Origin: Flavobacteriaceae bacterium LSUCC0859 | GTDB lineage: Bacteria; Bacteroidota; Bacteroidia; Flavobacteriales; Flavobacteriaceae | Assembly: GCA_022239325.1 (NCBI GenBank) | Contig: JAKOGP010000002.1 | Coordinates: 344,862 to 408,861, forward strand | DNA length: 64,000 nt | Direction: 5' to 3' | In this document: positions 1 to 64,000 of the stretch, one piece after another | Numbering within the stretch: position 1 is the first letter of the stretch | How the letters are laid out: each line of letters starts with the position of its first letter | Position numbers and translations under genes: made by a program | Notes under the pieces: model-generated | What the model was told of the DNA's origin: nothing | Database searches by the model: none | The model's input: only the letters and a program-made list of their open reading frames with translations

Positions 1-873
1 TTGCTCCCCTTTAAAATCTAGATTTCTCCCACCGCCCAACAACACGCGTCCGTCTATATTCCGAAAATAATAATAGCCCTCATCTAAATGAAAAACGCCT
101 TTTATGGCTAGGTTTTTTATGGGCTTGGTAATGAGCACCTGTGCTCGGGCCGGAAGCACCTCCTCTATGCCAAACTGCTGAGAAAAACCATTGGTAGCCA
201 AACAAATGGTAGCGGGCTCACATTCAAAAAATGGGGTTTTAAGCAGGTTCTTGGCTGCGTTTGCTTCTATATGCGTCACTGGAACACCATTCCAAATGAG
301 AATGTTTTTTTCTTGGGCTTTGTGAATGAGACTTTTCATCATAAGTCCAGTGTCTATTTGACCCTCATAGGAGCTACTCATATACTGGGGTAGCACTCCT
401 TTAAATTGAAAACTATTAGGGCGTAACTCAAAGGGGGCTCCTTTAAAAATGGGACTTAAAAGCGTGTTAACACGGCTTAGCTGCTGGGCGCAGTTCTCAA
501 AAAGGGAGCTTTGACGGTCTAAAAAGACCTCGTGCCCACCCAGCTGCTGATAATCCATGGCTTGGTCTCCTATGGTTTTTCTAAGTAAGGCTACCCCTTT
601 AAAGCGCTTTTGAACTAGTGAAAATACCGCCTCTTCTCCTTCCTTTTCTAAGTCTAAAACCATCTCTGAGACACTACCAAAGCAACTAAAACCAGCATTT
701 TTGGTGCTGGCACCTTTAGGTAGAATTCCCTTTTCAAAAATAACAATCTTGGCCTTTGGATGTTTTTCTCTTAAGGCCAAAGCACAGTTAATACCTACAA
801 TACCACTGCCCACAATTGCAAAGTCTATGCCTGACAACCAATGTTTGTGCTCCCAATAACTCAGTGCGTCCAT
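1..873 (-). CDS. FAD-dependent oxidoreductase (DAO family), 3'-truncated by window edge
   Basis: The first 291 codons of a leftward gene run off the window. Translation from the ATG at 873 gives MDALSYWEHKHW, then a beta strand and the dinucleotide-binding motif GSGIVG (residues about 22-27), followed by an acidic strand end (IVIFEKG). This is the N-terminal Rossmann layout of D-amino-acid-oxidase/glycine-oxidase type flavoenzymes. A later segment (LPARAQVLITKP, then GYYYFRNIDGRVLLGGGR) matches the substrate-domain strand of the same family, as in gamma-glutamylputrescine oxidoreductase-like proteins. It probably oxidises an amine or amino acid in the cytoplasm; the substrate cannot be read from the sequence. 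It is separated from accC upstream by a terminator, so it is likely transcribed on its own. Confidence 0.8.
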   Translation of the reverse strand, partial: MDALSYWEHKHWLSGIDFAIVGSGIVGINCALALREKHPKAKIVIFEKGILPKGASTKNAGFSCFGSVSEMVLDLEKEGEEAVFSLVQKRFKGVALLRKTIGDQAMDYQQLGGHEVFLDRQSSLFENCAQQLSRVNTLLSPIFKGAPFELRPNSFQFKGVLPQYMSSSYEGQIDTGLMMKSLIHKAQEKNILIWNGVPVTHIEANAAKNLLKTPFFECEPATICLATNGFSQQFGIEEVLPARAQVLITKPIKNLAIKGVFHLDEGYYYFRNIDGRVLLGGGRNLDFKGEQ

Positions 874-913
874 CTCCTGTTATTTGGTTTAAAGATAGGG
901 GTTGTGTGTTAAT

Positions 914-943
914 AAAAAAACCCCTTAAAAAAGGGGTTTTTTA
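914..943 (-). terminator. Rho-independent terminator after accC
   Basis: A perfect A/T-flanked hairpin: AAAACCCCTT and AAGGGGTTTT arms around a short A loop, with a T run on either strand. It lies between the accC stop and the start of the FAD oxidoreductase, so it most likely ends the leftward acc transcript. Confidence 0.8.
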
Positions 944-1023
944 TTCATAATGTAGCTGTAATGCTATCTCAATTTTATTCTAAAAATCAAATGGCAACAG
1001 ATGTAAACTGCTACAAACTTGTT

Positions 1024-2376
1024 CTAAGCCTCTCCTATTGGAGCCATCTGAAAGTCTTCCATAAACTTAGTGGTATAGTTGCCCGCTAAGTACTCTGGAT
1101 GGTCCATGAGTTGTCTGTGAAAAGGGATGGTAGTCTTTACCCCTTCTATCACAAATTCATCTAGGGCACGTTTCATTTTGTTAATGGCTTCTTCCCTAGT
1201 CTGTGCCGTGGTGATTAGTTTGGCAATCATAGAGTCGTAATTGGGTGGTATAACATAGCCGCTGTACACATGCGTATCTAATCTAATCCCATGACCACCT
1301 GGTGTGTGTAAGGTTGTAATTTTTCCAGGGCTAGGTCTAAACCCATTATACGGATCCTCTGCGTTTATTCTACACTCAATAGCGTGTAACTTAGGCAGGT
1401 AATTTTTACCAGAAATAGGCACTCCAGAAGCCACTAAAATTTGCTCTCTTATAAGATCGTAGTCTACCACCTGTTCTGTGATAGGGTGCTCCACCTGAAT
1501 TCTAGTGTTCATTTCCATGAAATAGAACTTCCTATGTTTGTCTACTAAAAACTCAATAGTTCCGGCGCCTTCATATTTAATAAATTCTGCGGCCTTTATG
1601 GCTGCCTTACCCATTTCTTCTCTGAGCTTGTCTGTCATAAAAGGAGAGGGAGTCTCTTCTGTGAGTTTTTGGTGTCTGCGTTGTACAGAACAGTCTCTTT
1701 CAGAGAGGTGACAAGCTTTTCCAAACTGGTCTCCTACTACTTGTATTTCTATATGACGGGGCTCTTCTATGAGTTTTTCCATATACATGCCTCCATTACC
1801 AAAGGCAGCAGTAGCTTCTTGCACCGCGCTCTCGTATAATTTAATCATGTCTTCTTCCTTCCAAACGGCACGCATACCTTTACCGCCACCACCTGCAGTG
1901 GCTTTGATCATCACTGGATAGCCCACCTTCTTTGCAGTAGCTATGGCGTCCTTAACGTCCTTTAAAATTCCTTCAGATCCGGGCACACAGGGAACTCCTG
2001 CTTTTTTCATGGTTTCCTTGGCAGTAGCCTTATCTCCCATTTTGTCTATCTGATCTCCAGAAGCACCGATGAATTTTATGCCGTGCTCTGCACATATTCT
2101 AGAAAATTTAGCGTTCTCTGATAAAAAACCATAGCCTGGGTGAATGGCGTCTGCATTGGTGATCTCTGCTGCAGCTATAATGTTTGGTATTTTCAGATAA
2201 GACTCGCTGCTGGGTGCTGGACCAATACAAACAGCCTCGTCTGCAAAACGCACATGTAAGCTTTCTTCGTCTGCTTTAGAGTATACGGCAACGGTTTTAA
2301 TGCCCATTTCCTTACACGTCCTAATAATTCTAAGGGCGATCTCTCCTCTGTTGGCGATGAGTATTTTTTTAAACAT
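1024..2376 (-). CDS. accC: Acetyl-CoA carboxylase, biotin carboxylase subunit
   Basis: Catalyses ATP- and bicarbonate-dependent carboxylation of biotin on the carrier protein, the first half-reaction of acetyl-CoA carboxylase in fatty-acid synthesis (cytoplasm). The 450-residue length is normal. It starts [17 protein letters not shown], the family's N-terminal signature. The ATP-grasp glycine-rich loop ([12 protein letters not shown]) lies near residue 160, the [16 protein letters not shown] catalytic segment near 285-300, and RINAEDP near 340. The gene follows accB after 37 bases on the same strand, and a terminator lies downstream, so accB-accC behave as one transcription unit. A propionyl-CoA carboxylase subunit is possible on motif alone, but linkage to accB and fabH favours acetyl-CoA carboxylase. 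Confidence 0.95.
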
Positions 2377-2413
2377 AAATCTCTATTAAAATGAATTAAA
2401 AAAGTACTACAAA

Positions 2414-2899
2414 TTAAGATGGGTCTACCACAAATAGTGGCTGATCAAATTCTACTGGAGAAGAGTCGTCTACCAAAATTTTGACGATTTTTCCAGACAG
2501 CTCAGACTCAATGTCGTTAAATAACTTCATGGCTTCTATCACACAAAGCACGTCTCCTTTTCCTATTTTAGATCCTACCTCTACAAAGTTAGGTTTGTCT
2601 GGGGAAGGCTTTCTATAGAAAGTTCCAATTATAGGAGACTTAATGGTAATGAGGTGGTCTTCAGAGGCGGCTGCAGGAGCGGGAGCTTCTGCGGGGGCTC
2701 CTGCAGCAGGAGCGGGAGCTTGTGGCGCAGCAACAGGCGCAGCAGCTGGTAACTGCTGTATGTATGTAGTTCCTTCAGTAGCCGTTCCTAAAGGCCCTGT
2801 TCTAATCGTAATTTTAACGTCATCCGTCTCTAATTTCACTTCACTAGCGCCAGATTTAGCGACAAACTTAATGAGGTTTTGAATTTCTTTAATGTCCAT
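2414..2899 (-). CDS. accB: Acetyl-CoA carboxylase biotin carboxyl carrier protein
   Basis: Carries the biotin that AccC carboxylates and the carboxyltransferase discharges. The 161 residues divide into an N-terminal helix-strand domain (1-45), an Ala/Pro-rich flexible linker (about 50-80), and a C-terminal biotinyl domain. The biotinylation motif EAMK places the modified lysine at residue 125. The protein ends at the normal domain boundary (LFVVDPS). It sits between fabH and accC on the same strand with gaps of 28 and 37 bases, the usual flavobacterial order. The linker's alanine-rich code produces a long but meaningless open frame on the opposite strand. Confidence 0.95.
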   Translation of the reverse strand: MDIKEIQNLIKFVAKSGASEVKLETDDVKITIRTGPLGTATEGTTYIQQLPAAAPVAAPQAPAPAAGAPAEAPAPAAASEDHLITIKSPIIGTFYRKPSPDKPNFVEVGSKIGKGDVLCVIEAMKLFNDIESELSGKIVKILVDDSSPVEFDQPLFVVDPS

Positions 2900-2927
2900 T
2901 ATAATAAAGTTTAGTTGCGAAAATATT

Positions 2928-3923
2928 TTAGTTGTTATATGCCCATGTTAAATAAATAGACCCCCAGGTGAATCCGCCTCCAAAGGCGGCAAAAACAAGC
3001 TTGTCTCCTTTTTTTAACTGAGACTCATAGTCTGCTAAAAGCAAAGGTAGGGTAGCAGAGGTGGTATTGCCATATTTAGCAATATTATTCATGACCTTAG
3101 TACTCTCGAGGTTCATTCTGTTGGCTGTAGCTTCAATAATTCTATTGTTGGCCTGGTGAGGTACTAACCAGTCTACGTCTTCCTTGCCAAGGCTGTTGCG
3201 CTCCATAATCTGAGCGGCAGCGTCTGCCATATTAGAAACCGCAAATTTAAATACCGTTTTACCGTCTTGGTACACATGGTGCTGCTTGTTTTTAACGGTC
3301 TCTATAGAGGCGGGTAGCATGGAGCCGCCAGCTTCCATTTTCAAAAAGTTTCTTCCAATACCGTCAGACCTCAAGTACTCGTCCTGCAATCCAAGGCCCT
3401 CTGTGTTGGGTTCAAATAATGCAGCTCCAGCACCGTCTCCAAAAATAATGCAGGTAGCACGGTCTTGGTAATCTATAATGGAAGACATTTTATCTGCGCC
3501 TATAAGCAATACTTTCTTATAACGTCCGGCTTCTATATATGCGGCTGCGGTAGACATACCATACAAAAAACTAGAACAGGCGGCTTGTAGGTCATAGGAA
3601 AAGGCGTTTGTCGCACCAATTTCAGAAGCTACATAAGCTGCCGTAGAGGCCACCAATAAATCTGGTGTAGCCGTTGCTACCAATACGAGATCTATGGTTT
3701 GTGGGTCTAATTGTTGTTTTTCTATGAGGTCTTTAGCGGCCTGAATGGCCAAATAAGAAGTAGCCTTATCAGGGTCTTTTAATATTCTGCGCTCTTTTAT
3801 TCCTGTTCTACTGGTGATCCACTCGTCATTGGTGTCTACCATAGTTTCCAGAAGAGCGTTGGTCAGTACAAAGTCTGGGACATAGGACCCAACCCCTGTA
3901 ATGGCTGCTAATAATTTTGTCAT
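2928..3923 (-). CDS. fabH: 3-oxoacyl-ACP synthase III (KAS III)
   Basis: Condenses acetyl-CoA or a branched acyl-CoA with malonyl-ACP to start fatty-acid synthesis. Starting at MTKLLAAITGVGSYVP gives 331 residues, the normal length. An in-frame ATG 33 bases further upstream (3956) is possible, but it adds residues the family does not have. The catalytic triad is visible: Cys116 in QAACSSF, His256 in PHQANN and Asn286 in KYGNTTSA. The gene follows rpmF but is separated from it by a strong hairpin terminator, so it may have its own promoter in the intervening 200 bases, which I could not define. It is followed by accB and accC. Confidence 0.95.
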   Translation of the reverse strand: MTKLLAAITGVGSYVPDFVLTNALLETMVDTNDEWITSRTGIKERRILKDPDKATSYLAIQAAKDLIEKQQLDPQTIDLVLVATATPDLLVASTAAYVASEIGATNAFSYDLQAACSSFLYGMSTAAAYIEAGRYKKVLLIGADKMSSIIDYQDRATCIIFGDGAGAALFEPNTEGLGLQDEYLRSDGIGRNFLKMEAGGSMLPASIETVKNKQHHVYQDGKTVFKFAVSNMADAAAQIMERNSLGKEDVDWLVPHQANNRIIEATANRMNLESTKVMNNIAKYGNTTSATLPLLLADYESQLKKGDKLVFAAFGGGFTWGSIYLTWAYNN

Positions 3924-4079
3924 TCGAATTGGTTTATTTTCTGGCAAAATGCCCAAAAATCATTCAAAAATCGTGAAAATTAATCATTTAATCTCACTTT
4001 TCTGATCTTTTTGTGCATTTTTAAATATGTTTTTAATGGCGGTTTAAAGTCTTTACCCATTTGGAAAAGTTTGGCACAT

Positions 4080-4110
4080 AAAAAAACTCCCACTTGAAAA
4101 AGTGGGAGTT
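4080..4110 (-). terminator. Rho-independent terminator after rpmF
   Basis: An 11-bp perfect stem (AACTCCCACTT with AAGTGGGAGTT) closes a GAAA tetraloop and is followed by a run of seven T on the minus strand. It lies just past the rpmF stop codon, so it ends or attenuates the DUF177-rpmF transcript before fabH. Confidence 0.85.
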
Positions 4111-4132
4111 ATATGAACCTAAGAGCAAGTAC

Positions 4133-4330
4133 TTATGCAGTAGCTACCTCTGTATTATCTATAAGCACTTGGCCTCTGTAGTATAATTTACCTTCGTGCC
4201 AGTGTGCTCTGTGGTACAAGTGCATTTCACCAGTAGTTGGATCTTTGGCAATAGTAGGGGCTACTGCTTTGTAATGCGTTCTTCTTTTATCTCTCCTTGT
4301 TTTGGAAATTTTTCTCTTTGGATGTGCCAT
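4133..4330 (-). CDS. rpmF: 50S ribosomal protein L32
   Basis: A component of the large ribosomal subunit. The 65 residues begin [17 protein letters not shown], the signature of bacterial L32, and are strongly basic at the N-terminus. The zinc-binding cysteines found in some L32 proteins are absent: the usual positions read [18 protein letters not shown] with no Cys, so this is the zinc-independent form. It lies 8 bases after the DUF177 gene on the same strand, a pairing kept across most bacteria, and is followed by a strong terminator. Confidence 0.95.
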
Positions 4331-4338
4331 GATAATTC

Positions 4339-4878
4339 CTATTTATCCGTTAATAACTTTTTTAGAGCGTCCCAACGCGGGTCTGTCTCTTCTATTTCTT
4401 CTTTTTGTTCTTTCAATTCCTTAACGCCTAGCTTTTCTAAAGTTTCTAAGACCTCAGACTCTAAGCTACCATCTAGCACACCTGGGTGTACTCTTTTGGC
4501 AGGTACTGCCAAAACAACCATCTCATACATATACTGTGCTACGTCTACCTGATGTTCGCCGTGCGGTAGCACCAAGAGCGACTCGTTCTCGTTGTCAAAC
4601 TCGTCTCCAAATTTCACTACCAATTCTATGGCGGCTTCTATGGGTAAATCAAAAGGCTCATTAGTAGTGTCACAGTTAATATTGACGCTTCCAGTGGCTT
4701 TAAAATCCAGCTCCATAAAAGTACTGAGCTTATTTAATACCACAGACACCTGAATGTGAGCAGCATTAAATTCTTCAAAAGCATATGTCGTAAAGAACGT
4801 GTTGTCTAAGGCAAATTCAAAGTGATGCTTTCCATCTTTTAATCCTGAAAAAGGAATGTGATAGTCCCTGTTTTTCAT
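4339..4878 (-). CDS. DUF177 (YceD) family protein
   Basis: A 179-residue cytoplasmic protein of the DUF177/YceD family, linked in bacteria and plastids to 23S rRNA accumulation and large-subunit assembly. It shows the [14 protein letters not shown] strand where the family usually has a CxRC-type motif. Here only one cysteine ([11 protein letters not shown]) is present, so a metal site is not evident. The acidic C-terminus ([17 protein letters not shown]) matches the family's conserved DPRWxxLKKL end. It is immediately upstream of rpmF, and a TATCTTTG promoter box lies 45 bases before its start. Confidence 0.85.
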
Positions 4879-4925
4879 ATTGTATCAGATTTATAGCATA
4901 TCTCTGCTGTGCCAAAAGGCGGGTG

Positions 4926-4933
4926 CAAAGATA
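4926..4933 (-). promoter_or_regulatory. -7 box TATCTTTG for the DUF177-rpmF unit
   Basis: The minus strand reads TATCTTTG, an exact match to the Bacteroidota -7 consensus TAnnTTTG. It lies 47 bases upstream of the DUF177 start codon. No clear -33 TTG was found at the expected spacing. Confidence 0.6.
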
Positions 4934-4973
4934 CTATTATTATACTAATTACCAAGCAATAAGGAAATTAAAA

Positions 4974-6065
4974 TTATTCCTTGTCCTGTGGTTTGGGTTT
5001 GTTTTTTCTGGGCGATCTCTTTTCTACAATTCTGGCCTTTTTTAAGGGGTTTTTAGTGAGCTCCTCAAATTCAGTTCGCTTCTTAAAAATGCGAATGGCT
5101 GCGTGTACCGCCGCTGCAAAAGAATGGTGGTCTGCCAAGCCCTTCCCTGCTATGTCGTAAGCCGTACCGTGATCCGGCGAGGTTCTTACCTTGGAAAGTC
5201 CTGCCGTGAAATTAACCCCATTTCCAAAAGAGAGGGTTTTAAAAGGAATAAGCCCTTGGTCGTGATAGGCTGCTAAAACGGCGTCAAAGGATCGATAGTT
5301 TTTAGATCCAAAAAAACTATCTCCTGCATAGGGTCCGTATACCAAAAGTCCCTCGTCTGACAATGCTTTAATGGCGGGCACCAAAAGCTCATCGTCTTCT
5401 TTGCCAATTACGCCCTGATCTCCATTGTGAGGGTTTATACCCAACAAAGCTATCTTAGGCTTTCTAATTCCAAAATCTTGCTGCAAAGAAGCAATAATGG
5501 TTTTTACTTTAGATTTAATTCTGGAAGGGGTGATGTTTTCTGTCACCTCTTTTACAGCCACATGGTCTGTAAGCAAGCCTATCCTAAGATCTTCAGAAAT
5601 CATAAACATGAGGCTTTCCCCGCCCAATTGAGCCGCTAAATAATCCGTGTGTCCCGGGAACTTAAAATTTTCAGATTGTATGTTGCTTTTGTTAATAGGG
5701 GCTGTAACCAGTACGTCTACCTCTGCAGCTTTGAGGGCTGCTGTTGCCGCTTCTAGAGATTGTAGTGCAAAAGCGCCGCCTTCTTTGGTTTCCATTCCAA
5801 ACTCTATCTCTGGACTGTCTTTCCAGAGGTTTACTACATTAAATTTGCCCTCCATAGCCTGAGAGGCGTGGCTAACACCAGAATAGACTAAATTAGTACC
5901 TAGTTGCTCTTGGTGCTTGGCTAAGGTTTTACTAGAAGCAAAAAGTACCGGGGTGCACAGCTCCAGCATTCTGGGGTCTTCAAAAGTCTTTAAAATAACC
6001 TCTGCACCTATTCCATTTATATCTCCTATGGAAATTCCCACTTTTATTTTTGCGCGATCCTGCAT
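4974..6065 (-). CDS. pdxA: 4-hydroxythreonine-4-phosphate dehydrogenase
   Basis: Oxidises 4-phosphohydroxy-L-threonine to 3-amino-2-oxopropyl phosphate in the DXP-dependent route to pyridoxal phosphate; a divalent-metal, NAD-dependent cytoplasmic enzyme. The 363 residues open with KVGISIGDINGIGAEV. Family metal-binding and substrate motifs are present: FPGHTDYLA near 140, LGINPHNGDQG near 210 and AAYHDQGLIPFK near 265. A basic tail of about 25 residues after AIRIFKKR is longer than usual. It is transcribed leftward ahead of DUF177-rpmF and divergently from ribE, with 59 bases between the two starts. Confidence 0.93.
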   Translation of the reverse strand: MQDRAKIKVGISIGDINGIGAEVILKTFEDPRMLELCTPVLFASSKTLAKHQEQLGTNLVYSGVSHASQAMEGKFNVVNLWKDSPEIEFGMETKEGGAFALQSLEAATAALKAAEVDVLVTAPINKSNIQSENFKFPGHTDYLAAQLGGESLMFMISEDLRIGLLTDHVAVKEVTENITPSRIKSKVKTIIASLQQDFGIRKPKIALLGINPHNGDQGVIGKEDDELLVPAIKALSDEGLLVYGPYAGDSFFGSKNYRSFDAVLAAYHDQGLIPFKTLSFGNGVNFTAGLSKVRTSPDHGTAYDIAGKGLADHHSFAAAVHAAIRIFKKRTEFEELTKNPLKKARIVEKRSPRKNKPKPQDKE

Positions 6066-6124
6066 ACTTTCTAAGGCTTAATCTGTAAATTTACCATGTA
6101 AAATTAGACAAATAAAACGGAACC

Positions 6125-6718
6125 ATGTTTACAGGAATTATTGAAACTTTAGGAAAAGTAGTGGGTATAGAAAGGCAGCAAGGAAATATGGACATCTGTA
6201 TAGAATGTGCCCTGGCCAAAGACCTTAAAATAGACCAATCTGTGGCCCATAATGGGGTGTGTCTCACCGTGGTATCTAAAACAGACAAACAATACACCGT
6301 TACTGCCATAGCAGAAACCCTGGAAAAAACAGCCATTGGCAGCCTTCAAATAGGAGAATTTGTAAACCTAGAACGCGCCATGATTATGGGCAGCCGCTTA
6401 GACGGTCATATAGTGCAGGGGCATGTAGACCAAACTGGTATTTGCACCCAAATTAAAGAAACCGATGGCAGCTGGCTGTTTTCCTTTTCTTATGAAAAAG
6501 GGCCTCAAAATGTCACTATTGAAAAAGGCTCCATTACTATTGACGGTACCAGCCTCACCGTGGTAGACTCTAAAGCCAACTCTTTTAGTGTGGCTATTAT
6601 TCCCTACACTTATGAGCATACCAGATTCAAACAATACAAAATAGGCACCCTGGTGAACCTAGAGTTTGATGTTATTGGGAAATATGTAAAAAGACTTTTA
6701 GAAGTTCGTACAGATTAA
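6125..6718 (+). CDS. ribE: Riboflavin synthase, alpha subunit
   Basis: Dismutates two 6,7-dimethyl-8-ribityllumazine molecules to riboflavin and the pyrimidinedione, the last step of vitamin B2 synthesis. The 197 residues begin with the invariant MFTGIIETLGKV. There are two lumazine-binding beta-barrel repeats: the first with NGVCLTV near residue 40, the second with SITIDGTSLTVV near 140. GHIVQGHVDQTG in the middle is the diagnostic interdomain motif. It is divergent from pdxA, a common flavobacterial arrangement, and convergent with the small DUF2007 gene downstream. Confidence 0.95.
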   Translation: MFTGIIETLGKVVGIERQQGNMDICIECALAKDLKIDQSVAHNGVCLTVVSKTDKQYTVTAIAETLEKTAIGSLQIGEFVNLERAMIMGSRLDGHIVQGHVDQTGICTQIKETDGSWLFSFSYEKGPQNVTIEKGSITIDGTSLTVVDSKANSFSVAIIPYTYEHTRFKQYKIGTLVNLEFDVIGKYVKRLLEVRTD

Positions 6719-6742
6719 TAAGCCTACGCTATGAACTCTAGC

Positions 6743-6786
6743 TTATCGTTGAGATTTTTTTTGGCCTACGGCCGATAAAAAAGTTA
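6743..6786. repeat. Small GGCC-N3-GGCC palindromic repeat, copy 1
   Basis: A T-rich run leads into GGCCTACGGCC (6763-6773), then GATAAAAAA. The outer T and A runs can pair, and TTATCG/CGATAA (6743-6748 and 6773-6778) adds a further inverted repeat. It lies in the gap between the convergent ribE and DUF2007 genes and could act as a two-way stop. Related elements are at 19583-19615, 26014-26046 and 62691-62713. Confidence 0.6.
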
Positions 6787-6802
6787 TCACAGGCAGCGCG
6801 AA

Positions 6803-6832
6803 TTAGGCGCTCTCTGGTGTTAGGCGCTCTCT
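6803..6832. repeat. 17-bp-period tandem duplication at the DUF2007 3' end
   Basis: TTAGGCGCTCTCT occurs at 6803-6815 and again at 6820-6832. The second copy contains the stop codon and last codons of the adjacent leftward gene, so the first copy is a duplicate of its coding end lying just downstream. Confidence 0.8.
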
Positions 6833-7056
6833 AACTGAGACCTAAAATCTGCGACCAAAGCCAAAGCGGCCTCTTCAAATTCCATAGGCACCAATACTTT
6901 AATTGTAGACTCTGTACCCCCAGCAAAACCTGCTAAAACTCCAGAAACTTGTTCGTTTTTTTCAATGTATGGAATGCCGTGATCTCCAAAAATACCCTTG
7001 AGTAGTAAAACGGCCATTGCATTGCCCATGAAAACTTCTTTGTACTTTGTGTCCAT
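6820..7056 (-). CDS. DUF2007-family small protein
   Basis: A 78-residue soluble protein that fits the DUF2007 ('putative signal transducing protein') pattern: an N-terminal strand with the gene name-like phrase KEVFMGNAMAVLLLKGIF, a central IPYIEKNEQVSG and a C-terminal IKVLVPMEFEEAALALV. These form a small ferredoxin-like alpha/beta fold reminiscent of PII-type domains. The biochemical role of the family is unknown. No partner domain is fused here. The coding end is part of a short tandem duplication. It is convergent with ribE and stands alone on its strand. Confidence 0.7.
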   Translation of the reverse strand: MDTKYKEVFMGNAMAVLLLKGIFGDHGIPYIEKNEQVSGVLAGFAGGTESTIKVLVPMEFEEAALALVADFRSQLESA

Positions 7057-7167
7057 TTTATTAATTCTTTAGTCGAATGTAATTCATTTGTGAGAAACAC
7101 ACAAACTTAGACCTTGATGAAAACCAATTTCATATTTGTCAACACTTTTTATAAAAAGCTAGATTGT

Positions 7168-8970
7168 CTATAAAATACTTTTTTTGAGGCGCTTCCAGAC
7201 CTTAGACAATAAATAGCCTGCTACTACCACCGCCAAAGTGAGCCAGGCGGCTAATGGGTAATTCCCATAGATCCAATTCCCGGTAGCAAACATACAGCCA
7301 TACACCAAAACGGCCCCTAATAACATGGCTAAAATACCTGAAGGCACAGACCAAGGCTGTGGGGATAGCTGGTCTTTGAGATGGGCCTGTTGTACTTTCC
7401 AACCCGGGCCACCTGGTTGTGTTTGCTTATAAAAAGCGTTTAAGGTCTCTTCTTTTTCTGGGGGGGTTAAAAAAGTAACCACTATCCATATCACAGAAGT
7501 GACACATACAACTACAGGGAATTTAGACCAGGCAGGCAAAAGGCCTTGCGCTGTGTCGCTCCCAAAAAGAAGGCCGCCCAATGCAGTGAAATTAAATGCT
7601 ATGGATATGATTCCAGAAGCCACCATGGCAGAAATCTCACTCCAGGCATTTATACGCCACCAAAACCATCTCAGAATAAAAATCAGTCCGGTACCTGCTC
7701 CAAACATGAGAATAATATCAAAAAGCTGTAAGGCGTTGGTCAATAAAAGAGCCAAGACTCCGGAAGCTATCATCAGTAAGACCGTAGACATCCTCCCTAC
7801 CCAAACCAACTGCTTTTCAGAAGCCTCAGGATTCATTTCTAGCTTATATACATCGTTAACAATATAAGAAGACCCCCAGTTTAAATGCGTAGAAATGGTA
7901 GACATATAAGCCGCCCCTAAAGAGGCCATCACCAATCCTAATAAGCCGCTTGGCAATTTAGTTAGCATGGCAGAATACGCCAAATCTTCTCCTAATTTAC
8001 CCGCTTCTACATTGGGGAAAGCGGTTTGGATAGACCCCAGATCTGGGTAAACCACCAAAGAGGCCAAGGCCACTAAAATCCAAGGCCAGGGTCTTAGGGC
8101 ATAATGCATAATATTAAAAAAGAAAGTGGCTCCAATGGCGTGGTTTTCATTTTTAGCGGCCAGCATGCGTTGGGCAATATACCCGCCGCCTCCTGGCTCT
8201 GCACCAGGGTACCAGGCAGACCACCACTGTACAGCAAGGGGGATGATCAAAATTCCAATAAGGGCTTCTGTGTCAGAAAAGTTTGGTAAAATAGAGAGTT
8301 TATCAGACACATTTTCATGAGCCAATAGGGCGTCTAAACCCCCTACCTCAGGAATATTTACTAAGTAATAGGCCGCTCCTATGGCTCCAGCAATGGCCAC
8401 GAAAAACAAAACAAAATCTGTGTAAATCACGCCTCTAAAACCTCCAAGTGCAGAAAAAATAACAGTAATTGAGCCTGCGATAACCACGGTTTCTACTGGG
8501 TCTAAACCCAACATGACCTGACCAATTTTTATAGCAGCCAAACTCACTGCAGCCATAGCCATAATATTAAAAAGCACACCGAGGTAAAAAGCCCGAAACC
8601 AACGTAAAAAATGAGCCGGTTTTCCGCCATATCTCAATTCATAAAACTCCATATCCGTAGCTACATTGGAGCGACGCCACAACTTGGCATAGACAAAAAC
8701 AGTGAGAAGGCCTGTGAGTAAAAAGGCCCACCAAACCCAGTTGCCTGAGACCCCATTGGTTCTGACAATATCAGTGACCAAGTTAGGGGTGTCTGTAGAA
8801 AAGGTAGTGGCCACCATCGAAAAACCCAACAGCCACCAAGGCATGGAACGTCCGGAGAGAAAATACTCTGCCGTACTTTTTCCTGATCTTTTAGAGACCA
8901 CTAGACCTATGGTTAATACAAGGGCAAAAAAGCTAAAAATAATACAGTAATCAAAAAAGGAAAGTTGCAT
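7168..8970 (-). CDS. Sodium:solute symporter family protein (SSS)
   Basis: A 600-residue inner-membrane transporter with about 13-14 hydrophobic helices, of the sodium/solute symporter (SLC5-like) family. Starting at MQLSFFDYCIIFSFFALVL places the first helix at the N-terminus. A longer open frame reaches upstream to 9258, but its extra 96 residues are low in hydrophobicity, overlap the divergent promoter region and lack family features. The motif AEYFLSGRSMPWWLLGFSMVA near residue 35 is typical, as are GGFRGVIYTDFVLFF and YMSTISTHLNWGSSYIVND. It probably imports a sugar, organic acid or similar solute with Na+; the substrate is not readable. It is divergent from the TauE-like permease. Confidence 0.9.
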   Translation of the reverse strand: MQLSFFDYCIIFSFFALVLTIGLVVSKRSGKSTAEYFLSGRSMPWWLLGFSMVATTFSTDTPNLVTDIVRTNGVSGNWVWWAFLLTGLLTVFVYAKLWRRSNVATDMEFYELRYGGKPAHFLRWFRAFYLGVLFNIMAMAAVSLAAIKIGQVMLGLDPVETVVIAGSITVIFSALGGFRGVIYTDFVLFFVAIAGAIGAAYYLVNIPEVGGLDALLAHENVSDKLSILPNFSDTEALIGILIIPLAVQWWSAWYPGAEPGGGGYIAQRMLAAKNENHAIGATFFFNIMHYALRPWPWILVALASLVVYPDLGSIQTAFPNVEAGKLGEDLAYSAMLTKLPSGLLGLVMASLGAAYMSTISTHLNWGSSYIVNDVYKLEMNPEASEKQLVWVGRMSTVLLMIASGVLALLLTNALQLFDIILMFGAGTGLIFILRWFWWRINAWSEISAMVASGIISIAFNFTALGGLLFGSDTAQGLLPAWSKFPVVVCVTSVIWIVVTFLTPPEKEETLNAFYKQTQPGGPGWKVQQAHLKDQLSPQPWSVPSGILAMLLGAVLVYGCMFATGNWIYGNYPLAAWLTLAVVVAGYLLSKVWKRLKKSIL

Positions 8971-9005
8971 GGGTATTTGGTTTATAATTTGGTTGGTATA
9001 GTCCC

Positions 9006-9013
9006 TAAAGATA
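9006..9013 (-). promoter_or_regulatory. -7-like box TATCTTTA for the SSS symporter
   Basis: The minus strand reads TATCTTTA, one base off the TAnnTTTG consensus, 36 bases upstream of the chosen symporter start. It supports the shorter start codon at 8970. Confidence 0.4.
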
Positions 9014-9079
9014 TTAAAATATTGAGATTCATTGCTAGGGTGCTTTTTTAAAAATTTTTCAAGAGCAGCAAACATAATG

Positions 9080-9087
9080 TACCTTTG
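9080..9087 (+). promoter_or_regulatory. -7 box TACCTTTG, apparently leaderless TauE-like gene
   Basis: TACCTTTG matches the Bacteroidota -7 consensus exactly. Only four bases (TGTC) separate it from the ATG at 9092, so transcription should begin at or beside the start codon. This also argues for that ATG over the upstream one at 9032. Confidence 0.6.
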
Positions 9088-9091
9088 TGTC

Positions 9092-9847
9092 ATGGAGGAA
9101 TCTTTAGGAGGTTTGCTCAGTGTGCAGAGCTTTGTATTGGCTTTTTTAGCAGCTTTTATTTTGGGGGTCTCAAAAGCAGGGGTCAAAGGAATAGCGGTGC
9201 TTATAGTGACCCTTATGGCGCTTGCTTTTGGAGGAAAGGCCTCTACGGGCATGCTCATGCCCCTCCTCCTTGTAGGTGACGTTTTTGCTATTTCCTATTA
9301 CAACAGACACACCCAGTGGCCGTACTTAAAAAAATTTCTCCCCTGGATGATGCTAGGAGTAGTTTTTGGCGTATTTATTGGAAAGGACCTACCTGAAAAA
9401 AGCTTTCAATTGGGTATGGGTGTTACCATACTAGCCACCCTTGGTATGCTTATTTGGTGGGAGCAAAAAAAGGAAAAGAAAGTACCTACCCATTGGGCTT
9501 TTGGAAGCTTTATGGGGATAATGGCAGGTATTACCACCATGGTTGGCAACCTAGCAGGTGCCTTTTCCAATATTTATTTCCTTGCCATGAAGCTCCCAAA
9601 AAATCATTTCATAGGAACTGCCGCTTGGCTTTTCTTTTTCATTAACCTTTTTAAATTGCCCTTTCATATTTTTGTTTGGAAAACCATTTCCATGGAGAGC
9701 TTACAGATCTTTTTATACTTGTTGCCTGGTCTTGTATTGGGCTTATTTTGTGGTGTGGGCTTGGTTAAAAAAATTACCGATGTGTTTTTTAGAAGAATGA
9801 TACTTGTACTCACAGCCCTAGGTGCTGTAATATTGTTTTTTAAATAA
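9092..9847 (+). CDS. TauE/SafE-family sulfite/anion permease
   Basis: A 251-residue integral membrane protein with about eight hydrophobic segments. The first half has FLAAFILGVSKAGVKGIAVLIVTLMALAFGGKASTGMLMPLLLVGDV and the second half repeats the same topology with TTMVGNLAGAFSNIYFLAMKLPKNHFIGTAAW. The duplicated four-helix layout and the GVSKAGxKG loop are typical of the TauE/SafE family, whose members export sulfite, sulfoacetate or other organic anions. Substrate here is unknown. The start MEESLGG follows an exact -7 box. It sits between a divergent SSS symporter and a sugar-isomerase-like gene. Confidence 0.88.
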   Translation: MEESLGGLLSVQSFVLAFLAAFILGVSKAGVKGIAVLIVTLMALAFGGKASTGMLMPLLLVGDVFAISYYNRHTQWPYLKKFLPWMMLGVVFGVFIGKDLPEKSFQLGMGVTILATLGMLIWWEQKKEKKVPTHWAFGSFMGIMAGITTMVGNLAGAFSNIYFLAMKLPKNHFIGTAAWLFFFINLFKLPFHIFVWKTISMESLQIFLYLLPGLVLGLFCGVGLVKKITDVFFRRMILVLTALGAVILFFK

Positions 9848-9998
9848 ACATTTTGGGCTATAGGTTTGGTTAGGAGCTCTTTAAAGTGTCCGTAGTGCAA
9901 AAGCCTGATTTTCCTTTGCTGTTGTTAATTTTTAAATAAAACTTATTCGCTAAATCTGACTTTTTTTTCACAAAAGGCATTGTTACTGTAATATCAAA

Positions 9999-10015
9999 AT
10001 TTGTATATTACAAAT
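9999..10015. promoter_or_regulatory. 17-bp perfect palindrome upstream of the isomerase-like gene
   Basis: ATTTGTATATTACAAAT has 7-bp perfect arms around a TAT centre, 15 bases before the ATG at 10031. Its place and symmetry suggest an operator for a dimeric regulator, but no regulator is adjacent and the arms are AT-rich. Confidence 0.35.
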
Positions 10016-10030
10016 CTGTTTGATTAGAAA

Positions 10031-11005
10031 ATGCCCATGAAAAGAATTGATTTTATCGCACAATCCACAGCGGCTTTAGGAAGCCTATCAGTCTCTGCGT
10101 CGCTTTTAAAAAACTGGACCCCCATGCGCAAACAAATTCCCAGCATTGGTTTGGGCCTTTTTACCCTTCCTAAACTATTAGAACAAGATTTTACTGGAAC
10201 CCTTTCCAAGCTTTCTAAAATGGGTTATCAGGAATTGGAATTCTTTGGGCCCTATTCTTTCTCACACCAAAAAAACAAGGAGTCTTGGGCACAATTAACC
10301 CCCATGTTGGGCTTTAAAGGCAGTGGTCTATTTGGAAAAGAACTCACAGAAGTTCAAAAAATTTTAAAAGATCTTGGGCTTCATGTGCCTGCTATGCATA
10401 CAGACCTAGACACCTTAGAGCATCTTATGGGCCCACTATCAGAAACCGCTCATGCCCTTGGTGCTACATACGTGGTACTTCCCTCTGCACCTCCAGAAAC
10501 CAGAACCAACTTAGAAGACTATAAAAGCCTAGCAGAACGGTTTAACCTGATAGGTGAAAACGCAAAAAAACACGGAATCTCATTCGCTTATCACAACCAT
10601 GGCTATGGGCTCCAAAAAGTAAATGAGATAAGACCTATAGATCTCATTTTTGAAGGGACAGATCCAGATCTAGTCTACTTTGAAATGGATTTATTTTGGA
10701 CGGTAGCTGGAAGAGCAAATCCCCAGAGCCTGCTTGAAAAATATGCAGGCCGCTATAAAATGTTACACATTAAAGACATGAAATCCCTGACTTACTTTGC
10801 TACTGACGGAGGAGACCCGGGGGAATGGATGGCCCTCTTCCCACAGCTCACTACAGTTGGCGCTGGAGTCATAGACCTTCCCGGTATTTTAAATACCGCC
10901 CTAAATACTGGGGTAGCACATTATTTTGTAGAGCAAGACTTAGCCTCCAACCCATGGTTAGACTTGCAAAACAGCTATGACTATCTTAAAAAATTAGAAT
11001 TCTAA
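10031..11005 (+). CDS. Sugar phosphate isomerase/epimerase-like TIM-barrel protein, secreted
   Basis: A 324-residue AP-endonuclease-2-type TIM barrel of the sugar isomerase/epimerase (IolE/xylose-isomerase-like) family. Visible strands include LGLGLFTLP, GYQELEFFGPYSF, HVPAMHTDLDTL, GATYVVLPSAP, SFAYHNHGYGL, VYFEMDLFW and YKMLHIKDMKS; the His, Glu and Asp residues ending these strands are the usual metal ligands. The N-terminus MPMKRIDFIAQSTAALGSLSVSASLL looks like a leader peptide, though the twin arginines of a Tat signal are not present (KR only), so export is inferred. Either ATG (10031 or 10037) could start it. It is 30 bases upstream of the membrane regulator-like gene on the same strand. 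Confidence 0.8.
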   Translation: MPMKRIDFIAQSTAALGSLSVSASLLKNWTPMRKQIPSIGLGLFTLPKLLEQDFTGTLSKLSKMGYQELEFFGPYSFSHQKNKESWAQLTPMLGFKGSGLFGKELTEVQKILKDLGLHVPAMHTDLDTLEHLMGPLSETAHALGATYVVLPSAPPETRTNLEDYKSLAERFNLIGENAKKHGISFAYHNHGYGLQKVNEIRPIDLIFEGTDPDLVYFEMDLFWTVAGRANPQSLLEKYAGRYKMLHIKDMKSLTYFATDGGDPGEWMALFPQLTTVGAGVIDLPGILNTALNTGVAHYFVEQDLASNPWLDLQNSYDYLKKLEF

Positions 11006-11035
11006 CCACCAACTTTATTGGTTTAAAAAAAATAA

Positions 11036-12397
11036 ATGATTCCCAAATCGCTTCTTTTTTTATGTCTCCTGCCTAGCCTACTTTTTTCTCAAGAGCTCTT
11101 GTTTAAAAATTATCAGACAGAAATCAGTACCATGGATCCTGATAAAGGACTGTTGTATCAGTTTTCAGGGGATAGTTTGAAACTCATAGACATGTCTAGT
11201 CTTGAAATATTGGAGAACAGATATATTAAAAGGCCCCCTTCCAAGCCCTTTGTAAGTCTTAGACCCACCTGGATAAAAAACGAATTATGGCTCAGCGAAA
11301 AAAGCGGTGGTGCCATCTATAGCATTCAAGGTGACAGTCTTCATAGAATAGACCGATCTGACATTCACAATTGGCAATCTGACAGCAGTATTTTTGTGAA
11401 AAATGACACCCTTTTTAAATACGGCGGATATGGCTATTGGACGGCCTCGAATGCGCTATCCTATTATGACAACACCTCCAAAGGCTGGGAAGTCTTAACT
11501 TACAAATCCTCTGACTTTCCCATAGGCACCCATTCACAAAAACACTTTCTTTTAGGGGATTATCTGTACATTTTTGGTGGTTATGAAGTCCCTGCCCAAA
11601 ACCGATTGGAGGCCAAAACAAGCCGGGCTGTTTGGCGGTTTCATTTAAAAAGTAAAGAATGGAAGTTTATGGGCTTGTTAGATATACCTAATTTTAATTC
11701 TTACCTGCCTATAGAATCTGAAGGTCCAGAAGATTTTGAACTGATAAGCAACTATCATGGCCTACTCAAAATAAATCTCAATAACAACCAAGTAGCTGTT
11801 CACAGTAAAAATCCACTGTATTTCACCATAGATTTAGAAGGAAAAAAACCAGTATTCAAATATCGAGGGCACTATTATTACTATGACATAGACAACTTTG
11901 ATCTGCGTTTGAAAAAAGTCACCGAAAATCAGTTTGTTTTAAAAAAAACAGAACAAATCCCCCTCTTTGTAAAAAAAACATCTTTGGTTTATACCATAGG
12001 AATATGGGTCGTTATTATACTAATAGTAAGTTTGCCACTTTGGTTTATAAGAAAATTAAAACGAAAAAAGAAAACGCTGTTTATTTCCCCTAAAGCCATC
12101 CGTTTTGACCAAAAAGAAAGCGAAATTAGTCCGGTAGAATATACCATTTTAGAACTCTTACTCGCAGACAAACCATTGGAGTCTGCACAGATTTTAAATT
12201 TGGTATACAATGAGAGTCTCACAAAATCTCACAATGAAAAGATTAAAACGCAAACCATAGATGGTCTCAATCTTAAGCTTTCCTATTTGTTTGGTTCTCA
12301 GAACAACTATATCTCTAGTGAAAAATCTATGGAAGATAAGAGAATACGAGTATATCACATGAATCTTGGAGAAATATTGATTAAACTTGTACCCTAA
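11036..12397 (+). CDS. Unrecognised protein: signal peptide, propeller-like exodomain, one TM, winged-helix-like endodomain
   Basis: I do not recognise a named family for the whole 453 residues. A signal peptide (MIPKSLLFLCLLPSLLFSQE) is followed by about 290 residues of beta-rich sequence with kelch-like strands (LGDYLYIFGGYEVPAQNRLEAKTSRAVWRFHLKSKEWKFMG is one typical repeat), then one membrane helix (about 316-337), a basic stop-transfer patch (KLKRKKK) and a cytoplasmic domain. That last part (about 365-450: SPVEYTILELLLADKPLESAQIL, then a DGLNLKLSYLFG recognition-like helix and a strand pair ending KRIRVYHM) reads like an OmpR/SARP-type winged helix. The inference is a membrane-bound one-component regulator that senses something in the periplasm. 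It ends 23 bases before a TonB-dependent receptor. Confidence 0.55.
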   Translation: MIPKSLLFLCLLPSLLFSQELLFKNYQTEISTMDPDKGLLYQFSGDSLKLIDMSSLEILENRYIKRPPSKPFVSLRPTWIKNELWLSEKSGGAIYSIQGDSLHRIDRSDIHNWQSDSSIFVKNDTLFKYGGYGYWTASNALSYYDNTSKGWEVLTYKSSDFPIGTHSQKHFLLGDYLYIFGGYEVPAQNRLEAKTSRAVWRFHLKSKEWKFMGLLDIPNFNSYLPIESEGPEDFELISNYHGLLKINLNNNQVAVHSKNPLYFTIDLEGKKPVFKYRGHYYYYDIDNFDLRLKKVTENQFVLKKTEQIPLFVKKTSLVYTIGIWVVIILIVSLPLWFIRKLKRKKKTLFISPKAIRFDQKESEISPVEYTILELLLADKPLESAQILNLVYNESLTKSHNEKIKTQTIDGLNLKLSYLFGSQNNYISSEKSMEDKRIRVYHMNLGEILIKLVP

Positions 12398-12420
12398 TTC
12401 TCTTGTAATTTTTTCCTTAT

Positions 12421-14454
12421 ATGGCCCTTTCTAAACCTTGGCTTTCCAAGCTTTTGTGTTTTATTTTCTCAGGTTCTGTTTTTTGTTCCCTACAAGCCCA
12501 ACAAGACACCACCCAACTGCAAGAAGTGGTGCTTTCTGGGGCCCTTATAAAATCTAATCTCCTTAAAGCTCCCACAGCTATTAGTTTTGTAAAAGCCAGC
12601 CAAACACAGGCTAGCGCAGCACAACTCTCGCTTAAAGAATACCTGGGTCTGGTGCCTGGTCTTTTTGCCCAAAACCAATACAACTACAACCAAGACTTAC
12701 GCATTGCCATCCGCGGCTTTGGCGCAAGGGCGGCCTTTGGTATACGCGGAGTTCAAATTGTAGTAGATGGCATTCCAGAAACTACGCCAGACGGCCAAGG
12801 CCAGCTAGACAATGTGCCCCTGGGTATTATAGAAAACATAGAAGTACTTAGAGGTCCTAGTGGCGCACTATATGGCAATGCCTCTGGAGGGGTGCTACTC
12901 ATAAACACCCTAGACAGTTTATCTGGGCAAAAAATAGCCCTAAGGGCTATGGGTGGCGCCTTTGGGCTGGCCACCCACCAGGCCACCCTCTCCATGAAAG
13001 AAAAAAAATGGACTACGCTGCTTCACTACAACCAGAGCAGCTCGGAAGGCTACAGAGAACAATCCAATTTTTTACAAAGGCTGTTTAACGCCAAAGTGGG
13101 TTTTTCCCCCAGCGATAAAGCGAAATGGGTGGTTCAATTTAACATTACTGACAGCCCTTACGCCAAAGACCCAGGGGGAATCTCTTTAGAGCAGGCTCTT
13201 GAAAACCCCAGAAGTGCCAGAGCCGCCAACCTTACGTATCAGAGCTCGGAAGAAATAAGGCATATTAAAACTGGGCTAAGCCACCGCTATAGCTGGCAAA
13301 ACAATAACAAAGAGAATACTACAGATATTCAGTCTTACTTATTTGCTGCCCAAAGAGATTTTACAGGAAGGCTGCCTTTTAAAAATAGAGGGATCTCTGC
13401 CTTTAAAAGGGATTATTTTGGAATGGGGACTAGACTTTCTCTGCAAGCTAAGGGTCAAACCTTGGTTGGAGTAGGTCATGCCCAGCAGACAGATCTAAGA
13501 AGCAGGTATTTTAATGAAGAGGGTACAAAAGGGGCCCTGAGTGAAAGTCAGGAAGAGCGCTATTTAAATAGCCATGCCTATCTGAGCCACAGAAGAGATT
13601 GGTCTGCATGGATGTGGTCTGGATCTCTGAGGTATGACCATATTAAAATGGGGCTTATTCAAGATGGAAATTACAATACCTACCATGCTTTTAGCCCAAG
13701 TGTTAGTTTGGGATATAGCCTTTCTAAGAATCAATTTATAAGTTTTCAATACGCTCAAAGTTTTGAGACCCCAACCCTTTCAGAGGTAGCCAATACACCT
13801 AGTGGTGCTTTGGGCTTAAACTCCTCACTCACCCCTAGTAAAACCAAGAGTTTTGAGCTCCTCTATAGAAACAAAAGAAACATTGGAACGGCTTTCCTGT
13901 CTTTGGAACTAGCGGGCTTTGTGAGTGAGAGCACTGCAGAGCTTTTGCCCTATGAATTAGAGGATTTCCCAGGCAGGCAGTTTTTCGAAAACAGTGGCGT
14001 TTCTACCAGAACCGGTTTGGAGTCTAGCTGGAGACTACAATACAAAAATTGGGAATGGAACAGCTCCTATACTTGGGCCCACTATCTGTTTAAGCTAGCT
14101 GCTGAGGAAAAACTAAATGGAAACCGACTGCCAGGTATTCCTGACCATCAATTTTTTTCTGAGCTCAAATTATCCCTGCTCTCCTCCCTAACCATAAGTT
14201 TAGAATACAACTATACAGGAAGCCTGATGGCCAATAACAACAATTCCGTAAGCATAAAGCCTTACCATCTTTTAAACAGCCGCGTGCACAAAGATTTTAA
14301 GACCAACTGGGGCAGCTTACGCCTTTTTACTGGGCTAAACAACTTAAGCAATACCACTTATTATGACAATATTAGGATCAATACCTTTGGGGGGCGGTAC
14401 TATGAGCCTGCCCCAACAAGAAACATATATGTGGGACTTGAAATAGGTGTATAA
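12421..14454 (+). CDS. TonB-dependent outer-membrane receptor
   Basis: A 677-residue outer-membrane transporter. A signal peptide (to about residue 26, ending CSLQAQ) is followed directly by a TonB-box-like stretch (QLQEVVLSGAL), the plug domain (APTAISFVKASQ; VDGIPETTPDGQG; IEVLRGPSGALYGNASGGVLLI) and a 22-strand barrel that ends in an aromatic-rich strand (RNIYVGLEIGV). There is no N-terminal carboxypeptidase-like domain and no SusD partner, so it resembles FecA/PupA-type siderophore or small-ligand receptors more than SusC. It is downstream of the propeller-TM-winged-helix gene, which may regulate it. The ligand is not determined by the sequence. Confidence 0.9.
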   Translation: MALSKPWLSKLLCFIFSGSVFCSLQAQQDTTQLQEVVLSGALIKSNLLKAPTAISFVKASQTQASAAQLSLKEYLGLVPGLFAQNQYNYNQDLRIAIRGFGARAAFGIRGVQIVVDGIPETTPDGQGQLDNVPLGIIENIEVLRGPSGALYGNASGGVLLINTLDSLSGQKIALRAMGGAFGLATHQATLSMKEKKWTTLLHYNQSSSEGYREQSNFLQRLFNAKVGFSPSDKAKWVVQFNITDSPYAKDPGGISLEQALENPRSARAANLTYQSSEEIRHIKTGLSHRYSWQNNNKENTTDIQSYLFAAQRDFTGRLPFKNRGISAFKRDYFGMGTRLSLQAKGQTLVGVGHAQQTDLRSRYFNEEGTKGALSESQEERYLNSHAYLSHRRDWSAWMWSGSLRYDHIKMGLIQDGNYNTYHAFSPSVSLGYSLSKNQFISFQYAQSFETPTLSEVANTPSGALGLNSSLTPSKTKSFELLYRNKRNIGTAFLSLELAGFVSESTAELLPYELEDFPGRQFFENSGVSTRTGLESSWRLQYKNWEWNSSYTWAHYLFKLAAEEKLNGNRLPGIPDHQFFSELKLSLLSSLTISLEYNYTGSLMANNNNSVSIKPYHLLNSRVHKDFKTNWGSLRLFTGLNNLSNTTYYDNIRINTFGGRYYEPAPTRNIYVGLEIGV

Positions 14455-14619
14455 TCAGAGCAGCTACGATCGCCTTTTATTGGGGTATTATAAGGTGTAG
14501 ATTATGGAAGCCTTAACTTAATTGAATATTTTGCAAGGAGCCCTCTCAATACATATTTTTTCTTTAATTTAAGGGTCTCAAAATTTTCATATTAACAACC
14601 AAAAAAACCTCAGCTCGTA

Positions 14620-16053
14620 ATGAAAGTAAAAAACAACCGTAGAGACTTTATTAAGAAAAGTGCTCTGCTGGGAACCGGATTTTATATTGTACCCCGCCAT
14701 GTTTTGGGGGGCAGCGGATTCACAGCCCCCAGTGATCAATTGGTATTAGGTGCCATTGGTGCTGGAGGAAAAGGAAACTCAGACATCAATAATGCTTATA
14801 ACAAAGGGGCCAACAGAGTAGCTGCCCTCTGCGATGTAGACCCAAATATGGCTAAAGACGCCATAAAGAGACATGAGGGAGCCGCCTTTTTTAAGGACTT
14901 TAGAAAAATGTTAGACCAGCAAAAAGATTTAGACGCGGTTACCATTTCTGCCCCTGACCATGTTCATGCCCTAGCAGCACATGAGGCCATGATTCGCGGT
15001 TTACATGTCTATGTTCAAAAACCACTCACTCATACTATAGCAGAGGCAAGACACCTTACCAAACTCGCTAGAAAACAAAAAGTAGTAACCCAAATGGGAA
15101 ACCAAGGTGGTTCTAGCATGGGAGTTCCAAAAATTAAAGAATGGATAGATGGCAATGCAATAGGAGAGGTGAAAAAAGTATTTATATGGACCAACAGACC
15201 CGTTTGGCCACAGGGGAAATCCGCCCCTGCACCCAATGCTTCTCAAAAACCTCAAGATCTAGACTGGGATTTATGGCTAGGTCCTGCTTCAGAAAAACCC
15301 TATACTCCAGGGCTTCACCCTTTTGATTGGAGAGGCTACTGGGAATATGGAACCGGAGCGCTTGGAGACATGGGCTGTCATTTATTAGATGTGCCTTACA
15401 AGGTGTTAAACCTGGGGTATCCTACCGGAGTGCAGTGCAGTGTAGCCAATATTTATTCCAGAATGTGGACTCCAGATTACACCCCAGATGGGTGCCCGGT
15501 GGCCTCTAAGGTCACCATAGACTTTCCGAGCTCCGTCCCTGGAAAGCCCGGGGTAGAATTAGAATGGACAGACGGAGGAATTACTCCAGCCATCCCAGAC
15601 GAAATTAGCGACTATTACAGTGCTACCGGCAGCGGGGTTATGCTAATGGGTTCTGAGGGAATTATTACCTGTACAGATTATGGGAATGACCCTATTTTAT
15701 TTAGAAAAGGACAGGAACCAGAGCCCTTTGACACCAGTGTGCAAGGCAACCTAGACGCCAAGCACAATGCCCTGTGGACAGAAGCTTGTAAGGCTGGTTT
15801 TAACTCAGACAAACACCTGGCGCTTACCTCATCCTTTGACTACGCAGGGCCATTTACAGAAACTGTTCTCATGGGGAATATTGCCATTAGATCTCATATG
15901 CTCAGACGAGAAAACGAAGATGGAAATTTAGAATTCTACGGACGTAAAAAATTACGTTGGGATGGAGACAATATGCGTATTACCAACTTTGAAGACGCCA
16001 ACCAATTTGTAAGTAAAACCTACAGAAATGGTTGGGAAGTTCCACTGAGTTAA
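14620..16053 (+). CDS. Gfo/Idh/MocA-family oxidoreductase with twin-arginine leader
   Basis: A 477-residue NAD(P)-dependent sugar/polyol dehydrogenase-like protein. The N-terminus NRRDFIKKSALLGTGFYIVP carries a twin-arginine signal, so it should be exported folded with its cofactor. The Rossmann motif is GAIGAGGKGNSD (near residue 45). The family's EKP signature appears as QKP (YVQKPLTHTIAEA) and the C-terminal domain has ALGDMGCHLLDVPY, with the usual catalytic His. This is the exported subgroup common in Bacteroidota and Planctomycetes, usually near carbohydrate genes. It is separated from the receptor gene by 165 bases and followed by a terminator. Confidence 0.9.
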   Translation: MKVKNNRRDFIKKSALLGTGFYIVPRHVLGGSGFTAPSDQLVLGAIGAGGKGNSDINNAYNKGANRVAALCDVDPNMAKDAIKRHEGAAFFKDFRKMLDQQKDLDAVTISAPDHVHALAAHEAMIRGLHVYVQKPLTHTIAEARHLTKLARKQKVVTQMGNQGGSSMGVPKIKEWIDGNAIGEVKKVFIWTNRPVWPQGKSAPAPNASQKPQDLDWDLWLGPASEKPYTPGLHPFDWRGYWEYGTGALGDMGCHLLDVPYKVLNLGYPTGVQCSVANIYSRMWTPDYTPDGCPVASKVTIDFPSSVPGKPGVELEWTDGGITPAIPDEISDYYSATGSGVMLMGSEGIITCTDYGNDPILFRKGQEPEPFDTSVQGNLDAKHNALWTEACKAGFNSDKHLALTSSFDYAGPFTETVLMGNIAIRSHMLRRENEDGNLEFYGRKKLRWDGDNMRITNFEDANQFVSKTYRNGWEVPLS

Positions 16054-16081
16054 GCCCAATACAAATCCAATTCATGTATAC

Positions 16082-16116
16082 AAAAAGCCCCTGATCTTAA
16101 ATATCAGGGGCTTTTT
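16082..16116. terminator. Shared bidirectional terminator
   Basis: AAAAAGCCCCTGAT and ATCAGGGGCTTTTT form a 14-bp perfect stem around a 7-base loop, with T runs on both strands. It lies between the convergent Gfo/Idh/MocA and M14 peptidase genes and can serve both. Confidence 0.85.
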
Positions 16117-16179
16117 CATGTCTTACGCTACTTTGCGACAAAGATACAACCACTTTATAAAGCTAGTGGCCATTAATAA

Positions 16180-18696
16180 TTAACGCTGCTGTGGAACTTC
16201 TATCTGATCTCCTAAGAACAAAGCATTTAAAAACAGGCGGTTCATTCCGTAATTTACCCCTCTAAAATTAGGGTTGTCTGCAAACATAATCACCCGACCA
16301 CTTCCTTTTTTACTCACTAAAAGAGACACACTTTTTGGAAAATATTCTTTTAGATTTTTCTCAGAAATATAGCCGTCTAAATGAGGTCTGTCTGTATAGT
16401 TTATTACGGTTCCATAGGGACTCTTGCTCGGTGCCAACCAGACCGTATTGTTTTTGTATAAAGCAATTTCTGAGTGCTTATAACCAAAGGCTAAGGGATG
16501 GCTTAGATCTAGCTGTCCTTTGACAAAAACTCCTCCAATAGCTTCTTTGCCATTATTTTCACCAGCGTCTATATAGGGTTTAGAAACTACCGCTACCGTA
16601 CTGTCTGGTTTTACGGTTACTAGACTTTCCTTTACAAGCCCAGAGCGCACCGCCCAGCTAGAAGCACTACCAATAGTAATTAGAGTATTCCCTGCGCTTA
16701 GCCAAACGGAAAGTCTTTCCTTAAATGATGTAGAAAAAGAATAGCGACCAGAAACCATCACCAGAGTATTGTAAGAGTCCAAAGATATTCTGTCTAAGTT
16801 TCTCACGGGTAATTTAGTAATGGGCATACCCACCCGAGTGTCTAGTAAATGCCACACTTCACCTGCTTCATAAGAAGAGGTTCCGTTACCAATAATCATA
16901 GCGGCCTTTGGCTTGCGAACCGGCCTGATGTTTCTAGATCCTAAATCTACTCCTGCTAGGCTAAAACCTGAGGTAATAGGTCTCACCTGAACCATAAGTT
17001 CTGAAGACATTTGAGCCAATACCCGGTCTAAACTGTCTTTAGATATTTTCTGCAAAGACACCGGGATCATGAGAGAACCATAAGAAAAATCTGCTTTTCC
17101 AGAAGGTGTTTTGGCACTAAACGGCTTATAAGCTGCAGAAAATTGTACCCCGTGTTGCCCTAAGTAATGCATGGCGGCAGGTAAGTGGTAGTCCTGAGCA
17201 TCTATACCATAGGCATAAGTAGCAGACTCAAAATCTGGAACTTTAAAATCCCCAGCAGCGCTTAGAGGAGTTCCAAGGGTGCCCATTTTCTGAACCGCAC
17301 GGTATTTTATATTAAAAAAGTTAGCTACAGACCAAGCACTAGCGTCGTAATAGACAGAGTCTCTGTATTTATCATAGGTCTCAAAAAAGGACTGCACCAT
17401 ACGGTACTGCTCTTGAGAAGTAGGTACCACATAAGAATCCTCTGCTGTTTTGTATACAGACACCTTGTGGGTTTGAAGTTTTTCAATAAAAGCCTTAGCC
17501 TTGTTGCGGTCTGTCTCAGTAAAGGCATATCCTTTTACTTTAGACTGCGCTGCATTGGTGAAGGCACTCTTAAAAAATTCTCGCTGGTAGGTTTTAAGAA
17601 CTGAAGCATTTTCTACTGCTGCTCTTACAGTTGTCATACTAGAAACGTACTGATTTCTTATAGTAAAAGGGAAAGTAATTTCTCCATAGGCTGTAGTTTG
17701 TTTTAATCCCCTTGAGCTGGCTTGCTCAAACAAAAGGGCCAAGCCCCCTTGAAGGTCTGGATAAGAAGAGCCATAGCCCGGATAGGTGCCGTCAAAGGCT
17801 TCCTTGGTAAAATACAAAGACCCAATACTGTCTAAGGCTTTAGAAAAATAACCTGCAAACAAATCATTTAAACTCGTATAATTTTCCTTGGGCATAATTG
17901 GGTCCCAAGAAGCATTGGGCTTCATAGGCTCAAAGAAATACGTGCTTTGAGAACCCATTTCGTGAAAATCAGTCACCACATTGGGGTACCATTTATGAGA
18001 CCAGGCCACCTTGGCTTGGCTCTCTGGGTTTACAGTAAGCAACCAGTCTCTGTTCAGGTCAAACCAATAGTGGTTGGTACGCCCCCCTGGCCAGTATTCA
18101 TTGTGCTCCGCGTCCTGAGGGTCTACTACCAACGGAGAACCCTTGTAGGTGTTGGCCCATTGGGTGTGCCTGTCACGGCCGTCTGGGTTAATGGTTGGGT
18201 CTATAAAAATTACCGCTTTCTCTAAATAGGATGCCACTGCTGCATGCGAAGAAGCACTAAGGGTATAGGCGGTTAGGAGTGCGGCTTCTGAACTTGAGGG
18301 CTCATTCCCATGGACATTGTAAGCTAGGTTAATAATTAAGGGGATGTCTTCCAATACCGGGCTTTTTTCGCCTCTAATTTGTGCCAAATGCGCCTCGCGA
18401 ATCTCCTCCAAACGGGCTAAGTTTTTAGGACTACTCAGCGCCAAAAAAACCAATTTTCTGCCCTCATGGGTCCGGCCATAAGGAATAAGCTGGGCCCTGT
18501 CGCTTTGAGCTGCCAACTGCTCTAAATACCCTACAATTTGATCGTGACGGGTATGCTGGGAGCCAATCCCATAACCCAAATAGGCCTCTGGAGAGGTAAT
18601 TTCAGGGGCAAAAGGAGCATAGTTTTTGAAAAAATAATCTTGGCCAAAAGCCAGGCTGCTACAAAAGAGAAACAGCCATAAAAAATGTCGTGACAT
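16180..18696 (-). CDS. Secreted M14-family zinc carboxypeptidase-like protein
   Basis: An 838-residue exported peptidase. After a signal peptide (MSRHFLWLFLFCSSLAFGQ) the M14 catalytic domain shows the HxxE zinc pair at His129 and Glu132 (YNVHGNEPSSSEA), a later His ligand (VVTDFHEMGSQSTYFF, near 250), and a candidate catalytic Glu in LALLFEQASSRG near 320. A C-terminal half of about 400 residues is beta-rich and has GATase1-like features typical of the large flavobacterial M14 proteins. It lies 100 bases downstream of the gasdermin-like gene on the same strand, but it has a -7-like box of its own (TATCTTTA at 18723-18730), so co-transcription is uncertain. Confidence 0.88.
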   Translation of the reverse strand: MSRHFLWLFLFCSSLAFGQDYFFKNYAPFAPEITSPEAYLGYGIGSQHTRHDQIVGYLEQLAAQSDRAQLIPYGRTHEGRKLVFLALSSPKNLARLEEIREAHLAQIRGEKSPVLEDIPLIINLAYNVHGNEPSSSEAALLTAYTLSASSHAAVASYLEKAVIFIDPTINPDGRDRHTQWANTYKGSPLVVDPQDAEHNEYWPGGRTNHYWFDLNRDWLLTVNPESQAKVAWSHKWYPNVVTDFHEMGSQSTYFFEPMKPNASWDPIMPKENYTSLNDLFAGYFSKALDSIGSLYFTKEAFDGTYPGYGSSYPDLQGGLALLFEQASSRGLKQTTAYGEITFPFTIRNQYVSSMTTVRAAVENASVLKTYQREFFKSAFTNAAQSKVKGYAFTETDRNKAKAFIEKLQTHKVSVYKTAEDSYVVPTSQEQYRMVQSFFETYDKYRDSVYYDASAWSVANFFNIKYRAVQKMGTLGTPLSAAGDFKVPDFESATYAYGIDAQDYHLPAAMHYLGQHGVQFSAAYKPFSAKTPSGKADFSYGSLMIPVSLQKISKDSLDRVLAQMSSELMVQVRPITSGFSLAGVDLGSRNIRPVRKPKAAMIIGNGTSSYEAGEVWHLLDTRVGMPITKLPVRNLDRISLDSYNTLVMVSGRYSFSTSFKERLSVWLSAGNTLITIGSASSWAVRSGLVKESLVTVKPDSTVAVVSKPYIDAGENNGKEAIGGVFVKGQLDLSHPLAFGYKHSEIALYKNNTVWLAPSKSPYGTVINYTDRPHLDGYISEKNLKEYFPKSVSLLVSKKGSGRVIMFADNPNFRGVNYGMNRLFLNALFLGDQIEVPQQR

Positions 18697-18796
18697 GCTT
18701 GGTTATTTAAGGTTTTACCCCTTAAAGATACCAAAGAATTCTCACAGATAGCCCGCGTAATAAAAACAAATCTCAAAAGTTAGAGCGCTAAAGCTT

Positions 18797-19525
18797 TTAA
18801 AAAAAAGCCCGACTATCCGTCACTAAATTGGTCTTGATAAAATGGCCTTTGTCAAAATGGAGTCTATGGGCTTTTACAGCAACTGGAAATAGAGATTTCC
18901 CCTCAGAGACCATTTTTATGGATTTTTCACTTTTTTTAAAGGCATTGAGGGCGCCCTTGGTTTTCTTGTCTACCTCTACAATAAATTCGGGGCTTATCTC
19001 AAAATCTGTGTCTATGGTAATCACCAGATTTTTAGCGAGCAACATGCCGGATATTAAAAGTATTTGGTCTCTATTTGCATGGCTATACAAGCTTGGATTG
19101 GGGTGCAAATAATCTGCCGTATGCATATAGTTTTCAATATGGGCCAGGGGCACCTCTTGGGTTTCTGATCCCTCATAAGCAATACTTACCTTTTCACCTG
19201 AGGAGAACACGCTTTGTAACTCCATTAAATTCAAGCCAAAAGAGTGAAGTAGCACATCTAAGACAGACATTCCCATATTAAACTGATACTCATTTTTATA
19301 GCGAGCAGAAACCTTGAGGGCACTATTGATCTGTGATGTTAAAACTTGCTCAGAACTAAAGGCATGAGAGAGGGTATGATAATATAACTCTGCAGGATTG
19401 CCTGGTTTTTTTAACCACAACTGTAAAAGTTTGTAATTTCTGAGCGGTCCGTTTATTAAATCGTACCCTTGCTCTCTAAGGTGTTTACTCAAATTGGTCA
19501 AAAGAGGTTTTGCTTCCATTTTCAT
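18797..19525 (-). CDS. Putative gasdermin-like (bGSDM-type) protein
   Basis: A 242-residue protein with no signal peptide, no cysteine and no continuous membrane helix. I compared it by eye with the general pattern I remember for bacterial gasdermins: LREQGYDLINGPLRNYKLLQL (residues 16-36) fits their opening GYxLIxxP...KPLQL; INSALKVSARYKNEYQFNMG then SVLDVLLHSFGLN fits the second strand/helix block; EVPLAHIENYMHTADYL fits the LDxYLxxAD helix; and SIKMVSEGKSLFPVAVKAHRLHFDKGHF fits the late S.K...EG....F...A.RL..D.G.F block. A 13-residue tail follows. If right, it is a pore-former held off by its C-terminus and released by proteolysis. There is no caspase-like protease beside it, only a secreted M14 peptidase downstream, and no N-terminal palmitoylation cysteine. 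A -7-like box (TATCTTTA, 19544-19551) precedes it. The alternative is an uncharacterised family. Confidence 0.45.
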   Translation of the reverse strand: MKMEAKPLLTNLSKHLREQGYDLINGPLRNYKLLQLWLKKPGNPAELYYHTLSHAFSSEQVLTSQINSALKVSARYKNEYQFNMGMSVLDVLLHSFGLNLMELQSVFSSGEKVSIAYEGSETQEVPLAHIENYMHTADYLHPNPSLYSHANRDQILLISGMLLAKNLVITIDTDFEISPEFIVEVDKKTKGALNAFKKSEKSIKMVSEGKSLFPVAVKAHRLHFDKGHFIKTNLVTDSRAFF

Positions 19526-19582
19526 TATTTAAAGGGTCTTTATTAAAGATAAGACATCCCGAGTCTCCTCGTATTTTTTAGT

Positions 19583-19615
19583 AGTTTATCCGATTTTTTT
19601 GGCCGTTGGCCGATG
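19583..19615. repeat. Small GGCC-N3-GGCC palindromic repeat, copy 2
   Basis: GATTTTTTT is followed by GGCCGTTGGCC (19601-19611) and GATG, preceded by TTTATC. It shares the T-run, GGCC-N3-GGCC core and trailing GAT with copy 1. It lies between the gasdermin-like gene and the propeller protein, upstream of the latter's chosen start. Confidence 0.6.
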
Positions 19616-19694
19616 TTTTATGGTTGCTCTTTATTCCTTATCTTTAAAACTTAACCGTGATCGCTTTGGAGCGTTCTACCAAAACAAACCACTC

Positions 19695-22600
19695 ATGAAA
19701 AAATTTTTAGTCTCTTTTCTAGCCTGCAGCATGCTCTTTAGTGTAGCAGATCTATGGGGGCAGAGAAGAAAAAAAGCATCGGCCGGAACGGCCAAAGAAG
19801 TGTCCTTAGACGCTTTTGAATTTAGAAACATTGGTCCTGCCTTCTTGTCTGGAAGAATATCAGACATTGCCGTGCATCCAGAAAACGACAATGTATGGTA
19901 TGTAGCCGTAGCCTCTGGTGGGGTGTGGAAAACAGAAAATGCAGGAACTACCTGGCAGTCTATTTTTGACGGCCAAAGCACCTTTGCTGCAGGTTCAGTG
20001 ACCATAGATCCTAGCAACCCAAGTACCGTTTGGGTAGGAACTGGAGAAAATGTAGGGGGCCGTCATATTGCCTTTGGAGACGGAGTATATAAAAGCGAAG
20101 ACAATGGAGCGAGCTGGAAAAATATGGGCTTGCCCAATTCTGAGCACATCTCTACTATTATTGTACATCCTACTAACTCAGACATTGTTTGGGTAGCCGT
20201 GCAGGGACCCCTATGGAGTGAAGGCGGAGATCGTGGGCTGTATAAAACTACAGACGGCGGGGACAGCTGGAGAAAGGTATTAGGGGAGGGTCCTTGGACC
20301 GGAGCTACAGATCTAGTGATAGATCCTAGAAACCCAGAGGTACTTTACGCTGCAACCTGGGACCGTCACAGAACAGTTGCTGCTTATATGGGCGGTGGTC
20401 CAGGATCTGGTATTCACCGATCTACAGATGGTGGAGAAACCTGGAAAAAACTAACTTCTGGCATTCCCAATTCTAACCTAGGTAAGATTGGTTTGGCCAT
20501 TTCTCCCATGAAGCCGGACGTTGTCTATGCCGCTATTGAATTAGACCGAAGAACTGGAGGCGTATTTAGATCTACCGATCGTGGAAGCTCTTGGAAAAAA
20601 ATGTCTAATACCGTCTCTGGCGGAACAGGACCTCATTATTATCAAGAATTATACGCCAGCCCACATAAATTTGACCGCTTGTATCTGATGAATGTTAGGG
20701 TGCTTACCTCAGAAGATGGTGGGGCTACTTTTACAACGCTCAAGGAATCTGACAAACACTCAGACAACCATGCAATGGTATTTAAAGAAGACGACCCTAA
20801 CTATCTTATGCTTGGTACAGATGCGGGTATTTATGAGAGTTTTGACCTTGCAGAAACTTGGAAATACCATAAAAACTTACCGCTTACACAGTACTATAAG
20901 GTGGCCGTTAACAATGCCAAACCTTTCTATCACGTCTTTGGAGGGACCCAAGACAACGGTTCTTCTGGTGGGCCCTCTGCTACGGACGAGCGTGAAGGTA
21001 TTGCCAACAAGCACTGGTATAAAACCTTATTTGCAGACGGGCATCAGTCTGCTACAGACCCTGAAAATCCAAATATTATCTATGCAGAAACCCAGCAGGG
21101 TGGGCTACACAGGGTAGACCTCACTACAGGTGAGCCAGTACTTATACAACCACAGGCTAGAGAAGGAGAACCTCATGAACGCTATAACTGGGACGCTCCT
21201 ATTTTGGTAAGCCCACACAAGGCTTCTCGCTTGTATTTTGCTTCTTATAGGGTGTGGAAATCTGAAGATAGAGGAGACTCTTGGACGCCTATCTCTGGAG
21301 ATTTAACCCGAAACGAAGAGCGTATTGAATTGCCTATACTGGGCAAGCAGCAATCCTGGGACAACCCTTGGGATGTATTTGCCATGTCTAATTACAATAC
21401 CATTACCTCTCTCTCAGAGTCTGAGGCTCAAGAAGGTCTTATCTGGGCAGGTACCGATGACGGTATTATTCAGTTTACCACCAATGGCGGAGAAAGCTGG
21501 ACTAAAATTCCAGTGACTCAATTAGGGCTTCCAGAAAGGGCCTTTGTAAATGACATTAAGGCAGACCTATTTGATCCCAACACCGTTTATGTATCTTTAG
21601 ACAACCACAAAGAGGGAGATTACGCTCCTTATCTATATGTGTCTAATGACCAGGGTAAAAGCTGGAGGTCTTTAGGAGAGGGTCTTGGTAAGAGAAATCT
21701 CGTGTGGAGAATGGTTCAGGATTACGTGAAAAAAGAGCTGCTATTTGCTGCCACAGAAAACGGAATTTTTGCCTCTATGAACGCTGGAGCCTCTTGGCAA
21801 AAAATGGCGGGAACACCCACCATTTCTTTTAGAGACATTACCATACAAAGAGAAGAAAATGACCTGGTAGCGGCCTCTTTTGGACGTGGCTTTTTTGTTT
21901 TGGACGACTACAGCCCACTACGAGATTTTACTACAGAAAAATTAGCTGCCCCAGCCACACTATTTGCACCCAGACCTGCCAAATGGTTTGTACCTAGAAG
22001 CAATGTGGGAAATACTGGCGCAGACTATTACTTTGCCAAAAACCCCACCTTTGGAGCTGTTTTTACGGTGCATATGAACGGAGACTTTAAAAGCATAAAA
22101 GCAAAAAGACAAGCCGCTGAGAAAAAACTAGCCGCCAAAGCCAATGTACCTTTCCCAGGTTGGGACGCCTTAGACGAAGAGCTTGCAGAAAATCCTGCTA
22201 AACTTTTACTGATGATAAAAGACTCCAAAGGAAACCTCATCAGAACCGTCACAGCCAAGCCTAAAAAAGGGAGCCAACGTATTGCCTGGGACCTCAGACA
22301 CGCCAATCCTTACCCAGTAAGCAATGGAAATGGAGGCTGGAGATCTGGAGGGCCAATGGCCACTCCAGGTACATATATGGCTAGCATTGCCCTTGAAAAA
22401 GAGGGTGTGATTACCCCCCTAGATGGTCCTGTTTCTTTTGAAGTAAAACCTATTAGAGAAGGGGTGCTTAAAGGGATGGACTACGCTAGCTTTAACTCCT
22501 ACTTTGAAGAAGTGAAAGCACTTTTACAAGAAGGAGCAGCCTATGAAGACGCCTTAGACATGAATGAGAAAAAATTAGCTTCATTTGAAACTGCACTGTA

Positions 22601-22937
22601 CAGAACCAATGTAGACCCAAGCGATATTTTGTCTCAAATAGCAGCTGCCAAAGATGCTGCCAGAGCACTGCGCAAGCAACTAGAGGGGAGCCCAGCTAAA
22701 AATGAGGTTGGAGAGAAAAACCCTGCCAGCTGGCAAGACCACTTAGGGGTAGCCATGCGTGGGATGGGAACTACTTATGGGCCCACAGCGCTTCACAAAC
22801 AAAGTCTTACCATTGCAAAAAGCATGTTAGACCAAATGAAAGGAGACATTAAAGCCTTTGCCCAGCAAGCTTCTCAGATAGAAGCAGCCCTTAAGACTGC
22901 TGGAGCCCCCTATATTATGGGACAGGGAATACATTAA
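19695..22937 (+). CDS. Secreted Asp-box (BNR/VPS10-like) propeller protein
   Basis: A 1080-residue exported protein. Starting at MKKFLVSFLACSMLFSVADLWGQ gives a clean signal peptide; an upstream in-frame extension to 19599 runs through a repeat element and was not used. The first 730 residues contain about ten Asp-box motifs of the S/T-x-D/N-x-G-x-T/S-W form (for example SEDNGASW, TTDGGDSW, STDGGETW, SEDRGDSW), which mark two beta-propellers of the sortilin/VPS10 or BNR 'glycosyl hydrolase' type. A beta-sandwich segment and a helical C-terminus (about 960-1080) follow. Catalytic residues of sialidases are not evident, so a structural or binding role, perhaps with an associated peptidase, is as likely as enzymatic activity. 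Confidence 0.85.
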   Translation: MKKFLVSFLACSMLFSVADLWGQRRKKASAGTAKEVSLDAFEFRNIGPAFLSGRISDIAVHPENDNVWYVAVASGGVWKTENAGTTWQSIFDGQSTFAAGSVTIDPSNPSTVWVGTGENVGGRHIAFGDGVYKSEDNGASWKNMGLPNSEHISTIIVHPTNSDIVWVAVQGPLWSEGGDRGLYKTTDGGDSWRKVLGEGPWTGATDLVIDPRNPEVLYAATWDRHRTVAAYMGGGPGSGIHRSTDGGETWKKLTSGIPNSNLGKIGLAISPMKPDVVYAAIELDRRTGGVFRSTDRGSSWKKMSNTVSGGTGPHYYQELYASPHKFDRLYLMNVRVLTSEDGGATFTTLKESDKHSDNHAMVFKEDDPNYLMLGTDAGIYESFDLAETWKYHKNLPLTQYYKVAVNNAKPFYHVFGGTQDNGSSGGPSATDEREGIANKHWYKTLFADGHQSATDPENPNIIYAETQQGGLHRVDLTTGEPVLIQPQAREGEPHERYNWDAPILVSPHKASRLYFASYRVWKSEDRGDSWTPISGDLTRNEERIELPILGKQQSWDNPWDVFAMSNYNTITSLSESEAQEGLIWAGTDDGIIQFTTNGGESWTKIPVTQLGLPERAFVNDIKADLFDPNTVYVSLDNHKEGDYAPYLYVSNDQGKSWRSLGEGLGKRNLVWRMVQDYVKKELLFAATENGIFASMNAGASWQKMAGTPTISFRDITIQREENDLVAASFGRGFFVLDDYSPLRDFTTEKLAAPATLFAPRPAKWFVPRSNVGNTGADYYFAKNPTFGAVFTVHMNGDFKSIKAKRQAAEKKLAAKANVPFPGWDALDEELAENPAKLLLMIKDSKGNLIRTVTAKPKKGSQRIAWDLRHANPYPVSNGNGGWRSGGPMATPGTYMASIALEKEGVITPLDGPVSFEVKPIREGVLKGMDYASFNSYFEEVKALLQEGAAYEDALDMNEKKLASFETALYRTNVDPSDILSQIAAAKDAARALRKQLEGSPAKNEVGEKNPASWQDHLGVAMRGMGTTYGPTALHKQSLTIAKSMLDQMKGDIKAFAQQASQIEAALKTAGAPYIMGQGIH

Positions 22938-22960
22938 CCCTATGAAGTACGCTTAAACAG

Positions 22961-22988
22961 AAAAACCCGCCTTAGAGCGGGTTTTTTT
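22961..22988 (+). terminator. Rho-independent terminator after the propeller gene
   Basis: AAAAACCCGC and GCGGGTTTTTT form a stem around a 6-base loop, followed by seven T. The reverse strand also has a T run, so it may help stop the convergent hydrolase gene. Confidence 0.85.
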
Positions 22989-23114
22989 ATGAGACCAATC
23001 AAAAGGCCGTCCTTTTTTATTCCATGGGTGTTTTAAAAGACTTCTCTTACATATATCATTTGTCAGACCAGCCCCTATCTGTTTAAAAAATTACCTCATT
23101 CGTTTATTATAGAA

Positions 23115-24014
23115 TTAAGGTTTAATTCGTATTCGTTTTTTAACCCTTTGCCCATTCAAAACAGCTCGAGATATAAATGAGGCAATGAGCTGGGGTTTCT
23201 TGTAGGGAATATTAGCCCAATCGTGATTCCCTTTTGGGTCTTTTACCAATTGACTAGGCTTTTGCTGCTTTCTAATTTTTTTAGCAATGGTTTTAGAACC
23301 GTTTAAAACTAGGTAGCCAGCCTGTGAAGGCTTGCAATAGTGGTGTGGTGCTGTTCCATAGGGAACCAATTTGTCTTTTTTTCCATGGAACAACATAGTG
23401 GGTATGGCGTTGTTGGAATGGATTTGCTGGGCGTCCAACACAGCGCCAGCAAAAGAAACCAATCCTGCAAAGGGAGCAGCCTGTGCTGCAGCAGTTTTAT
23501 AGGTGGCAGTCTCCCGCATAAAAGCCGCATTCAATACCGCCTCTGCCCCTGCACTACTGCCTATGAGAATAATTTTACTGGGGTCTATCCCTATGTTTTC
23601 TGACTGCATTTGAAGAAAATAACTTGCGGCATATACATCTTTAGCGGCCTCTAAAAAAGTAGTTTGCTTGTCTTCTGCGGGGCAATCACAACCAAACCCC
23701 TTCCCTTTTCTAAGAAGTCTATAAGACATAGAAACACCCACATAACCCCTTTGGGCCATGTTTTTCATGAAATTTGCCTCTAGGCTTCCGTTTCTCTGGC
23801 CGCCAGCAAAACCGCCACCGTGTACTAAGAGCAGAACGGGACGCATGGTTTCTGTGTCCTTTTCTCCCTGGTACACATCTAAGGAAAGTCCCTTGGAATA
23901 TTCATAAGTATCTTTAGTTATCTCTTCAAAAATAGGATCTAGATAGCGCTCTTGGGCCAAAAGACCCTGACTAACCAAACTAAAAATTAACCCTAAGAAA
24001 ACAACAAATCTCAT
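23115..24014 (-). CDS. Secreted alpha/beta-hydrolase (esterase/lipase-like)
   Basis: A 299-residue hydrolase with a signal peptide (MRFVVFLGLIFSLVSQGLLAQE). The oxyanion motif HGGGF near residue 65 and the nucleophile elbow GSSAG near 153 place it with hormone-sensitive-lipase/carboxylesterase-like enzymes. The catalytic Asp is probably in LFHGKKDKLVPYG and the His in DPKGNHDWANIPY. It has a cysteine pair (FGCDCPAED) in the cap region that could form a disulfide after export. The C-terminus is strongly basic (RVKKRIRIKP). It stands alone and is divergent from the small membrane-protein gene at 24065. Confidence 0.82.
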   Translation of the reverse strand: MRFVVFLGLIFSLVSQGLLAQERYLDPIFEEITKDTYEYSKGLSLDVYQGEKDTETMRPVLLLVHGGGFAGGQRNGSLEANFMKNMAQRGYVGVSMSYRLLRKGKGFGCDCPAEDKQTTFLEAAKDVYAASYFLQMQSENIGIDPSKIILIGSSAGAEAVLNAAFMRETATYKTAAAQAAPFAGLVSFAGAVLDAQQIHSNNAIPTMLFHGKKDKLVPYGTAPHHYCKPSQAGYLVLNGSKTIAKKIRKQQKPSQLVKDPKGNHDWANIPYKKPQLIASFISRAVLNGQRVKKRIRIKP

Positions 24015-24064
24015 TTGAAATCTTTAACTTTAGAAAAGTACAAAATCCCACACATATAAAAATT

Positions 24065-24337
24065 ATGGAACAGGGAATCTTTTTAACGCTAGTCGTTTTC
24101 CTAGGCTCATTGGCCTTAGGGTTTTTTATCTTGAGAGCTTCAAAGATGGCTCCAGAGAAAAAGAAAAAAGCCAGGGCTTTGTTCTGGTATGCCTACGCCC
24201 TATTCTTCTTTGTTAATGGGGCCATAAGAGTCTTTGAGTCTTACTACAACCCCATTGGCTACTTTTATATGGGTTTTGCCATACTTACAACCTATTTCAT
24301 GTATAAAGGCAAGTTGGTAGACCGCATGCACCTGTAA
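24065..24337 (+). CDS. Small unrecognised membrane protein
   Basis: I do not recognise the family. The 90 residues contain three hydrophobic segments (about 5-23, 40-55 and 66-80) separated by a lysine-rich loop (MAPEKKKKARAL) that should face the cytoplasm. It begins the rightward run that continues with the b561-like protein and YceI (gaps of 9 and 2 bases), so it is probably translated together with them and may be an accessory subunit. Confidence 0.55.
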   Translation: MEQGIFLTLVVFLGSLALGFFILRASKMAPEKKKKARALFWYAYALFFFVNGAIRVFESYYNPIGYFYMGFAILTTYFMYKGKLVDRMHL

Positions 24338-24346
24338 CTCATCCTG

Positions 24347-24955
24347 ATGAAAAAATATCTCACCCTTTTCGCATTCTTCTTACTACCTTTAGGAGCGCTT
24401 TCTCAAAGCTCAGAAAACCTATTGCAACTGCTCCAAGAGCAGGAGAAAGACAGTCTGCCACCGCTGCTGCCAGATAGAATGATTTTCACCCAATCTTTGC
24501 TTTGGGGAGAAAAAGGACTTTTCAGGGCTACGGGTATTTCTCCGCTGAGACCAGAACAACGTATGAAAGAAATTAAGCTTAGAAACAGCATGCTAAAAGC
24601 CCATCAAATTGTGGGCTATCTCACCTTGGGAGGTATGCTAGCACAGGGTATTATAGGGGGCAAACTCTACAATGGAGACAACAGTCTATACCAAACCCAC
24701 AAGACCCTGGGCAAAGCGGTAACCATTTCCTATTTTACAGGAGCAGGTCTCTCTTTGTTTGCACCACCACCGCTCATTAACATAAAACAACGCGGTCTAA
24801 GCTCCATAAAAGCCCACAAAATTTTAGCAACGGTTCATTTTTCAGGGATGGTCGCTACCAATCTCATGGCAACCGAAAACAAAGAACTCCACAAAGCAGC
24901 TGCATACACCACCTTTACGGCCTATGCCTTAGCTGTAGTGGTCTTTAAATTTTAA
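24347..24955 (+). CDS. Cytochrome b561-like four-helix membrane protein
   Basis: A 202-residue protein with a signal peptide (to about residue 20), a periplasmic stretch of about 60 residues, then four hydrophobic helices. Histidines sit at helix edges (His86, 118, 157, 164 and 182), in phrases such as KAHQIVGYL, QTHKTLGKA and KAHKILATVHFSG. This spacing suits two b-type hemes as in cytochrome b561 or ferric-reductase-like bundles. The gene overlaps no neighbour but ends 2 bases before yceI. In E. coli the b561-like YceJ also precedes YceI, which supports a linked role, probably in quinone or membrane redox chemistry. Heme binding is inferred. Confidence 0.6.
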   Translation: MKKYLTLFAFFLLPLGALSQSSENLLQLLQEQEKDSLPPLLPDRMIFTQSLLWGEKGLFRATGISPLRPEQRMKEIKLRNSMLKAHQIVGYLTLGGMLAQGIIGGKLYNGDNSLYQTHKTLGKAVTISYFTGAGLSLFAPPPLINIKQRGLSSIKAHKILATVHFSGMVATNLMATENKELHKAAAYTTFTAYALAVVVFKF

Positions 24956-24957
24956 CT

Positions 24958-25491
24958 ATGAAAAAATTTATACTATTCCTTCTTATTTGTGGAGCTCAAA
25001 GCCTTTGGTCGCAAGAAAAATACGCCCTAGACAGCAGCAACTCCTTTGTGACTTATGAGGCCAAACATTTTTTGCACGCCTGGGAAGGCACCAATAATAA
25101 TATAAAAGGGCTCTTAACCAAACAAGGTGAAAGTTTTGACCAAATGGCCTTGGTGATGAACGTAACAGACTTTAACAGTAAAAACAGCAGTAGAGACGCC
25201 AACGCTTCTGAAGTTTTGGAGGTCCTGAACTTTCCAAAAATCACCTTTACAGCATCAGAAATCATCAAAGAAAACAATACCCTTCAAATTAAAGGCTCCC
25301 TAAACTTCCACGGGGTAGAAGTTCCAAAAACCATAAGTGCAAATCTTAAAGAAGAGGCCAATACCAGCACGCTTTCTGGAAGCTTTGTATTAAACCTAAA
25401 AGATTTTAACATTAAACTCCCCTCTTTCATGCTTAAAAAAATGGAAGAAACCATCCAAGTGAACTACCTATTTTACTTTAGCGCACTCTAA
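24958..25491 (+). CDS. YceI-family periplasmic protein
   Basis: A 177-residue exported lipocalin-like beta barrel of the YceI family, which binds polyisoprenoids such as ubiquinone-like quinones and amphiphiles. A signal peptide (MKKFILFLLICGAQSLWSQ) is followed by the family pattern SNSFVTYEAKHFLHAWEGTNN, DFNSKNSSRDANASEVLEVLNFPKITFTASEI and GSLNFHGVEVPKTISA. It starts 2 bases after the b561-like gene, in the order seen for YceJ-YceI. Translational coupling is likely. Confidence 0.88.
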   Translation: MKKFILFLLICGAQSLWSQEKYALDSSNSFVTYEAKHFLHAWEGTNNNIKGLLTKQGESFDQMALVMNVTDFNSKNSSRDANASEVLEVLNFPKITFTASEIIKENNTLQIKGSLNFHGVEVPKTISANLKEEANTSTLSGSFVLNLKDFNIKLPSFMLKKMEETIQVNYLFYFSAL

Positions 25492-25557
25492 ACCTATAAA
25501 ATTGTAACATTTTTAAGCTTGCTTCGTTATCTAAAAAACGCATTAAAGCAAACACCT

Positions 25558-26019
25558 ATGAAAAATTTATTAAGCATTCTGTTCTTATTTTTACTACTCG
25601 GGAGTACCGCCAACGCTCAAAGCAGCATAAAAGAAAAGGAAGTCCTAGGCCCATGGAAATTTCACTTAGAACTTTCCAAAGAAATTAACAAAGCCTCCTC
25701 TGATCTCAATTTCTTTGAAAAAATGGTGGCTGGAGCGGTTAGTGGAATTGTAGACACTGCCATGGAACAAATAGACATACAGTTTAACTTTAAAAAGGGG
25801 CAAAAAGTCATTTTAACTATCCACAACAAAGAATTAAACGAGACCAAACAAGAAACCCTACACTGGTTTATAAACGACCAAGGCCAGCTAGAAATAGACG
25901 ATCTAGAAAATGAAAACATAAAAGTGAGCAATGACGGAGTTTGGGTGCTAAGGGGCAATAAATTAGTTGTTTTGGAAGGCAACGAGCTTAAAGAGGGAGT
26001 CTATTTAGAGCGTTTATAG
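25558..26019 (+). CDS. Unrecognised exported protein
   Basis: A 153-residue protein with a clear signal peptide (MKNLLSILFLFLLLGSTANAQ). The mature part is a small beta-rich domain: VLGPWKFHLEL, an amphipathic helix (KMVAGAVSGIVDTAMEQI), then strands IDIQFNFKKGQKVILTI, ETLHWFINDQGQLEIDD and GVWVLRGNKLVVLEG. This resembles the lipocalin-like/META-type small barrels common in Bacteroidota, but I cannot name a family. The ATG at 25558 was preferred because it gives a normal signal peptide; an upstream start at 25519 would add a charged extension. Confidence 0.65.
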   Translation: MKNLLSILFLFLLLGSTANAQSSIKEKEVLGPWKFHLELSKEINKASSDLNFFEKMVAGAVSGIVDTAMEQIDIQFNFKKGQKVILTIHNKELNETKQETLHWFINDQGQLEIDDLENENIKVSNDGVWVLRGNKLVVLEGNELKEGVYLERL

Positions 26020-26046
26020 ATTTTTATTTTTGGCCTCCGGCCCATG
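26014..26046. repeat. Small GGCC-N3-GGCC palindromic repeat, copy 3
   Basis: TTATAGATTTTTATTTTT leads into GGCCTCCGGCC (26032-26042) and CATG. It lies between the convergent exported-protein and CPXCG genes, as copy 1 does between ribE and DUF2007. Confidence 0.55.
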
Positions 26047-26055
26047 CCATACCAA

Positions 26056-26238
26056 TTATTGCCCAATAGGCTGCGCACTAAAAGAAGTGAGTTCAGAGTA
26101 AGAAAGTTCAATAAAAAACTCAATAGGGTTGCAACACACTTCGCAGTCTTCAATAAAATCTTGCTTGGAAATAGAAGGGTCTATGAGCTTTAGTTGCTCC
26201 TCCCAACAGTGCGGGCACTCAAAATAATGTTCTAGCAT
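26056..26238 (-). CDS. CPXCG-motif cysteine-rich protein
   Basis: A 60-residue protein with two cysteine pairs: CPHC at residues 8-11 (FECPHCWEEQ) and CEVC at about 32-35, followed by one more Cys (CEVCCNPIEF). This is the pattern of the 'CPXCG motif-containing' small zinc-ribbon proteins found as single genes in many bacteria. It probably binds one zinc ion. Function is not known and the neighbours give no clue. Confidence 0.8.
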   Translation of the reverse strand: MLEHYFECPHCWEEQLKLIDPSISKQDFIEDCEVCCNPIEFFIELSYSELTSFSAQPIGQ

Positions 26239-26301
26239 TTTTTATTTTAAAAGTAATTCGTTTAAAACTCATACACAATAGGCAAAAAACAATCATCTCA
26301 T

Positions 26302-26328
26302 AAAAAAAGCCCCTTTATAAAGGGGCTT
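26302..26328 (-). terminator. Rho-independent terminator after the fasciclin gene
   Basis: AAGCCCCTTT and AAAGGGGCTT form a 10-bp stem with a run of seven T downstream on the minus strand. It lies about 110 bases past the fasciclin stop. Confidence 0.8.
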
Positions 26329-26436
26329 ATACATTTTTAATTTGGGTAAAGATACTTGCAAAATACCAAGTAAAGTGTCTTGAATTTCATGGTTCCACCT
26401 GACTCATGAAAAAAATATCTAGCAAGGTCTAAAAAA

Positions 26437-26949
26437 TTAGTTGGGCATAATTACTGTGTTAATCACATGAATTACGCCATTGGAACCCATAACATCTGTG
26501 GCAATAATTTCACTGTAATTCCCTTTAGCGTCTTGAATCCAAATTTTACCATCCTTTTGCAAAACAGTAATGTTTTGGCCATTTAGAGTAGGTAGGGTTA
26601 CTTTCCCGTTCCCTTTTTCAAGCGCAGCAACTACATCTGTAGCGGCTAATTTTCCAGACACTACATGATAGGTTAAAATACCCGCTAAAGCAGCTTTATT
26701 TTCTTCCTCTAACAAAGAATTTAAAGTGGCACTGTCCAATTTGCCAAAGGCTGCGTTATTTGGGGCAAAAACCGTAAATGGTCCATCTCCCTGTAATGCA
26801 GAAACAAGATCTGCAGCAGATAATGCCGTAACTAAGGTAGAAAAATCTTCATTTCCCACTGCAACGTCTACAATAGATCCCTGCGCTTTAACCTGAAAGG
26901 AAAAAACAGCACTAAATAACAATACACTTAATACACATAACTTTTTCAT
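26437..26949 (-). CDS. Secreted fasciclin-domain (FAS1) protein
   Basis: A 170-residue exported adhesion-type protein: signal peptide (to about residue 22, ending VKAQ) and a single FAS1 domain. The two conserved boxes are visible: GPFTVFAPNNAAF near residue 56 (H1 box) and NGVIHVINTVIMP at the C-terminus (H2 box), with the central YH motif as TYHVVSG. In bacteria such proteins act in cell-surface adhesion or matrix binding. A -7-like box (TACCTTTA, 26971-26978) is just upstream. Confidence 0.93.
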   Translation of the reverse strand: MKKLCVLSVLLFSAVFSFQVKAQGSIVDVAVGNEDFSTLVTALSAADLVSALQGDGPFTVFAPNNAAFGKLDSATLNSLLEEENKAALAGILTYHVVSGKLAATDVVAALEKGNGKVTLPTLNGQNITVLQKDGKIWIQDAKGNYSEIIATDVMGSNGVIHVINTVIMPN

Positions 26950-27117
26950 AATAATTTTTTTTGATTTGTCTAAAGGTATGTATTAATTGATTTGTTTAAC
27001 TACTTCTCAAAAACTTTAAACAAAATTTAACTTATTGAACGTCAATGTGTTTTTTTCACTCTTTAGCCAAATGTTTAAGAGGAGCATTTAAGAAGTGCTA
27101 AGCGTAATGTAGTGCAT

Positions 27118-27146
27118 AAAAAAACCCTCACTAGGTGTGAAGGTTT
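27118..27146 (-). terminator. Terminator after the tRNA gene
   Basis: On the minus strand AAACCTTCAC and GTGAGGGTTT pair fully (one G-T) around a 5-base loop, followed by T residues. It lies 35 bases past the end of the tRNA. Confidence 0.7.
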
Positions 27147-27180
27147 AATTTTAAAGCCTTTTGAATGACTTTCTCGGTTG

Positions 27181-27254
27181 TGGTCCCACCTGGGCTCGAA
27201 CCAGGGACCACCTGATTATGAGTCAGGTGCTCTAACCAACTGAGCTATAGGACC
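27181..27254 (-). tRNA. tRNA with anticodon CAT (elongator Met or Ile2)
   Basis: A 74-nt cloverleaf: acceptor GGTCCTA/TGGGACC with one G-T pair, D arm GCTC...GAGC, anticodon stem CCTGA/TCAGG with loop CTCATAA, T arm CCTGG-TTCGAGC-CCAGG and discriminator A. CCA is not encoded. The CAT anticodon with no initiator features (the first base pair is formed) means either elongator tRNA-Met or tRNA-Ile2, whose C34 is changed to lysidine by TilS. I cannot decide between them by eye. Confidence 0.93.
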
Positions 27255-27333
27255 CGCATTACTGCGAACCTTTCAGTGAAAGGCGGGTGCAATATTACTA
27301 CTTATTTTTGGGTGTTACAAGAGAAAAATCAAT

Positions 27334-27756
27334 CTATACGTCTTCACATAGCTCCACCAAAGTACCGTGGGTGTCTTTGGGGTGGAGGAAGACAATTTTT
27401 TTTGCATCGGCGCCCGGAACGGGGGCAGAAGATAAAAGGGTAAATCCTTTTTCTTTAAAATGAGACATGCAAGCTTCTATATCCTTTACTGCGTAGGCTA
27501 TATGGTGTATACCCGGACCTCTTTTTGCAATAAATTTAGCAATAGGGCTTTGGGCGTCCGTGGCTGCTAAGAGTTCTATTTTGCTTTCTCCCATCTTAAA
27601 AAACACCGTGTGAACGCCTTGGGAGGCTACTGTTTCCTGTTTGTAGGGTGGGGCGCCAAACAAAGTGGTGTAGGTAGCTATGGCTGGCTCTAATTCTGAG
27701 ACAGCAATACCAATATGTTCTATTTTTTCTAAGCCAAAAGGTAAATTGGAATCCAT
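27334..27756 (-). CDS. mce: Methylmalonyl-CoA epimerase
   Basis: Interconverts (R)- and (S)-methylmalonyl-CoA in propionate metabolism. The 140-residue glyoxalase/VOC-fold protein starts MDSNLPFGLEKIEHIGIAV; an upstream in-frame ATG (27792) would overlap the rbfA promoter. Metal ligands are visible: His in IEHIGIAV, Glu in KIELLAA, His in IHHIAYAV and Glu in TLVELCED. The C-terminal HPKDTHGTLVEL is characteristic. It is divergent from rbfA with 59 bases between starts, an arrangement common in Flavobacteriaceae. Confidence 0.92.
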   Translation of the reverse strand: MDSNLPFGLEKIEHIGIAVSELEPAIATYTTLFGAPPYKQETVASQGVHTVFFKMGESKIELLAATDAQSPIAKFIAKRGPGIHHIAYAVKDIEACMSHFKEKGFTLLSSAPVPGADAKKIVFLHPKDTHGTLVELCEDV

Positions 27757-27803
27757 TTTATAGCAAAAAACACTTGAACTACTAAAGTACACAATATTGT
27801 GCG

Positions 27804-27811
27804 TATTTTTG
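27804..27811 (+). promoter_or_regulatory. -7 box TATTTTTG, apparently leaderless rbfA
   Basis: TATTTTTG matches TAnnTTTG, and only four bases (TCCC) separate it from the rbfA ATG, giving a predicted leader of close to zero bases. Confidence 0.55.
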
Positions 27812-27815
27812 TCCC

Positions 27816-28211
27816 ATGGAAGAAACGCAAAGACAGAAAAAAATAGCAGGGGTCATTCAAAAAGATATGGCAGACGTCTTGCAACGCGCAGCCACAGATG
27901 GCGGCTTAAAGGGTTTGCTCATTTCTGTGAGTAAGGTGAGTGTTACTACAGACCTCTCTATTGCAAAAATCTACCTGAGTATTTTTCCTGAAGACCGTGG
28001 CAAGGAAATGCTTGAGGGCATACAGTCTAACCAGTCCCTAATTAGGCATGAGCTGGCACAGCGCACTAGAAATCAGCTCAGAAGAATGCCACAACTTTTG
28101 TTTTATATAGACGACTCTTTGGCTTATATAGACGGTATTGAAAAATCCTTAAAAGGAGAGAACAACCCCATTAAGGACCCGGACCTTCTAGAAAAAAGAA
28201 AAAAAGCCTAG
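27816..28211 (+). CDS. rbfA: 30S ribosome-binding factor A
   Basis: A 131-residue KH-type RNA-binding protein needed for late 16S rRNA maturation and cold adaptation. It shows the family's helix QRQKKIAGVIQKDMADVLQR, the SVSKVSVTTDLSIAKIYLSIFPED strand pair and RHELAQRTRNQLRRMPQLLFYIDDSLAY. It is followed after 1 base by the FtsX-type permease gene, whose GTG start suggests coupled translation. Confidence 0.93.
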   Translation: MEETQRQKKIAGVIQKDMADVLQRAATDGGLKGLLISVSKVSVTTDLSIAKIYLSIFPEDRGKEMLEGIQSNQSLIRHELAQRTRNQLRRMPQLLFYIDDSLAYIDGIEKSLKGENNPIKDPDLLEKRKKA

Positions 28212-28212
28212 G

Positions 28213-29412
28213 GTGCTGGTCCCCTTTTACATAGCGAAGAGATACCTGCTGGCCAAAAGCTCTCAAAATGCGGTCAATCTCATTAACTATATGACCTTTT
28301 TTGTGGTAGTGGTTGGCGCTGCTTCTCTTTTTATAGTGCTTTCTGGTTTTTCTGGTCTGAAAGAGTTTAGTCTTTCTTTTAGCAATGCCTTTGACCCAGA
28401 TTTAAAAATACAGCCTAAAAGTGGTAAATTTTTTAATATTGGACCTGCACAAGAACAAGCCATTAAGCGCCTAGATGGGCTGGCATTTTACGCTAAGGAG
28501 ATAGAGGAAAAGGTGTACCTCTCTCACAGAGACAAAAGCCAAATTGCCTTTTTAAAGGGAGTAGACTCTTCTTATGATAAAGTTGTTGGCGTAGACTCCA
28601 TTATCTATTCAGGAATGTGGGATCTGGACCAACATGGTGTTATGGGTATTGGTTTGGCCAATATTTTAAGTGCCAGTATTCAGGACTATTACAGCCCAAT
28701 AAAAATTTTACTCCCAAGACCCTTAAAAAAAAGTGCTGCCCTTGGTTTTGGGAGCAAACCTTATTCGGAAGCCGCCATTTCTCTTAGTGGAGTTTACGCC
28801 ATAGAAGCAGACTTAGACGAGAAATACCTTTTTGTAAGCCTGGAATTTGCGCAGCAATTATTAGAAAAGGACCCCCTAAGTGTGAGTGGGGTAAATGTGA
28901 AGCTAGCCAAAGGCGCCAATGAGGACCTCTTGGCTTTGCAGCTCCATCAAATTTTAAAGGAAGAGGTGATCGTAAAAACTAGGGCCCAGCAAAACAGCAG
29001 CCTGTATAAAATGCTCCAAACAGAAAACCTCGCCACCTACCTCATTTTTACCCTGGTACTCATTATTGCGCTTTTTAATTTAGTGGGGGCCATAATCATG
29101 ATGATTATAGATAAAAAAGAGAATAGCAAAACGCTATTTAGCATGGGATTACACATGAAACAAATAAGGCAGATTTATTTCTTACAAGGGGTGGTGGTTA
29201 CCCTGTTGGGGGGCGCCATTGGTATTGGGGTGGCCAGTGCGCTTATTGGATCTCAAATCCTTTTTGGCTGGCTTAAAATTTCACCCTCTTTGCCTTATCC
29301 GGTGAGCTTTGAAGCCTTTAATTTTTTTGTAGTGATGGGCACCATTAGTGTCCTGGGTATTTTAGCCTCTTGGATAGCAAGCCTTAGGGTAAATAAAAAT
29401 TTACTAAAATAA
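28213..29412 (+). CDS. FtsX/LolE-type ABC transporter permease
   Basis: A 399-residue membrane protein with four helices: one near residues 25-45, then a periplasmic domain of about 230 residues, then three at about 275-300, 325-345 and 370-390. The MacB/FtsX layout and the LKAGxxxxxL-like helices match the LolE/LolC lipoprotein-releasing permease family. The start is GTG, 1 base after the rbfA stop, with no other start in reach. No ATPase gene is adjacent, so the partner LolD-like subunit must be elsewhere. The pair rbfA-permease is conserved in flavobacteria. Confidence 0.85.
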   Translation: MLVPFYIAKRYLLAKSSQNAVNLINYMTFFVVVVGAASLFIVLSGFSGLKEFSLSFSNAFDPDLKIQPKSGKFFNIGPAQEQAIKRLDGLAFYAKEIEEKVYLSHRDKSQIAFLKGVDSSYDKVVGVDSIIYSGMWDLDQHGVMGIGLANILSASIQDYYSPIKILLPRPLKKSAALGFGSKPYSEAAISLSGVYAIEADLDEKYLFVSLEFAQQLLEKDPLSVSGVNVKLAKGANEDLLALQLHQILKEEVIVKTRAQQNSSLYKMLQTENLATYLIFTLVLIIALFNLVGAIIMMIIDKKENSKTLFSMGLHMKQIRQIYFLQGVVVTLLGGAIGIGVASALIGSQILFGWLKISPSLPYPVSFEAFNFFVVMGTISVLGILASWIASLRVNKNLLK

Positions 29413-29457
29413 CAGGGGGCTTTTAATTGTGGGGTAGCTAATTAACAGCTCTTGGTT

Positions 29458-30450
29458 TTATACAAATTGATGGTCTCCAAAAACTTCTAAAGCTTCTTCA
29501 AAGGCTGCAAAGACGTCCTTAGAATGGTCAGAGGTTACCATCTTCATTCGCAATTCTTTAAAATTGGGAATCCCTTTAAAATAGTTGGTGTAGTGGCGTC
29601 TGGTTTCAAAGACTCCTAATTTTTCTCCCTTCCAATCAATGGCCATTTGAAGGTGTCTTCTGGCGGCTTCTACGCGGGCCTCCATAGTAGGGGGTGCGGC
29701 ATGGGTTCCGGTTTTAAAAAAGTGTTTTACCTCATTAAAAAACCAAGGATTTCCTATACTGGCGCGGCCAATCATTGCGCCATCTAAACCGTACTCATCT
29801 CTCATTTTAACAGCCATTTCTGGACTATCTACATCTCCATTCCCAAAAACAGGAATGTGCATGCGAGGGTTGTTTTTTACTTGGGCAATGGGACCCCAGT
29901 CTGCCTGGCCTTTATACATCTGAACGCGGGTACGTCCGTGAATAGAAATAGCGGCAATTCCCACGTCTTGCAAACGCTCTGCCACCTCAACAATTTTAAT
30001 GCTGTCTGAGTCCCACCCCAATCTGGTTTTAACGGTTACAGGAAGTTTGGTGTGCTTTACCATGGCTTCTGTAAGAGAGACCATGAGCGGAATATCTCTG
30101 AGAATTCCTGCCCCAGCATTTTTACAAACTACTTTTTTAACCGGGCAACCAAAGTTAATGTCTATAATGTCTGGTTTGGAGGCCTCCACAATTTCTATGG
30201 CTTGTAACATAGAATCTAATTCTGCTCCAAAAATCTGAATGCCAACTGGGCGCTCTTTTTCATAAATATCCAGCTTCATGGTGCTCTTGGCGGCGTCTCT
30301 GATGAGGCCCTCAGAAGAAATAAATTCTGTATATACCACGTCTGCCCCCTGCTCCTTGCACAGGGCTCTAAAAGGCGGGTCGCTCACGTCCTCCATAGGA
30401 GCGAGCAGCAAAGGAAAGTCTGGTAATTCAATATCTCCAATACGCGGCAT
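29458..30450 (-). CDS. dusB: tRNA-dihydrouridine synthase B
   Basis: An FMN-dependent enzyme that reduces specific uridines in the D loop of tRNA. The TIM-barrel part holds the FMN and substrate motifs LLAPMEDVSDPPFR, DINFGCPVKKVVCKNAGAGIL (catalytic Cys), VKTRLGWD, ISIHGRTRVQMYKG and IPVFGNGDVDSPE. The ATG at 30450 (MPRIGDIELP) was chosen over a GTG two codons upstream. It gives 330 residues, normal for DusB. It is divergent from lepA, and a TATCTTTG box precedes it. Confidence 0.93.
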   Translation of the reverse strand: MPRIGDIELPDFPLLLAPMEDVSDPPFRALCKEQGADVVYTEFISSEGLIRDAAKSTMKLDIYEKERPVGIQIFGAELDSMLQAIEIVEASKPDIIDINFGCPVKKVVCKNAGAGILRDIPLMVSLTEAMVKHTKLPVTVKTRLGWDSDSIKIVEVAERLQDVGIAAISIHGRTRVQMYKGQADWGPIAQVKNNPRMHIPVFGNGDVDSPEMAVKMRDEYGLDGAMIGRASIGNPWFFNEVKHFFKTGTHAAPPTMEARVEAARRHLQMAIDWKGEKLGVFETRRHYTNYFKGIPNFKELRMKMVTSDHSKDVFAAFEEALEVFGDHQFV

Positions 30451-30475
30451 AGGCACACAATTAAATTTCTAGATG

Positions 30476-30483
30476 CAAAGATA
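30476..30483 (-). promoter_or_regulatory. -7 box TATCTTTG for dusB
   Basis: Minus-strand TATCTTTG is an exact consensus match, 25 bases before the chosen ATG of dusB. Confidence 0.6.
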
Positions 30484-30527
30484 GCTAAGACGCAAGGGAA
30501 CACAATGGTTTGGTGTTATTTTTAGAC

Positions 30528-30535
30528 TATATTTG
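30528..30535 (+). promoter_or_regulatory. -7 box TATATTTG for lepA
   Basis: TATATTTG is an exact TAnnTTTG match 22 bases before the lepA ATG. It lies inside a longer open frame and shows that the upstream start at 30510 is not used. Confidence 0.55.
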
Positions 30536-30557
30536 CAGCACAATAGGCCCTATACGC

Positions 30558-32354
30558 ATGAAAAACATCCGAAACTTCTGTATTATTGCTCACATAGACC
30601 ACGGAAAAAGCACCCTAGCAGACCGTTTGTTAGACTTTACTGGGGCGGTGACCGAGCGCGAAAAACAAAACCAGCTTCTAGATAGCATGGATTTGGAAAG
30701 AGAGCGCGGCATTACCATTAAGAGCCACGCCATTCAAATGGAATATACCAGAGGGGGAGAGACTTATGTTTTAAACCTAATAGACACGCCGGGTCACGTA
30801 GATTTTTCCTACGAAGTTTCCAGATCTATAGCCGCCTGTGAAGGAGCGCTACTTATTGTAGACGCCGCACAAAGCATTCAAGCACAAACTATTTCTAATT
30901 TATACTTGGCCCTGGAAAACGATTTAGAAATCATTCCAGTTCTTAATAAAGTAGACCTTCCCTCTGCCAACCCAGAAGAAGTAACAGATGACATTGTAGA
31001 TCTATTGGGCTGTAAGGCAGAAGAAGTTATTCCAGCCTCTGCTAAAACAGGCCTTGGTATAGAGGCTATTTTAGACGCCATTATAGATAGAATTCCTGCG
31101 CCGGTTGGAGAGCTAAATGAGCCCTTACAGGCCCTGATATTTGACTCTGTTTACAACCCTTTTAGAGGGGTAGAAACCTATTTTAGAGTCATCAATGGAG
31201 AAATTAAAAAAGGCCAAAAGATAAAGTTTGTCGCCACAGGAAAACACTATTTTGCAGACGAGGTGGGAACCCTAAAACTCACCCAACAAGTGAAGCAAAG
31301 TGTTAAGGCAGGAGACGTTGGTTATCTCATTACCGGAATAAAAGAAGCCAAAGAGGTAAAGGTGGGAGACACCATTACAGACGCAGCCAACCCTACGACC
31401 AAGCCCATTGGGGGATTTGAAGACGTGAAGCCTATGGTATTTGCAGGAATTTACCCAGTAGACACGGAAGACTATGAAGAACTTAGGGCCTCTATGGAAA
31501 AATTGCAGCTCAATGACGCCTCCTTGGTTTTTGTACCAGAAAGCTCTGCTGCACTAGGCTTTGGATTTCGCTGTGGTTTCTTGGGTATGCTCCATATGGA
31601 AATTATTCAAGAGCGCTTAGAACGTGAGTTTGAAATGACGGTAATCACTACGGTGCCTAACGTAAGCTACCACGCCTTTACCCGCAAAAACACAGAGGAA
31701 GTTGTCATAGTAAACAATCCATCAGACCTACCAGACCCCTCTACACTAGACCGCGTAGAGGAGCCGTATATTAAAGCCACCATCATTACCAAATCCGACT
31801 TTGTAGGTAATGTCATGTCTTTATGTATAGATAAGCGTGGGATTATTACCAATCAGACCTATTTAACTACAGACCGAGTGGAGCTTAGTTTTGACATGCC
31901 GCTTGCAGAAATTGTATTTGATTTCTATGACAGATTAAAGACGGTCTCCAAGGGTTATGCTTCTTTTGACTACAGCCCTATTGGGATGAAGGTCTCTAAG
32001 CTGGTGCGGGTAGACGTCCTTTTAAATGGCCAAGCAGTAGACGCCCTTTCTGCGCTTATTCACGCAGACGCAGCGGTGACCATTGGTAAAAAGATGTGTG
32101 AAAAACTGCGAACCCTTATTCCGAGACAACAGTTTGACATTCCAGTGCAAGCCGCCATTGGTGCTAAAATTATCTCTAGAGAAACCATTAAGGCGCTTAG
32201 AAAAGACGTGACAGCTAAATGTTACGGAGGAGATATCTCCAGAAAGAGAAAGCTTTTAGAAAAGCAGAAAAAAGGGAAAAAACGCATGCGCCAAGTGGGG
32301 AATGTAGAAATCCCACAGGAGGCTTTTATGGCGGTTCTAAAGCTCAACGACTAA
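30558..32354 (+). CDS. lepA: Elongation factor 4 (LepA)
   Basis: A 598-residue translational GTPase that promotes back-translocation and assists 30S assembly. Starting at [20 protein letters not shown] places the G1 motif (AHIDHGKST) at the N-terminus. G3 is [12 protein letters not shown]4 NKVD ([10 protein letters not shown]). The LepA-specific C-terminal domain ends with [21 protein letters not shown] and [10 protein letters not shown]. The longer frame to 30510 runs over the promoter. The last 18 bases overlap the convergent antiporter gene's end. Confidence 0.95.
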
Positions 32355-34166
32355 GGGTTTTCCTAAATAAACAAGGCGCAGACCAGATTTTTCCTCTTCC
32401 TTGTTTGGATCGTAAGACGGAATGATTTTTAAATCCCCATCTTTACTTTTTAAGAAAAGAGGCACACTATCTGCTGCCTTGGTAGCTGCAGCAATAATCT
32501 TCTTGTAATGGGCTTGGTCTTCAATAGCAAGCTCTAAAACCTGAGGGAAAAGTCTGGCGGTTTCTTCTAAGGCTATAAAATCGTCTTCACTAGAAAAGAG
32601 ACTTTGTTTGTTCTTAAGGCTGCTATTGCCTTTTTCAGAGGCGTGAATGAGTCTAAAAGCACCATTTTCTCCAAATTGATCTCCAAAACGCTCCAACGCA
32701 AAGGCGTTAATGTCTGCATTTCCAGTGAGGGCCATGAGGTAGCCCACGTCGTTAAGTTCTAGATTGTCTGCTAAATTGTCTGCGTATATATTAGCCGTAA
32801 ACGCCTCCAATCCTAAGGCCTTGGCTTTGGCAATATTGGTTTCATTACTATCTATGAGCACCACATGTCTTTTGTGGTCTTGAAGGTATTTGGCAATAAG
32901 CCTAGAAGCGGGAGCAGCACCAACAATAAGTATGCCCTCAGATTTTTTTAGAAATACGCCTAACCATTTGGCCACCAAACGTGCTGTGGTGGCGTTTAAA
33001 AGAACGGTTCCCAGTACCACCATAAACACCAAAGGAGTAATGTATTCTGCGCCTGCGGTGCCGTTTGCTACCAATTTTGATCCAAATAAAGAAGCAATCC
33101 CTGCAGCGACAATTCCCCTGGGACCAACCCAACCAATAAAGAATTTTTCTTTGAGACTCAATGTGGCGCCAGCACTACTTAAAAATACACCTAAAGGCCT
33201 AACAATTAGAATGATGGCCCCAAATAACATGGCGGTTCGCCAATCGTATAAAAGCATAAGTTGGTCTATGGTTATATTGGCTGCCAAGAGTATAAATAAT
33301 ATAGAGATGAGCAATACGCTCAAAGACTCTTTAAAGTAAAGCAACTCTTTTAAGTTGGGAAGATTAATATTCCCCATCACCATTCCCATTACCACTACAG
33401 CCAGCAGGCCAGACTCGTGGGCAAACAGATCTGAGGTTACAAAAACCAGCAAAACCATGGACAAAGAAGCCACATTGAGTAAATAGTGTGGAATAAATTT
33501 TTTCTTGATCACAAAAACCAGGGCGTGGGCAAAGGTGAATCCAAAACTAAAGCCAAATAAAAGAATCTTTCCAAATGCAATAAGAGCAGTTTGGGTAAAG
33601 GCCTGGCCACCCTCTACACTAATAAACTCATAGACCAATACAGCAACTAAAGCACCTATAGGGTCTATGAGAATACCTTCCCATTTTAAAATAGCAGAGA
33701 CTTCTTTTTTAAGGGGTATATTTCTCAAAATGGGGGTAATCACGGTGGGTCCCGTTACAATAATGAGTGCGGCAAACAAAAATGAAAGCGGCCAAGAAAG
33801 TTCAAAAATAAAATGCGTTGCCATTCCCGCTCCAAAGAAGGTTACCGTAGAGCCTAAGGTAATGAGCTTAGAAATCACCGGGCCAGTAGTGGCAATTTCT
33901 GAGCGCTTTAAAGTAAGCCCACCCTCAAAGAGAATAATACTAATAGCGAGAGACACAAAATAATACAAGCCATCTCCAGGGAAAAGTCCTTTAGTGCCAT
34001 TCCAAATAGGCTCTATAATTTTAGCGCCGTCTTCGGTGTAAAGAGTGGCTATAGGTCCAACGAGCAAGCCAATGAGAATGAGCGGTAAAATAGCGGGGAG
34101 CTTTAACCTCCATGCCATCCACTGAGCCACAATTCCTAAAATAATAATTCCTGCAAGTTCAATCAT
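32337..34166 (-). CDS. Cation:proton antiporter with RCK/TrkA-N domain
   Basis: A 609-residue CPA-type antiporter. About 13 hydrophobic helices (residues 1-390) hold the family phrases [37 protein letters not shown] and [16 protein letters not shown]; the Asp in IDPIG is the expected cation-binding residue. A cytoplasmic Rossmann-type TrkA-N domain follows ([17 protein letters not shown], near 400). It exchanges Na+ or K+ for protons at the inner membrane. The 3' end overlaps lepA by 18 bases, tail to tail. A TATCTTTG box at 34261-34268 precedes it, far from the ATG (about 95 bases). Confidence 0.9.
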
Positions 34167-34253
34167 AGTTTGCTATAATAAAGGCATATCATGCGTCTGA
34201 AAGTTGAATTTAGGATTTTTTTAGCGTTCTTAAGCGCTCGATTTAGTTATTTT

Positions 34254-34268
34254 TATCTTTCAAAGATA
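34254..34268. promoter_or_regulatory. Overlapping bidirectional -7 boxes
   Basis: TATCTTTCAAAGATA is a perfect palindrome around a central C. Plus strand offers TATCTTTC for the MBL hydrolase (15 bases before its ATG); minus strand offers TATCTTTG for the antiporter. The two boxes share the middle base. Confidence 0.45.
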
Positions 34269-34283
34269 CTAAAACCACCAGCC

Positions 34284-35147
34284 ATGACACTACACCCTAT
34301 AGAAGCAGGAAATTTTAAATTAGACGGAGGGGGTATGTTTGGAGTGGTTCCTAAAAGTATTTGGCAGCGAACCAATCCCGCAGACGCCAACAACCTCATA
34401 GATATTGCCGCCCGCTGTTTGCTTATAGAAGACGGCAACAGACTATGCCTTATAGACACCGGAATGGGCCACAAACAGTCCGATAAATTTTACAGCTACT
34501 ACAGTCCTTGGGGGTCTTATGACCTAAAAAGCTCCCTACATGAGGCTGGCTTTTCTATGGAAGAGGTTACAGATGTGTTTTTGAGCCACCTACACTTTGA
34601 CCATGTAGGAGGCGCTATGCAGTGGAACAAAGATAGAACTGGTTATGAACCCGCCTTTAAAAATGCTCAATTTTGGACCAATGAAAAACATTGGAAATGG
34701 GCTATAGAACCTAATGCCAGAGAAAAAGCTTCCTTTTTAGAAGAAAACCTAAAACCCATGCAAGCTTCAGGACAGCTGCGCTTTTTAAAGGAAAATAAAA
34801 AAGTAATAGAAAAGGCTGGAGACTTTAATTTTGACATTTTCTACGCAGACGGCCACACAGAAAAGCAAATGCTTCCCATGATCGAGTATCAGGGAAAAAC
34901 CCTGGTATTTATGGCAGATTTACTTCCCACTACAGGGCACATCCCCCTTCCATATGTAATGGGTTATGACACTAGACCATTGCAAACCCTTAGGGAAAAA
35001 GCCCTTTTTTTAGACTTGGCTGCCACCCGAGGATACTATCTGTTTTTAGAGCATGACGCCCACCATGAAGTAATCACCCTAAAACACACAGAAAAAGGGC
35101 CACGCTTAGACCAAGTCTTTAGCTTTAATGAACTTTTTAACTCATAA
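34284..35147 (+). CDS. MBL-fold metallo-hydrolase
   Basis: A 287-residue metallo-beta-lactamase-fold enzyme without a signal peptide. Zinc-ligand motif HLHFDHVGG near residue 98 is complete (HxHxDH), with further ligands likely in YADGHTEKQM and LEHDAHHEV. The AHL-lactonase/RNase-Z-like family is broad; the substrate is not readable. The ATG at 34284 was chosen because the upstream frame crosses the promoter palindrome. It is followed after 19 bases by the S8 peptidase. Confidence 0.85.
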   Translation: MTLHPIEAGNFKLDGGGMFGVVPKSIWQRTNPADANNLIDIAARCLLIEDGNRLCLIDTGMGHKQSDKFYSYYSPWGSYDLKSSLHEAGFSMEEVTDVFLSHLHFDHVGGAMQWNKDRTGYEPAFKNAQFWTNEKHWKWAIEPNAREKASFLEENLKPMQASGQLRFLKENKKVIEKAGDFNFDIFYADGHTEKQMLPMIEYQGKTLVFMADLLPTTGHIPLPYVMGYDTRPLQTLREKALFLDLAATRGYYLFLEHDAHHEVITLKHTEKGPRLDQVFSFNELFNS

Positions 35148-35166
35148 AATCACCTCATTTACTACT

Positions 35167-36819
35167 ATGAAGCACCACTACCTACTTAAAAGAAGTCTTG
35201 TTCTTCTTGCCCTAACCGCGATAGGTTGTAAGGCCTTACCACCTGCTTTTGTTACGGAAACCCCGGTACTTTTTGGAAAAAAACAAGCGCTTAACCAGGA
35301 AGAAAAAAAACAGTGGGGCCATATGGACCCCTACACAGACAGCATACCCGGCATGAGTGTTCACAAAGCCTACGCCTATTTAAAAGCACAAAATATGGGT
35401 GCTGGAGCCCCTGTAGTGGTAGCTATATTAGACTCCGGTATAGACCTAAAACACGAAGATTTATCGGAGCAGCTTTGGACCAACCCGGCAGAAATAGCTA
35501 ACAACCAAATAGATGACGACGGCAATGGCTATGTAGACGACCTCCACGGCTATAATTTTCTTGGAGACTCATACCATGAGCAGGTAGAAGTCACCAGAAT
35601 TGTAGCCCAGAAACTGGGCGATGCGGCCCTGCAAGCCAAGGCCACAGCAGAGTTAGAGAAAGCCTACCCCAAAGCCTTAGGAGACAAGGTCCAATACGAA
35701 CAAATTCTCATGGCGGTAGAAACAGCTCACGAGGCCTTTAAAAAAGCCATAGGAAAAGACAGCTACAGCAAAGCAGACTATGAAAACTTTGAGACCAACA
35801 GTATTATGCTTAAACAGCAAATAGGAGTGCTGGCTCAGATGTACACCTTTGTAGACAGTATTCCAGAGGCTATCAAAGAAATTAAAGCAGGGGTACAACA
35901 CTTTGGTGAAAAGGCCAATTACAACCTCAACAAAGACTTTGATGGAAGGGCTATTGTGGGAGACAATCCCTATGACATAACAGACGTTCCATACGGAAAT
36001 GGCAACCCTCAAAACCTTGTTAAAGAGGAAAGTCACGGGAGCCATGTAGCTGGTATCGTGGCAGCTAAAAGAGATAATGACATGGGCATGGATGGAGTGG
36101 CTCAAAATGTAAAAATCATGGCTCTTAGAGCGGTTCCTAATGGAGATGAATACGACAAAGACATTGCGCTGGGTATCCGATATGCGGTAGACAACGGGGC
36201 TAGAATTATTAATGCTAGTTTTGGAAAATCTTATTCGCCAAATGCAGAGTGGGTATATGAGGCCATACAATACGCCGCCCAACACAATGTACTTATTGTG
36301 CATGCGGCAGGGAATGAGGGAGAAAATTTAGACGACCCCTCCCACCCAAATTATCCCAATGACCAAATAAATAACGGTCCAGAAATAGCCAATAATGTAA
36401 TTACTGTAGGGGCATTGGGGCCAGAGTATGGAGAAAATTTAGTGGCAGATTTTTCAAATTACGGCGCAATTAATGTAGATGTTTTTGCCCCGGGCGCAGA
36501 CATTTACTCTTGTATGCCTGGTAGTGAGTACGCCTTCCAACAAGGGACATCTATGGCGGCGCCCGGCGTAGCCGGAGTAGCCGCCTTAGTTTGGTCTTAC
36601 TACCCAAACCTGAAGGCCCAGGAAGTTAAAAAAATACTGATGCTCTCCGGGATACGCAGTGAAATGGAAGTGGTATTGCCCTCAGATCCCGATAAAAAAG
36701 TGCCTTTTCACACGCTTTCTGTCTCTGGAAGAATGGTAAATGCATATAATGCCTTAATTTTAGCCAAACAAATCACCGAAAAAAAACTAAAACTCAAAAC
36801 ATATGACTTTACTCGCTAA
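35167..36819 (+). CDS. S8 (subtilisin-like) peptidase, lipoprotein
   Basis: A 550-residue serine peptidase. The signal ends in a lipobox (LTAIGC), so the mature protein should be anchored by a lipidated cysteine. The catalytic Asp is in AILDSGIDLKHEDL (about residue 89), the His in SHGSHVAGIVAAKR (about 293) and the Ser in QGTSMAAPGVAGVAALV (about 461). A 150-residue insertion rich in Lys/Glu helices separates Asp and His, as in many flavobacterial homologues. Its 3' end overlaps the M1 peptidase gene by 17 bases. Confidence 0.9.
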   Translation: MKHHYLLKRSLVLLALTAIGCKALPPAFVTETPVLFGKKQALNQEEKKQWGHMDPYTDSIPGMSVHKAYAYLKAQNMGAGAPVVVAILDSGIDLKHEDLSEQLWTNPAEIANNQIDDDGNGYVDDLHGYNFLGDSYHEQVEVTRIVAQKLGDAALQAKATAELEKAYPKALGDKVQYEQILMAVETAHEAFKKAIGKDSYSKADYENFETNSIMLKQQIGVLAQMYTFVDSIPEAIKEIKAGVQHFGEKANYNLNKDFDGRAIVGDNPYDITDVPYGNGNPQNLVKEESHGSHVAGIVAAKRDNDMGMDGVAQNVKIMALRAVPNGDEYDKDIALGIRYAVDNGARIINASFGKSYSPNAEWVYEAIQYAAQHNVLIVHAAGNEGENLDDPSHPNYPNDQINNGPEIANNVITVGALGPEYGENLVADFSNYGAINVDVFAPGADIYSCMPGSEYAFQQGTSMAAPGVAGVAALVWSYYPNLKAQEVKKILMLSGIRSEMEVVLPSDPDKKVPFHTLSVSGRMVNAYNALILAKQITEKKLKLKTYDFTR

Positions 36820-38668
36820 ACGCCTTATAGGCCTATTTACATTGGTCCTATCTGTAGTGTCTACAGCACAAAACAGCGCTTACTGGCAGCAGCAGGCCAA
36901 CTACACCATGGACCTAGAGATGGACGTAGAAAGCTTTCAATATCAAGGCACACAAACCATTGTATACACCAATAATTCGCCGGACTTCTTGGATCAAGTT
37001 TTTTATCATCTGTATTTTAATGCCTTCCAACCGGGGTCCGAAATGGATGCCAGACTGAGCAGTATTGCAGACCCAGACGGAAGGATGATGGAAAACAAAC
37101 AAAGCCGTATTGCCATATTGAGCGAAAGCGAAATGGGATATTTAGGAGTAAGCAACTTATTGCAAGACGGAAAACCAGTGACATTTAATGTAGAGGGAAC
37201 AGTCTTGCAGGCCATACTTCCCACCCCTATTGCACCCGGTGCTTCTAGTGTTTTTACTCTAGATTTTAAAGGTCAGGTGCCCTTACAAATTAGACGTTCG
37301 GGAAGAAATTCTTCTGAAGGCGTAGCCCTTTCTATGTCTCAGTGGTACCCTAAAATGGCAGAATACGACTTTGAAGGCTGGCATGCAGACCCTTATATAG
37401 CAAGGGAGTTTCACGGGGTATGGGGAGACTATGATGTAAAAATAACCATAGACAAAAACTACACCCTTGGAGGAACGGGCTACCTTCAAAATCCCCAGGA
37501 AATTGGACACGGATATGAGGCCCCAGGAAGCAAGCTTAAAAAGCAAAAAGGGTCTAATCTTACTTGGCATTTTAAAGCGCCCATGGTACATGACTTTATG
37601 TGGGCGGCAGACCCGGAGTACACCCATGATGTGATAGAAATGGAAAACGGTCCTACCCTTCACTTTCTCTATAAGAACAAGGAAGAATTGGTGGAAAACT
37701 GGAAGGCCTTACAGCCAAAAACAGTAGCTGCTATGGAGTTTTTTAGTAAGAATATTGGAACCTACCCTTACGAGCAATACTCTGTTATCCAAGGAGGAGA
37801 CGGGGGTATGGAGTACGCCATGAGTACACTCATTACCGGAGAGCGCAAACTTAATTCCCTTATAGGGGTAATGGTTCATGAAATGGCACATTCTTGGTTC
37901 CAGCACATTTTAGCTACCAATGAAGCCAAACACTCCTGGATGGACGAGGGCTTTACCTCTTTTATCTCTGCGCTATGCATGCAGGAGCTCTCTGAAAAAA
38001 AGGAGGGCAACCCATTTGCTGGCAGCTATAGAGGCTATCAATATCTTGTAAAATCTGGTAAGGAGCAGCCACAGACCACACACTCTGACCGCTATGCAGA
38101 AAATATGCCTTACAGCATAGCTGCCTATTCCAAGGGGGCTATTTTTCTTGCCCAATTAGGTTATGTAATTGGTCAAGACAAGCTCATGGAAACCCTTCAA
38201 AAATACTTTCAGGATTTTAAATTCAAGCACCCTACGCCTAACGACATTAAAAGAACTGCAGAAAAAGTCTCTGGAATGCAATTAGAGTGGTACCTTATGG
38301 ATTGGACACAAACTACCAACACCATAGACTACGCTTTAAAAGAGGTAGGGGCTAAAAACCTAGAAAGTACTTCGGTTCGTTTAGAAAGAAAAGGACTCAT
38401 GCCTATGCCTTTAGATATTTTAGTGGTCTATAAAGACGGCTCACAAGAAACATTTTATATCCCTCTGAGAATGGCGCGTGGCGGAAAAGACAATCCCTAT
38501 CCAAGCATCCCAAGAACCGTTCTCCCGTCATGGGCTTGGGCCTATCCAACCTATGATTTTGTAATTGACAAGCCTTACGAAAGCATAGCGGCAGTTCAAA
38601 TAGATCCTTCTGGCCTCATGGCAGACGTAGACTTAGAAAACAACTCCCTACAAGCTGCTCAGGAATAA
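36803..38668 (+). CDS. M1-family metallopeptidase, secreted
   Basis: A 621-residue aminopeptidase-type enzyme with a signal peptide (ending VVSTAQ). The zinc site HEMAHSWFQH, with the downstream Glu in DEGFTSFISAL, is complete and lies near residue 358. The substrate-binding motif appears as GGMEYAMSTLITGE, a variant of GAMEN. The ATG overlaps the end of the S8 gene by 17 bases, so the two peptidases are probably translated from one transcript and may act on the same extracellular protein substrates. Confidence 0.9.
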   Translation: MTLLAKRLIGLFTLVLSVVSTAQNSAYWQQQANYTMDLEMDVESFQYQGTQTIVYTNNSPDFLDQVFYHLYFNAFQPGSEMDARLSSIADPDGRMMENKQSRIAILSESEMGYLGVSNLLQDGKPVTFNVEGTVLQAILPTPIAPGASSVFTLDFKGQVPLQIRRSGRNSSEGVALSMSQWYPKMAEYDFEGWHADPYIAREFHGVWGDYDVKITIDKNYTLGGTGYLQNPQEIGHGYEAPGSKLKKQKGSNLTWHFKAPMVHDFMWAADPEYTHDVIEMENGPTLHFLYKNKEELVENWKALQPKTVAAMEFFSKNIGTYPYEQYSVIQGGDGGMEYAMSTLITGERKLNSLIGVMVHEMAHSWFQHILATNEAKHSWMDEGFTSFISALCMQELSEKKEGNPFAGSYRGYQYLVKSGKEQPQTTHSDRYAENMPYSIAAYSKGAIFLAQLGYVIGQDKLMETLQKYFQDFKFKHPTPNDIKRTAEKVSGMQLEWYLMDWTQTTNTIDYALKEVGAKNLESTSVRLERKGLMPMPLDILVVYKDGSQETFYIPLRMARGGKDNPYPSIPRTVLPSWAWAYPTYDFVIDKPYESIAAVQIDPSGLMADVDLENNSLQAAQE

Positions 38669-38721
38669 ACAAGACTATACTTTAATTTGGGACAAAAGCC
38701 AGCTAAATACCTAGAACCAAC

Positions 38722-38755
38722 AAAAGCCCCGCTACCTAAAAATAGCGGGCGCTTT
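38722..38755 (+). terminator. Hairpin between the M1 peptidase and rnpA
   Basis: AAAGCCCCGCTA and TAGCGGGCGCTTT pair over 12 bp with one bulged base around an 8-base loop. The T tract is interrupted (CTTTACTTTG). It probably ends the peptidase transcript, just before the rnpA start. Confidence 0.6.
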
Positions 38756-38767
38756 ACTTTGGGCGCT

Positions 38768-39118
38768 ATGGAACGCTTAAAAAGCAAAAAAATCATTGAA
38801 CAACTCTTTACTTCAGGGGAAGGATTTAGTGTATTCCCACTGCGTTTGGTCTATCTGGAAGTTCCTGTGGCTAAAACACCTATGCAATGTGCTTTTAGTG
38901 TTTCAAAACGGCAATTTAAAAAAGCAACGGATAGAAATAAAATAAAAAGGTTGCTCAGAGAGTCTTATAGGCGTCAAAAACCTGCGCTCTACAACAAACT
39001 TCAGAAACCTTACCATGGAATGATTCTCTTCAATGGAAAAAAAATACCCACCCAAGAGCAGTTAGATAAAAATATGGAACAACTTCTTAAAAAATGGGTA
39101 AAGCGCGTATCTTTGTAG
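38768..39118 (+). CDS. rnpA: Ribonuclease P protein component
   Basis: The basic protein subunit that, with the RNase P RNA, trims 5' leaders of tRNA precursors. The start is taken at MERLKSKKIIEQLF, giving 116 residues. The RNR-type signature AFSVSKRQFKKATDRNKIKRLLRESYR (about 46-72) is present. A longer frame reaches 38687 only through a TTG and would code the upstream hairpin. TTACTTTG lies six bases before the ATG, so it may have its own leaderless transcript. The match to RnpA would also allow a TTG start at 38759, three codons earlier. Confidence 0.9.
   Translation: MERLKSKKIIEQLFTSGEGFSVFPLRLVYLEVPVAKTPMQCAFSVSKRQFKKATDRNKIKRLLRESYRRQKPALYNKLQKPYHGMILFNGKKIPTQEQLDKNMEQLLKKWVKRVSL
39108..39115 (+). 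promoter_or_regulatory. -7 box TATCTTTG for the DUF3050 gene
   Basis: TATCTTTG, an exact consensus, lies inside the last codons of rnpA and 19 bases before the DUF3050 start codon. Confidence 0.55.
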
Positions 39119-39134
39119 TGCTATAAAAAAACTT

Positions 39135-39914
39135 ATGAAAGAGATCACAACTTTAGAAGCTGCTATAGCCCCATATAGACAACAGCTCAGAGAACATTCA
39201 CTGTACCAAAGCCTGGGCAGTTTAGGAGACGTGAAAACCTTTATGGAACAGCATGTATACGCTGTTTGGGATTTTATGTCCTTGCTAAAGTCTTTACAAC
39301 AACAACTCTCTTGTGTCCAAGTGCCTTGGACCCCACCAGCACACCCAAGCTTGTCTAGATTTATCAATGAAATTGTCTTGGGAGAAGAGTCTGATATAGA
39401 CGTAAATGGACGTGCTATAAGCCACTACGACATGTACTTAGAAGCCATGAAAGAAGTAGGTGCCAACACCAAACCCATCCAAGATTTCTTAGAAAAAATA
39501 GCTTCAGGTAAAAAGATAGACGTCCTTCTTTTAGAAACCCCTTTAGAAGCGGCAACCAAAGAATTTTTATCATTTACCTTTGAAACCATAGCCTCTGGAG
39601 CACCACATAAGGTAGCTGCAGCTTTTACCTTTGGCAGGGAAGATCTTATTCCAGATATGTTTATTGAAATTGTTGGAAAGGCCGCTAAAAAAAATGAAAC
39701 CACCTACCCAAAATTTATGTACTATCTCCATAGACATATTGAAATAGATGGAGGGGAACACGGGCCACTTTCCCTGCAGATGGTTTCTGAACTCTGTGGC
39801 AATAGTGCTCAGAAATGGAAAGAAGCTCAGGAAATAGCTGTTCGTGCGCTCCAAGTGCGAATAGGTTTGTGGGACAGCATTGAACAAAAGATGGCCGCTG
39901 GAGTTTCAGTATAA
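39135..39914 (+). CDS. DUF3050 family protein (heme-oxygenase-like fold)
   Basis: A 259-residue, mostly helical soluble protein matching DUF3050: LREHSLYQSLGSLGDVKTFMEQHVYAVWDFMSLLK, then VPWTPPAHPSLSRFINEIVLGEESD and YYLHRHIEIDGGEHGPLSL. The ordered His and Glu residues (EQHVYAVWDF, EIVLGEESD, HIEIDGGEH) resemble the diiron/heme-oxygenase-like (HDO) fold. The reaction is unknown. It follows rnpA after 16 bases and has a consensus -7 box. Confidence 0.8.
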   Translation: MKEITTLEAAIAPYRQQLREHSLYQSLGSLGDVKTFMEQHVYAVWDFMSLLKSLQQQLSCVQVPWTPPAHPSLSRFINEIVLGEESDIDVNGRAISHYDMYLEAMKEVGANTKPIQDFLEKIASGKKIDVLLLETPLEAATKEFLSFTFETIASGAPHKVAAAFTFGREDLIPDMFIEIVGKAAKKNETTYPKFMYYLHRHIEIDGGEHGPLSLQMVSELCGNSAQKWKEAQEIAVRALQVRIGLWDSIEQKMAAGVSV

Positions 39915-40055
39915 AAGACAAGAGGGCCCTTGATAAATTAAATATAATAGACTAGGAGTCTTCTCTACAGGACATTTACCAAAAAAATAGAGAACTAAAA
40001 TAAGAGAAAGCTTAAATTCTCCCTGTCTTTTAGTAGATTTATAAAAATGCTTTTT

Positions 40056-41150
40056 ATGAAACTACGCATATCTACCTTATTTATTTTATTGGCCTTGGTT
40101 GGCTGTAAAAGGGAAATGAAGCCCGATTATTCTCTAAATAAAAATTGGGAAATAGGACCCTTTGAAAAACAAGACTCCATTAATCCCATTTTAAGACCAG
40201 ACCCCTCTATACTTTTCACAGACCCGGTAAGTGGAGAGGAAACGGCTTGGGAGGGCAGAAATGTGCTCAATCCTTCTGCAGTAGTAAAAGACGGAAAAGT
40301 ACACCTTATATACAGGGCACAAGATGAGAATATGACTTCTAGAATTGGTTTGGCTATAAGCGAAGACGGCCTACATTTTACCAAAGAAGCTGCGCCTATT
40401 TTTTATCCAGAGAATGACCATATGTTGGTATACGAAGCCTTTGGTGGTGTAGAAGACCCAAGGGTGGTACAAGGAGAAAATGGGAGGTACATTCTTACTT
40501 ATACCGCCTATGATGGAAAAACAGCCCGGCTTTGTTTGGCTAGTTCCACAGATCTAAGAAACTGGGAGAAACACGGTCCTGTATTGCAAAACCCAAAGTA
40601 TATAGACCTTTGGTCTAAGTCTGGTGCCATTGTAGTAGAACAGCAGAGCAGCGAGATGAGGGCAAAGAAAATTAATGGAAAATACTGGATGTATTTTGGA
40701 GATACCCATCTTTTTATGGCCCATTCAGAAGACCTTATACAATGGGAAGTATTAGAAAATGAAGAAAACCAAAAAATGGTTTCCGTACTCCACCCAAGAG
40801 CAGGTTATTTTGACAGCCGTCTGGTAGAACCAGGACCTTATGCGCTTTGGACCCCAGAGGGTATTAACCTCATTTATAATGCCTCCAATGCAGCTAATAA
40901 CAATGATCCAGCCCTCCCTAAATTTACCTATGCTGCAGGGCAAGCTTTATTTGACGCTCAGCTTCCTTACAAAATCTTAGATAGAACAGAAGGTTATTTT
41001 ATCTATCCAGACAAGGATTATGAAAAAATAGGAGAGGTAAATGAGGTGTGTTTTGTAGAGGGATTGGTGTATTTTAAATCTAAGTGGTTCTTGTACTACG
41101 GAACAGGAGATTCTAAAATTGCTGTAGCTACTGCTCCCTTTGATAAGTAA
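40056..41150 (+). CDS. Glycoside hydrolase family 130-like lipoprotein
   Basis: A 364-residue five-bladed propeller resembling GH130 (beta-mannoside phosphorylases/hydrolases). A lipobox (LALVGC) marks it as lipid-anchored. Family phrases include GRNVLNPSAVVKDGKVHLIYRAQDE, GGVEDPRVVQGENGRYILTYTAYDG, DLWSKSGAIVV, SRLVEPGPYALWTPEGINLIYNASN and FVEGLVYFKSKWFLYYGTGDSKIAVA. The Asp in VEDPRV corresponds to the general acid position of the family. It probably acts on mannose-containing oligosaccharides outside the inner membrane; phosphorolysis would need phosphate in the periplasm. An earlier in-frame ATG at 40047 is the alternative start. Confidence 0.85.
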   Translation: MKLRISTLFILLALVGCKREMKPDYSLNKNWEIGPFEKQDSINPILRPDPSILFTDPVSGEETAWEGRNVLNPSAVVKDGKVHLIYRAQDENMTSRIGLAISEDGLHFTKEAAPIFYPENDHMLVYEAFGGVEDPRVVQGENGRYILTYTAYDGKTARLCLASSTDLRNWEKHGPVLQNPKYIDLWSKSGAIVVEQQSSEMRAKKINGKYWMYFGDTHLFMAHSEDLIQWEVLENEENQKMVSVLHPRAGYFDSRLVEPGPYALWTPEGINLIYNASNAANNNDPALPKFTYAAGQALFDAQLPYKILDRTEGYFIYPDKDYEKIGEVNEVCFVEGLVYFKSKWFLYYGTGDSKIAVATAPFDK

Positions 41151-41215
41151 TAGAAAAAAGGAGTCTTCTGAATGTCTTTGGGTTTAAGCCTAAGTCCTTA
41201 TTCCATATAATGAGA

Positions 41216-41255
41216 TTAGGTGGAAAATATTCAATGTAATTAGATGGAAAATATT
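41216..41255. repeat. 24-bp-period tandem repeat past the GNAT gene
   Basis: TTAGRTGGAAAATATT occurs at 41216-41231 and 41240-41255, and a degraded third copy (AAATGGAAGATGTT) runs into the last codons of the leftward GNAT gene. Confidence 0.6.
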
Positions 41256-41703
41256 AAATGGAAGATGTTCTAAGCATTTTAATGTGAGGGATACCGTCTT
41301 CTAAATAACTTTCACCCTCTGGGCGAAACCCTAAGGACTCATAAAAATCTAATAAATAAGTCTGGGCAGAAATTTCTATTAGTGTGCTATTAAAATGTGT
41401 TTCAATAGCTGCTATAGATGCTTTCATTATAGCCTTTCCATATGCTCTTTTTCTGTGATCTATAGAAACCAACACCCTGCCAATAGAAGCGTTCTGGGCA
41501 TAATCTCCAGCCTTAAATATTCTGGTATAAGCTACTAACTGGTTTTGTTCATAAGCCAAAACGTGAAGTGCTATTGGATCTTTTCCATCTATATCCTGAT
41601 ACACACAATCTTGTTCTACAATAAAAACAGCAGCACGAATTTGTAATATCTCATATAGTTGAGAGGTATTTAATTCTGAAAAAGTGCGTATCTGAATGTC
41701 CAT
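41254..41703 (-). CDS. GNAT-family N-acetyltransferase (ElaA-like)
   Basis: A 149-residue acetyl-CoA-dependent acyltransferase. It opens QIRTFSELNTSQLYEILQIRAAVFIVEQDCVYQDIDGKD, the ElaA-type N-terminus, with the acetyl-CoA-binding motif as VLVSIDHRKRAYGKAIM (Q/RxxGxG/A form). The substrate is not known. It ends in a short tandem repeat and is downstream of the CDF transporter on the same strand. Confidence 0.88.
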   Translation of the reverse strand: MDIQIRTFSELNTSQLYEILQIRAAVFIVEQDCVYQDIDGKDPIALHVLAYEQNQLVAYTRIFKAGDYAQNASIGRVLVSIDHRKRAYGKAIMKASIAAIETHFNSTLIEISAQTYLLDFYESLGFRPEGESYLEDGIPHIKMLRTSSI

Positions 41704-41737
41704 ATTTCCAAGTATTTATGTGAGTAAAATCTAAGAT

Positions 41738-42649
41738 TTAATCTTGTATGATGGGGGTTTTTGGATCTTCTTTCTCAAATTCTGGTTGGAGAGTGAGATG
41801 ATTTATACCGTATTTTTCGTGGAGCATGTATTGAATTTCTAAAAGTACAACATCAAATTCCTTGACACTTAAATTAGTATTTAACTCTATATGAGCTTCT
41901 AGGTGTACCTCTGCTTCATTAAGCTGCCAAACATGGAGATGATGAATATTTTTGACACAGGAAACAGAAGAAACATCGGCCTGCAAGGCCTTAAGATTTA
42001 TATTTTTAGGGGTAAACAACATTAACACACGGGTAGAAGCCAATAGGAGGTCGTATCCCATATAAATCAAATACATAGCAATAAAAAAGGTAAGTAAGGG
42101 ATCTATCAAATACAAACCAAAATAGCGCATGAGTAAACCACCTATTAGTACCGCTAGGGAAGCCAACATATCTGTAAATAAATGAATATATGCAGAACGC
42201 ATATTCATATTATTGTGAGCATCTTTTTTTAATAAAAGTACTGAAAAACCGTTCGCTACAATTCCTAATAAAGCAAACCAAATAACCAAATTAGCTTGTA
42301 TTTCCTCTGGCTGTAAAAAGCGTTTATAAGCCTCAATAATTAAAAAAATAGCCACTATAATCAAAGAGGCTGCATTGATAAAAGCAGCTAAAATTTCTGC
42401 GCGTTTGTAACCAAATGTTCTGGCGTAAGTAGCTTTGTTTTTAGAGAGTTTTACCGCCACATAACTCACTACCAAAGACAGCACATCTGAAAAGTTGTGT
42501 AGGGCGTCTGACAAGAGCGCTAAGCTACCAGAAATAAGACCACCCACTACCTGAGAGGCGGTAATTACTATATTTAAAAATATAGATATAAGCAGCTTTG
42601 TACCTTGCTGCTCCACAGAGTGATGGGTATGTGAGTGGTGGTGACCCAC
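41738..42649 (-). CDS. Cation diffusion facilitator (CzcD/ZitB-like)
   Basis: A 303-residue proton-coupled efflux transporter for Zn2+ or similar divalent metals, with six hydrophobic helices and a C-terminal cytoplasmic metal-binding domain (KNIHHLHVWQLNEAEVHLEAHIEL). The His-rich N-terminus MGHHHSHTHH and the paired HNFSDVLSL and HLFTDMLASL helices (each with HxxxD) are diagnostic. The start is GTG, right after the rpiB stop codon, so translation is probably coupled to rpiB. Confidence 0.93.
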   Translation of the reverse strand: MGHHHSHTHHSVEQQGTKLLISIFLNIVITASQVVGGLISGSLALLSDALHNFSDVLSLVVSYVAVKLSKNKATYARTFGYKRAEILAAFINAASLIIVAIFLIIEAYKRFLQPEEIQANLVIWFALLGIVANGFSVLLLKKDAHNNMNMRSAYIHLFTDMLASLAVLIGGLLMRYFGLYLIDPLLTFFIAMYLIYMGYDLLLASTRVLMLFTPKNINLKALQADVSSVSCVKNIHHLHVWQLNEAEVHLEAHIELNTNLSVKEFDVVLLEIQYMLHEKYGINHLTLQPEFEKEDPKTPIIQD

Positions 42650-42652
42650 AAT

Positions 42653-43084
42653 CTAGCTGCAGGCTATTTTATGAACTCTGTTGGCGTGTCTCCCTCCCTC
42701 AAAAGGGGTGTTTAAATAAACCTCTACCATTTCTAATGCCTGCGCTAAAGAGATATATCTGGCAGGTAGAGATAAAATATTAGCGTTATTGTGTTGTTTA
42801 GCTAAGGCCACAATTTCTTTATTCCAACAAAGGGCAGCCCTTATATCTTGGTATTTGTTAGCGGTCATAGCAGCACCGTTTCCACTCCCACAAATAATAA
42901 TTCCTAGACTTGCTTTCTGAGAGCTAACAGCGGCGGCTACTGGATGTATGTGATCTGGATAATCTACACTGTCATCCGTGTCGGTACCAAAATTTAAAAG
43001 CTCATGACCCGCCGCCTCTAATTGTTTTATAATAGCAAATTTATATGCTGTTCCAGCGTGATCGTTTCCTATTGCAATAACCAT
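42653..43084 (-). CDS. rpiB: Ribose-5-phosphate isomerase B
   Basis: Interconverts ribose-5-phosphate and ribulose-5-phosphate in the pentose phosphate pathway. The 143 residues begin MVIAIGNDHAGTAYKFAI and include the active-site region GIIICGSGNGAAMTANK (with the catalytic Cys) and the family's conserved ALCWNKEIVALAKQHNNANILSLPARY. The leftward gene starts at the left edge of the large AT-rich gap, with -7-like TAAAGGTA sequences (minus TACCTTTA) at 43104-43117. Confidence 0.93.
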   Translation of the reverse strand: MVIAIGNDHAGTAYKFAIIKQLEAAGHELLNFGTDTDDSVDYPDHIHPVAAAVSSQKASLGIIICGSGNGAAMTANKYQDIRAALCWNKEIVALAKQHNNANILSLPARYISLAQALEMVEVYLNTPFEGGRHANRVHKIACS

Positions 43085-43682
43085 AGTGTGTGTTTTAATG
43101 ATTTAAAGGTAAAGGTATAAAAGGATGCTATAGTTTTTAGACTTATAAACAAGGCTTTTTTAAGTATTTACTAACTATTTCATATGTAATACTTTAAAAA
43201 ATAGAGAGATTGTTAAGAACTGACGGAGAAAAAACAACTTAAAAATTTTGATAAATAGATTAATTATTCAGGTATAAAAAAGAAGCTAACAAGGCTTAAA
43301 AATTTATTTTTTATTATGAGAAACTTATAGGGTTTAATTCCCTACTTATCCACTATAATTAAATAAAAAAATATTAAAATATACTTGTTAATAGTACTTA
43401 TAAACACAAGTGAATAAAACTCTTAAATACTTTATAATGATTTGTTTAATATTCTAATAAGATGTGAATAAAGTGATTTTAATATATATTACAACTATGA
43501 AGTTAAAAACTTATACCAGCTATGAACAGACTATAATAGACAACATATTTTATTTAAATTTTAAAAAGAAAAAAATGATATTTATATAATTGTGAATAAG
43601 TGTAAAAGTTTCATGGAATGTATTCTCTAAAAAAATCTCCTTGGATTATAATTCGTAATTTTAACAATATTTAAAATACAGA
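43085..43682. other. AT-rich 598-base gap; candidate chromosome origin (oriC)
   Basis: This gap has no gene. It is very rich in A and T and contains DnaA-box-like 9-mers: TTATCCACT (43346-43354), TTATTCACT (minus, 43409-43417) and two exact TTATTCACA (minus, 43463-43471 and 43591-43599), plus two TTATAAACA (43143-43151, 43398-43406). The rpiB group is transcribed away to the left and rnr-GIN-LysE away to the right. Two parS sites lie 10-12 kb to the right. This fits a bidirectional origin. dnaA is not in the window, which is not unusual. Confidence 0.55.
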
Positions 43683-45899
43683 ATGTCAAGAAAGAAAAAA
43701 AGAGCTCAAAAGCACGAAAAAAACAATATAGTCAAAAGTCTTTTTACCGTGTTGGAGCAAAATGTAGATAGCTCATTTACCTACAAACAAATAGCAGAAA
43801 AATTACAAATTACAGACGCTACTTCTCGAAATACTTTAATAAAAAAATTAGTTTCTTTAAAAGAGCAAAAAAGAATTTTAGAACCCAAAAAAGGGTTTTA
43901 TCAAGCTGTGAAAAAGGAGCTTTCTAAATCCTATCATGAAGGTGTAGTAGATATTACTAGTAATGGAAATGCTTATATAATTGTAGAGGGTTTTGAAGAT
44001 GATGTTTTTATCCCATTTAATAAACTCAACACGGCTTTTCATAAAGACACGGTTCAAGTATATGTGTATCCTAGAAGAAAAGGGAAAAAATTAGAAGGTG
44101 AAATCAAAGCTGTTGTAAAACGCTTTAAAGAAACCTTTGTAGGAGTGATAGAAATACAAGAAAGTTTTGCATTTGTAAAAATTGCAGACTTTAGAGTCTA
44201 TACCGATTTTTTTATACCACAGCAATCTATTCATAAAGCTCAGAATGGAGATAAAGTAGTGGTTTCTTTTATTTCTTGGGAACCAGGAAAGGGATCGCCT
44301 GAGGGAAAAATAACCCAAGTACTTGGAAAACCAGGGGAGCACCATACAGAAATACATTCCATTTTAGCTGCTTATGGCCTACCTTATGAATTTCCATACG
44401 AGGTTTCACAATTTGCAAATCAGTTAGACACCAGTATACATCCAGAAGAAATTGCAAAGCGAAGGGATATGAGAGAAGTCTTAACTTTTACTATTGACCC
44501 TAAAGACGCTAAAGATTTTGACGACGCCCTTTCTTTTCAAGTCTTAGAAAACGGTAATTATGAAATAGGTATTCATATAGCAGACGTTTCTTATTATCTT
44601 AAAGAAGGGACTATTTTAGATGACGAGGCTTTTGAAAGAGCTACTTCTGTGTATTTGGTAGATAGGGTGGTTCCAATGTTACCTGAGGTATTATCTAATG
44701 AGGCTTGTTCTTTAAGACCCCATGAGGAGAAATATACGTTTTCTGCTATTTTTGAAATGAATGAACAAGCTGGGATTGTTAACGAATGGTTCGGCAGGAC
44801 TGTCATTCTTTCTGATGAACGTTTTGCTTATGAAGAAGCACAGTGTATTATAGAAACTAAAGAGGCTTTTATTCCGGAAGATATTTCTATTAGAGATAAA
44901 GCTTACAGGGTTTCTGAAGATATTAAAAACGCCACGCTTACCTTAGATAGATTAGCTAAAATTATGCGAGAAAGACGCATGAAATCTGGTGCTATTAGCT
45001 TTGATAAGGTAGAGGTTAGATTTGAATTAGATACTACCTTTAACCCTACGTCAGTGTTTTTTAAAGAATCTAAAGACGCTAATAAACTCATAGAAGAATT
45101 TATGTTATTAGCCAATAAACAAGTGGCTGCTTTTATTGGAAAACAAACCCCAGAAAAACCATTTGTATATAGGGTTCACGACGAACCTGACGAGGAAAAA
45201 TTACTTTCTTTACAAGGTGTGGTCTCTAGATTTGGATATTCATTAGATTTTAAATCACGTAAATCTATTAGTGAGTCTCTTAATAGCTTACTCGCAAATG
45301 TAAAAGGTAAAAAAGAACAAAATTTAGTAGACACCCTAGCTATTCGCTCCATGAGTAAGGCTATTTATACTACTAATAATATAGGTCATTACGGTTTAGC
45401 TTTTGATTATTACAGCCATTTTACCTCCCCCATAAGAAGGTATCCAGATGTAATGGTCCACAGATTATTACAACATTATTTAGATGGAGGAAAACCTGCA
45501 GATAAAGACCGAATAGAAAAACAGTGTAAACACAGTTCAGACATGGAAGCTTTAGCTGCCAACGCAGAGAGAGAGTCTATAAAATACATGCAAATAAAAT
45601 TCATGGAAGACCACGGAGATCAAGAATTTGTAGGTGTTATTTCAGGAGTTACAGAATGGGGAATGTATGTAGAAATTATAGATAATAAATGTGAAGGAAT
45701 GGTTCGTATTAGAGATATTAAAGGAGATTATTATGCCTTTGACGCTAAAAATTACGCTATTGTTGGGGAAAGAAAAAAGAAGGTCTATACCTTAGGGGAC
45801 CAGGTAGTTGTTATGGTTAAAAACACAGATTTAGAAAAGAGACATTTAGATTTTTCTCTTTTAGGTTCCTATCCATTAGAACAACTTTTAGATTTTTAG
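43683..45899 (+). CDS. rnr: Ribonuclease R (3'-5' exoribonuclease)
   Basis: A 738-residue processive hydrolytic exoribonuclease of the RNase II/VacB family. Order: an N-terminal winged-helix (FTYKQIAEKLQITDATSRNTL), two cold-shock domains, then the catalytic RNB domain with DPKDAKDFDDALSFQ (four metal-binding Asp) near 275-290 and HYGLAFDYYSHFTSPIRRYPD near 580. A C-terminal S1 domain ends at GSYPLEQLLDF. The lysine-rich N-terminus (MSRKKKRAQKHEKN) is typical. Base composition is more AT-rich than at 20-40 kb. Confidence 0.95.
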   Translation: MSRKKKRAQKHEKNNIVKSLFTVLEQNVDSSFTYKQIAEKLQITDATSRNTLIKKLVSLKEQKRILEPKKGFYQAVKKELSKSYHEGVVDITSNGNAYIIVEGFEDDVFIPFNKLNTAFHKDTVQVYVYPRRKGKKLEGEIKAVVKRFKETFVGVIEIQESFAFVKIADFRVYTDFFIPQQSIHKAQNGDKVVVSFISWEPGKGSPEGKITQVLGKPGEHHTEIHSILAAYGLPYEFPYEVSQFANQLDTSIHPEEIAKRRDMREVLTFTIDPKDAKDFDDALSFQVLENGNYEIGIHIADVSYYLKEGTILDDEAFERATSVYLVDRVVPMLPEVLSNEACSLRPHEEKYTFSAIFEMNEQAGIVNEWFGRTVILSDERFAYEEAQCIIETKEAFIPEDISIRDKAYRVSEDIKNATLTLDRLAKIMRERRMKSGAISFDKVEVRFELDTTFNPTSVFFKESKDANKLIEEFMLLANKQVAAFIGKQTPEKPFVYRVHDEPDEEKLLSLQGVVSRFGYSLDFKSRKSISESLNSLLANVKGKKEQNLVDTLAIRSMSKAIYTTNNIGHYGLAFDYYSHFTSPIRRYPDVMVHRLLQHYLDGGKPADKDRIEKQCKHSSDMEALAANAERESIKYMQIKFMEDHGDQEFVGVISGVTEWGMYVEIIDNKCEGMVRIRDIKGDYYAFDAKNYAIVGERKKKVYTLGDQVVVMVKNTDLEKRHLDFSLLGSYPLEQLLDF

Positions 45900-45925
45900 T
45901 AACTTCCTTAAGTGAAATCATAGAA

Positions 45926-46603
45926 ATGAGGTATTTATTTTATTTTTTATTTTTTTCAAGTGTTTGTGTAGCACAAACACAAACTATGGAGTTAGACTCT
46001 GATCTATATAAAGAGTTAAAAGTATATGATGGCTTATCTGTGCGCCTGGTTAAAGGGTCTGAAAATAAATTAGATATTAGCGGAGAAGCTGCCGAAAACG
46101 TCACTTTCACATTAAATGATGGGGTACTTAAAATAAAAATGAAGTTTAAAAAAATGTTTAGTGGTTTTAAGACTTTTGTGACCCTCACGCACACTAAAAA
46201 TTTTAATATTTTAGACGCCAACGAAGAATCCAATATAGAAGTTTCAAACTCTATTATACAAGAGGCTTTAGAGTTAAGAGCACAAGAAGGAGCCCAAATA
46301 AAAGCCCAAATACAAACCGACCAACTTATTGTTAAAACGGTTAGTGGGGGTGTTATAAGCCTACAAGGCCGTTCACAAATGCAGGATATAAGTATAAATA
46401 CTGGAGGTGTTTATAAAGCCCAAAATTTAAAAACTTCTTTTACTACCATCTCTGTTAATGCCGGGGGAACCGCAGATATTTTTGCTTCTGATTACGTAGG
46501 TGCCACCGTGAAGGCTGGTGGTTTAATTAAAGTATTTGGAGATCCAAAAAAAATGGATGAAAAAAAATTCTTTGGAGGAACTATCGAACGCGTAAAAAAT
46601 TAA
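45926..46603 (+). CDS. Head-GIN domain (DUF2807) exported protein
   Basis: A 225-residue protein with a signal peptide (to about residue 16) and a right-handed beta-helix-like 'head GIN' domain. Typical phrases are YDGLSVRLVKGSENKLDISGEA near the N-terminus and the repeating GGxxxAQxL/GGTADIFASD turns near the end. Function is unknown; members are often near sensory or adhesion genes in Bacteroidota. It lies 26 bases after rnr and 3 bases before the LysE-type gene. Confidence 0.85.
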   Translation: MRYLFYFLFFSSVCVAQTQTMELDSDLYKELKVYDGLSVRLVKGSENKLDISGEAAENVTFTLNDGVLKIKMKFKKMFSGFKTFVTLTHTKNFNILDANEESNIEVSNSIIQEALELRAQEGAQIKAQIQTDQLIVKTVSGGVISLQGRSQMQDISINTGGVYKAQNLKTSFTTISVNAGGTADIFASDYVGATVKAGGLIKVFGDPKKMDEKKFFGGTIERVKN

Positions 46604-46606
46604 TCT

Positions 46607-47266
46607 ATGTTTTCAGATATACAGGCCGCCATTCCATTGGGTTTTTTTCTGAGTTTCATGATTGGTCCTGTTTTTTTTGTACTCTTAGAAACTGCAGCAT
46701 TAAAGGGTTTTAAAGCGGCTTTAGTATTTGATTTAGGAGTTCTTTTAGCCGATATTATTTTTATTACTGCAGCCTATGTTAGTAGTATTCAACTTTTAGA
46801 GAACCTTAGCCAACAACCTGGTATTTATATTTTTGGCGGGCTTGTTCTGTTTATTTACGGTGCTACTATTGCGTTCAAAAAAGATACACAAACCCACGAT
46901 CCTAGTGTTAAAGTTACACCTGGAGATTACATAGGCCTATTTGTCAAAGGTTTTCTACTGAACTTTATCAATATAGGTGTGTTGGTTTTTTGGTTGGGTG
47001 TTATTATTATAGTAGGTCCCAATTTAAATAATGACCCCAATAGAATGTTAACATTTATAGCCACTATGTTGGGTGCCTATTTTGTAACAGATCTTATTAA
47101 AATGGTTTTAGCTAAACAATTAAAAAACAAACTCACTTCTGAGCGCGTGTACTTAATAAAAAAAATAATAGGATGCATTCTTATTATTTCTGGTTTGGTG
47201 TTAATTACCAAAGGCTTTTTACCAAAAGACACTTTAAATATTGAAAAAGGGATGGAGATTTTATAA
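46607..47266 (+). CDS. LysE-family amino-acid exporter-like protein
   Basis: A 219-residue inner-membrane protein with about six hydrophobic segments, of the LysE/RhtB family that exports amino acids. The N-terminus IPLGFFLSFMIGPVFFVLLETAALKGFKAALVFDLGVLLADIIFI is the family pattern (GPxxxxxxxxxxxxG...ALGxxxGDxx). The GFLLNFINIGVLVFWLGV segment carries the second conserved proline-poor helix. Substrate unknown. It is followed by a bidirectional terminator. Confidence 0.88.
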   Translation: MFSDIQAAIPLGFFLSFMIGPVFFVLLETAALKGFKAALVFDLGVLLADIIFITAAYVSSIQLLENLSQQPGIYIFGGLVLFIYGATIAFKKDTQTHDPSVKVTPGDYIGLFVKGFLLNFINIGVLVFWLGVIIIVGPNLNNDPNRMLTFIATMLGAYFVTDLIKMVLAKQLKNKLTSERVYLIKKIIGCILIISGLVLITKGFLPKDTLNIEKGMEIL

Positions 47267-47269
47267 TAA

Positions 47270-47298
47270 AAAAACCCATCTGTTACAGATGGGTTTTT
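47270..47298. terminator. Bidirectional terminator
   Basis: AAAAACCCATCTG and CAGATGGGTTTTT form a 13-bp perfect stem with a 3-base loop. It lies between the LysE gene and the convergent tRNA-Cys gene and can end both. Confidence 0.85.
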
Positions 47299-47303
47299 AC
47301 TAG

Positions 47304-47374
47304 AGGCATCGAGCAGATTCGAACTGCTGTACAAGCTTTTGCAGAGCTCTGCCTAGCCACTCGGCCACGATGCC
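47304..47374 (-). tRNA. tRNA-Cys (GCA)
   Basis: A 71-nt cloverleaf with acceptor GGCATCG/CGATGCC, anticodon stem GAGCT/AGCTT, loop CTGCAAA (anticodon GCA), T arm CAGCA-GTTCGAATC-TGCTG-like and discriminator U. CCA is not encoded. The U discriminator is the expected identity element for cysteine. Confidence 0.93.
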
Positions 47375-47423
47375 TTATTGAGCTTGCAAATGTAGTGTTT
47401 TTTCTGAGTTTAAGAAACCCATA

Positions 47424-47783
47424 CTACGCTCTTTTTTCTTTTAGTACCACGGCAACTTCCTGAACATCTCCACCAATAGGAGGGTTAATCTTAGCCACAG
47501 ATACTTTAATCTTTTCTACCTTACTCTCTTGTTCTAAAATTTTTGTAATAATTCTTTTCGCTACCTGCTCTAATAATTTAGAAGCCACAGCCATTTCTTC
47601 TTTTACAATACGATTTAACAGTACATAGTCTACAGTGTCTTCCAGAGCGTCTGTCTGGGTAGACTTTTCTAGATTTGCCCATACGCTCAGGTCTACTCTG
47701 TAGTCACTACCAATTAGGGTCTCTTCTGCCAAACAACCGTGGTAGGCATATACGCGAATGTTTTTTAATGTTACTTTTCCCAT
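47424..47783 (-). CDS. folB: Dihydroneopterin aldolase
   Basis: Converts 7,8-dihydroneopterin to 6-hydroxymethyl-7,8-dihydropterin and glycolaldehyde in folate synthesis. The 119 residues begin MGKVTLKNIRVYAYHGCLAEETLIGSDYRVDLSV, the family's diagnostic start (YAYHGC). Later features are DTVDYVLLNRIVKEEM and the C-terminal KVSVAKINPPIGGDVQEVAVVL. An upstream frame to 47819 crosses the promoter box and was not used. Confidence 0.93.
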   Translation of the reverse strand: MGKVTLKNIRVYAYHGCLAEETLIGSDYRVDLSVWANLEKSTQTDALEDTVDYVLLNRIVKEEMAVASKLLEQVAKRIITKILEQESKVEKIKVSVAKINPPIGGDVQEVAVVLKEKRA

Positions 47784-47788
47784 AGTTT

Positions 47789-47796
47789 CAAAGGTA
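47789..47796 (-). promoter_or_regulatory. -7 box TACCTTTG, near-leaderless folB
   Basis: Minus-strand TACCTTTG matches the consensus; five bases separate it from the folB ATG. Confidence 0.55.
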
Positions 47797-47841
47797 GGAC
47801 ACAGGCTTTGAAAAACCACCCATTAATCACATCTAATTTGC

Positions 47842-47849
47842 TACTTTTG
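47842..47849 (+). promoter_or_regulatory. -7 box TACTTTTG for glnS
   Basis: TACTTTTG is an exact TAnnTTTG match, 16 bases before the glnS ATG. Confidence 0.55.
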
Positions 47850-47865
47850 TAGCTTATTAATAGAT

Positions 47866-49551
47866 ATGAATACAACAGAAAGATCTCTCAATTTCATAGA
47901 GCATATTATAGAAGAAGACCTTAAAAATGGTTTTTCTAAAGAGTCCCTTAGATTTAGGTTTCCTCCAGAGCCTAATGGGTATTTACATATTGGACACGCT
48001 AGCTCTATTTGTTTAAATTTTGGTCTTGGTGATCGCTATGGAGCGCCTGTTAACCTTAGATTTGACGACACCAATCCTGCAAAAGAAGAGCAGGAGTATG
48101 TAGACGCTATAAAAAAAGATGTCTCCTGGCTTGGTTTTGAGTGGGATAAAGAATGTTATGCTTCAGACTATTTTCAACAATTATACGATTGGGCTATACA
48201 GCTTATTGAGCAAGGTAAGGCATATGTAGACAGCCAAGACGCAGCTACCATAGCAGAACAAAAAGGGACACCTACCCAAAAGGGAAGTAACAGCCCTTTT
48301 AGAGACAGGTCTGTTTCTGAAAATCTACAGCTTTTTCGTGAAATGAAAGCCGGTGTACACGAGTCTGGAGCCCATGTATTACGTGCAAAAATATCTATGG
48401 GTGCTTCTAATATGCTCATGAGAGACCCAATTATATATAGAATTTTACATAAATCTCACCACCGTACCGGAAACGAATGGTGTATTTACCCTATGTATGA
48501 TTGGACCCACGGGGAGAGTGATTATTTAGAGCAGGTGTCTCATTCCTTTTGCACCTTAGAATTTGCCATGCACCGAGAGTTATACGATTGGTTTTTAGAC
48601 CAAGTAGTAGAGCCAAACAAAGTGAGACCCAAGCAAAGAGAATTTGCGAGAAGAAACTTTAGCCATACCGTAGTGAGTAAAAGAAAATTACTACAATTGG
48701 TGCAAGAAGGGGTGGTAAATGGATGGGATGACCCTCGCATGCCTACTATATCTGGCTTAAGAAGGCGAGGATATACTCCAGAATCTTTAGTGAATTTTGC
48801 CAATACCATTGGGATTGCTAAAAGAGAAAATGTGGTAGATGTCTCCCTATTAGATTTTACACTCAGGGAGCATTTAAATAAAGTAGCCCCAAGAGTGATG
48901 GGGGTTTTACGCCCACTTAAAGTAGAAATTACCAATTATCCAGAAGACCAATCAGAGCTTTTAAGTGCGGAGAACAATCCCGAAGACCCGGCTGCAGGCT
49001 TTAGAGAAATGCCCTTTTCTAGACATTTGTTTATAGAACAAGAAGATTTTAAAGAGGAAGCCAACAGAAAGTTTTTCAGACTAAAATTAGGCGGAGAAGT
49101 GCGCTTAAAAAACGGTTACATTATAAAAGCAGAGAGTTGTACCAAAGACACTGAGGGAAATGTGATTGCAGTCCAATGTACCTATGACCCTCTTAGTAAA
49201 AGTGGTAGTGGTACGGAAGAAAGCCTGAGAAAGGTAAAAGGCACACTGCATTGGGTGTCACAACAAGAAGCTTTAGAAGTGAAGGTGCGGTTGTATGACA
49301 GGCTTTTCACAGACCCTACACCAGACGCCCATAAAGAAGCAGATTTTATGGATTTTGTGAACCCAAACTCATTGGAAGAAATTACTGCTTATGTAGAGCC
49401 CAGTTTGGCATCTGCCAAAGAAGGCGATCACTTTCAATTCCAACGTATGGGGTATTTTGTTGTAGATAAGGAAAGCCAACCGCAGGCGCTTATTTTTAAC
49501 AAAACAACAGGCCTTAGAGATGCCTGGGCTAAATTAGAAAATCAAGACTAA
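47866..49551 (+). CDS. glnS: Glutaminyl-tRNA synthetase
   Basis: A class I aminoacyl-tRNA synthetase that charges tRNA-Gln. The 561 residues hold the HIGH motif (PPEPNGYLHIGHASSI, about residue 33-48), the DDTNP signature (RFDDTNPAKEE), and the KMSKS equivalent as VVSKRKLLQLV near 270. The C-terminal two beta-barrel anticodon-binding domains are complete (to ALIFNKTTGLRDAWAKL). Presence of GlnRS with GltX in the same window fits the direct-charging organisation of many Bacteroidota. Confidence 0.95.
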   Translation: MNTTERSLNFIEHIIEEDLKNGFSKESLRFRFPPEPNGYLHIGHASSICLNFGLGDRYGAPVNLRFDDTNPAKEEQEYVDAIKKDVSWLGFEWDKECYASDYFQQLYDWAIQLIEQGKAYVDSQDAATIAEQKGTPTQKGSNSPFRDRSVSENLQLFREMKAGVHESGAHVLRAKISMGASNMLMRDPIIYRILHKSHHRTGNEWCIYPMYDWTHGESDYLEQVSHSFCTLEFAMHRELYDWFLDQVVEPNKVRPKQREFARRNFSHTVVSKRKLLQLVQEGVVNGWDDPRMPTISGLRRRGYTPESLVNFANTIGIAKRENVVDVSLLDFTLREHLNKVAPRVMGVLRPLKVEITNYPEDQSELLSAENNPEDPAAGFREMPFSRHLFIEQEDFKEEANRKFFRLKLGGEVRLKNGYIIKAESCTKDTEGNVIAVQCTYDPLSKSGSGTEESLRKVKGTLHWVSQQEALEVKVRLYDRLFTDPTPDAHKEADFMDFVNPNSLEEITAYVEPSLASAKEGDHFQFQRMGYFVVDKESQPQALIFNKTTGLRDAWAKLENQD

Positions 49552-49651
49552 AAGCTATATTCTCTGTACAGTTAAGATTTGCGCATTTATGCTCTGTGTA
49601 GAACATATTTTTTGTATTGTTACACTCTATGTAGTAGTGTAGAATTCAAGA

Positions 49652-49680
49652 AAAAAAGGGGCTTTAAAGCCCCTTTTCAA
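49652..49680. terminator. Bidirectional terminator between glnS and the SPFH gene
   Basis: AAAAGGGGCTTTAAAGCCCCTTTT-type stem of 10-12 bp with T runs on the minus strand (seven T) and a short one on the plus strand. It lies between two convergent genes and mainly serves the SPFH gene. Confidence 0.8.
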
Positions 49681-49699
49681 TAAATGAAAAATAAGCGCG

Positions 49700-50662
49700 C
49701 TACTTTTCAGGATTTGCTTTTTTCTTAGCTTCTGCTTTTTTTGCCGCCAAAGCTTTTTGCTCCTTCATAGCTTCTCCAATTTGATTACTAGCAGTAAAAG
49801 AAGCTACCATATTGTTGAGCATGTCAGAGCCAGCTTGTGGCGCGTTAGGCAGTAAAATGAGGTTGCTGTTGGTCTCTTCTCCAAGCGACTGAAGGGTGTC
49901 GTAATGCTGGGTCACTACAATAAGCGCAGAGGCTTCTTGGGAATTTATACCCACCTTGTTTAACACTTCTACAGATTCTTCTAAACCTCTTGCAATTTCT
50001 CTTCTTTGGTCTGCGATACCCTGCCCTTGAAGACGTTTACTCTCCGCCTCTGCCTTAGCCTTCTCTACAATGAGAATTCTGGCAGCGTCTCCTTCAAATT
50101 GGGCTGCAATTTTTTCTCTTTCAGAGGCGTTAATCCTGTTCATGGCTTCTTTCACTTGAGCGTCTGGGTCTATGTCTGTAACTAAGGTTTTAATAATGTC
50201 GTAGCCATAGTCTAACATAGCGTCCTGAAGTTCCGTTTTTACCGCAATGGCAATGTCATCTTTTTTTACAAAAACGTCATCTAGTTTCATTTTTGGCACC
50301 TCTGCACGTACTACGTCAAACACATAAGAGGTAATCTGATCATGCGGATACTCTAATTGATAAAAGGCCTCATAGACCTTAGTTTTAATAACCACATACT
50401 GAACAGAGACCTTGAGTTTAACAAAAACGTCGTCTTTGGTTTTGGTTTCTACAATCACGTCTAATTGCTGAATTTTTAATCCTACGCGGGCAACAATTCT
50501 GTCTACAAAAGGTATTTTGAGCTGGAGCCCTGAATTCCTTATAGATTGGAACTTACCAAAACGTTCAATAATAGCAGCGGTTTGTTGCTTTACCGTAAAG
50601 AAGGATCCCAGGAACCCTAGGATTAAAACGGCAATAAAAACATACAATAATACTTGTTCCAT
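49700..50662 (-). CDS. SPFH/Band 7 (stomatin/prohibitin-like) membrane protein
   Basis: A 320-residue protein anchored by an N-terminal helix (MEQVLLYVFIAVLILGFLG) with the SPFH domain QQTAAIIERFGKFQSIRNSGLQLKIPFVDRI at about 28-58, followed by a long coiled-coil region rich in Glu, Lys and Ala (SEREKIAAQFEGDAARILIVEKAKAEAESKRLQGQG, about 180-230). It organises membrane microdomains and may hold proteases. The ATG at 50662 was chosen because an upstream frame to 50695 adds only a weak extension. Confidence 0.9.
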   Translation of the reverse strand: MEQVLLYVFIAVLILGFLGSFFTVKQQTAAIIERFGKFQSIRNSGLQLKIPFVDRIVARVGLKIQQLDVIVETKTKDDVFVKLKVSVQYVVIKTKVYEAFYQLEYPHDQITSYVFDVVRAEVPKMKLDDVFVKKDDIAIAVKTELQDAMLDYGYDIIKTLVTDIDPDAQVKEAMNRINASEREKIAAQFEGDAARILIVEKAKAEAESKRLQGQGIADQRREIARGLEESVEVLNKVGINSQEASALIVVTQHYDTLQSLGEETNSNLILLPNAPQAGSDMLNNMVASFTASNQIGEAMKEQKALAAKKAEAKKKANPEK

Positions 50663-50692
50663 TTTTTTTAGTTTAAGGTGTATTAAAAGGTA

Positions 50693-50748
50693 CAAAAAAA
50701 CCCAGCTTTTACCTAATAAGTGTCATTCATAGTAAAAAACCGGGCTTT
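50693..50748 (-). terminator. Possible terminator after gltX
   Basis: Minus strand CCCGGTTTTTTAC pairs with GTAAAAGCTGGG around a loop of about 20 bases and is followed by seven T. The long loop and mismatches make it uncertain. Confidence 0.4.
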
Positions 50749-50763
50749 TATAGATTTTTGGCT

Positions 50764-52278
50764 CTATGCTAGTGTTTCTATAATCTTTTTGAGTCTTTTT
50801 TGACTTTCTGGAGCCCCAATCACTTCCATAATATCAAAAATATTTGGACCAGAAAGGGCGCCTACCAATGCCAAGCGAAGCGGCGGCATGACGGCGCCAA
50901 AAGACAATTCCTGGTCTGAAATATACCCCTTTACTGCGGCCTCTAAAGAAGGGCCTTTAAAGACTTTTTCATTAGAAATAAGCTTTAAAACATCTTTTAA
51001 AATGTTTGGGCTTTGTTCTTTCCACTGTTTTTTTACGGCCTTTTCCTCGTAGCTATCTGGCGCCTGAAACAGAAAGCTAGAAAGAGAAACTAAGTCTGCA
51101 GCAAAAACAGCTCTTTCTTTTACCATATCTATAATTTTAAGAAGCGATATGTCTGAGACCAATGCGGCTTCTACATCTGGATAACTCAAAAGGATTTGTG
51201 ATTTAAACCCCTCTAATAAGCTGCTGTTATCTGCCTTTTGTAGGTATTGTTGGTTAAACCATTTTGTTTTTTCTGGGTCAAAACGGGCCCCAGATTTTTG
51301 TACCCTTTCCAACTCAAAAAGCGCCACTAGATCTTCCAGCTCAAAAAGCTCTTCCTCCGTGCCAGGGTTCCATCCTAAAAGGGCTAAAAAGTTAATAACA
51401 GCGCCAGGCATATATCCCGCTTCTCTGTAGCCCATACTTTCTTTCCAGGCTAGAGGGAATACCGGAAACCCTCCTTTCTCTCCATCTCTTTTAGAGAGCT
51501 TTCCTTTTCCTGTAGGTTTCATAATAAGAGGTAGGTGAGCAAACTCCGGTCCCTCCCATCCAAAAGCCTCATAGAGTTGCAGGTGCAAAGGCAAAGAAGG
51601 TAACCACTCTTCCCCGCGAATTACATGGCTAATTTTCATGAGGTGGTCGTCTACAATATTGGCCAGGTGATAGGTGGGCATGCCGTCGCTTTTAAAAAGC
51701 ACCTTGTCATCTAAGACTTCTGTTTTAAAAGACACAGAGCCTCTCACTATATCTTTTACATGAATTTCTGAGTCTTCTGGGGTTTTAAAACGAATGACAT
51801 AAGGCTTTGCATCGGCCAATTTATTGGCCACCTCTTGGGCGCTCAAAGACAGACTATTGTCTAATTTTAACCTGTTATGCCCATTGTATATAAAGGTTTT
51901 CCCTTTAGCTTCATGATCTAATCTGTGTTGTTGCAAGGCTTCTGGCGTGTCAAAGGCGTAATAGGCATGTCCTTTTTCTATGAGTTCAAGGGCGTAATCC
52001 TTATATAAGTCTTTGCGTTCGCTTTGCCTGTATGGCCCATAGCCCCCGTCTTTGTTAGGCCCTTCGTCATAAGGAATTCCAGACCATTCTAAGGCTTCTT
52101 CTATATATGCCTCTGCACCTTCTACAAAACGCGTCTGGTCTGTGTCTTCTATTCTCAAAATAAAGTCACCACCGTGTTTCTTAGCAAATAAATAATTAAA
52201 TAAGGCAGTTCTCAAACCACCAATATGAAGCCCCCCGGTTGGGCTGGGTGCAAATCGAACCCGTACTCTCTTATTCAT
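50764..52278 (-). CDS. gltX: Glutamyl-tRNA synthetase
   Basis: Charges tRNA-Glu. The 504-residue class I enzyme has HIGH as PSPTGGLHIGGLRTALFN at about 10-27, DTDQTR (RIEDTDQTRF) and the KMSKS equivalent KGKLSKRDGEKGG near 260. The C-terminal anticodon-binding helical domain ends at KRLKKIIETLA. A TATCTTTG box lies 17 bases upstream of the start. The SPFH gene follows on the same strand after 101 bases, past a possible terminator. Confidence 0.95.
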   Translation of the reverse strand: MNKRVRVRFAPSPTGGLHIGGLRTALFNYLFAKKHGGDFILRIEDTDQTRFVEGAEAYIEEALEWSGIPYDEGPNKDGGYGPYRQSERKDLYKDYALELIEKGHAYYAFDTPEALQQHRLDHEAKGKTFIYNGHNRLKLDNSLSLSAQEVANKLADAKPYVIRFKTPEDSEIHVKDIVRGSVSFKTEVLDDKVLFKSDGMPTYHLANIVDDHLMKISHVIRGEEWLPSLPLHLQLYEAFGWEGPEFAHLPLIMKPTGKGKLSKRDGEKGGFPVFPLAWKESMGYREAGYMPGAVINFLALLGWNPGTEEELFELEDLVALFELERVQKSGARFDPEKTKWFNQQYLQKADNSSLLEGFKSQILLSYPDVEAALVSDISLLKIIDMVKERAVFAADLVSLSSFLFQAPDSYEEKAVKKQWKEQSPNILKDVLKLISNEKVFKGPSLEAAVKGYISDQELSFGAVMPPLRLALVGALSGPNIFDIMEVIGAPESQKRLKKIIETLA

Positions 52279-52295
52279 GTTTTAGTTTTAAGAGG

Positions 52296-52303
52296 CAAAG
52301 ATA
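52296..52303 (-). promoter_or_regulatory. -7 box TATCTTTG for gltX
   Basis: Minus-strand exact consensus TATCTTTG, 17 bases before the gltX ATG. Confidence 0.6.
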
Positions 52304-52338
52304 CTTTTTGTGTGTGAAATGTCGCTTTTCTCACTGTA

Positions 52339-53394
52339 TTAATTCCCAGTAGCCAACTCCTTCATTTCCTTTGGAACGCGTTTGTTCATGAGTCTAAACC
52401 ACAATGGAGGGAAAAAAGAAATAACCATGGAGGTCGGGTATCCAAAAGGCATTTGTGGTGCGTCTTCATGACAGGCTAAGGTCTGGTATTTTTTAGCGGC
52501 TTTGTAGTGGTGGTCACTGTGGCGGGTAAGCTCATAAAGGACCAACCTCCCTATAATATGATTGGAGTTCCAAGAGTGCTTGGCTCGTACTGCCTCATAG
52601 CGACCGGCCTTATTTTTTGCTCTAAGCAGGCCGTAGTGTTCTATGTAGTTTACGGTTTCCAAAAGCAAGAAACCAACCAAAGCGGCACAAATGGCAAAAA
52701 CCAATACTTTAACGCCAAATAACAGCCAAATACCCACTAGATAAGTGAATTGTATACATAGATACCAAAACATATCATTTTTAAGACTGTAAAAGGGCCT
52801 CTCTTCCTCTTTGTTTAATTGGGTTTGTAGTTTCCAAGCATTAATGTATTGCCCTGTTACACTACTTATCCAAAAGCTAAAAACAGACTGCTTATAAGCT
52901 GCCGTAGCAGGGTCTTCTTTGGTTGCCGCATAGCGGTGATGCCCCCAGTTGTGTTCTATAAAAAAATGCATATACAAGGAGGGCAACAGCAAAGCCTTAG
53001 CCATAAATTTCTCTGCTCTTTTTTTTCTATGTCCTAGTTCGTGCGCTACGTTTATACCGTTGGTTCCCAGGCAAACACCAAGGGAAAGCCCCAACCCAAT
53101 AATTTCATATAGAGCAAGGTCTTGCTGGCTAACCACCGCCAAGCCCCACAGAAGTAGTCCGTATACTATAGGAAGGTTTATGTATAAAAGCCAGTCATAA
53201 AGAACCGATATTTTTTTCTTAGCAGCCACTTCTTTGGAGTCATTGCTGCTGTCCTGCTTTAAAAGCATTTCTAGAATAGGAATAAGCACAAAGGCATAGA
53301 AAATTGCTGCATAAGAAAACACGCCTTTTAGATAAATAGCTATTGCCGTAGCCAAGGGAATACTATGTGCCGCTAGATATTTTAAGCCTTTCAT
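52339..53394 (-). CDS. Alkane 1-monooxygenase (AlkB)-like fatty-acid-desaturase-fold enzyme
   Basis: A 351-residue integral membrane diiron enzyme. All His boxes are present: HELGHRKKR near residue 119, EHNWGHHRYAATKEDPATA near 147, and LTRHSDHHYKAAKKYQTL near 289, plus NYIEHYGLLR. The last phrase is the AlkB-specific NYIEHYG motif that separates alkane hydroxylases from other desaturase-type enzymes. Several hydrophobic helices span the N-terminal 110 residues and the 210-250 region. It would insert oxygen at the terminal carbon of an n-alkane or related hydrophobic substrate, with rubredoxin as electron donor; no rubredoxin is adjacent. Confidence 0.9.
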   Translation of the reverse strand: MKGLKYLAAHSIPLATAIAIYLKGVFSYAAIFYAFVLIPILEMLLKQDSSNDSKEVAAKKKISVLYDWLLYINLPIVYGLLLWGLAVVSQQDLALYEIIGLGLSLGVCLGTNGINVAHELGHRKKRAEKFMAKALLLPSLYMHFFIEHNWGHHRYAATKEDPATAAYKQSVFSFWISSVTGQYINAWKLQTQLNKEEERPFYSLKNDMFWYLCIQFTYLVGIWLLFGVKVLVFAICAALVGFLLLETVNYIEHYGLLRAKNKAGRYEAVRAKHSWNSNHIIGRLVLYELTRHSDHHYKAAKKYQTLACHEDAPQMPFGYPTSMVISFFPPLWFRLMNKRVPKEMKELATGN

Positions 53395-53441
53395 TTTTTA
53401 TTTCTAAGATACACATTTTTAGTAATCTACTCACTTATGTG

Positions 53442-53449
53442 TACCTTTG
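53442..53449 (+). promoter_or_regulatory. -7 box TACCTTTG for ybeY-mnmG
   Basis: TACCTTTG is an exact consensus match, 14 bases before the ybeY ATG; it probably serves ybeY and mnmG together. Confidence 0.6.
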
Positions 53450-53463
53450 CCAAAAATTGGTAA

Positions 53464-53883
53464 ATGCTAAGCTATCATTTTGAGGACGTTCCCGAAATTC
53501 CAAACACTGAAAAATACAGTGATTGGTTGCTGGCTATTGCAGACTCAGAAGGTTATGAGCTGGGGGAGTTGGCGTATATTTTCTGCTCTGACAATTACCT
53601 TCTTAAGCTCAATCAGGACTATCTAAAGCACGACACCCTCACAGATATTATTACATTTGATTATGTTTCTGGGAATCTCATTTCTGGCGACGTATATATT
53701 TCCTTGGAGCGCGTAGCAGATAACGCTAAAGAATTTGGGGTAAGTGAGCCTGAAGAACTATTAAGAGTAATGGCTCACGGCCTGTTACACCTATGCGGTT
53801 ATAAAGACAAAACCATTGAGGATCAGACTCTTATGACCAAAAAAGAAAATGAAAAAATTAAAATGTTCCACGTGGAACAATAG
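53464..53883 (+). CDS. ybeY: rRNA maturation endoribonuclease YbeY
   Basis: A 139-residue metal-dependent ribonuclease for 16S rRNA 3' processing and ribosome quality control. The zinc signature HGLLHLCGYKD is near residue 108, and the family's DTLTDIITFDY and GDVYISLERV precede it. The last codons (MFHVEQ) are written by a 16-bp parS palindrome embedded in the coding sequence. It is followed after 3 bases by mnmG. Confidence 0.93.
   Translation: MLSYHFEDVPEIPNTEKYSDWLLAIADSEGYELGELAYIFCSDNYLLKLNQDYLKHDTLTDIITFDYVSGNLISGDVYISLERVADNAKEFGVSEPEELLRVMAHGLLHLCGYKDKTIEDQTLMTKKENEKIKMFHVEQ
53864..53879. promoter_or_regulatory. parS (ParB-binding) site 1, inside ybeY
   Basis: TGTTCCACGTGGAACA is a perfect 16-bp palindrome and matches the general bacterial parS consensus TGTTNCACGTGNAACA. 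It occupies the last codons of ybeY. An identical copy lies at 55773-55788. Confidence 0.85.
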
Positions 53884-53886
53884 GAT

Positions 53887-55755
53887 ATGTTTCTAGAAGA
53901 ATACGACGTTATTGTTGTTGGAGGGGGTCATGCAGGGGCAGAAGCTGCTGCTGCTGCTGCCAATATGGGGTCTACTACCCTCTTGGTAACCATGAACCTT
54001 CAAAATATTGGACAAATGTCTTGTAATCCTGCTATGGGAGGTATTGCAAAAGGACAGATTGTTCGCGAGATAGACGCCTTAGGCGGATACAGCGGTATAG
54101 TTTCAGACTTGTCTGCCATACAGTTTAAGATGCTCAATAAATCTAAGGGCCCTGCCATGTGGAGCCCAAGGACACAGAATGACCGCATGCTCTTTGCAGA
54201 GCATTGGAGGCTGGCTTTAGAAAAAACACCTCTAGTAGATTTCTACCAAGATATGGCTACAGGTCTTCATGTGAAGGGAGATCGTATTATGGGGGTAAAG
54301 ACTTCTTTGGGTATGACTATCAAAGCCAAGACAGTTGTGCTTACCAATGGTACATTTCTCAATGGGTTAATCCACATAGGTGAAAAACAATTGGGGGGAG
54401 GCCGAGCAGGAGAAAAGGCGGCAACCGGCATCACAGAACAATTGGTTTCTCTAGGTTTTGAGTCAGGAAGAATGAAAACAGGTACCCCTCCTAGGGTAGA
54501 CGGCAGGTCTTTAGATTACTCCGTAATGATTCCGCAGCCAGGAGACCCTATTCCCGAAAAATTCTCTTATACACAAACACAGCCCCTTGCGAAACAGCGT
54601 GATTGTCATATGACGCACACCTCTGCTCAGGTGCATGATTTACTGAGAGAAGGTTTTGACAGGTCTCCTATGTTTAATGGTGCCATTCAAAGCCTAGGCC
54701 CTAGGTATTGTCCTTCCATAGAAGATAAAATTAATCGTTTTGCAGACAAAGACAGCCACCAGCTTTTTGTAGAGCCAGAGGGATGGAATACCGTAGAGGT
54801 ATACGTCAATGGTTTTTCTACTTCTCTACCAGAAGAGGTTCAGTTCAAAGCGTTGCGGTCTGTTAAAGGCTTTGAGAATGTAAAGTTTTTTAGACCAGGT
54901 TACGCTATAGAATATGATTATTTCCCTCCAACTCAACTCACACATACTTTAGAGACTAAACTAGTGAAAGGCCTTTTCTTTGCAGGACAAATAAATGGAA
55001 CTACTGGCTATGAAGAGGCTGCTTCCCAAGGTTTAATGGCGGGTATAAATGCCTCTTTACAAGTACAAGAGAAAGATTCTTTTGTTCTCCAAAGAGACGA
55101 GGCTTATATAGGTGTTCTAATAGATGATTTAATTACTAAGGGCACAGAAGAGCCTTATAGAATGTTTACTTCTAGGGCAGAATACAGAACCTTGTTAAGG
55201 CAAGACAATGCAGACTTTAGACTTACCCCTAGAGGCCATGCCTTAGGTTTGGCATCTGATGAAAGACTAAAAACCATGCAGAAGAAGGCGGCACAATCGG
55301 AAGCTTTTGTGAACTTTTTTAGAGATACTTCTGTAAGGCCGGAACAAATTAATGAGCAATTAAGTAGTGTAGACTCTGCTCCTATTTCTCAGCCTGGCAA
55401 ATTATTTAAGATCTTTTCAAGGCCAAATGTTACGATGGATCATATGCTCTCTTTGGACGCTGTGTCTTCTTATGTGGCTCAAGAATCACTTCCTAGAGAG
55501 GTTTTAGAACAAGCAGAAATTCAAGTGAAGTATGCAGGTTATATTGAAAAGGAAAAAAACAATGCAGATAAATTACAGCGTTTAGAGCATGTAAAAATCC
55601 CTGCAAATTTTGATTATAGCAAGCTTAAATCACTTTCTTATGAAGCTAGGGAAAAACTTAAAAACATACAGCCTGTAAATATTGCGCAAGCTTCTAGAAT
55701 TTCTGGTGTCTCTCCCTCTGACATCTCTGTTTTACTCGTCTTCCTTGGTAGATAA
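53887..55755 (+). CDS. mnmG: tRNA uridine-5-carboxymethylaminomethyl modification enzyme MnmG
   Basis: With MnmE it builds cmnm5U at the wobble position of several tRNAs. The 622-residue FAD-dependent enzyme opens YDVIVVGGGHAGAEAAAAAAN (dinucleotide-binding, about 7-27), has GQMSCNPAMGGIAKGQIVREIDALGG, GLFFAGQINGTTGYEEAASQGLMAGINA near 365 and MFTSRAEYRTLLRQDNADFRLT near 420. The helical C-terminal domain that binds tRNA and MnmE is complete. It is bracketed by two parS sites and follows ybeY closely. Confidence 0.95.
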   Translation: MFLEEYDVIVVGGGHAGAEAAAAAANMGSTTLLVTMNLQNIGQMSCNPAMGGIAKGQIVREIDALGGYSGIVSDLSAIQFKMLNKSKGPAMWSPRTQNDRMLFAEHWRLALEKTPLVDFYQDMATGLHVKGDRIMGVKTSLGMTIKAKTVVLTNGTFLNGLIHIGEKQLGGGRAGEKAATGITEQLVSLGFESGRMKTGTPPRVDGRSLDYSVMIPQPGDPIPEKFSYTQTQPLAKQRDCHMTHTSAQVHDLLREGFDRSPMFNGAIQSLGPRYCPSIEDKINRFADKDSHQLFVEPEGWNTVEVYVNGFSTSLPEEVQFKALRSVKGFENVKFFRPGYAIEYDYFPPTQLTHTLETKLVKGLFFAGQINGTTGYEEAASQGLMAGINASLQVQEKDSFVLQRDEAYIGVLIDDLITKGTEEPYRMFTSRAEYRTLLRQDNADFRLTPRGHALGLASDERLKTMQKKAAQSEAFVNFFRDTSVRPEQINEQLSSVDSAPISQPGKLFKIFSRPNVTMDHMLSLDAVSSYVAQESLPREVLEQAEIQVKYAGYIEKEKNNADKLQRLEHVKIPANFDYSKLKSLSYEAREKLKNIQPVNIAQASRISGVSPSDISVLLVFLGR

Positions 55756-55772
55756 TTTTCTATTTTTTTAAT

Positions 55773-55788
55773 TGTTCCACGTGGAACA
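55773..55788. promoter_or_regulatory. parS (ParB-binding) site 2, between mnmG and the methyltransferase
   Basis: Identical 16-bp palindrome to site 1 (TGTTCCACGTGGAACA), 18 bases past the mnmG stop and 18 bases before the methyltransferase ATG. Confidence 0.88.
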
Positions 55789-55805
55789 TTTACTTTTTTT
55801 AGTCC

Positions 55806-56654
55806 ATGAAATCTCATCCAGTCGCAGAAAATTATTTAGAGGTAAAAGACCACGCCTATAGCCAAGAGTTGTTTTTTCTCCAGGCAAACCAGGAGGGTAC
55901 GCTGCTGCATACCACCCCCCTGCCCTCCAATTTAGATTCTTACTATTCTGTAGATTCTTATATTTCTCATCAAAAAAACTTCAACTCCTTTTCTGATAAA
56001 TTGTATAAGTGGGCACATAAATTTCAGCTAAAAAGAAAAGAGCGTTTGTTGTTAAAGCATCTAAATGGGCCCAAAAAAATATTAGATTTTGGAGCGGGCA
56101 GCGGCAACTTTGTGACTTTTTTAAAGCAAAGACAGTGGCACGTTTTGGGCGTTGAACCAAACCCTAATGCAAGGGCAGTAGCCTTAGAAAACAACTGTGT
56201 CTTGCACCCTTCATTAGCTGCTATTCCCAAACAACAATTTCAGTTAATTACCCTTTGGCATGTTTTAGAGCATGTGGAAGATTACAAGCAAACTGTAGAG
56301 GAGTTACTGGCAGTTCTTGCTCCGGGCGGTCATTTGGTTTTGGCCCTTCCTAACTTTACATCTTGGGACGCACAGCATTATAAATCTTTTTGGGCCGCTT
56401 ACGATGTGCCCAGACATCTGTGGCATTTTTCTCCAAAAGCCATTTGTAACTTGGCAGAAGAAAAAAACCTTCAATTGGTAAAAACCTATCCCATGCCTCT
56501 AGACGCATTTTATGTGTCTTTGGTTTCTGAGCGGTTTAAGAAAAACCCCATGGCACTTCCTGTTGGATTTTTAAAAGGTGCCTTTTCTAATTTTCATGCC
56601 CTGCGCAGCGGCAACTATTCTTCCATGATATATGTGCTTCAGAAAGCAAATTAA
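55806..56654 (+). CDS. Class I SAM-dependent methyltransferase
   Basis: A 282-residue methyltransferase with an atypical 80-residue N-terminus, a motif I of KILDFGAGSGNFVTFL near 95, motif II acidic end in VLGVEPNPNARAVA, and motif IV as LITLWHVLEHVEDYKQT. It belongs to the UbiE/UbiG-like group that acts on small molecules or glycolipids; the HVLEHV phrase is common in such enzymes. The long insertion SYDVPRHLWHFSPKAI near 200 is also typical. Substrate unknown. It lies just past a parS site. Confidence 0.88.
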   Translation: MKSHPVAENYLEVKDHAYSQELFFLQANQEGTLLHTTPLPSNLDSYYSVDSYISHQKNFNSFSDKLYKWAHKFQLKRKERLLLKHLNGPKKILDFGAGSGNFVTFLKQRQWHVLGVEPNPNARAVALENNCVLHPSLAAIPKQQFQLITLWHVLEHVEDYKQTVEELLAVLAPGGHLVLALPNFTSWDAQHYKSFWAAYDVPRHLWHFSPKAICNLAEEKNLQLVKTYPMPLDAFYVSLVSERFKKNPMALPVGFLKGAFSNFHALRSGNYSSMIYVLQKAN

Positions 56655-56798
56655 CGATTTAGAAGAGTTATAAGCGCGGAAAACATCTACCAGCTCCATA
56701 GGGAGTGTTTTTTCTAAAAAACCTCCTTAAACCTCCTTAAAATAAACTAAGTTTTATAAGAAAAACCTATTGTTAAAAAGTAAAACCATTAGAATATC

Positions 56799-57206
56799 CT
56801 ATATCATCTCCATTTCTAAAAAGAACAGCAATAAGACGGCTGGCACCAAATAAATTACAATGGTTCTTGCACCGTCGTAATCTTTAGCCATTCTTTGACC
56901 AAACAGCAGCATGAGAAGTGTAACACAAGAAAGGGTAGCTGCATATAAAGCCATAGTACGCTCATTATTTGCCAAGACATCATAGAGCCCCCACACAGAG
57001 CAAAAAGCGGTGGCCAGTTCCATTAGTATCACTATGGCTAAAAGCATGGGAACCATATTTTTTAAAGGACTATTGGCAAAATGATTTTTTAACCAAGACA
57101 GGTTGCCATTCCAGTCTGTGATTTTGTCTATCCCACTTTGAAGAAAGGTGATTAAAACAAACAATAGCAATACAGTTTCAGTGAGGTGGTATTGAATAAA
57201 TTCCAT
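56799..57206 (-). CDS. DoxX-family membrane protein
   Basis: A 135-residue inner-membrane protein with four hydrophobic helices (about 8-27, 50-70, 80-105, 112-132). The phrase LQSGIDKITDWNGNLSWLKNHFANSPLKNMVPMLLAIV is the flavobacterial DoxX/SURF-like pattern. Function of this subgroup is unknown; family members are linked to quinone or thiol redox. It follows holB on the same strand after 7 bases. Confidence 0.75.
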   Translation of the reverse strand: MEFIQYHLTETVLLLFVLITFLQSGIDKITDWNGNLSWLKNHFANSPLKNMVPMLLAIVILMELATAFCSVWGLYDVLANNERTMALYAATLSCVTLLMLLFGQRMAKDYDGARTIVIYLVPAVLLLFFLEMEMI

Positions 57207-57213
57207 AATTTTT

Positions 57214-58377
57214 TTATTTAGTGGCTTTGGCCGCGGAGGGCGTGTGTATATAACGGGTTAGGACAATCGCAAGATCTGTAAAGATCATCTTTGCATTTCC
57301 GTTACGCTCAATTTCGTAGAGTGCTTTTTCAAGCGATTCCTGAATTCCTGTAATATTAGATTCGTGCACAAAAGGCACTAATTTTTTAAAATCAAATCCA
57401 TCTACATGAACCTGAGTGTGCTGGAATTCCGACAGCCCATAGTGAGAAAGCAGCGCTTCTCTAAATAGAGACAGGCAATACAGCAAAAAATTCTTTTGGA
57501 CTTCTCTTCCAGACTTTGCCACTTCTCCACTCCAATTGATGAGTTCATTTATAGCACCCTTATTGCCTTTGGCGCTAAAGGCGGTGCGTACCCAAAACAC
57601 AAACCAATCTCCAAAACGCAGTTCTTCAGAGTCTTTTCTAAAAAGATCCAGCGCTTTGTTAAAGTTTCCTTCCGCCGCAACAGATATTTGTTTGGCTTCC
57701 TGAGCTGTGGCTCCGGCTTGTACCAATCCTTCTGTAATAGCTTCCTCAGAAATTTTTCTAAAATGAGATATTTGACAGCGAGATTGTATGGTGGCTAATA
57801 GTTGCTCTTCATCTTGAGCAATAAGAATAAACAGCGTTTTTTCTGGTGGCTCTTCTAAGAGCTTTAAGAGTTTGTTTGCGGCAGCCGTATTCATTTTTTC
57901 TACCCCCCAAATAACCATTACCTTATAGCCGCCTTCGTAAGATTTTAGGGCTAGTTTTTGAGAAATTTCTTTGGCTTCTTCTACACTTATGTTGCCTTGT
58001 TTTTTCTCTGTTCCTATGAGTTGGTACCAGTCAAATAAATTGCCGTAAGGCTGTTCTTGAATAAAAGAGCGCCATTCTGCAATATAATGGTCGCTAATGG
58101 GCTTACTTTTTGCAGCTTCAGAAGCGGCTACGGGAAAGGCAAAATGGAGGTCTGGATGGTTTAGGTGGTCCATCTTTAGATGGCCAGACTCTTTTTGAGC
58201 GGGTGTTAGGTCTCCATATTCACAAAGCACTGCCCTAGCCAGCGCCAAGGCCATAGGCAGGGTACCACTCCCTTCCGGCCCCACAAATAGCTGTGCATGC
58301 GCCAAACGGTTCACGCCTATGGCGGTCTGTAAGCGGTTCTTAATGTACTGCTGCCCTAAAACTTCTTCAAAACGCAT
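57214..58377 (-). CDS. holB: DNA polymerase III subunit delta' (clamp-loader)
   Basis: The 387-residue delta' AAA+ subunit of the clamp loader. The N-terminal GQQYIKNRLQTAIGVNRLAHAQLFVGPEGSGTLPMALALARA has a degenerate P-loop lacking the Lys (GPEGSGTLP), as is usual for delta', which does not bind ATP. NKLLKLLEEPPEKTLFILIAQ and the arginine-finger SRC motif (IQSRCQISHF) are present, and the C-terminal helical collar domain is complete. It begins with a leaderless-type promoter (TATCTTTG, 4 bases before the ATG), directly after the terminator of the M56 gene. Confidence 0.92.
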   Translation of the reverse strand: MRFEEVLGQQYIKNRLQTAIGVNRLAHAQLFVGPEGSGTLPMALALARAVLCEYGDLTPAQKESGHLKMDHLNHPDLHFAFPVAASEAAKSKPISDHYIAEWRSFIQEQPYGNLFDWYQLIGTEKKQGNISVEEAKEISQKLALKSYEGGYKVMVIWGVEKMNTAAANKLLKLLEEPPEKTLFILIAQDEEQLLATIQSRCQISHFRKISEEAITEGLVQAGATAQEAKQISVAAEGNFNKALDLFRKDSEELRFGDWFVFWVRTAFSAKGNKGAINELINWSGEVAKSGREVQKNFLLYCLSLFREALLSHYGLSEFQHTQVHVDGFDFKKLVPFVHESNITGIQESLEKALYEIERNGNAKMIFTDLAIVLTRYIHTPSAAKATK

Positions 58378-58381
58378 GACT

Positions 58382-58389
58382 CAAAGATA
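58382..58389 (-). promoter_or_regulatory. -7 box TATCTTTG, apparently leaderless holB
   Basis: Minus-strand TATCTTTG is an exact consensus; the four bases AGTC separate it from the holB ATG. Confidence 0.65.
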
Positions 58390-58390
58390 C

Positions 58391-58418
58391 AAAAAGCGGC
58401 CCGTACGGGCCGCTTTAA
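58391..58418 (-). terminator. GC-rich perfect palindromic terminator
   Basis: A 24-bp perfect palindrome (58393-58416) with arms AAAGCGGCCCGT, followed on the minus strand by five T that run directly into the holB -7 box. It likely ends the M56-type gene transcript. Confidence 0.75.
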
Positions 58419-58520
58419 AATGCAGGACTATGCTATTAAGACTAAGGCTGTTACTCTTAGAGCAAAGACAGCATATGATTTACAATCCTTAGGACTATTT
58501 TTAAGAGGTAGGACATCATT

Positions 58521-60629
58521 TTATTCTTTCTTTTTAAGTATAATTTCTACCACCCCATGAGCACCTTTGTCTCCATATTTTTTTAGTGCAGACTTTCCTT
58601 TGAGCACAGAGACACTTTCAATATGGTCTGGATCTATGTCATTTATTTGCTTGTCTTTGGGCTGCTCTTTTCCATCTATCACAATAAGTGGGGTTTTGGA
58701 ATTGCTGTTCCAAGAGCCTTTATTTTTAATTGTAATCTTTTTTTCAGAAGCATCTGTATCCTGAAGCGATTTTATAATAAAAATCCCATTTTTACGTGCT
58801 TTTATGCCGCCCAAAGAGCTAGCTGTGGAGTCTGGCAAGACCAGATCAAAATCGATATCTTTAATGTCTTCATACTCTATTTGGATGGTGTCTCCAGAAA
58901 AAGAACTGCCATTGATAAAAACAGCTGCTTTTTTCTGATGGCCCAGTAGTAAACTGTCCGAACCAAAGAAAACAAACTCATTAGCGTCTTTGTCGGTAAA
59001 AGAGAGTTTATCTATAGTCATTTTCATGACCTTATTTGAGGCCTTTTCAGCAGCTTTTTCCGCTTTCATAGCAGCTTTTTCTGCTTTCTCAGCAACCTCT
59101 TTCCCCATCACTTTTATTTCCATGGCCTTTCGCTTCATCCTTTGGGCTCTCTCCACGATTTTTTCTATCTTTTCTTTAGAGTCTACTACCTCATTTTCAT
59201 CTAAATCTGTCATGAGGCTAACGATAACAGAATCTTTATCTAAATTACCCGCCCTAACTACAAGTCTGTCTTTTTTGACTTTGCCGGAAGTGCTTCTAAA
59301 ACCTGCCTTTAGAATGAGGTTTTGCTCATTCATTTGAATGTAAAATTCAAAAGGAGTAAGGGGGTCTGTGCCGCTCACAGCATAGTTCCCAGACTTGCCA
59401 TTATTGGTTTTAAAACTGGATTTTATACCAGTGATGAGCCCCTGAGCATTTCGCTTTACTTTTTTAAAATCTAGCGATACCCCATATGTATCAAAGACCT
59501 TTAAATAGCCTTTTTTGAGTTCTTCGTCGCTCGTAATAGGCTCTATGAGCACAGAAAGAGTTGTTTTTGAAAACTTAATGTTACGCTGCTTTGCTGGCGG
59601 AGGCGGAGGCGGAACGGAGTAAGCGCGTTTTCCTGCTACAGGCGGTGGCGGTGGCGGCACAGAGTAGGATCTTTTTTCACTCTTCTTAGCGTTTGCTTTG
59701 CCCAACACCGTTGGCGGTGGCGGCGGAATAGTGTCTACAATTGTTGTGATTATTGGCGGTGGTGGCGGGGCCATTTGGGCCACAGTTTTAGTGTTAAAAG
59801 CAAAGACAAAGGCCACCAATAAGGGGACTAAGAGGGCACTGCCCCAGGGACTTTTTTTAGCTTGGGTGTTGTTGAGCATCATAATTCGTTTTTTTAAAAA
59901 GGATTCATAAAAAGGTTGTACTAAGCTAAGCTGTTCTAGTGGCACGCTTTGGTTGAGTAAGATGTATTGATAGTTTTTTAATTGTTGGGTTTGTGAAACC
60001 GTTCCTTCATCTGCTAAGAATTCAAGATTTTCTAACATCTTCTTTTTGTATATCCAGAGCAGTGGGTTCCACCAGGCGAAGACCAACACCAACTGAATGG
60101 CAAGCACATCTATAGAATGCCATTGTTTTAGGTGTACTTTCTCATGAGCTAAAACAACTTCATAATGAGGCCCTAGATACATTTTTTTAGGAAATACAAT
60201 AGATTGAAAAAAAGAAAAAGGGGCCTTGGCCATACTGGAAAGCAGTAATTTGGGCCGTTTGCTATGTACCACCTCACTCTGCTTTAAGATTTGGAGCACC
60301 TTAAACAAACGCCACAGTAGCCACAATGCCATAACAACACTCATGGCTCCAATGAGAAGGAATCCATAAAATTCCCAGGAGAATTCACTTTGAGGAGGTT
60401 CCAAGGCTAAGACATCCATGGAAAGCGCACTGGCTGGAGGCCTAAAAGGAATCACCTCTATTTTTTCTAAAGAAACAAAAGGAAGAACCAGACTACTGAG
60501 CAAACCAAAGCCTAGAAAAAAACGATTGTACACAAACTGCCTTCTAGGAAGTAGCCAAAACTGGTATACGCCTAAAAAGGCCGCTAATAACAGCATCTGT
60601 TTTAGGGCTATTTCAAGGAAGCTTTCCAT
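58521..60629 (-). CDS. M56 (BlaR1-like) peptidase with TonB-plug-like C-terminus
   Basis: A 702-residue membrane protein. Four hydrophobic segments (about 10-25, 38-55, 85-110, 265-285) frame an M56 metallopeptidase domain with the zinc motif HEKVH (LAHEKVHLKQW, near 164) and the downstream LADEGTVSQ that carries the Glu ligand. A stretch of three proline-rich runs (PPPPPP, about 290-350) follows, then periplasmic domains. The last 60 residues (PLIVIDGKEQPKDKQINDIDPDHIESVSVLKG...YGDKGAHGVVEIILK) look like a TonB-receptor plug. It overlaps blaI by 17 bases, so it is probably the sensor/protease partner of that repressor. Confidence 0.85.
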   Translation of the reverse strand: MESFLEIALKQMLLLAAFLGVYQFWLLPRRQFVYNRFFLGFGLLSSLVLPFVSLEKIEVIPFRPPASALSMDVLALEPPQSEFSWEFYGFLLIGAMSVVMALWLLWRLFKVLQILKQSEVVHSKRPKLLLSSMAKAPFSFFQSIVFPKKMYLGPHYEVVLAHEKVHLKQWHSIDVLAIQLVLVFAWWNPLLWIYKKKMLENLEFLADEGTVSQTQQLKNYQYILLNQSVPLEQLSLVQPFYESFLKKRIMMLNNTQAKKSPWGSALLVPLLVAFVFAFNTKTVAQMAPPPPPIITTIVDTIPPPPPTVLGKANAKKSEKRSYSVPPPPPPVAGKRAYSVPPPPPPAKQRNIKFSKTTLSVLIEPITSDEELKKGYLKVFDTYGVSLDFKKVKRNAQGLITGIKSSFKTNNGKSGNYAVSGTDPLTPFEFYIQMNEQNLILKAGFRSTSGKVKKDRLVVRAGNLDKDSVIVSLMTDLDENEVVDSKEKIEKIVERAQRMKRKAMEIKVMGKEVAEKAEKAAMKAEKAAEKASNKVMKMTIDKLSFTDKDANEFVFFGSDSLLLGHQKKAAVFINGSSFSGDTIQIEYEDIKDIDFDLVLPDSTASSLGGIKARKNGIFIIKSLQDTDASEKKITIKNKGSWNSNSKTPLIVIDGKEQPKDKQINDIDPDHIESVSVLKGKSALKKYGDKGAHGVVEIILKKKE

Positions 60630-60993
60630 CTGGCTTATTTTCTATTAATTCAATAATTTTCTTGAGTTCTGCCACAGATATTTTCTCTTCAGCAGCAAAT
60701 TGAGACACCAATCCAGTATAAGAATTGCTAAAAAAATCGGATACGGCCTTTTCCATAAGCTCTGCCCTGTAGGTGTCTTTTGAAATAACAGGAAAGTATT
60801 CATGGGTTTTTCCATAGGCTTTGTGGCCCACATAGCCCTTCTCTTCTAAGTTGCGCACCATAGTAGAGAGGGTGTTGTAGTGCGGCGGCTCTGTATTGTC
60901 TGTGTAAGCCGCCAAAATGTCTTTGACAAATCCTCCGCCTATTTGCCAGAGAATTTTCATGACTTCTTCTTCTTTGTTGGTCAGTGCTTTCAT
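60613..60993 (-). CDS. BlaI/MecI/CopY-type transcriptional repressor
   Basis: A 126-residue winged-helix repressor: KEEEVMKILWQIGGGFVKDILAAY, then NTLSTMVRNLEEKGYVGHKAYGKTHEYFPVISKD is the canonical DNA-binding and wing region, followed by a C-terminal dimerisation helix. It is normally inactivated by proteolysis through its membrane partner. Its own start lies in a promoter that carries a TAACTA-N6-TAGTTA operator. The gene overlaps the M56 gene by 17 bases, as in the BlaI/BlaR1 arrangement. Confidence 0.93.
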   Translation of the reverse strand: MKALTNKEEEVMKILWQIGGGFVKDILAAYTDNTEPPHYNTLSTMVRNLEEKGYVGHKAYGKTHEYFPVISKDTYRAELMEKAVSDFFSNSYTGLVSQFAAEEKISVAELKKIIELIENKPDGKLP

Positions 60994-61019
60994 TGTGTTA
61001 GTGTATATTACATCTTTTT

Positions 61020-61049
61020 CAAATGTATAACTAAAAAAATAGTTACAAA
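61020..61049 (-). promoter_or_regulatory. blaI-type promoter with operator in the spacer
   Basis: On the minus strand TTTG (plus 61046-61049), an 18-base spacer and TACATTTG (plus 61020-61027) form a full -33/-7 Bacteroidota promoter. The spacer is exactly TAACTA-N6-TAGTTA (61028-61045), a symmetric site of BlaI type. A second TAGTT-N4-AACTA site is at 61060-61073. Confidence 0.7.
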
Positions 61050-61071
61050 ACGAATTTAATAGTTTTTTAAC

Positions 61072-61079
61072 TAAATTTG
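61072..61079 (+). promoter_or_regulatory. -7 box TAAATTTG for the candidate small RNA
   Basis: TAAATTTG is an exact TAnnTTTG match on the plus strand, directly after the second BlaI-like half-site pair (61060-61073). No clear -33 box precedes it. Confidence 0.4.
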
Positions 61080-61082
61080 CAG

Positions 61083-61202
61083 TTTAAAATTGTTTAAAAG
61101 CGATATAGACCCATTCAATAATTTTGATAGCTGGTCAAACACTTCCAAGTAGAGCGCTACTTATCTCTACATTTGCGACGACAACGATGTCGTGTTTTTT
61201 TT
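61083..61202 (+). ncRNA. Candidate small RNA between blaI and pgk
   Basis: The 309-base gap between blaI and pgk holds no gene. A -7 box (TAAATTTG, 61072-61079) is followed about 120 bases later by a good terminator: ACGACA-ACGA-TGTCGT (61178-61193) then eight T. Between them is another perfect hairpin, AAGTAG-AGCG-CTACTT (61147-61162). The predicted transcript of about 115-120 nt has no start codon with a plausible frame. A second -7-like box (TACATTTG, 61168-61175) sits just before the terminator stem. The RNA is an inference; it could also be a leader-type element. Confidence 0.35.
61178..61202 (+). terminator. Terminator of the candidate small RNA
   Basis: ACGACA-ACGA-TGTCGT stem-loop, one G, then eight T on the plus strand, 100 bases before the pgk start. 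Confidence 0.7.
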
Positions 61203-61221
61203 GATTTTTTTGAAAGTGGCA

Positions 61222-61251
61222 TTGGTCTTATTTTAGGTATATTTGTCTTTG
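61222..61251 (+). promoter_or_regulatory. Probable pgk promoter
   Basis: TTG (61222-61224), a 19-base spacer and TGTCTTTG (61244-61251) approximate the -33/-7 pair. An overlapping exact -7 match TATATTTG is at 61238-61245. Either gives a leader of about 50 bases before the ATG at 61303. Confidence 0.5.
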
Positions 61252-61302
61252 TACCTATAGAGAGGTATGAACCATAACAATAACCAGATATCACAATATC
61301 CC

Positions 61303-62499
61303 ATGAAAACCCTTTCAGATCTTAATTTCAAAGACAAAACCACCCTTATTCGCGTAGATTTTAACGTGCCCATGAATGAGGCCCAACAGGTGACAGACAC
61401 CAATAGGATTTCTGCTGCTAAGCCTACGATAGACGCCGTCTTGGCTGCAGGCGGTAAGGCGGTTCTGATGAGTCATTTTGGCCGCCCCAAAGGAACGCGC
61501 AATCCAAGTATGTCCCTGTCTTTAATTGTAGACACGGTTTCTGAGGTATTGGGAGTGCCGGTGGCCTTTAGCGAAGACTGCGTAGGTCCTGCTGCTAAGG
61601 CAGCTGTAGACGCCCTTCCTATTGGCGGGGTTTTGTTATTGGAAAACCTCAGGTTTTATGCCCAAGAAGAAGCTGGAGACCTCACATTTGCAGAGCAGTT
61701 AGCCAGTTTAGGAGATCTATACGTTAATGACGCCTTTGGAACGGCCCACAGACCCCACGCCTCTACCACGGTAATCGCTCAATTTTTTAAGGGGAATTGC
61801 TGTTTTGGTGCTCTTTTAGCTAAGGAGATTTTGGCCATAGACAAGGTCATGCGTAGCGGAGAAAAACCAGTGACCGCTATTTTAGGGGGCTCTAAGGTCT
61901 CTTCTAAAATTACCATTATAGAAAACATATTAGACAAGGTAGACCACCTTATTATAGGAGGCGGTATGACCTTTACCTTTATAAAAGCCCTGGGCGGTAG
62001 TATTGGTAACTCTATTTGTGAAGACGACAAAATGGAACTAGCCTTAGATATTATAGAAAAAGCCAAAGCCAAAGGCGTACAGCTGCACTTACCAGTAGAC
62101 GTATTGGCTGCAGATGATTTTAACAAAGACGCCAATACCCAGGTGGCTCCAGTGTCTCAAATTCCTGATGGTTGGGAAGGTTTAGACGCCGGCCCCAAAA
62201 CCCTAGAAAATTTTGCCCAGGTGATTGCCAGCTCTAAAACCATTTTGTGGAATGGTCCTGTAGGCGTTTTTGAGATAGCCACTTTTGCGGGGGGCACCAT
62301 AGCCATTGGAGAAGCTATTGCCAAAGCCACCGCTGCTGGCGCCTTCTCATTAGTGGGTGGTGGAGACTCCGTAGCAGCCGTTAAAGAGTTTGGTTTTGAA
62401 CATAAAGTGAGTTATGTCTCTACCGGCGGCGGCGCTATGTTGGAAAGTTTAGAAGGCAAGACCCTACCTGGAATTGCCGCTATAGAAGCAATGGCTTAA
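61303..62499 (+). CDS. pgk: Phosphoglycerate kinase
   Basis: Transfers phosphate between 1,3-bisphosphoglycerate and ADP in glycolysis. The start [26 protein letters not shown] gives 398 residues, the normal length; an ATG at 61267 only adds a polar extension. Signature motifs: RVDFNVP near residue 20, [10 protein letters not shown] near 57, [10 protein letters not shown] near 110, [15 protein letters not shown] near 145 and [11 protein letters not shown] near 325; the nucleotide-binding GGGDSVAA motif is near 364. It lies 7 bases ahead of the transglycosylase gene. Confidence 0.95.
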
Positions 62500-62506
62500 G
62501 TTCCTT

Positions 62507-63982
62507 ATGCAGCGGTTTTTATACGTCTTAGTTTTTTTAGCAGGTCTAAGCTTGGTGCAGGCCCAGCAGCCTACTAGCCCAAGCCGCATGGACGGCCCAG
62601 AAATAGCAGCCGTGTTGGACAGTATTATTTTGGCCCAACACTTAGACCAGGACAGTTTGGTTCCAGTTTATACAGCGGCAGATAGCCTGGCTTTTTTTAG
62701 GCCTCCGGCCGATACCCTAAAGGCTCGTCTGGCTCGCCTAGACCAGAAAACTCTCTTAGACAGCCGTTACAACCCTTCTTTGGAAAGCGTGATCAAACTT
62801 TTTTTAAGTTCTAAGCGCGAACTTATAGAGAAAATGCTACTCAGGAGTCAGTTTTACTTTCCTCTTTTTGAGCGGGAATTAGACGCCCAGGGCATGCCCT
62901 TAGAAATTAAATACCTAGCCATTATTGAGTCTGCCTTAGACCCCAAAGCCAAGTCTAGAGTGGGCGCAACAGGGCTTTGGCAGTTTATGTATGGCACGGG
63001 CAAGATGATGGGCTTGGAGGTAAACAATTATATAGATGAGCGCCAAGACCCGCTTAAAGCTACCAAGGCTGCGGTGGCTTATTTAAAGCAGTTACACGGT
63101 ATGTTTGGAGACTGGAATTTGGCTTTAGCCGCGTACAATTCAGGCCCTGGCAATGTGAGAAAAGCCATAAGACGCGCTGGTGGCAACAAAAACTTTTGGG
63201 CCATTCGCAGTTTTCTCCCCAGAGAAACAGCCGGATATGTTCCCGCCTTACTCACCACCATGTATCTTTTTGAATACGCTCAAGAGCACGGCCTGAGAAC
63301 CCCTATCGCTACTTGGCCAGCTTTTGCTACAGACACCATTCACCTGAGTAAAGCCATTAGCTTTGCCCAGTTATCTAAGGCTTTAGACCTACCAGAAACA
63401 ACCATTAGCCAGCTTAACCCGGTTTATAAATTAGGGATTGTGCCACAGCAGAGAGGCAAACGATACCCCATTAAATTACCCACCTCTAGCATAGACTTGT
63501 TTTTGAGTCAAGAAGACAGCATATACAGCTTAGTAGCTGCAGAAATGGCCGCCGCTAAAAAGCCCTTTCCAAAACTACAAACTGTTGGTGCACCGCTGAG
63601 GTACAGGGTAGTTTCTGGAGATTATTTAGGGCGTATTGCCCAGCGTTATGGGGTTCGGGTTTCCGATATTAAAAAATGGAACAGGCTTAGCACTAACAAC
63701 CTCAGAGTGGGTCAAAGGCTTACGCTTTACCCCAGACGTTTTCCAGCTTCTGCTTCCAACACGACAGCGCCCGCTAATAGCGTGCAAAAGAGCCCAGCTA
63801 AAAGCACAGCCCCCTTAGACCCGGCTGCGAAAACTTATGTAGTAGCCGCGGGAGACTCGCTTTGGAGCATTGCCCAGCGCATAGAAGGGGTGAGTGTGTC
63901 TGATTTGAAAAAATGGAACAATATTTGGAACAACCAATTACAACCCGGGACCCGCATTAAATTGTGTAGCTGTTCCCCCTAA
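62507..63982 (+). CDS. LysM-type lytic transglycosylase (MltD-like)
   Basis: A 491-residue exported cell-wall enzyme: signal peptide (ending LVQAQ), a helical segment, an SLT/goose-lysozyme domain with catalytic Glu in KYLAIIESALDPKAKS (about residue 141), GATGLWQFMYGTGKMMGL and LALAAYNSGPGNVRKAI, then two LysM repeats at about 365-410 (YRVVSGDYLGRIAQRYGV) and 443-488 (YVVAAGDSLWSIAQRI). It cleaves peptidoglycan glycan strands with formation of anhydro-muropeptides. A GGCC-N3-GGCC repeat copy lies inside its coding sequence, coding FFRPPAD. Confidence 0.92.
   Translation: MQRFLYVLVFLAGLSLVQAQQPTSPSRMDGPEIAAVLDSIILAQHLDQDSLVPVYTAADSLAFFRPPADTLKARLARLDQKTLLDSRYNPSLESVIKLFLSSKRELIEKMLLRSQFYFPLFERELDAQGMPLEIKYLAIIESALDPKAKSRVGATGLWQFMYGTGKMMGLEVNNYIDERQDPLKATKAAVAYLKQLHGMFGDWNLALAAYNSGPGNVRKAIRRAGGNKNFWAIRSFLPRETAGYVPALLTTMYLFEYAQEHGLRTPIATWPAFATDTIHLSKAISFAQLSKALDLPETTISQLNPVYKLGIVPQQRGKRYPIKLPTSSIDLFLSQEDSIYSLVAAEMAAAKKPFPKLQTVGAPLRYRVVSGDYLGRIAQRYGVRVSDIKKWNRLSTNNLRVGQRLTLYPRRFPASASNTTAPANSVQKSPAKSTAPLDPAAKTYVVAAGDSLWSIAQRIEGVSVSDLKKWNNIWNNQLQPGTRIKLCSCSP
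62691..62713. repeat. Small GGCC-N3-GGCC palindromic repeat, copy 4 (coding)
   Basis: CTTTTTTTAGGCCTCCGGCC (to 62710) followed by GAT shares the T run, core palindrome and trailing GAT of the three intergenic copies, but is read in frame as FFRPPAD within the transglycosylase gene. Confidence 0.45.
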
Positions 63983-63991
63983 AAAATAAAC

Positions 63992-64000
63992 ATGAAAAAA
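63992..64000 (+). CDS. Start of the next gene (window edge)
   Basis: ATGAAAAAA after the transglycosylase stop reads MKK, a typical signal-peptide start, and is cut by the window edge. Only three codons are visible, so no identity is claimed. Confidence 0.4.

Follow-up and report, generated by a model that had tools for sequence, protein, structure and literature searches.

A short-tailed, cysteine-free gasdermin of Flavobacteriaceae bacterium LSUCC0859 and its putative C-terminal latch

Gasdermins are the pore-forming proteins behind human inflammatory cell death. Judged by sequence model and predicted fold, a 242-residue protein encoded by Flavobacteriaceae bacterium LSUCC0859 is a genuine bacterial gasdermin, and the rare Bacteroidota clade to which it belongs lacks three things that such proteins usually have: the lipid-bearing cysteine, the greater part of the cleavable tail, and a linked protease. 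The gasdermin name itself is not new, as an NCBI model already recognises the protein. What seems new is the combination of features, which we have not found described. We read the protein as a single-gene latent pore-former that carries a short, conserved C-terminal latch and is released without a dedicated linked protease, an interpretation to which we give about an even chance of being right.

The gasdermin gene and its predicted fold

The gasdermin gene occupies positions 18797..19525 on the minus strand of the 64-kb window, by which we mean the whole stretch of DNA that was analysed. The open reading frame runs from an ATG start at 19525 to 18797 and encodes 242 residues; the plus-strand frame over the same positions is full of stops and contains no open reading frame. 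The translated protein has no cysteine and no signal peptide, so the length, the missing signal and the missing cysteine described in an earlier, sequence-only reading of this DNA were all borne out by translation. The four sequence blocks quoted there are also present, and the chain ends in TDSRAFF. A promoter-like TATCTTTA element, identified as a consensus match only, is located 18 bp before the gasdermin start (19544..19551, minus strand). We take this octamer to be a Bacteroidota -7-like promoter element, and it is also found upstream of the gasdermin gene in the four other carrier species of the genus. A divergent sortilin/VPS10-BNR-type gene starts 169 bp from the gasdermin gene, on the side opposite a gene for an M14 carboxypeptidase.

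Dedicated gasdermin models recognised the protein clearly. The NCBIfam equivalog model NF051890 (prok_gasdermin) matched with 105.7 bits and an E-value of 2.7e-30, passing its curated cut-off of 100, and the PADLOC bGSDM model matched with an E-value of 4.3e-20. The sequence-only reading had held that the blocks fit the bacterial gasdermin pattern; this was right, with a score well above chance. A Pfam-A search assigned the protein to no family, and phmmer with the single gasdermin sequence found no match among PDB sequences. The PDB gasdermins were reached by a profile of relatives (A2) and not by the single sequence. This profile retrieved bacterial gasdermin chains only (8sl0, 2.8e-8; 7n51, 4.1e-8). 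When hhalign was used to compare A2 with a single canonical gasdermin, the match was weak.

Structure prediction pointed to the same family. An AlphaFold2 run with 9 sequences (pLDDT 51.6) was replaced by a run with 49 sequences, which yielded a model with a pLDDT of 88.6 and a pTM of 0.83. The best eight Foldseek rows obtained with this model were all bacterial gasdermins (7n51, E 4.3e-13, prob 1.00). Using VIA-align, the model superposed on the Vitiosangium gasdermin (7n51) with a Z of 18.2 and an rmsd of 3.5 over 228 of its 242 residues, on the Runella gasdermin with a Z of 16.3, and on the Bradyrhizobium gasdermin with a Z of 14.5. Active bacterial gasdermin forms scored 13.0, eukaryotic gasdermins no more than 12.1, and cholesterol-dependent cytolysins no more than 6.9. 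Both the bGSDM profiles and the comparison with solved bGSDM structures, two of the checks that the sequence-only reading had proposed, thus came out on the side of a gasdermin.

At about 15% identity, the protein shares its predicted fold, along almost its full length, with the gasdermins of Vitiosangium (7n51), Runella zeae (7n52), and Bradyrhizobium tropiciagri (7n50), and is like them in its NCBIfam and PADLOC family, its presumed cytosolic placement and its single pore domain. Unlike these three, the clade protein has no N-terminal cysteine, a C-terminus about 24–27 residues shorter, an invariant terminal Phe, and mostly no linked protease. Most bacterial gasdermins carry an N-terminal palmitoylated cysteine, and their genes often adjoin one for a caspase-like or other protease (PMC9612521). 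We found no description of protease-free or cysteine-free bacterial gasdermins in a literature search that was incomplete for primary studies, among them work on an 'unclassified Bacteroidetes' gasdermin that may or may not belong to this clade.

The C-terminal end across the clade

Relatives were collected with an alignment-based scan of genome contigs, which yielded 48 related loci in Bacteroidota; a single-sequence scan of the same contigs found none. The resulting clade set consisted of 49 distinct intact sequences, and cysteine was absent from 47 of them. Named clade organisms belong to Flavobacteriaceae, to Marinifilaceae and Prolixibacteraceae (Bacteroidales), to Chitinophagaceae, and to Cytophagales, and the clade therefore spans several Bacteroidota orders.

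In the clade alignment, residues 213–242 (18800..18889, minus strand) comprise the last core strand (FPVAVKAHRLHFD), a hairpin, and the C-terminal end. Counted from the FPxA motif, 48 of the 49 sequences have exactly 30 residues left before the stop, compared with about 54 residues over the equivalent stretch of the Vitiosangium gasdermin (7n51). All clade members stop at one point, about 25 residues short of the Vitiosangium protein. In the LSUCC0859 protein, about 13 conserved residues remain after the final hairpin turn. In the PADLOC bGSDM match, protein residues 12–240 correspond to model positions 6–233 of 257, with 24 positions unmatched. The end consensus is [L/I][V/I]TDxRx-hydrophobic-F-COOH, in which D237 was kept in 48 of 49 sequences and the terminal F242 in every one. 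On the strength of this conservation, the stretch TDSRAFF (residues 236–242; 18800..18820, minus strand) is our candidate for the latch. An invariant Phe at which every protein stops argues that the C-terminus matters. This part of the tail idea in the sequence-only reading stood, while trimming of the tail by the adjacent M14 enzyme, discussed below, did not.

Known bacterial gasdermins offer a possible parallel. The Bradyrhizobium gasdermin bears a palmitate on C3 that occupies a hydrophobic tunnel, which a C-terminal phenylalanine caps (PMC9079055), and by analogy we infer that the terminal Phe of the clade may do a similar job. The inhibitory C-terminal peptide of bacterial gasdermins is about 20 residues long (PMC9612521). 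A short tail is not unprecedented, since published C-terminal parts are said to vary in length between a dozen and about 100 residues (PMC12547243). With the hairpins aligned by eye, F242 falls near Vitiosangium residue 240; the active Vitiosangium construct (8sl0) has 237 residues and the full-length protein (7n51) has 266, which places the end of the clade close to the canonical cut site. The structural alignment, taken by its range, runs to residue 263 of 7n51, and on this basis the end could mimic the canonical full tail. We also put forward a bolder proposal, less likely than not to be right: the clade would have no need of a protease, its members would end at the canonical cut and be held by a terminal-Phe latch in place of palmitate and a cleavable tail, and activation by a ligand, lipid, or partner would make each a one-gene suicide module.

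It is also conceivable, if doubtful, that control is fully independent of cleavage. The inhibitory tail would then be effectively absent, and dimerisation, a partner, a lipid, or the state of the membrane would control both silence and activation. Aligned by inspection, the chain stops within about 3 residues of the point where the active Vitiosangium construct does; no protease is linked to the gene, and many carriers have neither of the two caspase-like families, CHAT and C14. Eukaryotic precedents with solved structures exist as well, as the Trichoplax gasdermin is held by a disulfide-linked homodimer and fungal RCD-1 by allelic pairing, both without cleavage (PMC12547243). The Trichoplax adhaerens protein (8jyv, 8jyw; Z 12.1, 11.1) is single-domain with no large C-terminal domain, and RCD-1 (8jyx, 8jyy, 8jyz; Z 8.6–7.0) is likewise single-domain. 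However, Trichoplax relies on disulfides, whereas the clade is nearly cysteine-free, and the LSUCC0859 protein, with no cysteines, could form no disulfide-locked dimer. RCD-1 requires two different partner gasdermins, whereas the LSUCC0859 genome has one copy. The last residues are also among the most conserved of the protein, which argues for a working tail. Activation independent of cleavage, reported so far for eukaryotic gasdermins, could also operate in this clade.

Caspase-like proteases in carrier genomes

The sequence-only reading had noted the lack of a caspase-like partner. None is linked to the gasdermin gene, and Pfam models detected no CHAT or C14 peptidase anywhere in the 99.76%-complete LSUCC0859 genome. 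This survey covered the CHAT and C14 families. Neither family was detected in 17 of the 45 carriers tested, LSUCC0859 included; several of these are MAGs or drafts, but they include isolate drafts such as those of Psychroflexus sediminis, Flavobacterium swingsii, and F. saccharophilum. A CHAT protein was present somewhere in the genome in 23 of 36 carriers, and C14 in 9 of 36. The genome-wide search, at the threshold used, did not pick up the diverged C14 gene of an Aquimarina carrier (L053), and the counts of weak CHAT and C14 cases may therefore be too low.

A linked protease was absent from most clade loci, with a caspase-like gene near the gasdermin, within the flanking sequence covered, in three relatives (L040, L053, L059). 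In Pontibacter (L040:2343-6349), genes for a CHAT protein, a predicted alpha/beta hydrolase (GHSLGG motif), and a short-tailed gasdermin follow one another in what looks like an operon, and this CHAT, two genes upstream of the gasdermin, was the only one found in that Pontibacter genome. The Pontibacter locus shares the CHAT-hydrolase-gasdermin order with CHAT- and C14-linked gasdermin systems, whereas LSUCC0859 has neither protease. The Aquimarina C14 gene lies about 3.4 kb upstream of the gasdermin, and a Cytophagales MAG (L059) has a CHAT gene about 3.7 kb from it. Consequently, the clade may derive from, or still use, proteolytic systems. A canonical relative (L103) served as a positive control: it has the N-terminal Cys and a long tail, 55 residues when counted from FAF to the C-terminus, and a CHAT gene lies about 2.1 kb downstream of it.

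These occurrences bear on the idea that the protein is a conventional proteolytic gasdermin whose C-terminus is trimmed by an unlinked caspase-, trypsin-, or subtilisin-like protease or by a housekeeping one. We consider this unlikely. The bacterial gasdermins treated in reviews are activated by proteolysis (PMC9612521, PMC9079055), and the frequency of CHAT and C14 in carrier genomes, with three cases near the gene, would fit such a scheme. Nevertheless, LSUCC0859 and 16 other carriers have neither family, and no protease travels with the gasdermin gene. Only about 13 residues follow the hairpin turn, so cleavage at the canonical distance of about 20 residues from the C-terminus would hit the last strands themselves.

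Further matches to the gasdermin model were observed at other loci. Those in G850 (L105:6627-7448) and G502 (L107:7600-8520) are weak and carry lipoprotein-type signal peptides (MKKFLLFLFISFSILSCQ; MKKNLVLICSLALSSLISCK), and the divergent neighbour of the L105 gasdermin-like gene (4655-6574) encodes a 639-aa Peptidase_C14 protein, also with a lipoprotein-like signal. These are possibly envelope-anchored gasdermin-like proteins with a caspase partner. In G784 (L104:7411-8040), a 209-aa protein matched the gasdermin model, and the product of the gene two places downstream weakly matches M15 peptidase and peptidoglycan-binding models, an arrangement reminiscent of a holin-endolysin pair.

Distribution, neighbouring genes, and proposed role

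Gasdermin matches were found in 5 of the 396 genomes sampled from the order (about 1%). Within the genus, 5 of the 12 genomes examined, representing five species, carry the gene, and it is single-copy in LSUCC0859. Searches of IMG/VR viral contigs and PLSDB plasmids found no relative. Ten close pairs of clade relatives had dN/dS values of 0.01–0.09, indicating strong purifying selection. In the tree, Ancylomarina (Bacteroidales) grouped with Polaribacter (support 97/83), which suggests horizontal transfer. In Flavobacterium, the gene often lies between a DUF3754 or DUF4494 gene and an Mpo1-like gene, and in three gasdermin-less Flavobacterium genomes (empty sites L134, L136, and L138) the DUF3754 and Mpo1-like genes are directly adjacent. 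The gasdermin thus comes and goes as a single gene.

Some loci departed from this simple layout. A Chitinophagaceae MAG contained two clade gasdermins (L049:173-880 and L063:1693-2400) that are 66% identical to each other, and in three Chitinophagaceae loci (L061, L062, L063) the gene after the gasdermin encodes a conserved membrane protein that is hydrophobic and about 310 aa long. A two-partner arrangement is possible. A Flavobacteriaceae MAG contained a shortened copy of 116 aa (L066:8004-8354) with both ends kept, the middle missing, and Leu as the last residue, either a decayed gene or an assembly error.

A defence island in the 64-kb window was considered and rejected, as the surrounding genes are those of an ordinary flavobacterial chromosome. 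PADLOC analysis of 47 neighbour proteins revealed no recurrent defence partner, and its matches were scattered and single (SoFic, caspase, and PDC-series candidates). No recurrent peptidase was found among the diverse, mostly metabolic neighbours outside the genus. Such surroundings could suit another reading, in which the gasdermin fold has been turned to a non-lytic function, for example controlled leakage or secretion; a role of this kind has been discussed for pejvakin. We regard it as improbable here, because the patchy distribution and the single-gene gain and loss are typical of defence or conflict genes and not of housekeeping ones.

The sequence-only reading had also reported a secreted M14 carboxypeptidase 100 bases downstream, and the gene is there (16180..18696, minus strand). 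It shares the strand of the gasdermin, begins 100 bp beyond it, and encodes an M14 zinc carboxypeptidase of 838 aa (PF00246, 5.1e-15); by inspection, the N-terminus of this protein is a signal peptide, MSRHFLWLFLFCSSLAFGQDYF. Five species of the genus share the gene order TonB receptor, Gfo/Idh oxidoreductase, M14, gasdermin, VPS10, with M14 and gasdermin on the same strand and about 93–100 bp apart in all five carriers. In one congener the adjoining TonB-dependent receptor gene is broken up into three frames (L012:1508-3569), and it is intact in the others. The M14 gene has a promoter-like TATCTTTA element of its own (18723..18730, minus strand), separate from the gasdermin's copy and kept in all five gasdermin-bearing species as well as in two gasdermin-less congeners (L090, L091); on this ground we rejected a gasdermin-M14 operon. 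Orthologues with 55–65% identity are found in other gene contexts in four gasdermin-less congeners. The element and these orthologues mark M14 as an independent exported peptidase, which we place outside the system. Carboxypeptidase A-type enzymes prefer aromatic C-termini, and the terminal Phe is invariant across the clade, but the idea that this enzyme trims the Phe and so triggers the gasdermin is very improbable and close to refuted, given in addition that M14 has a signal peptide and the gasdermin none, that no M14 neighbour was present in the relatives' loci examined outside the genus, and that the LSUCC0859 genome holds two further M14 homologues, as expected of a nutrient-scavenging peptidase.

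We return to a latent pore-former encoded by a single gene and closed by its own C-terminus, noting that the likelihoods attached to this reading and to its rivals overlap partly and form no exact partition. On this reading, the cell would produce the gasdermin as a latent monomer in the cytosol, with the predicted fold of a gasdermin pore domain. Its short, strictly conserved C-terminus would replace both the palmitoylated N-terminal cysteine and the cleavable tail of about 20 residues; judging by its invariance and fixed length, this end probably folds back against the rest of the protein and so serves as a built-in latch. Once the latch is displaced or trimmed, hairpins of the protein would enter the inner membrane and a large beta-barrel pore would form there, and the cell would presumably be killed or emptied. 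With no protease encoded beside the gene, and with its gain and loss as one gene, release would come by another route, which could be a general cellular protease, a ligand, a lipid, or a partner encoded elsewhere. Going by the family, the most likely role would be abortive infection against phage.

If this reading is true, a minimal latch can be enough to control a gasdermin pore domain. The clade would then form a link between the gasdermins of bacteria and the cleavage-independent ones of early eukaryotes, and as a one-gene system it would allow a direct search for the trigger.
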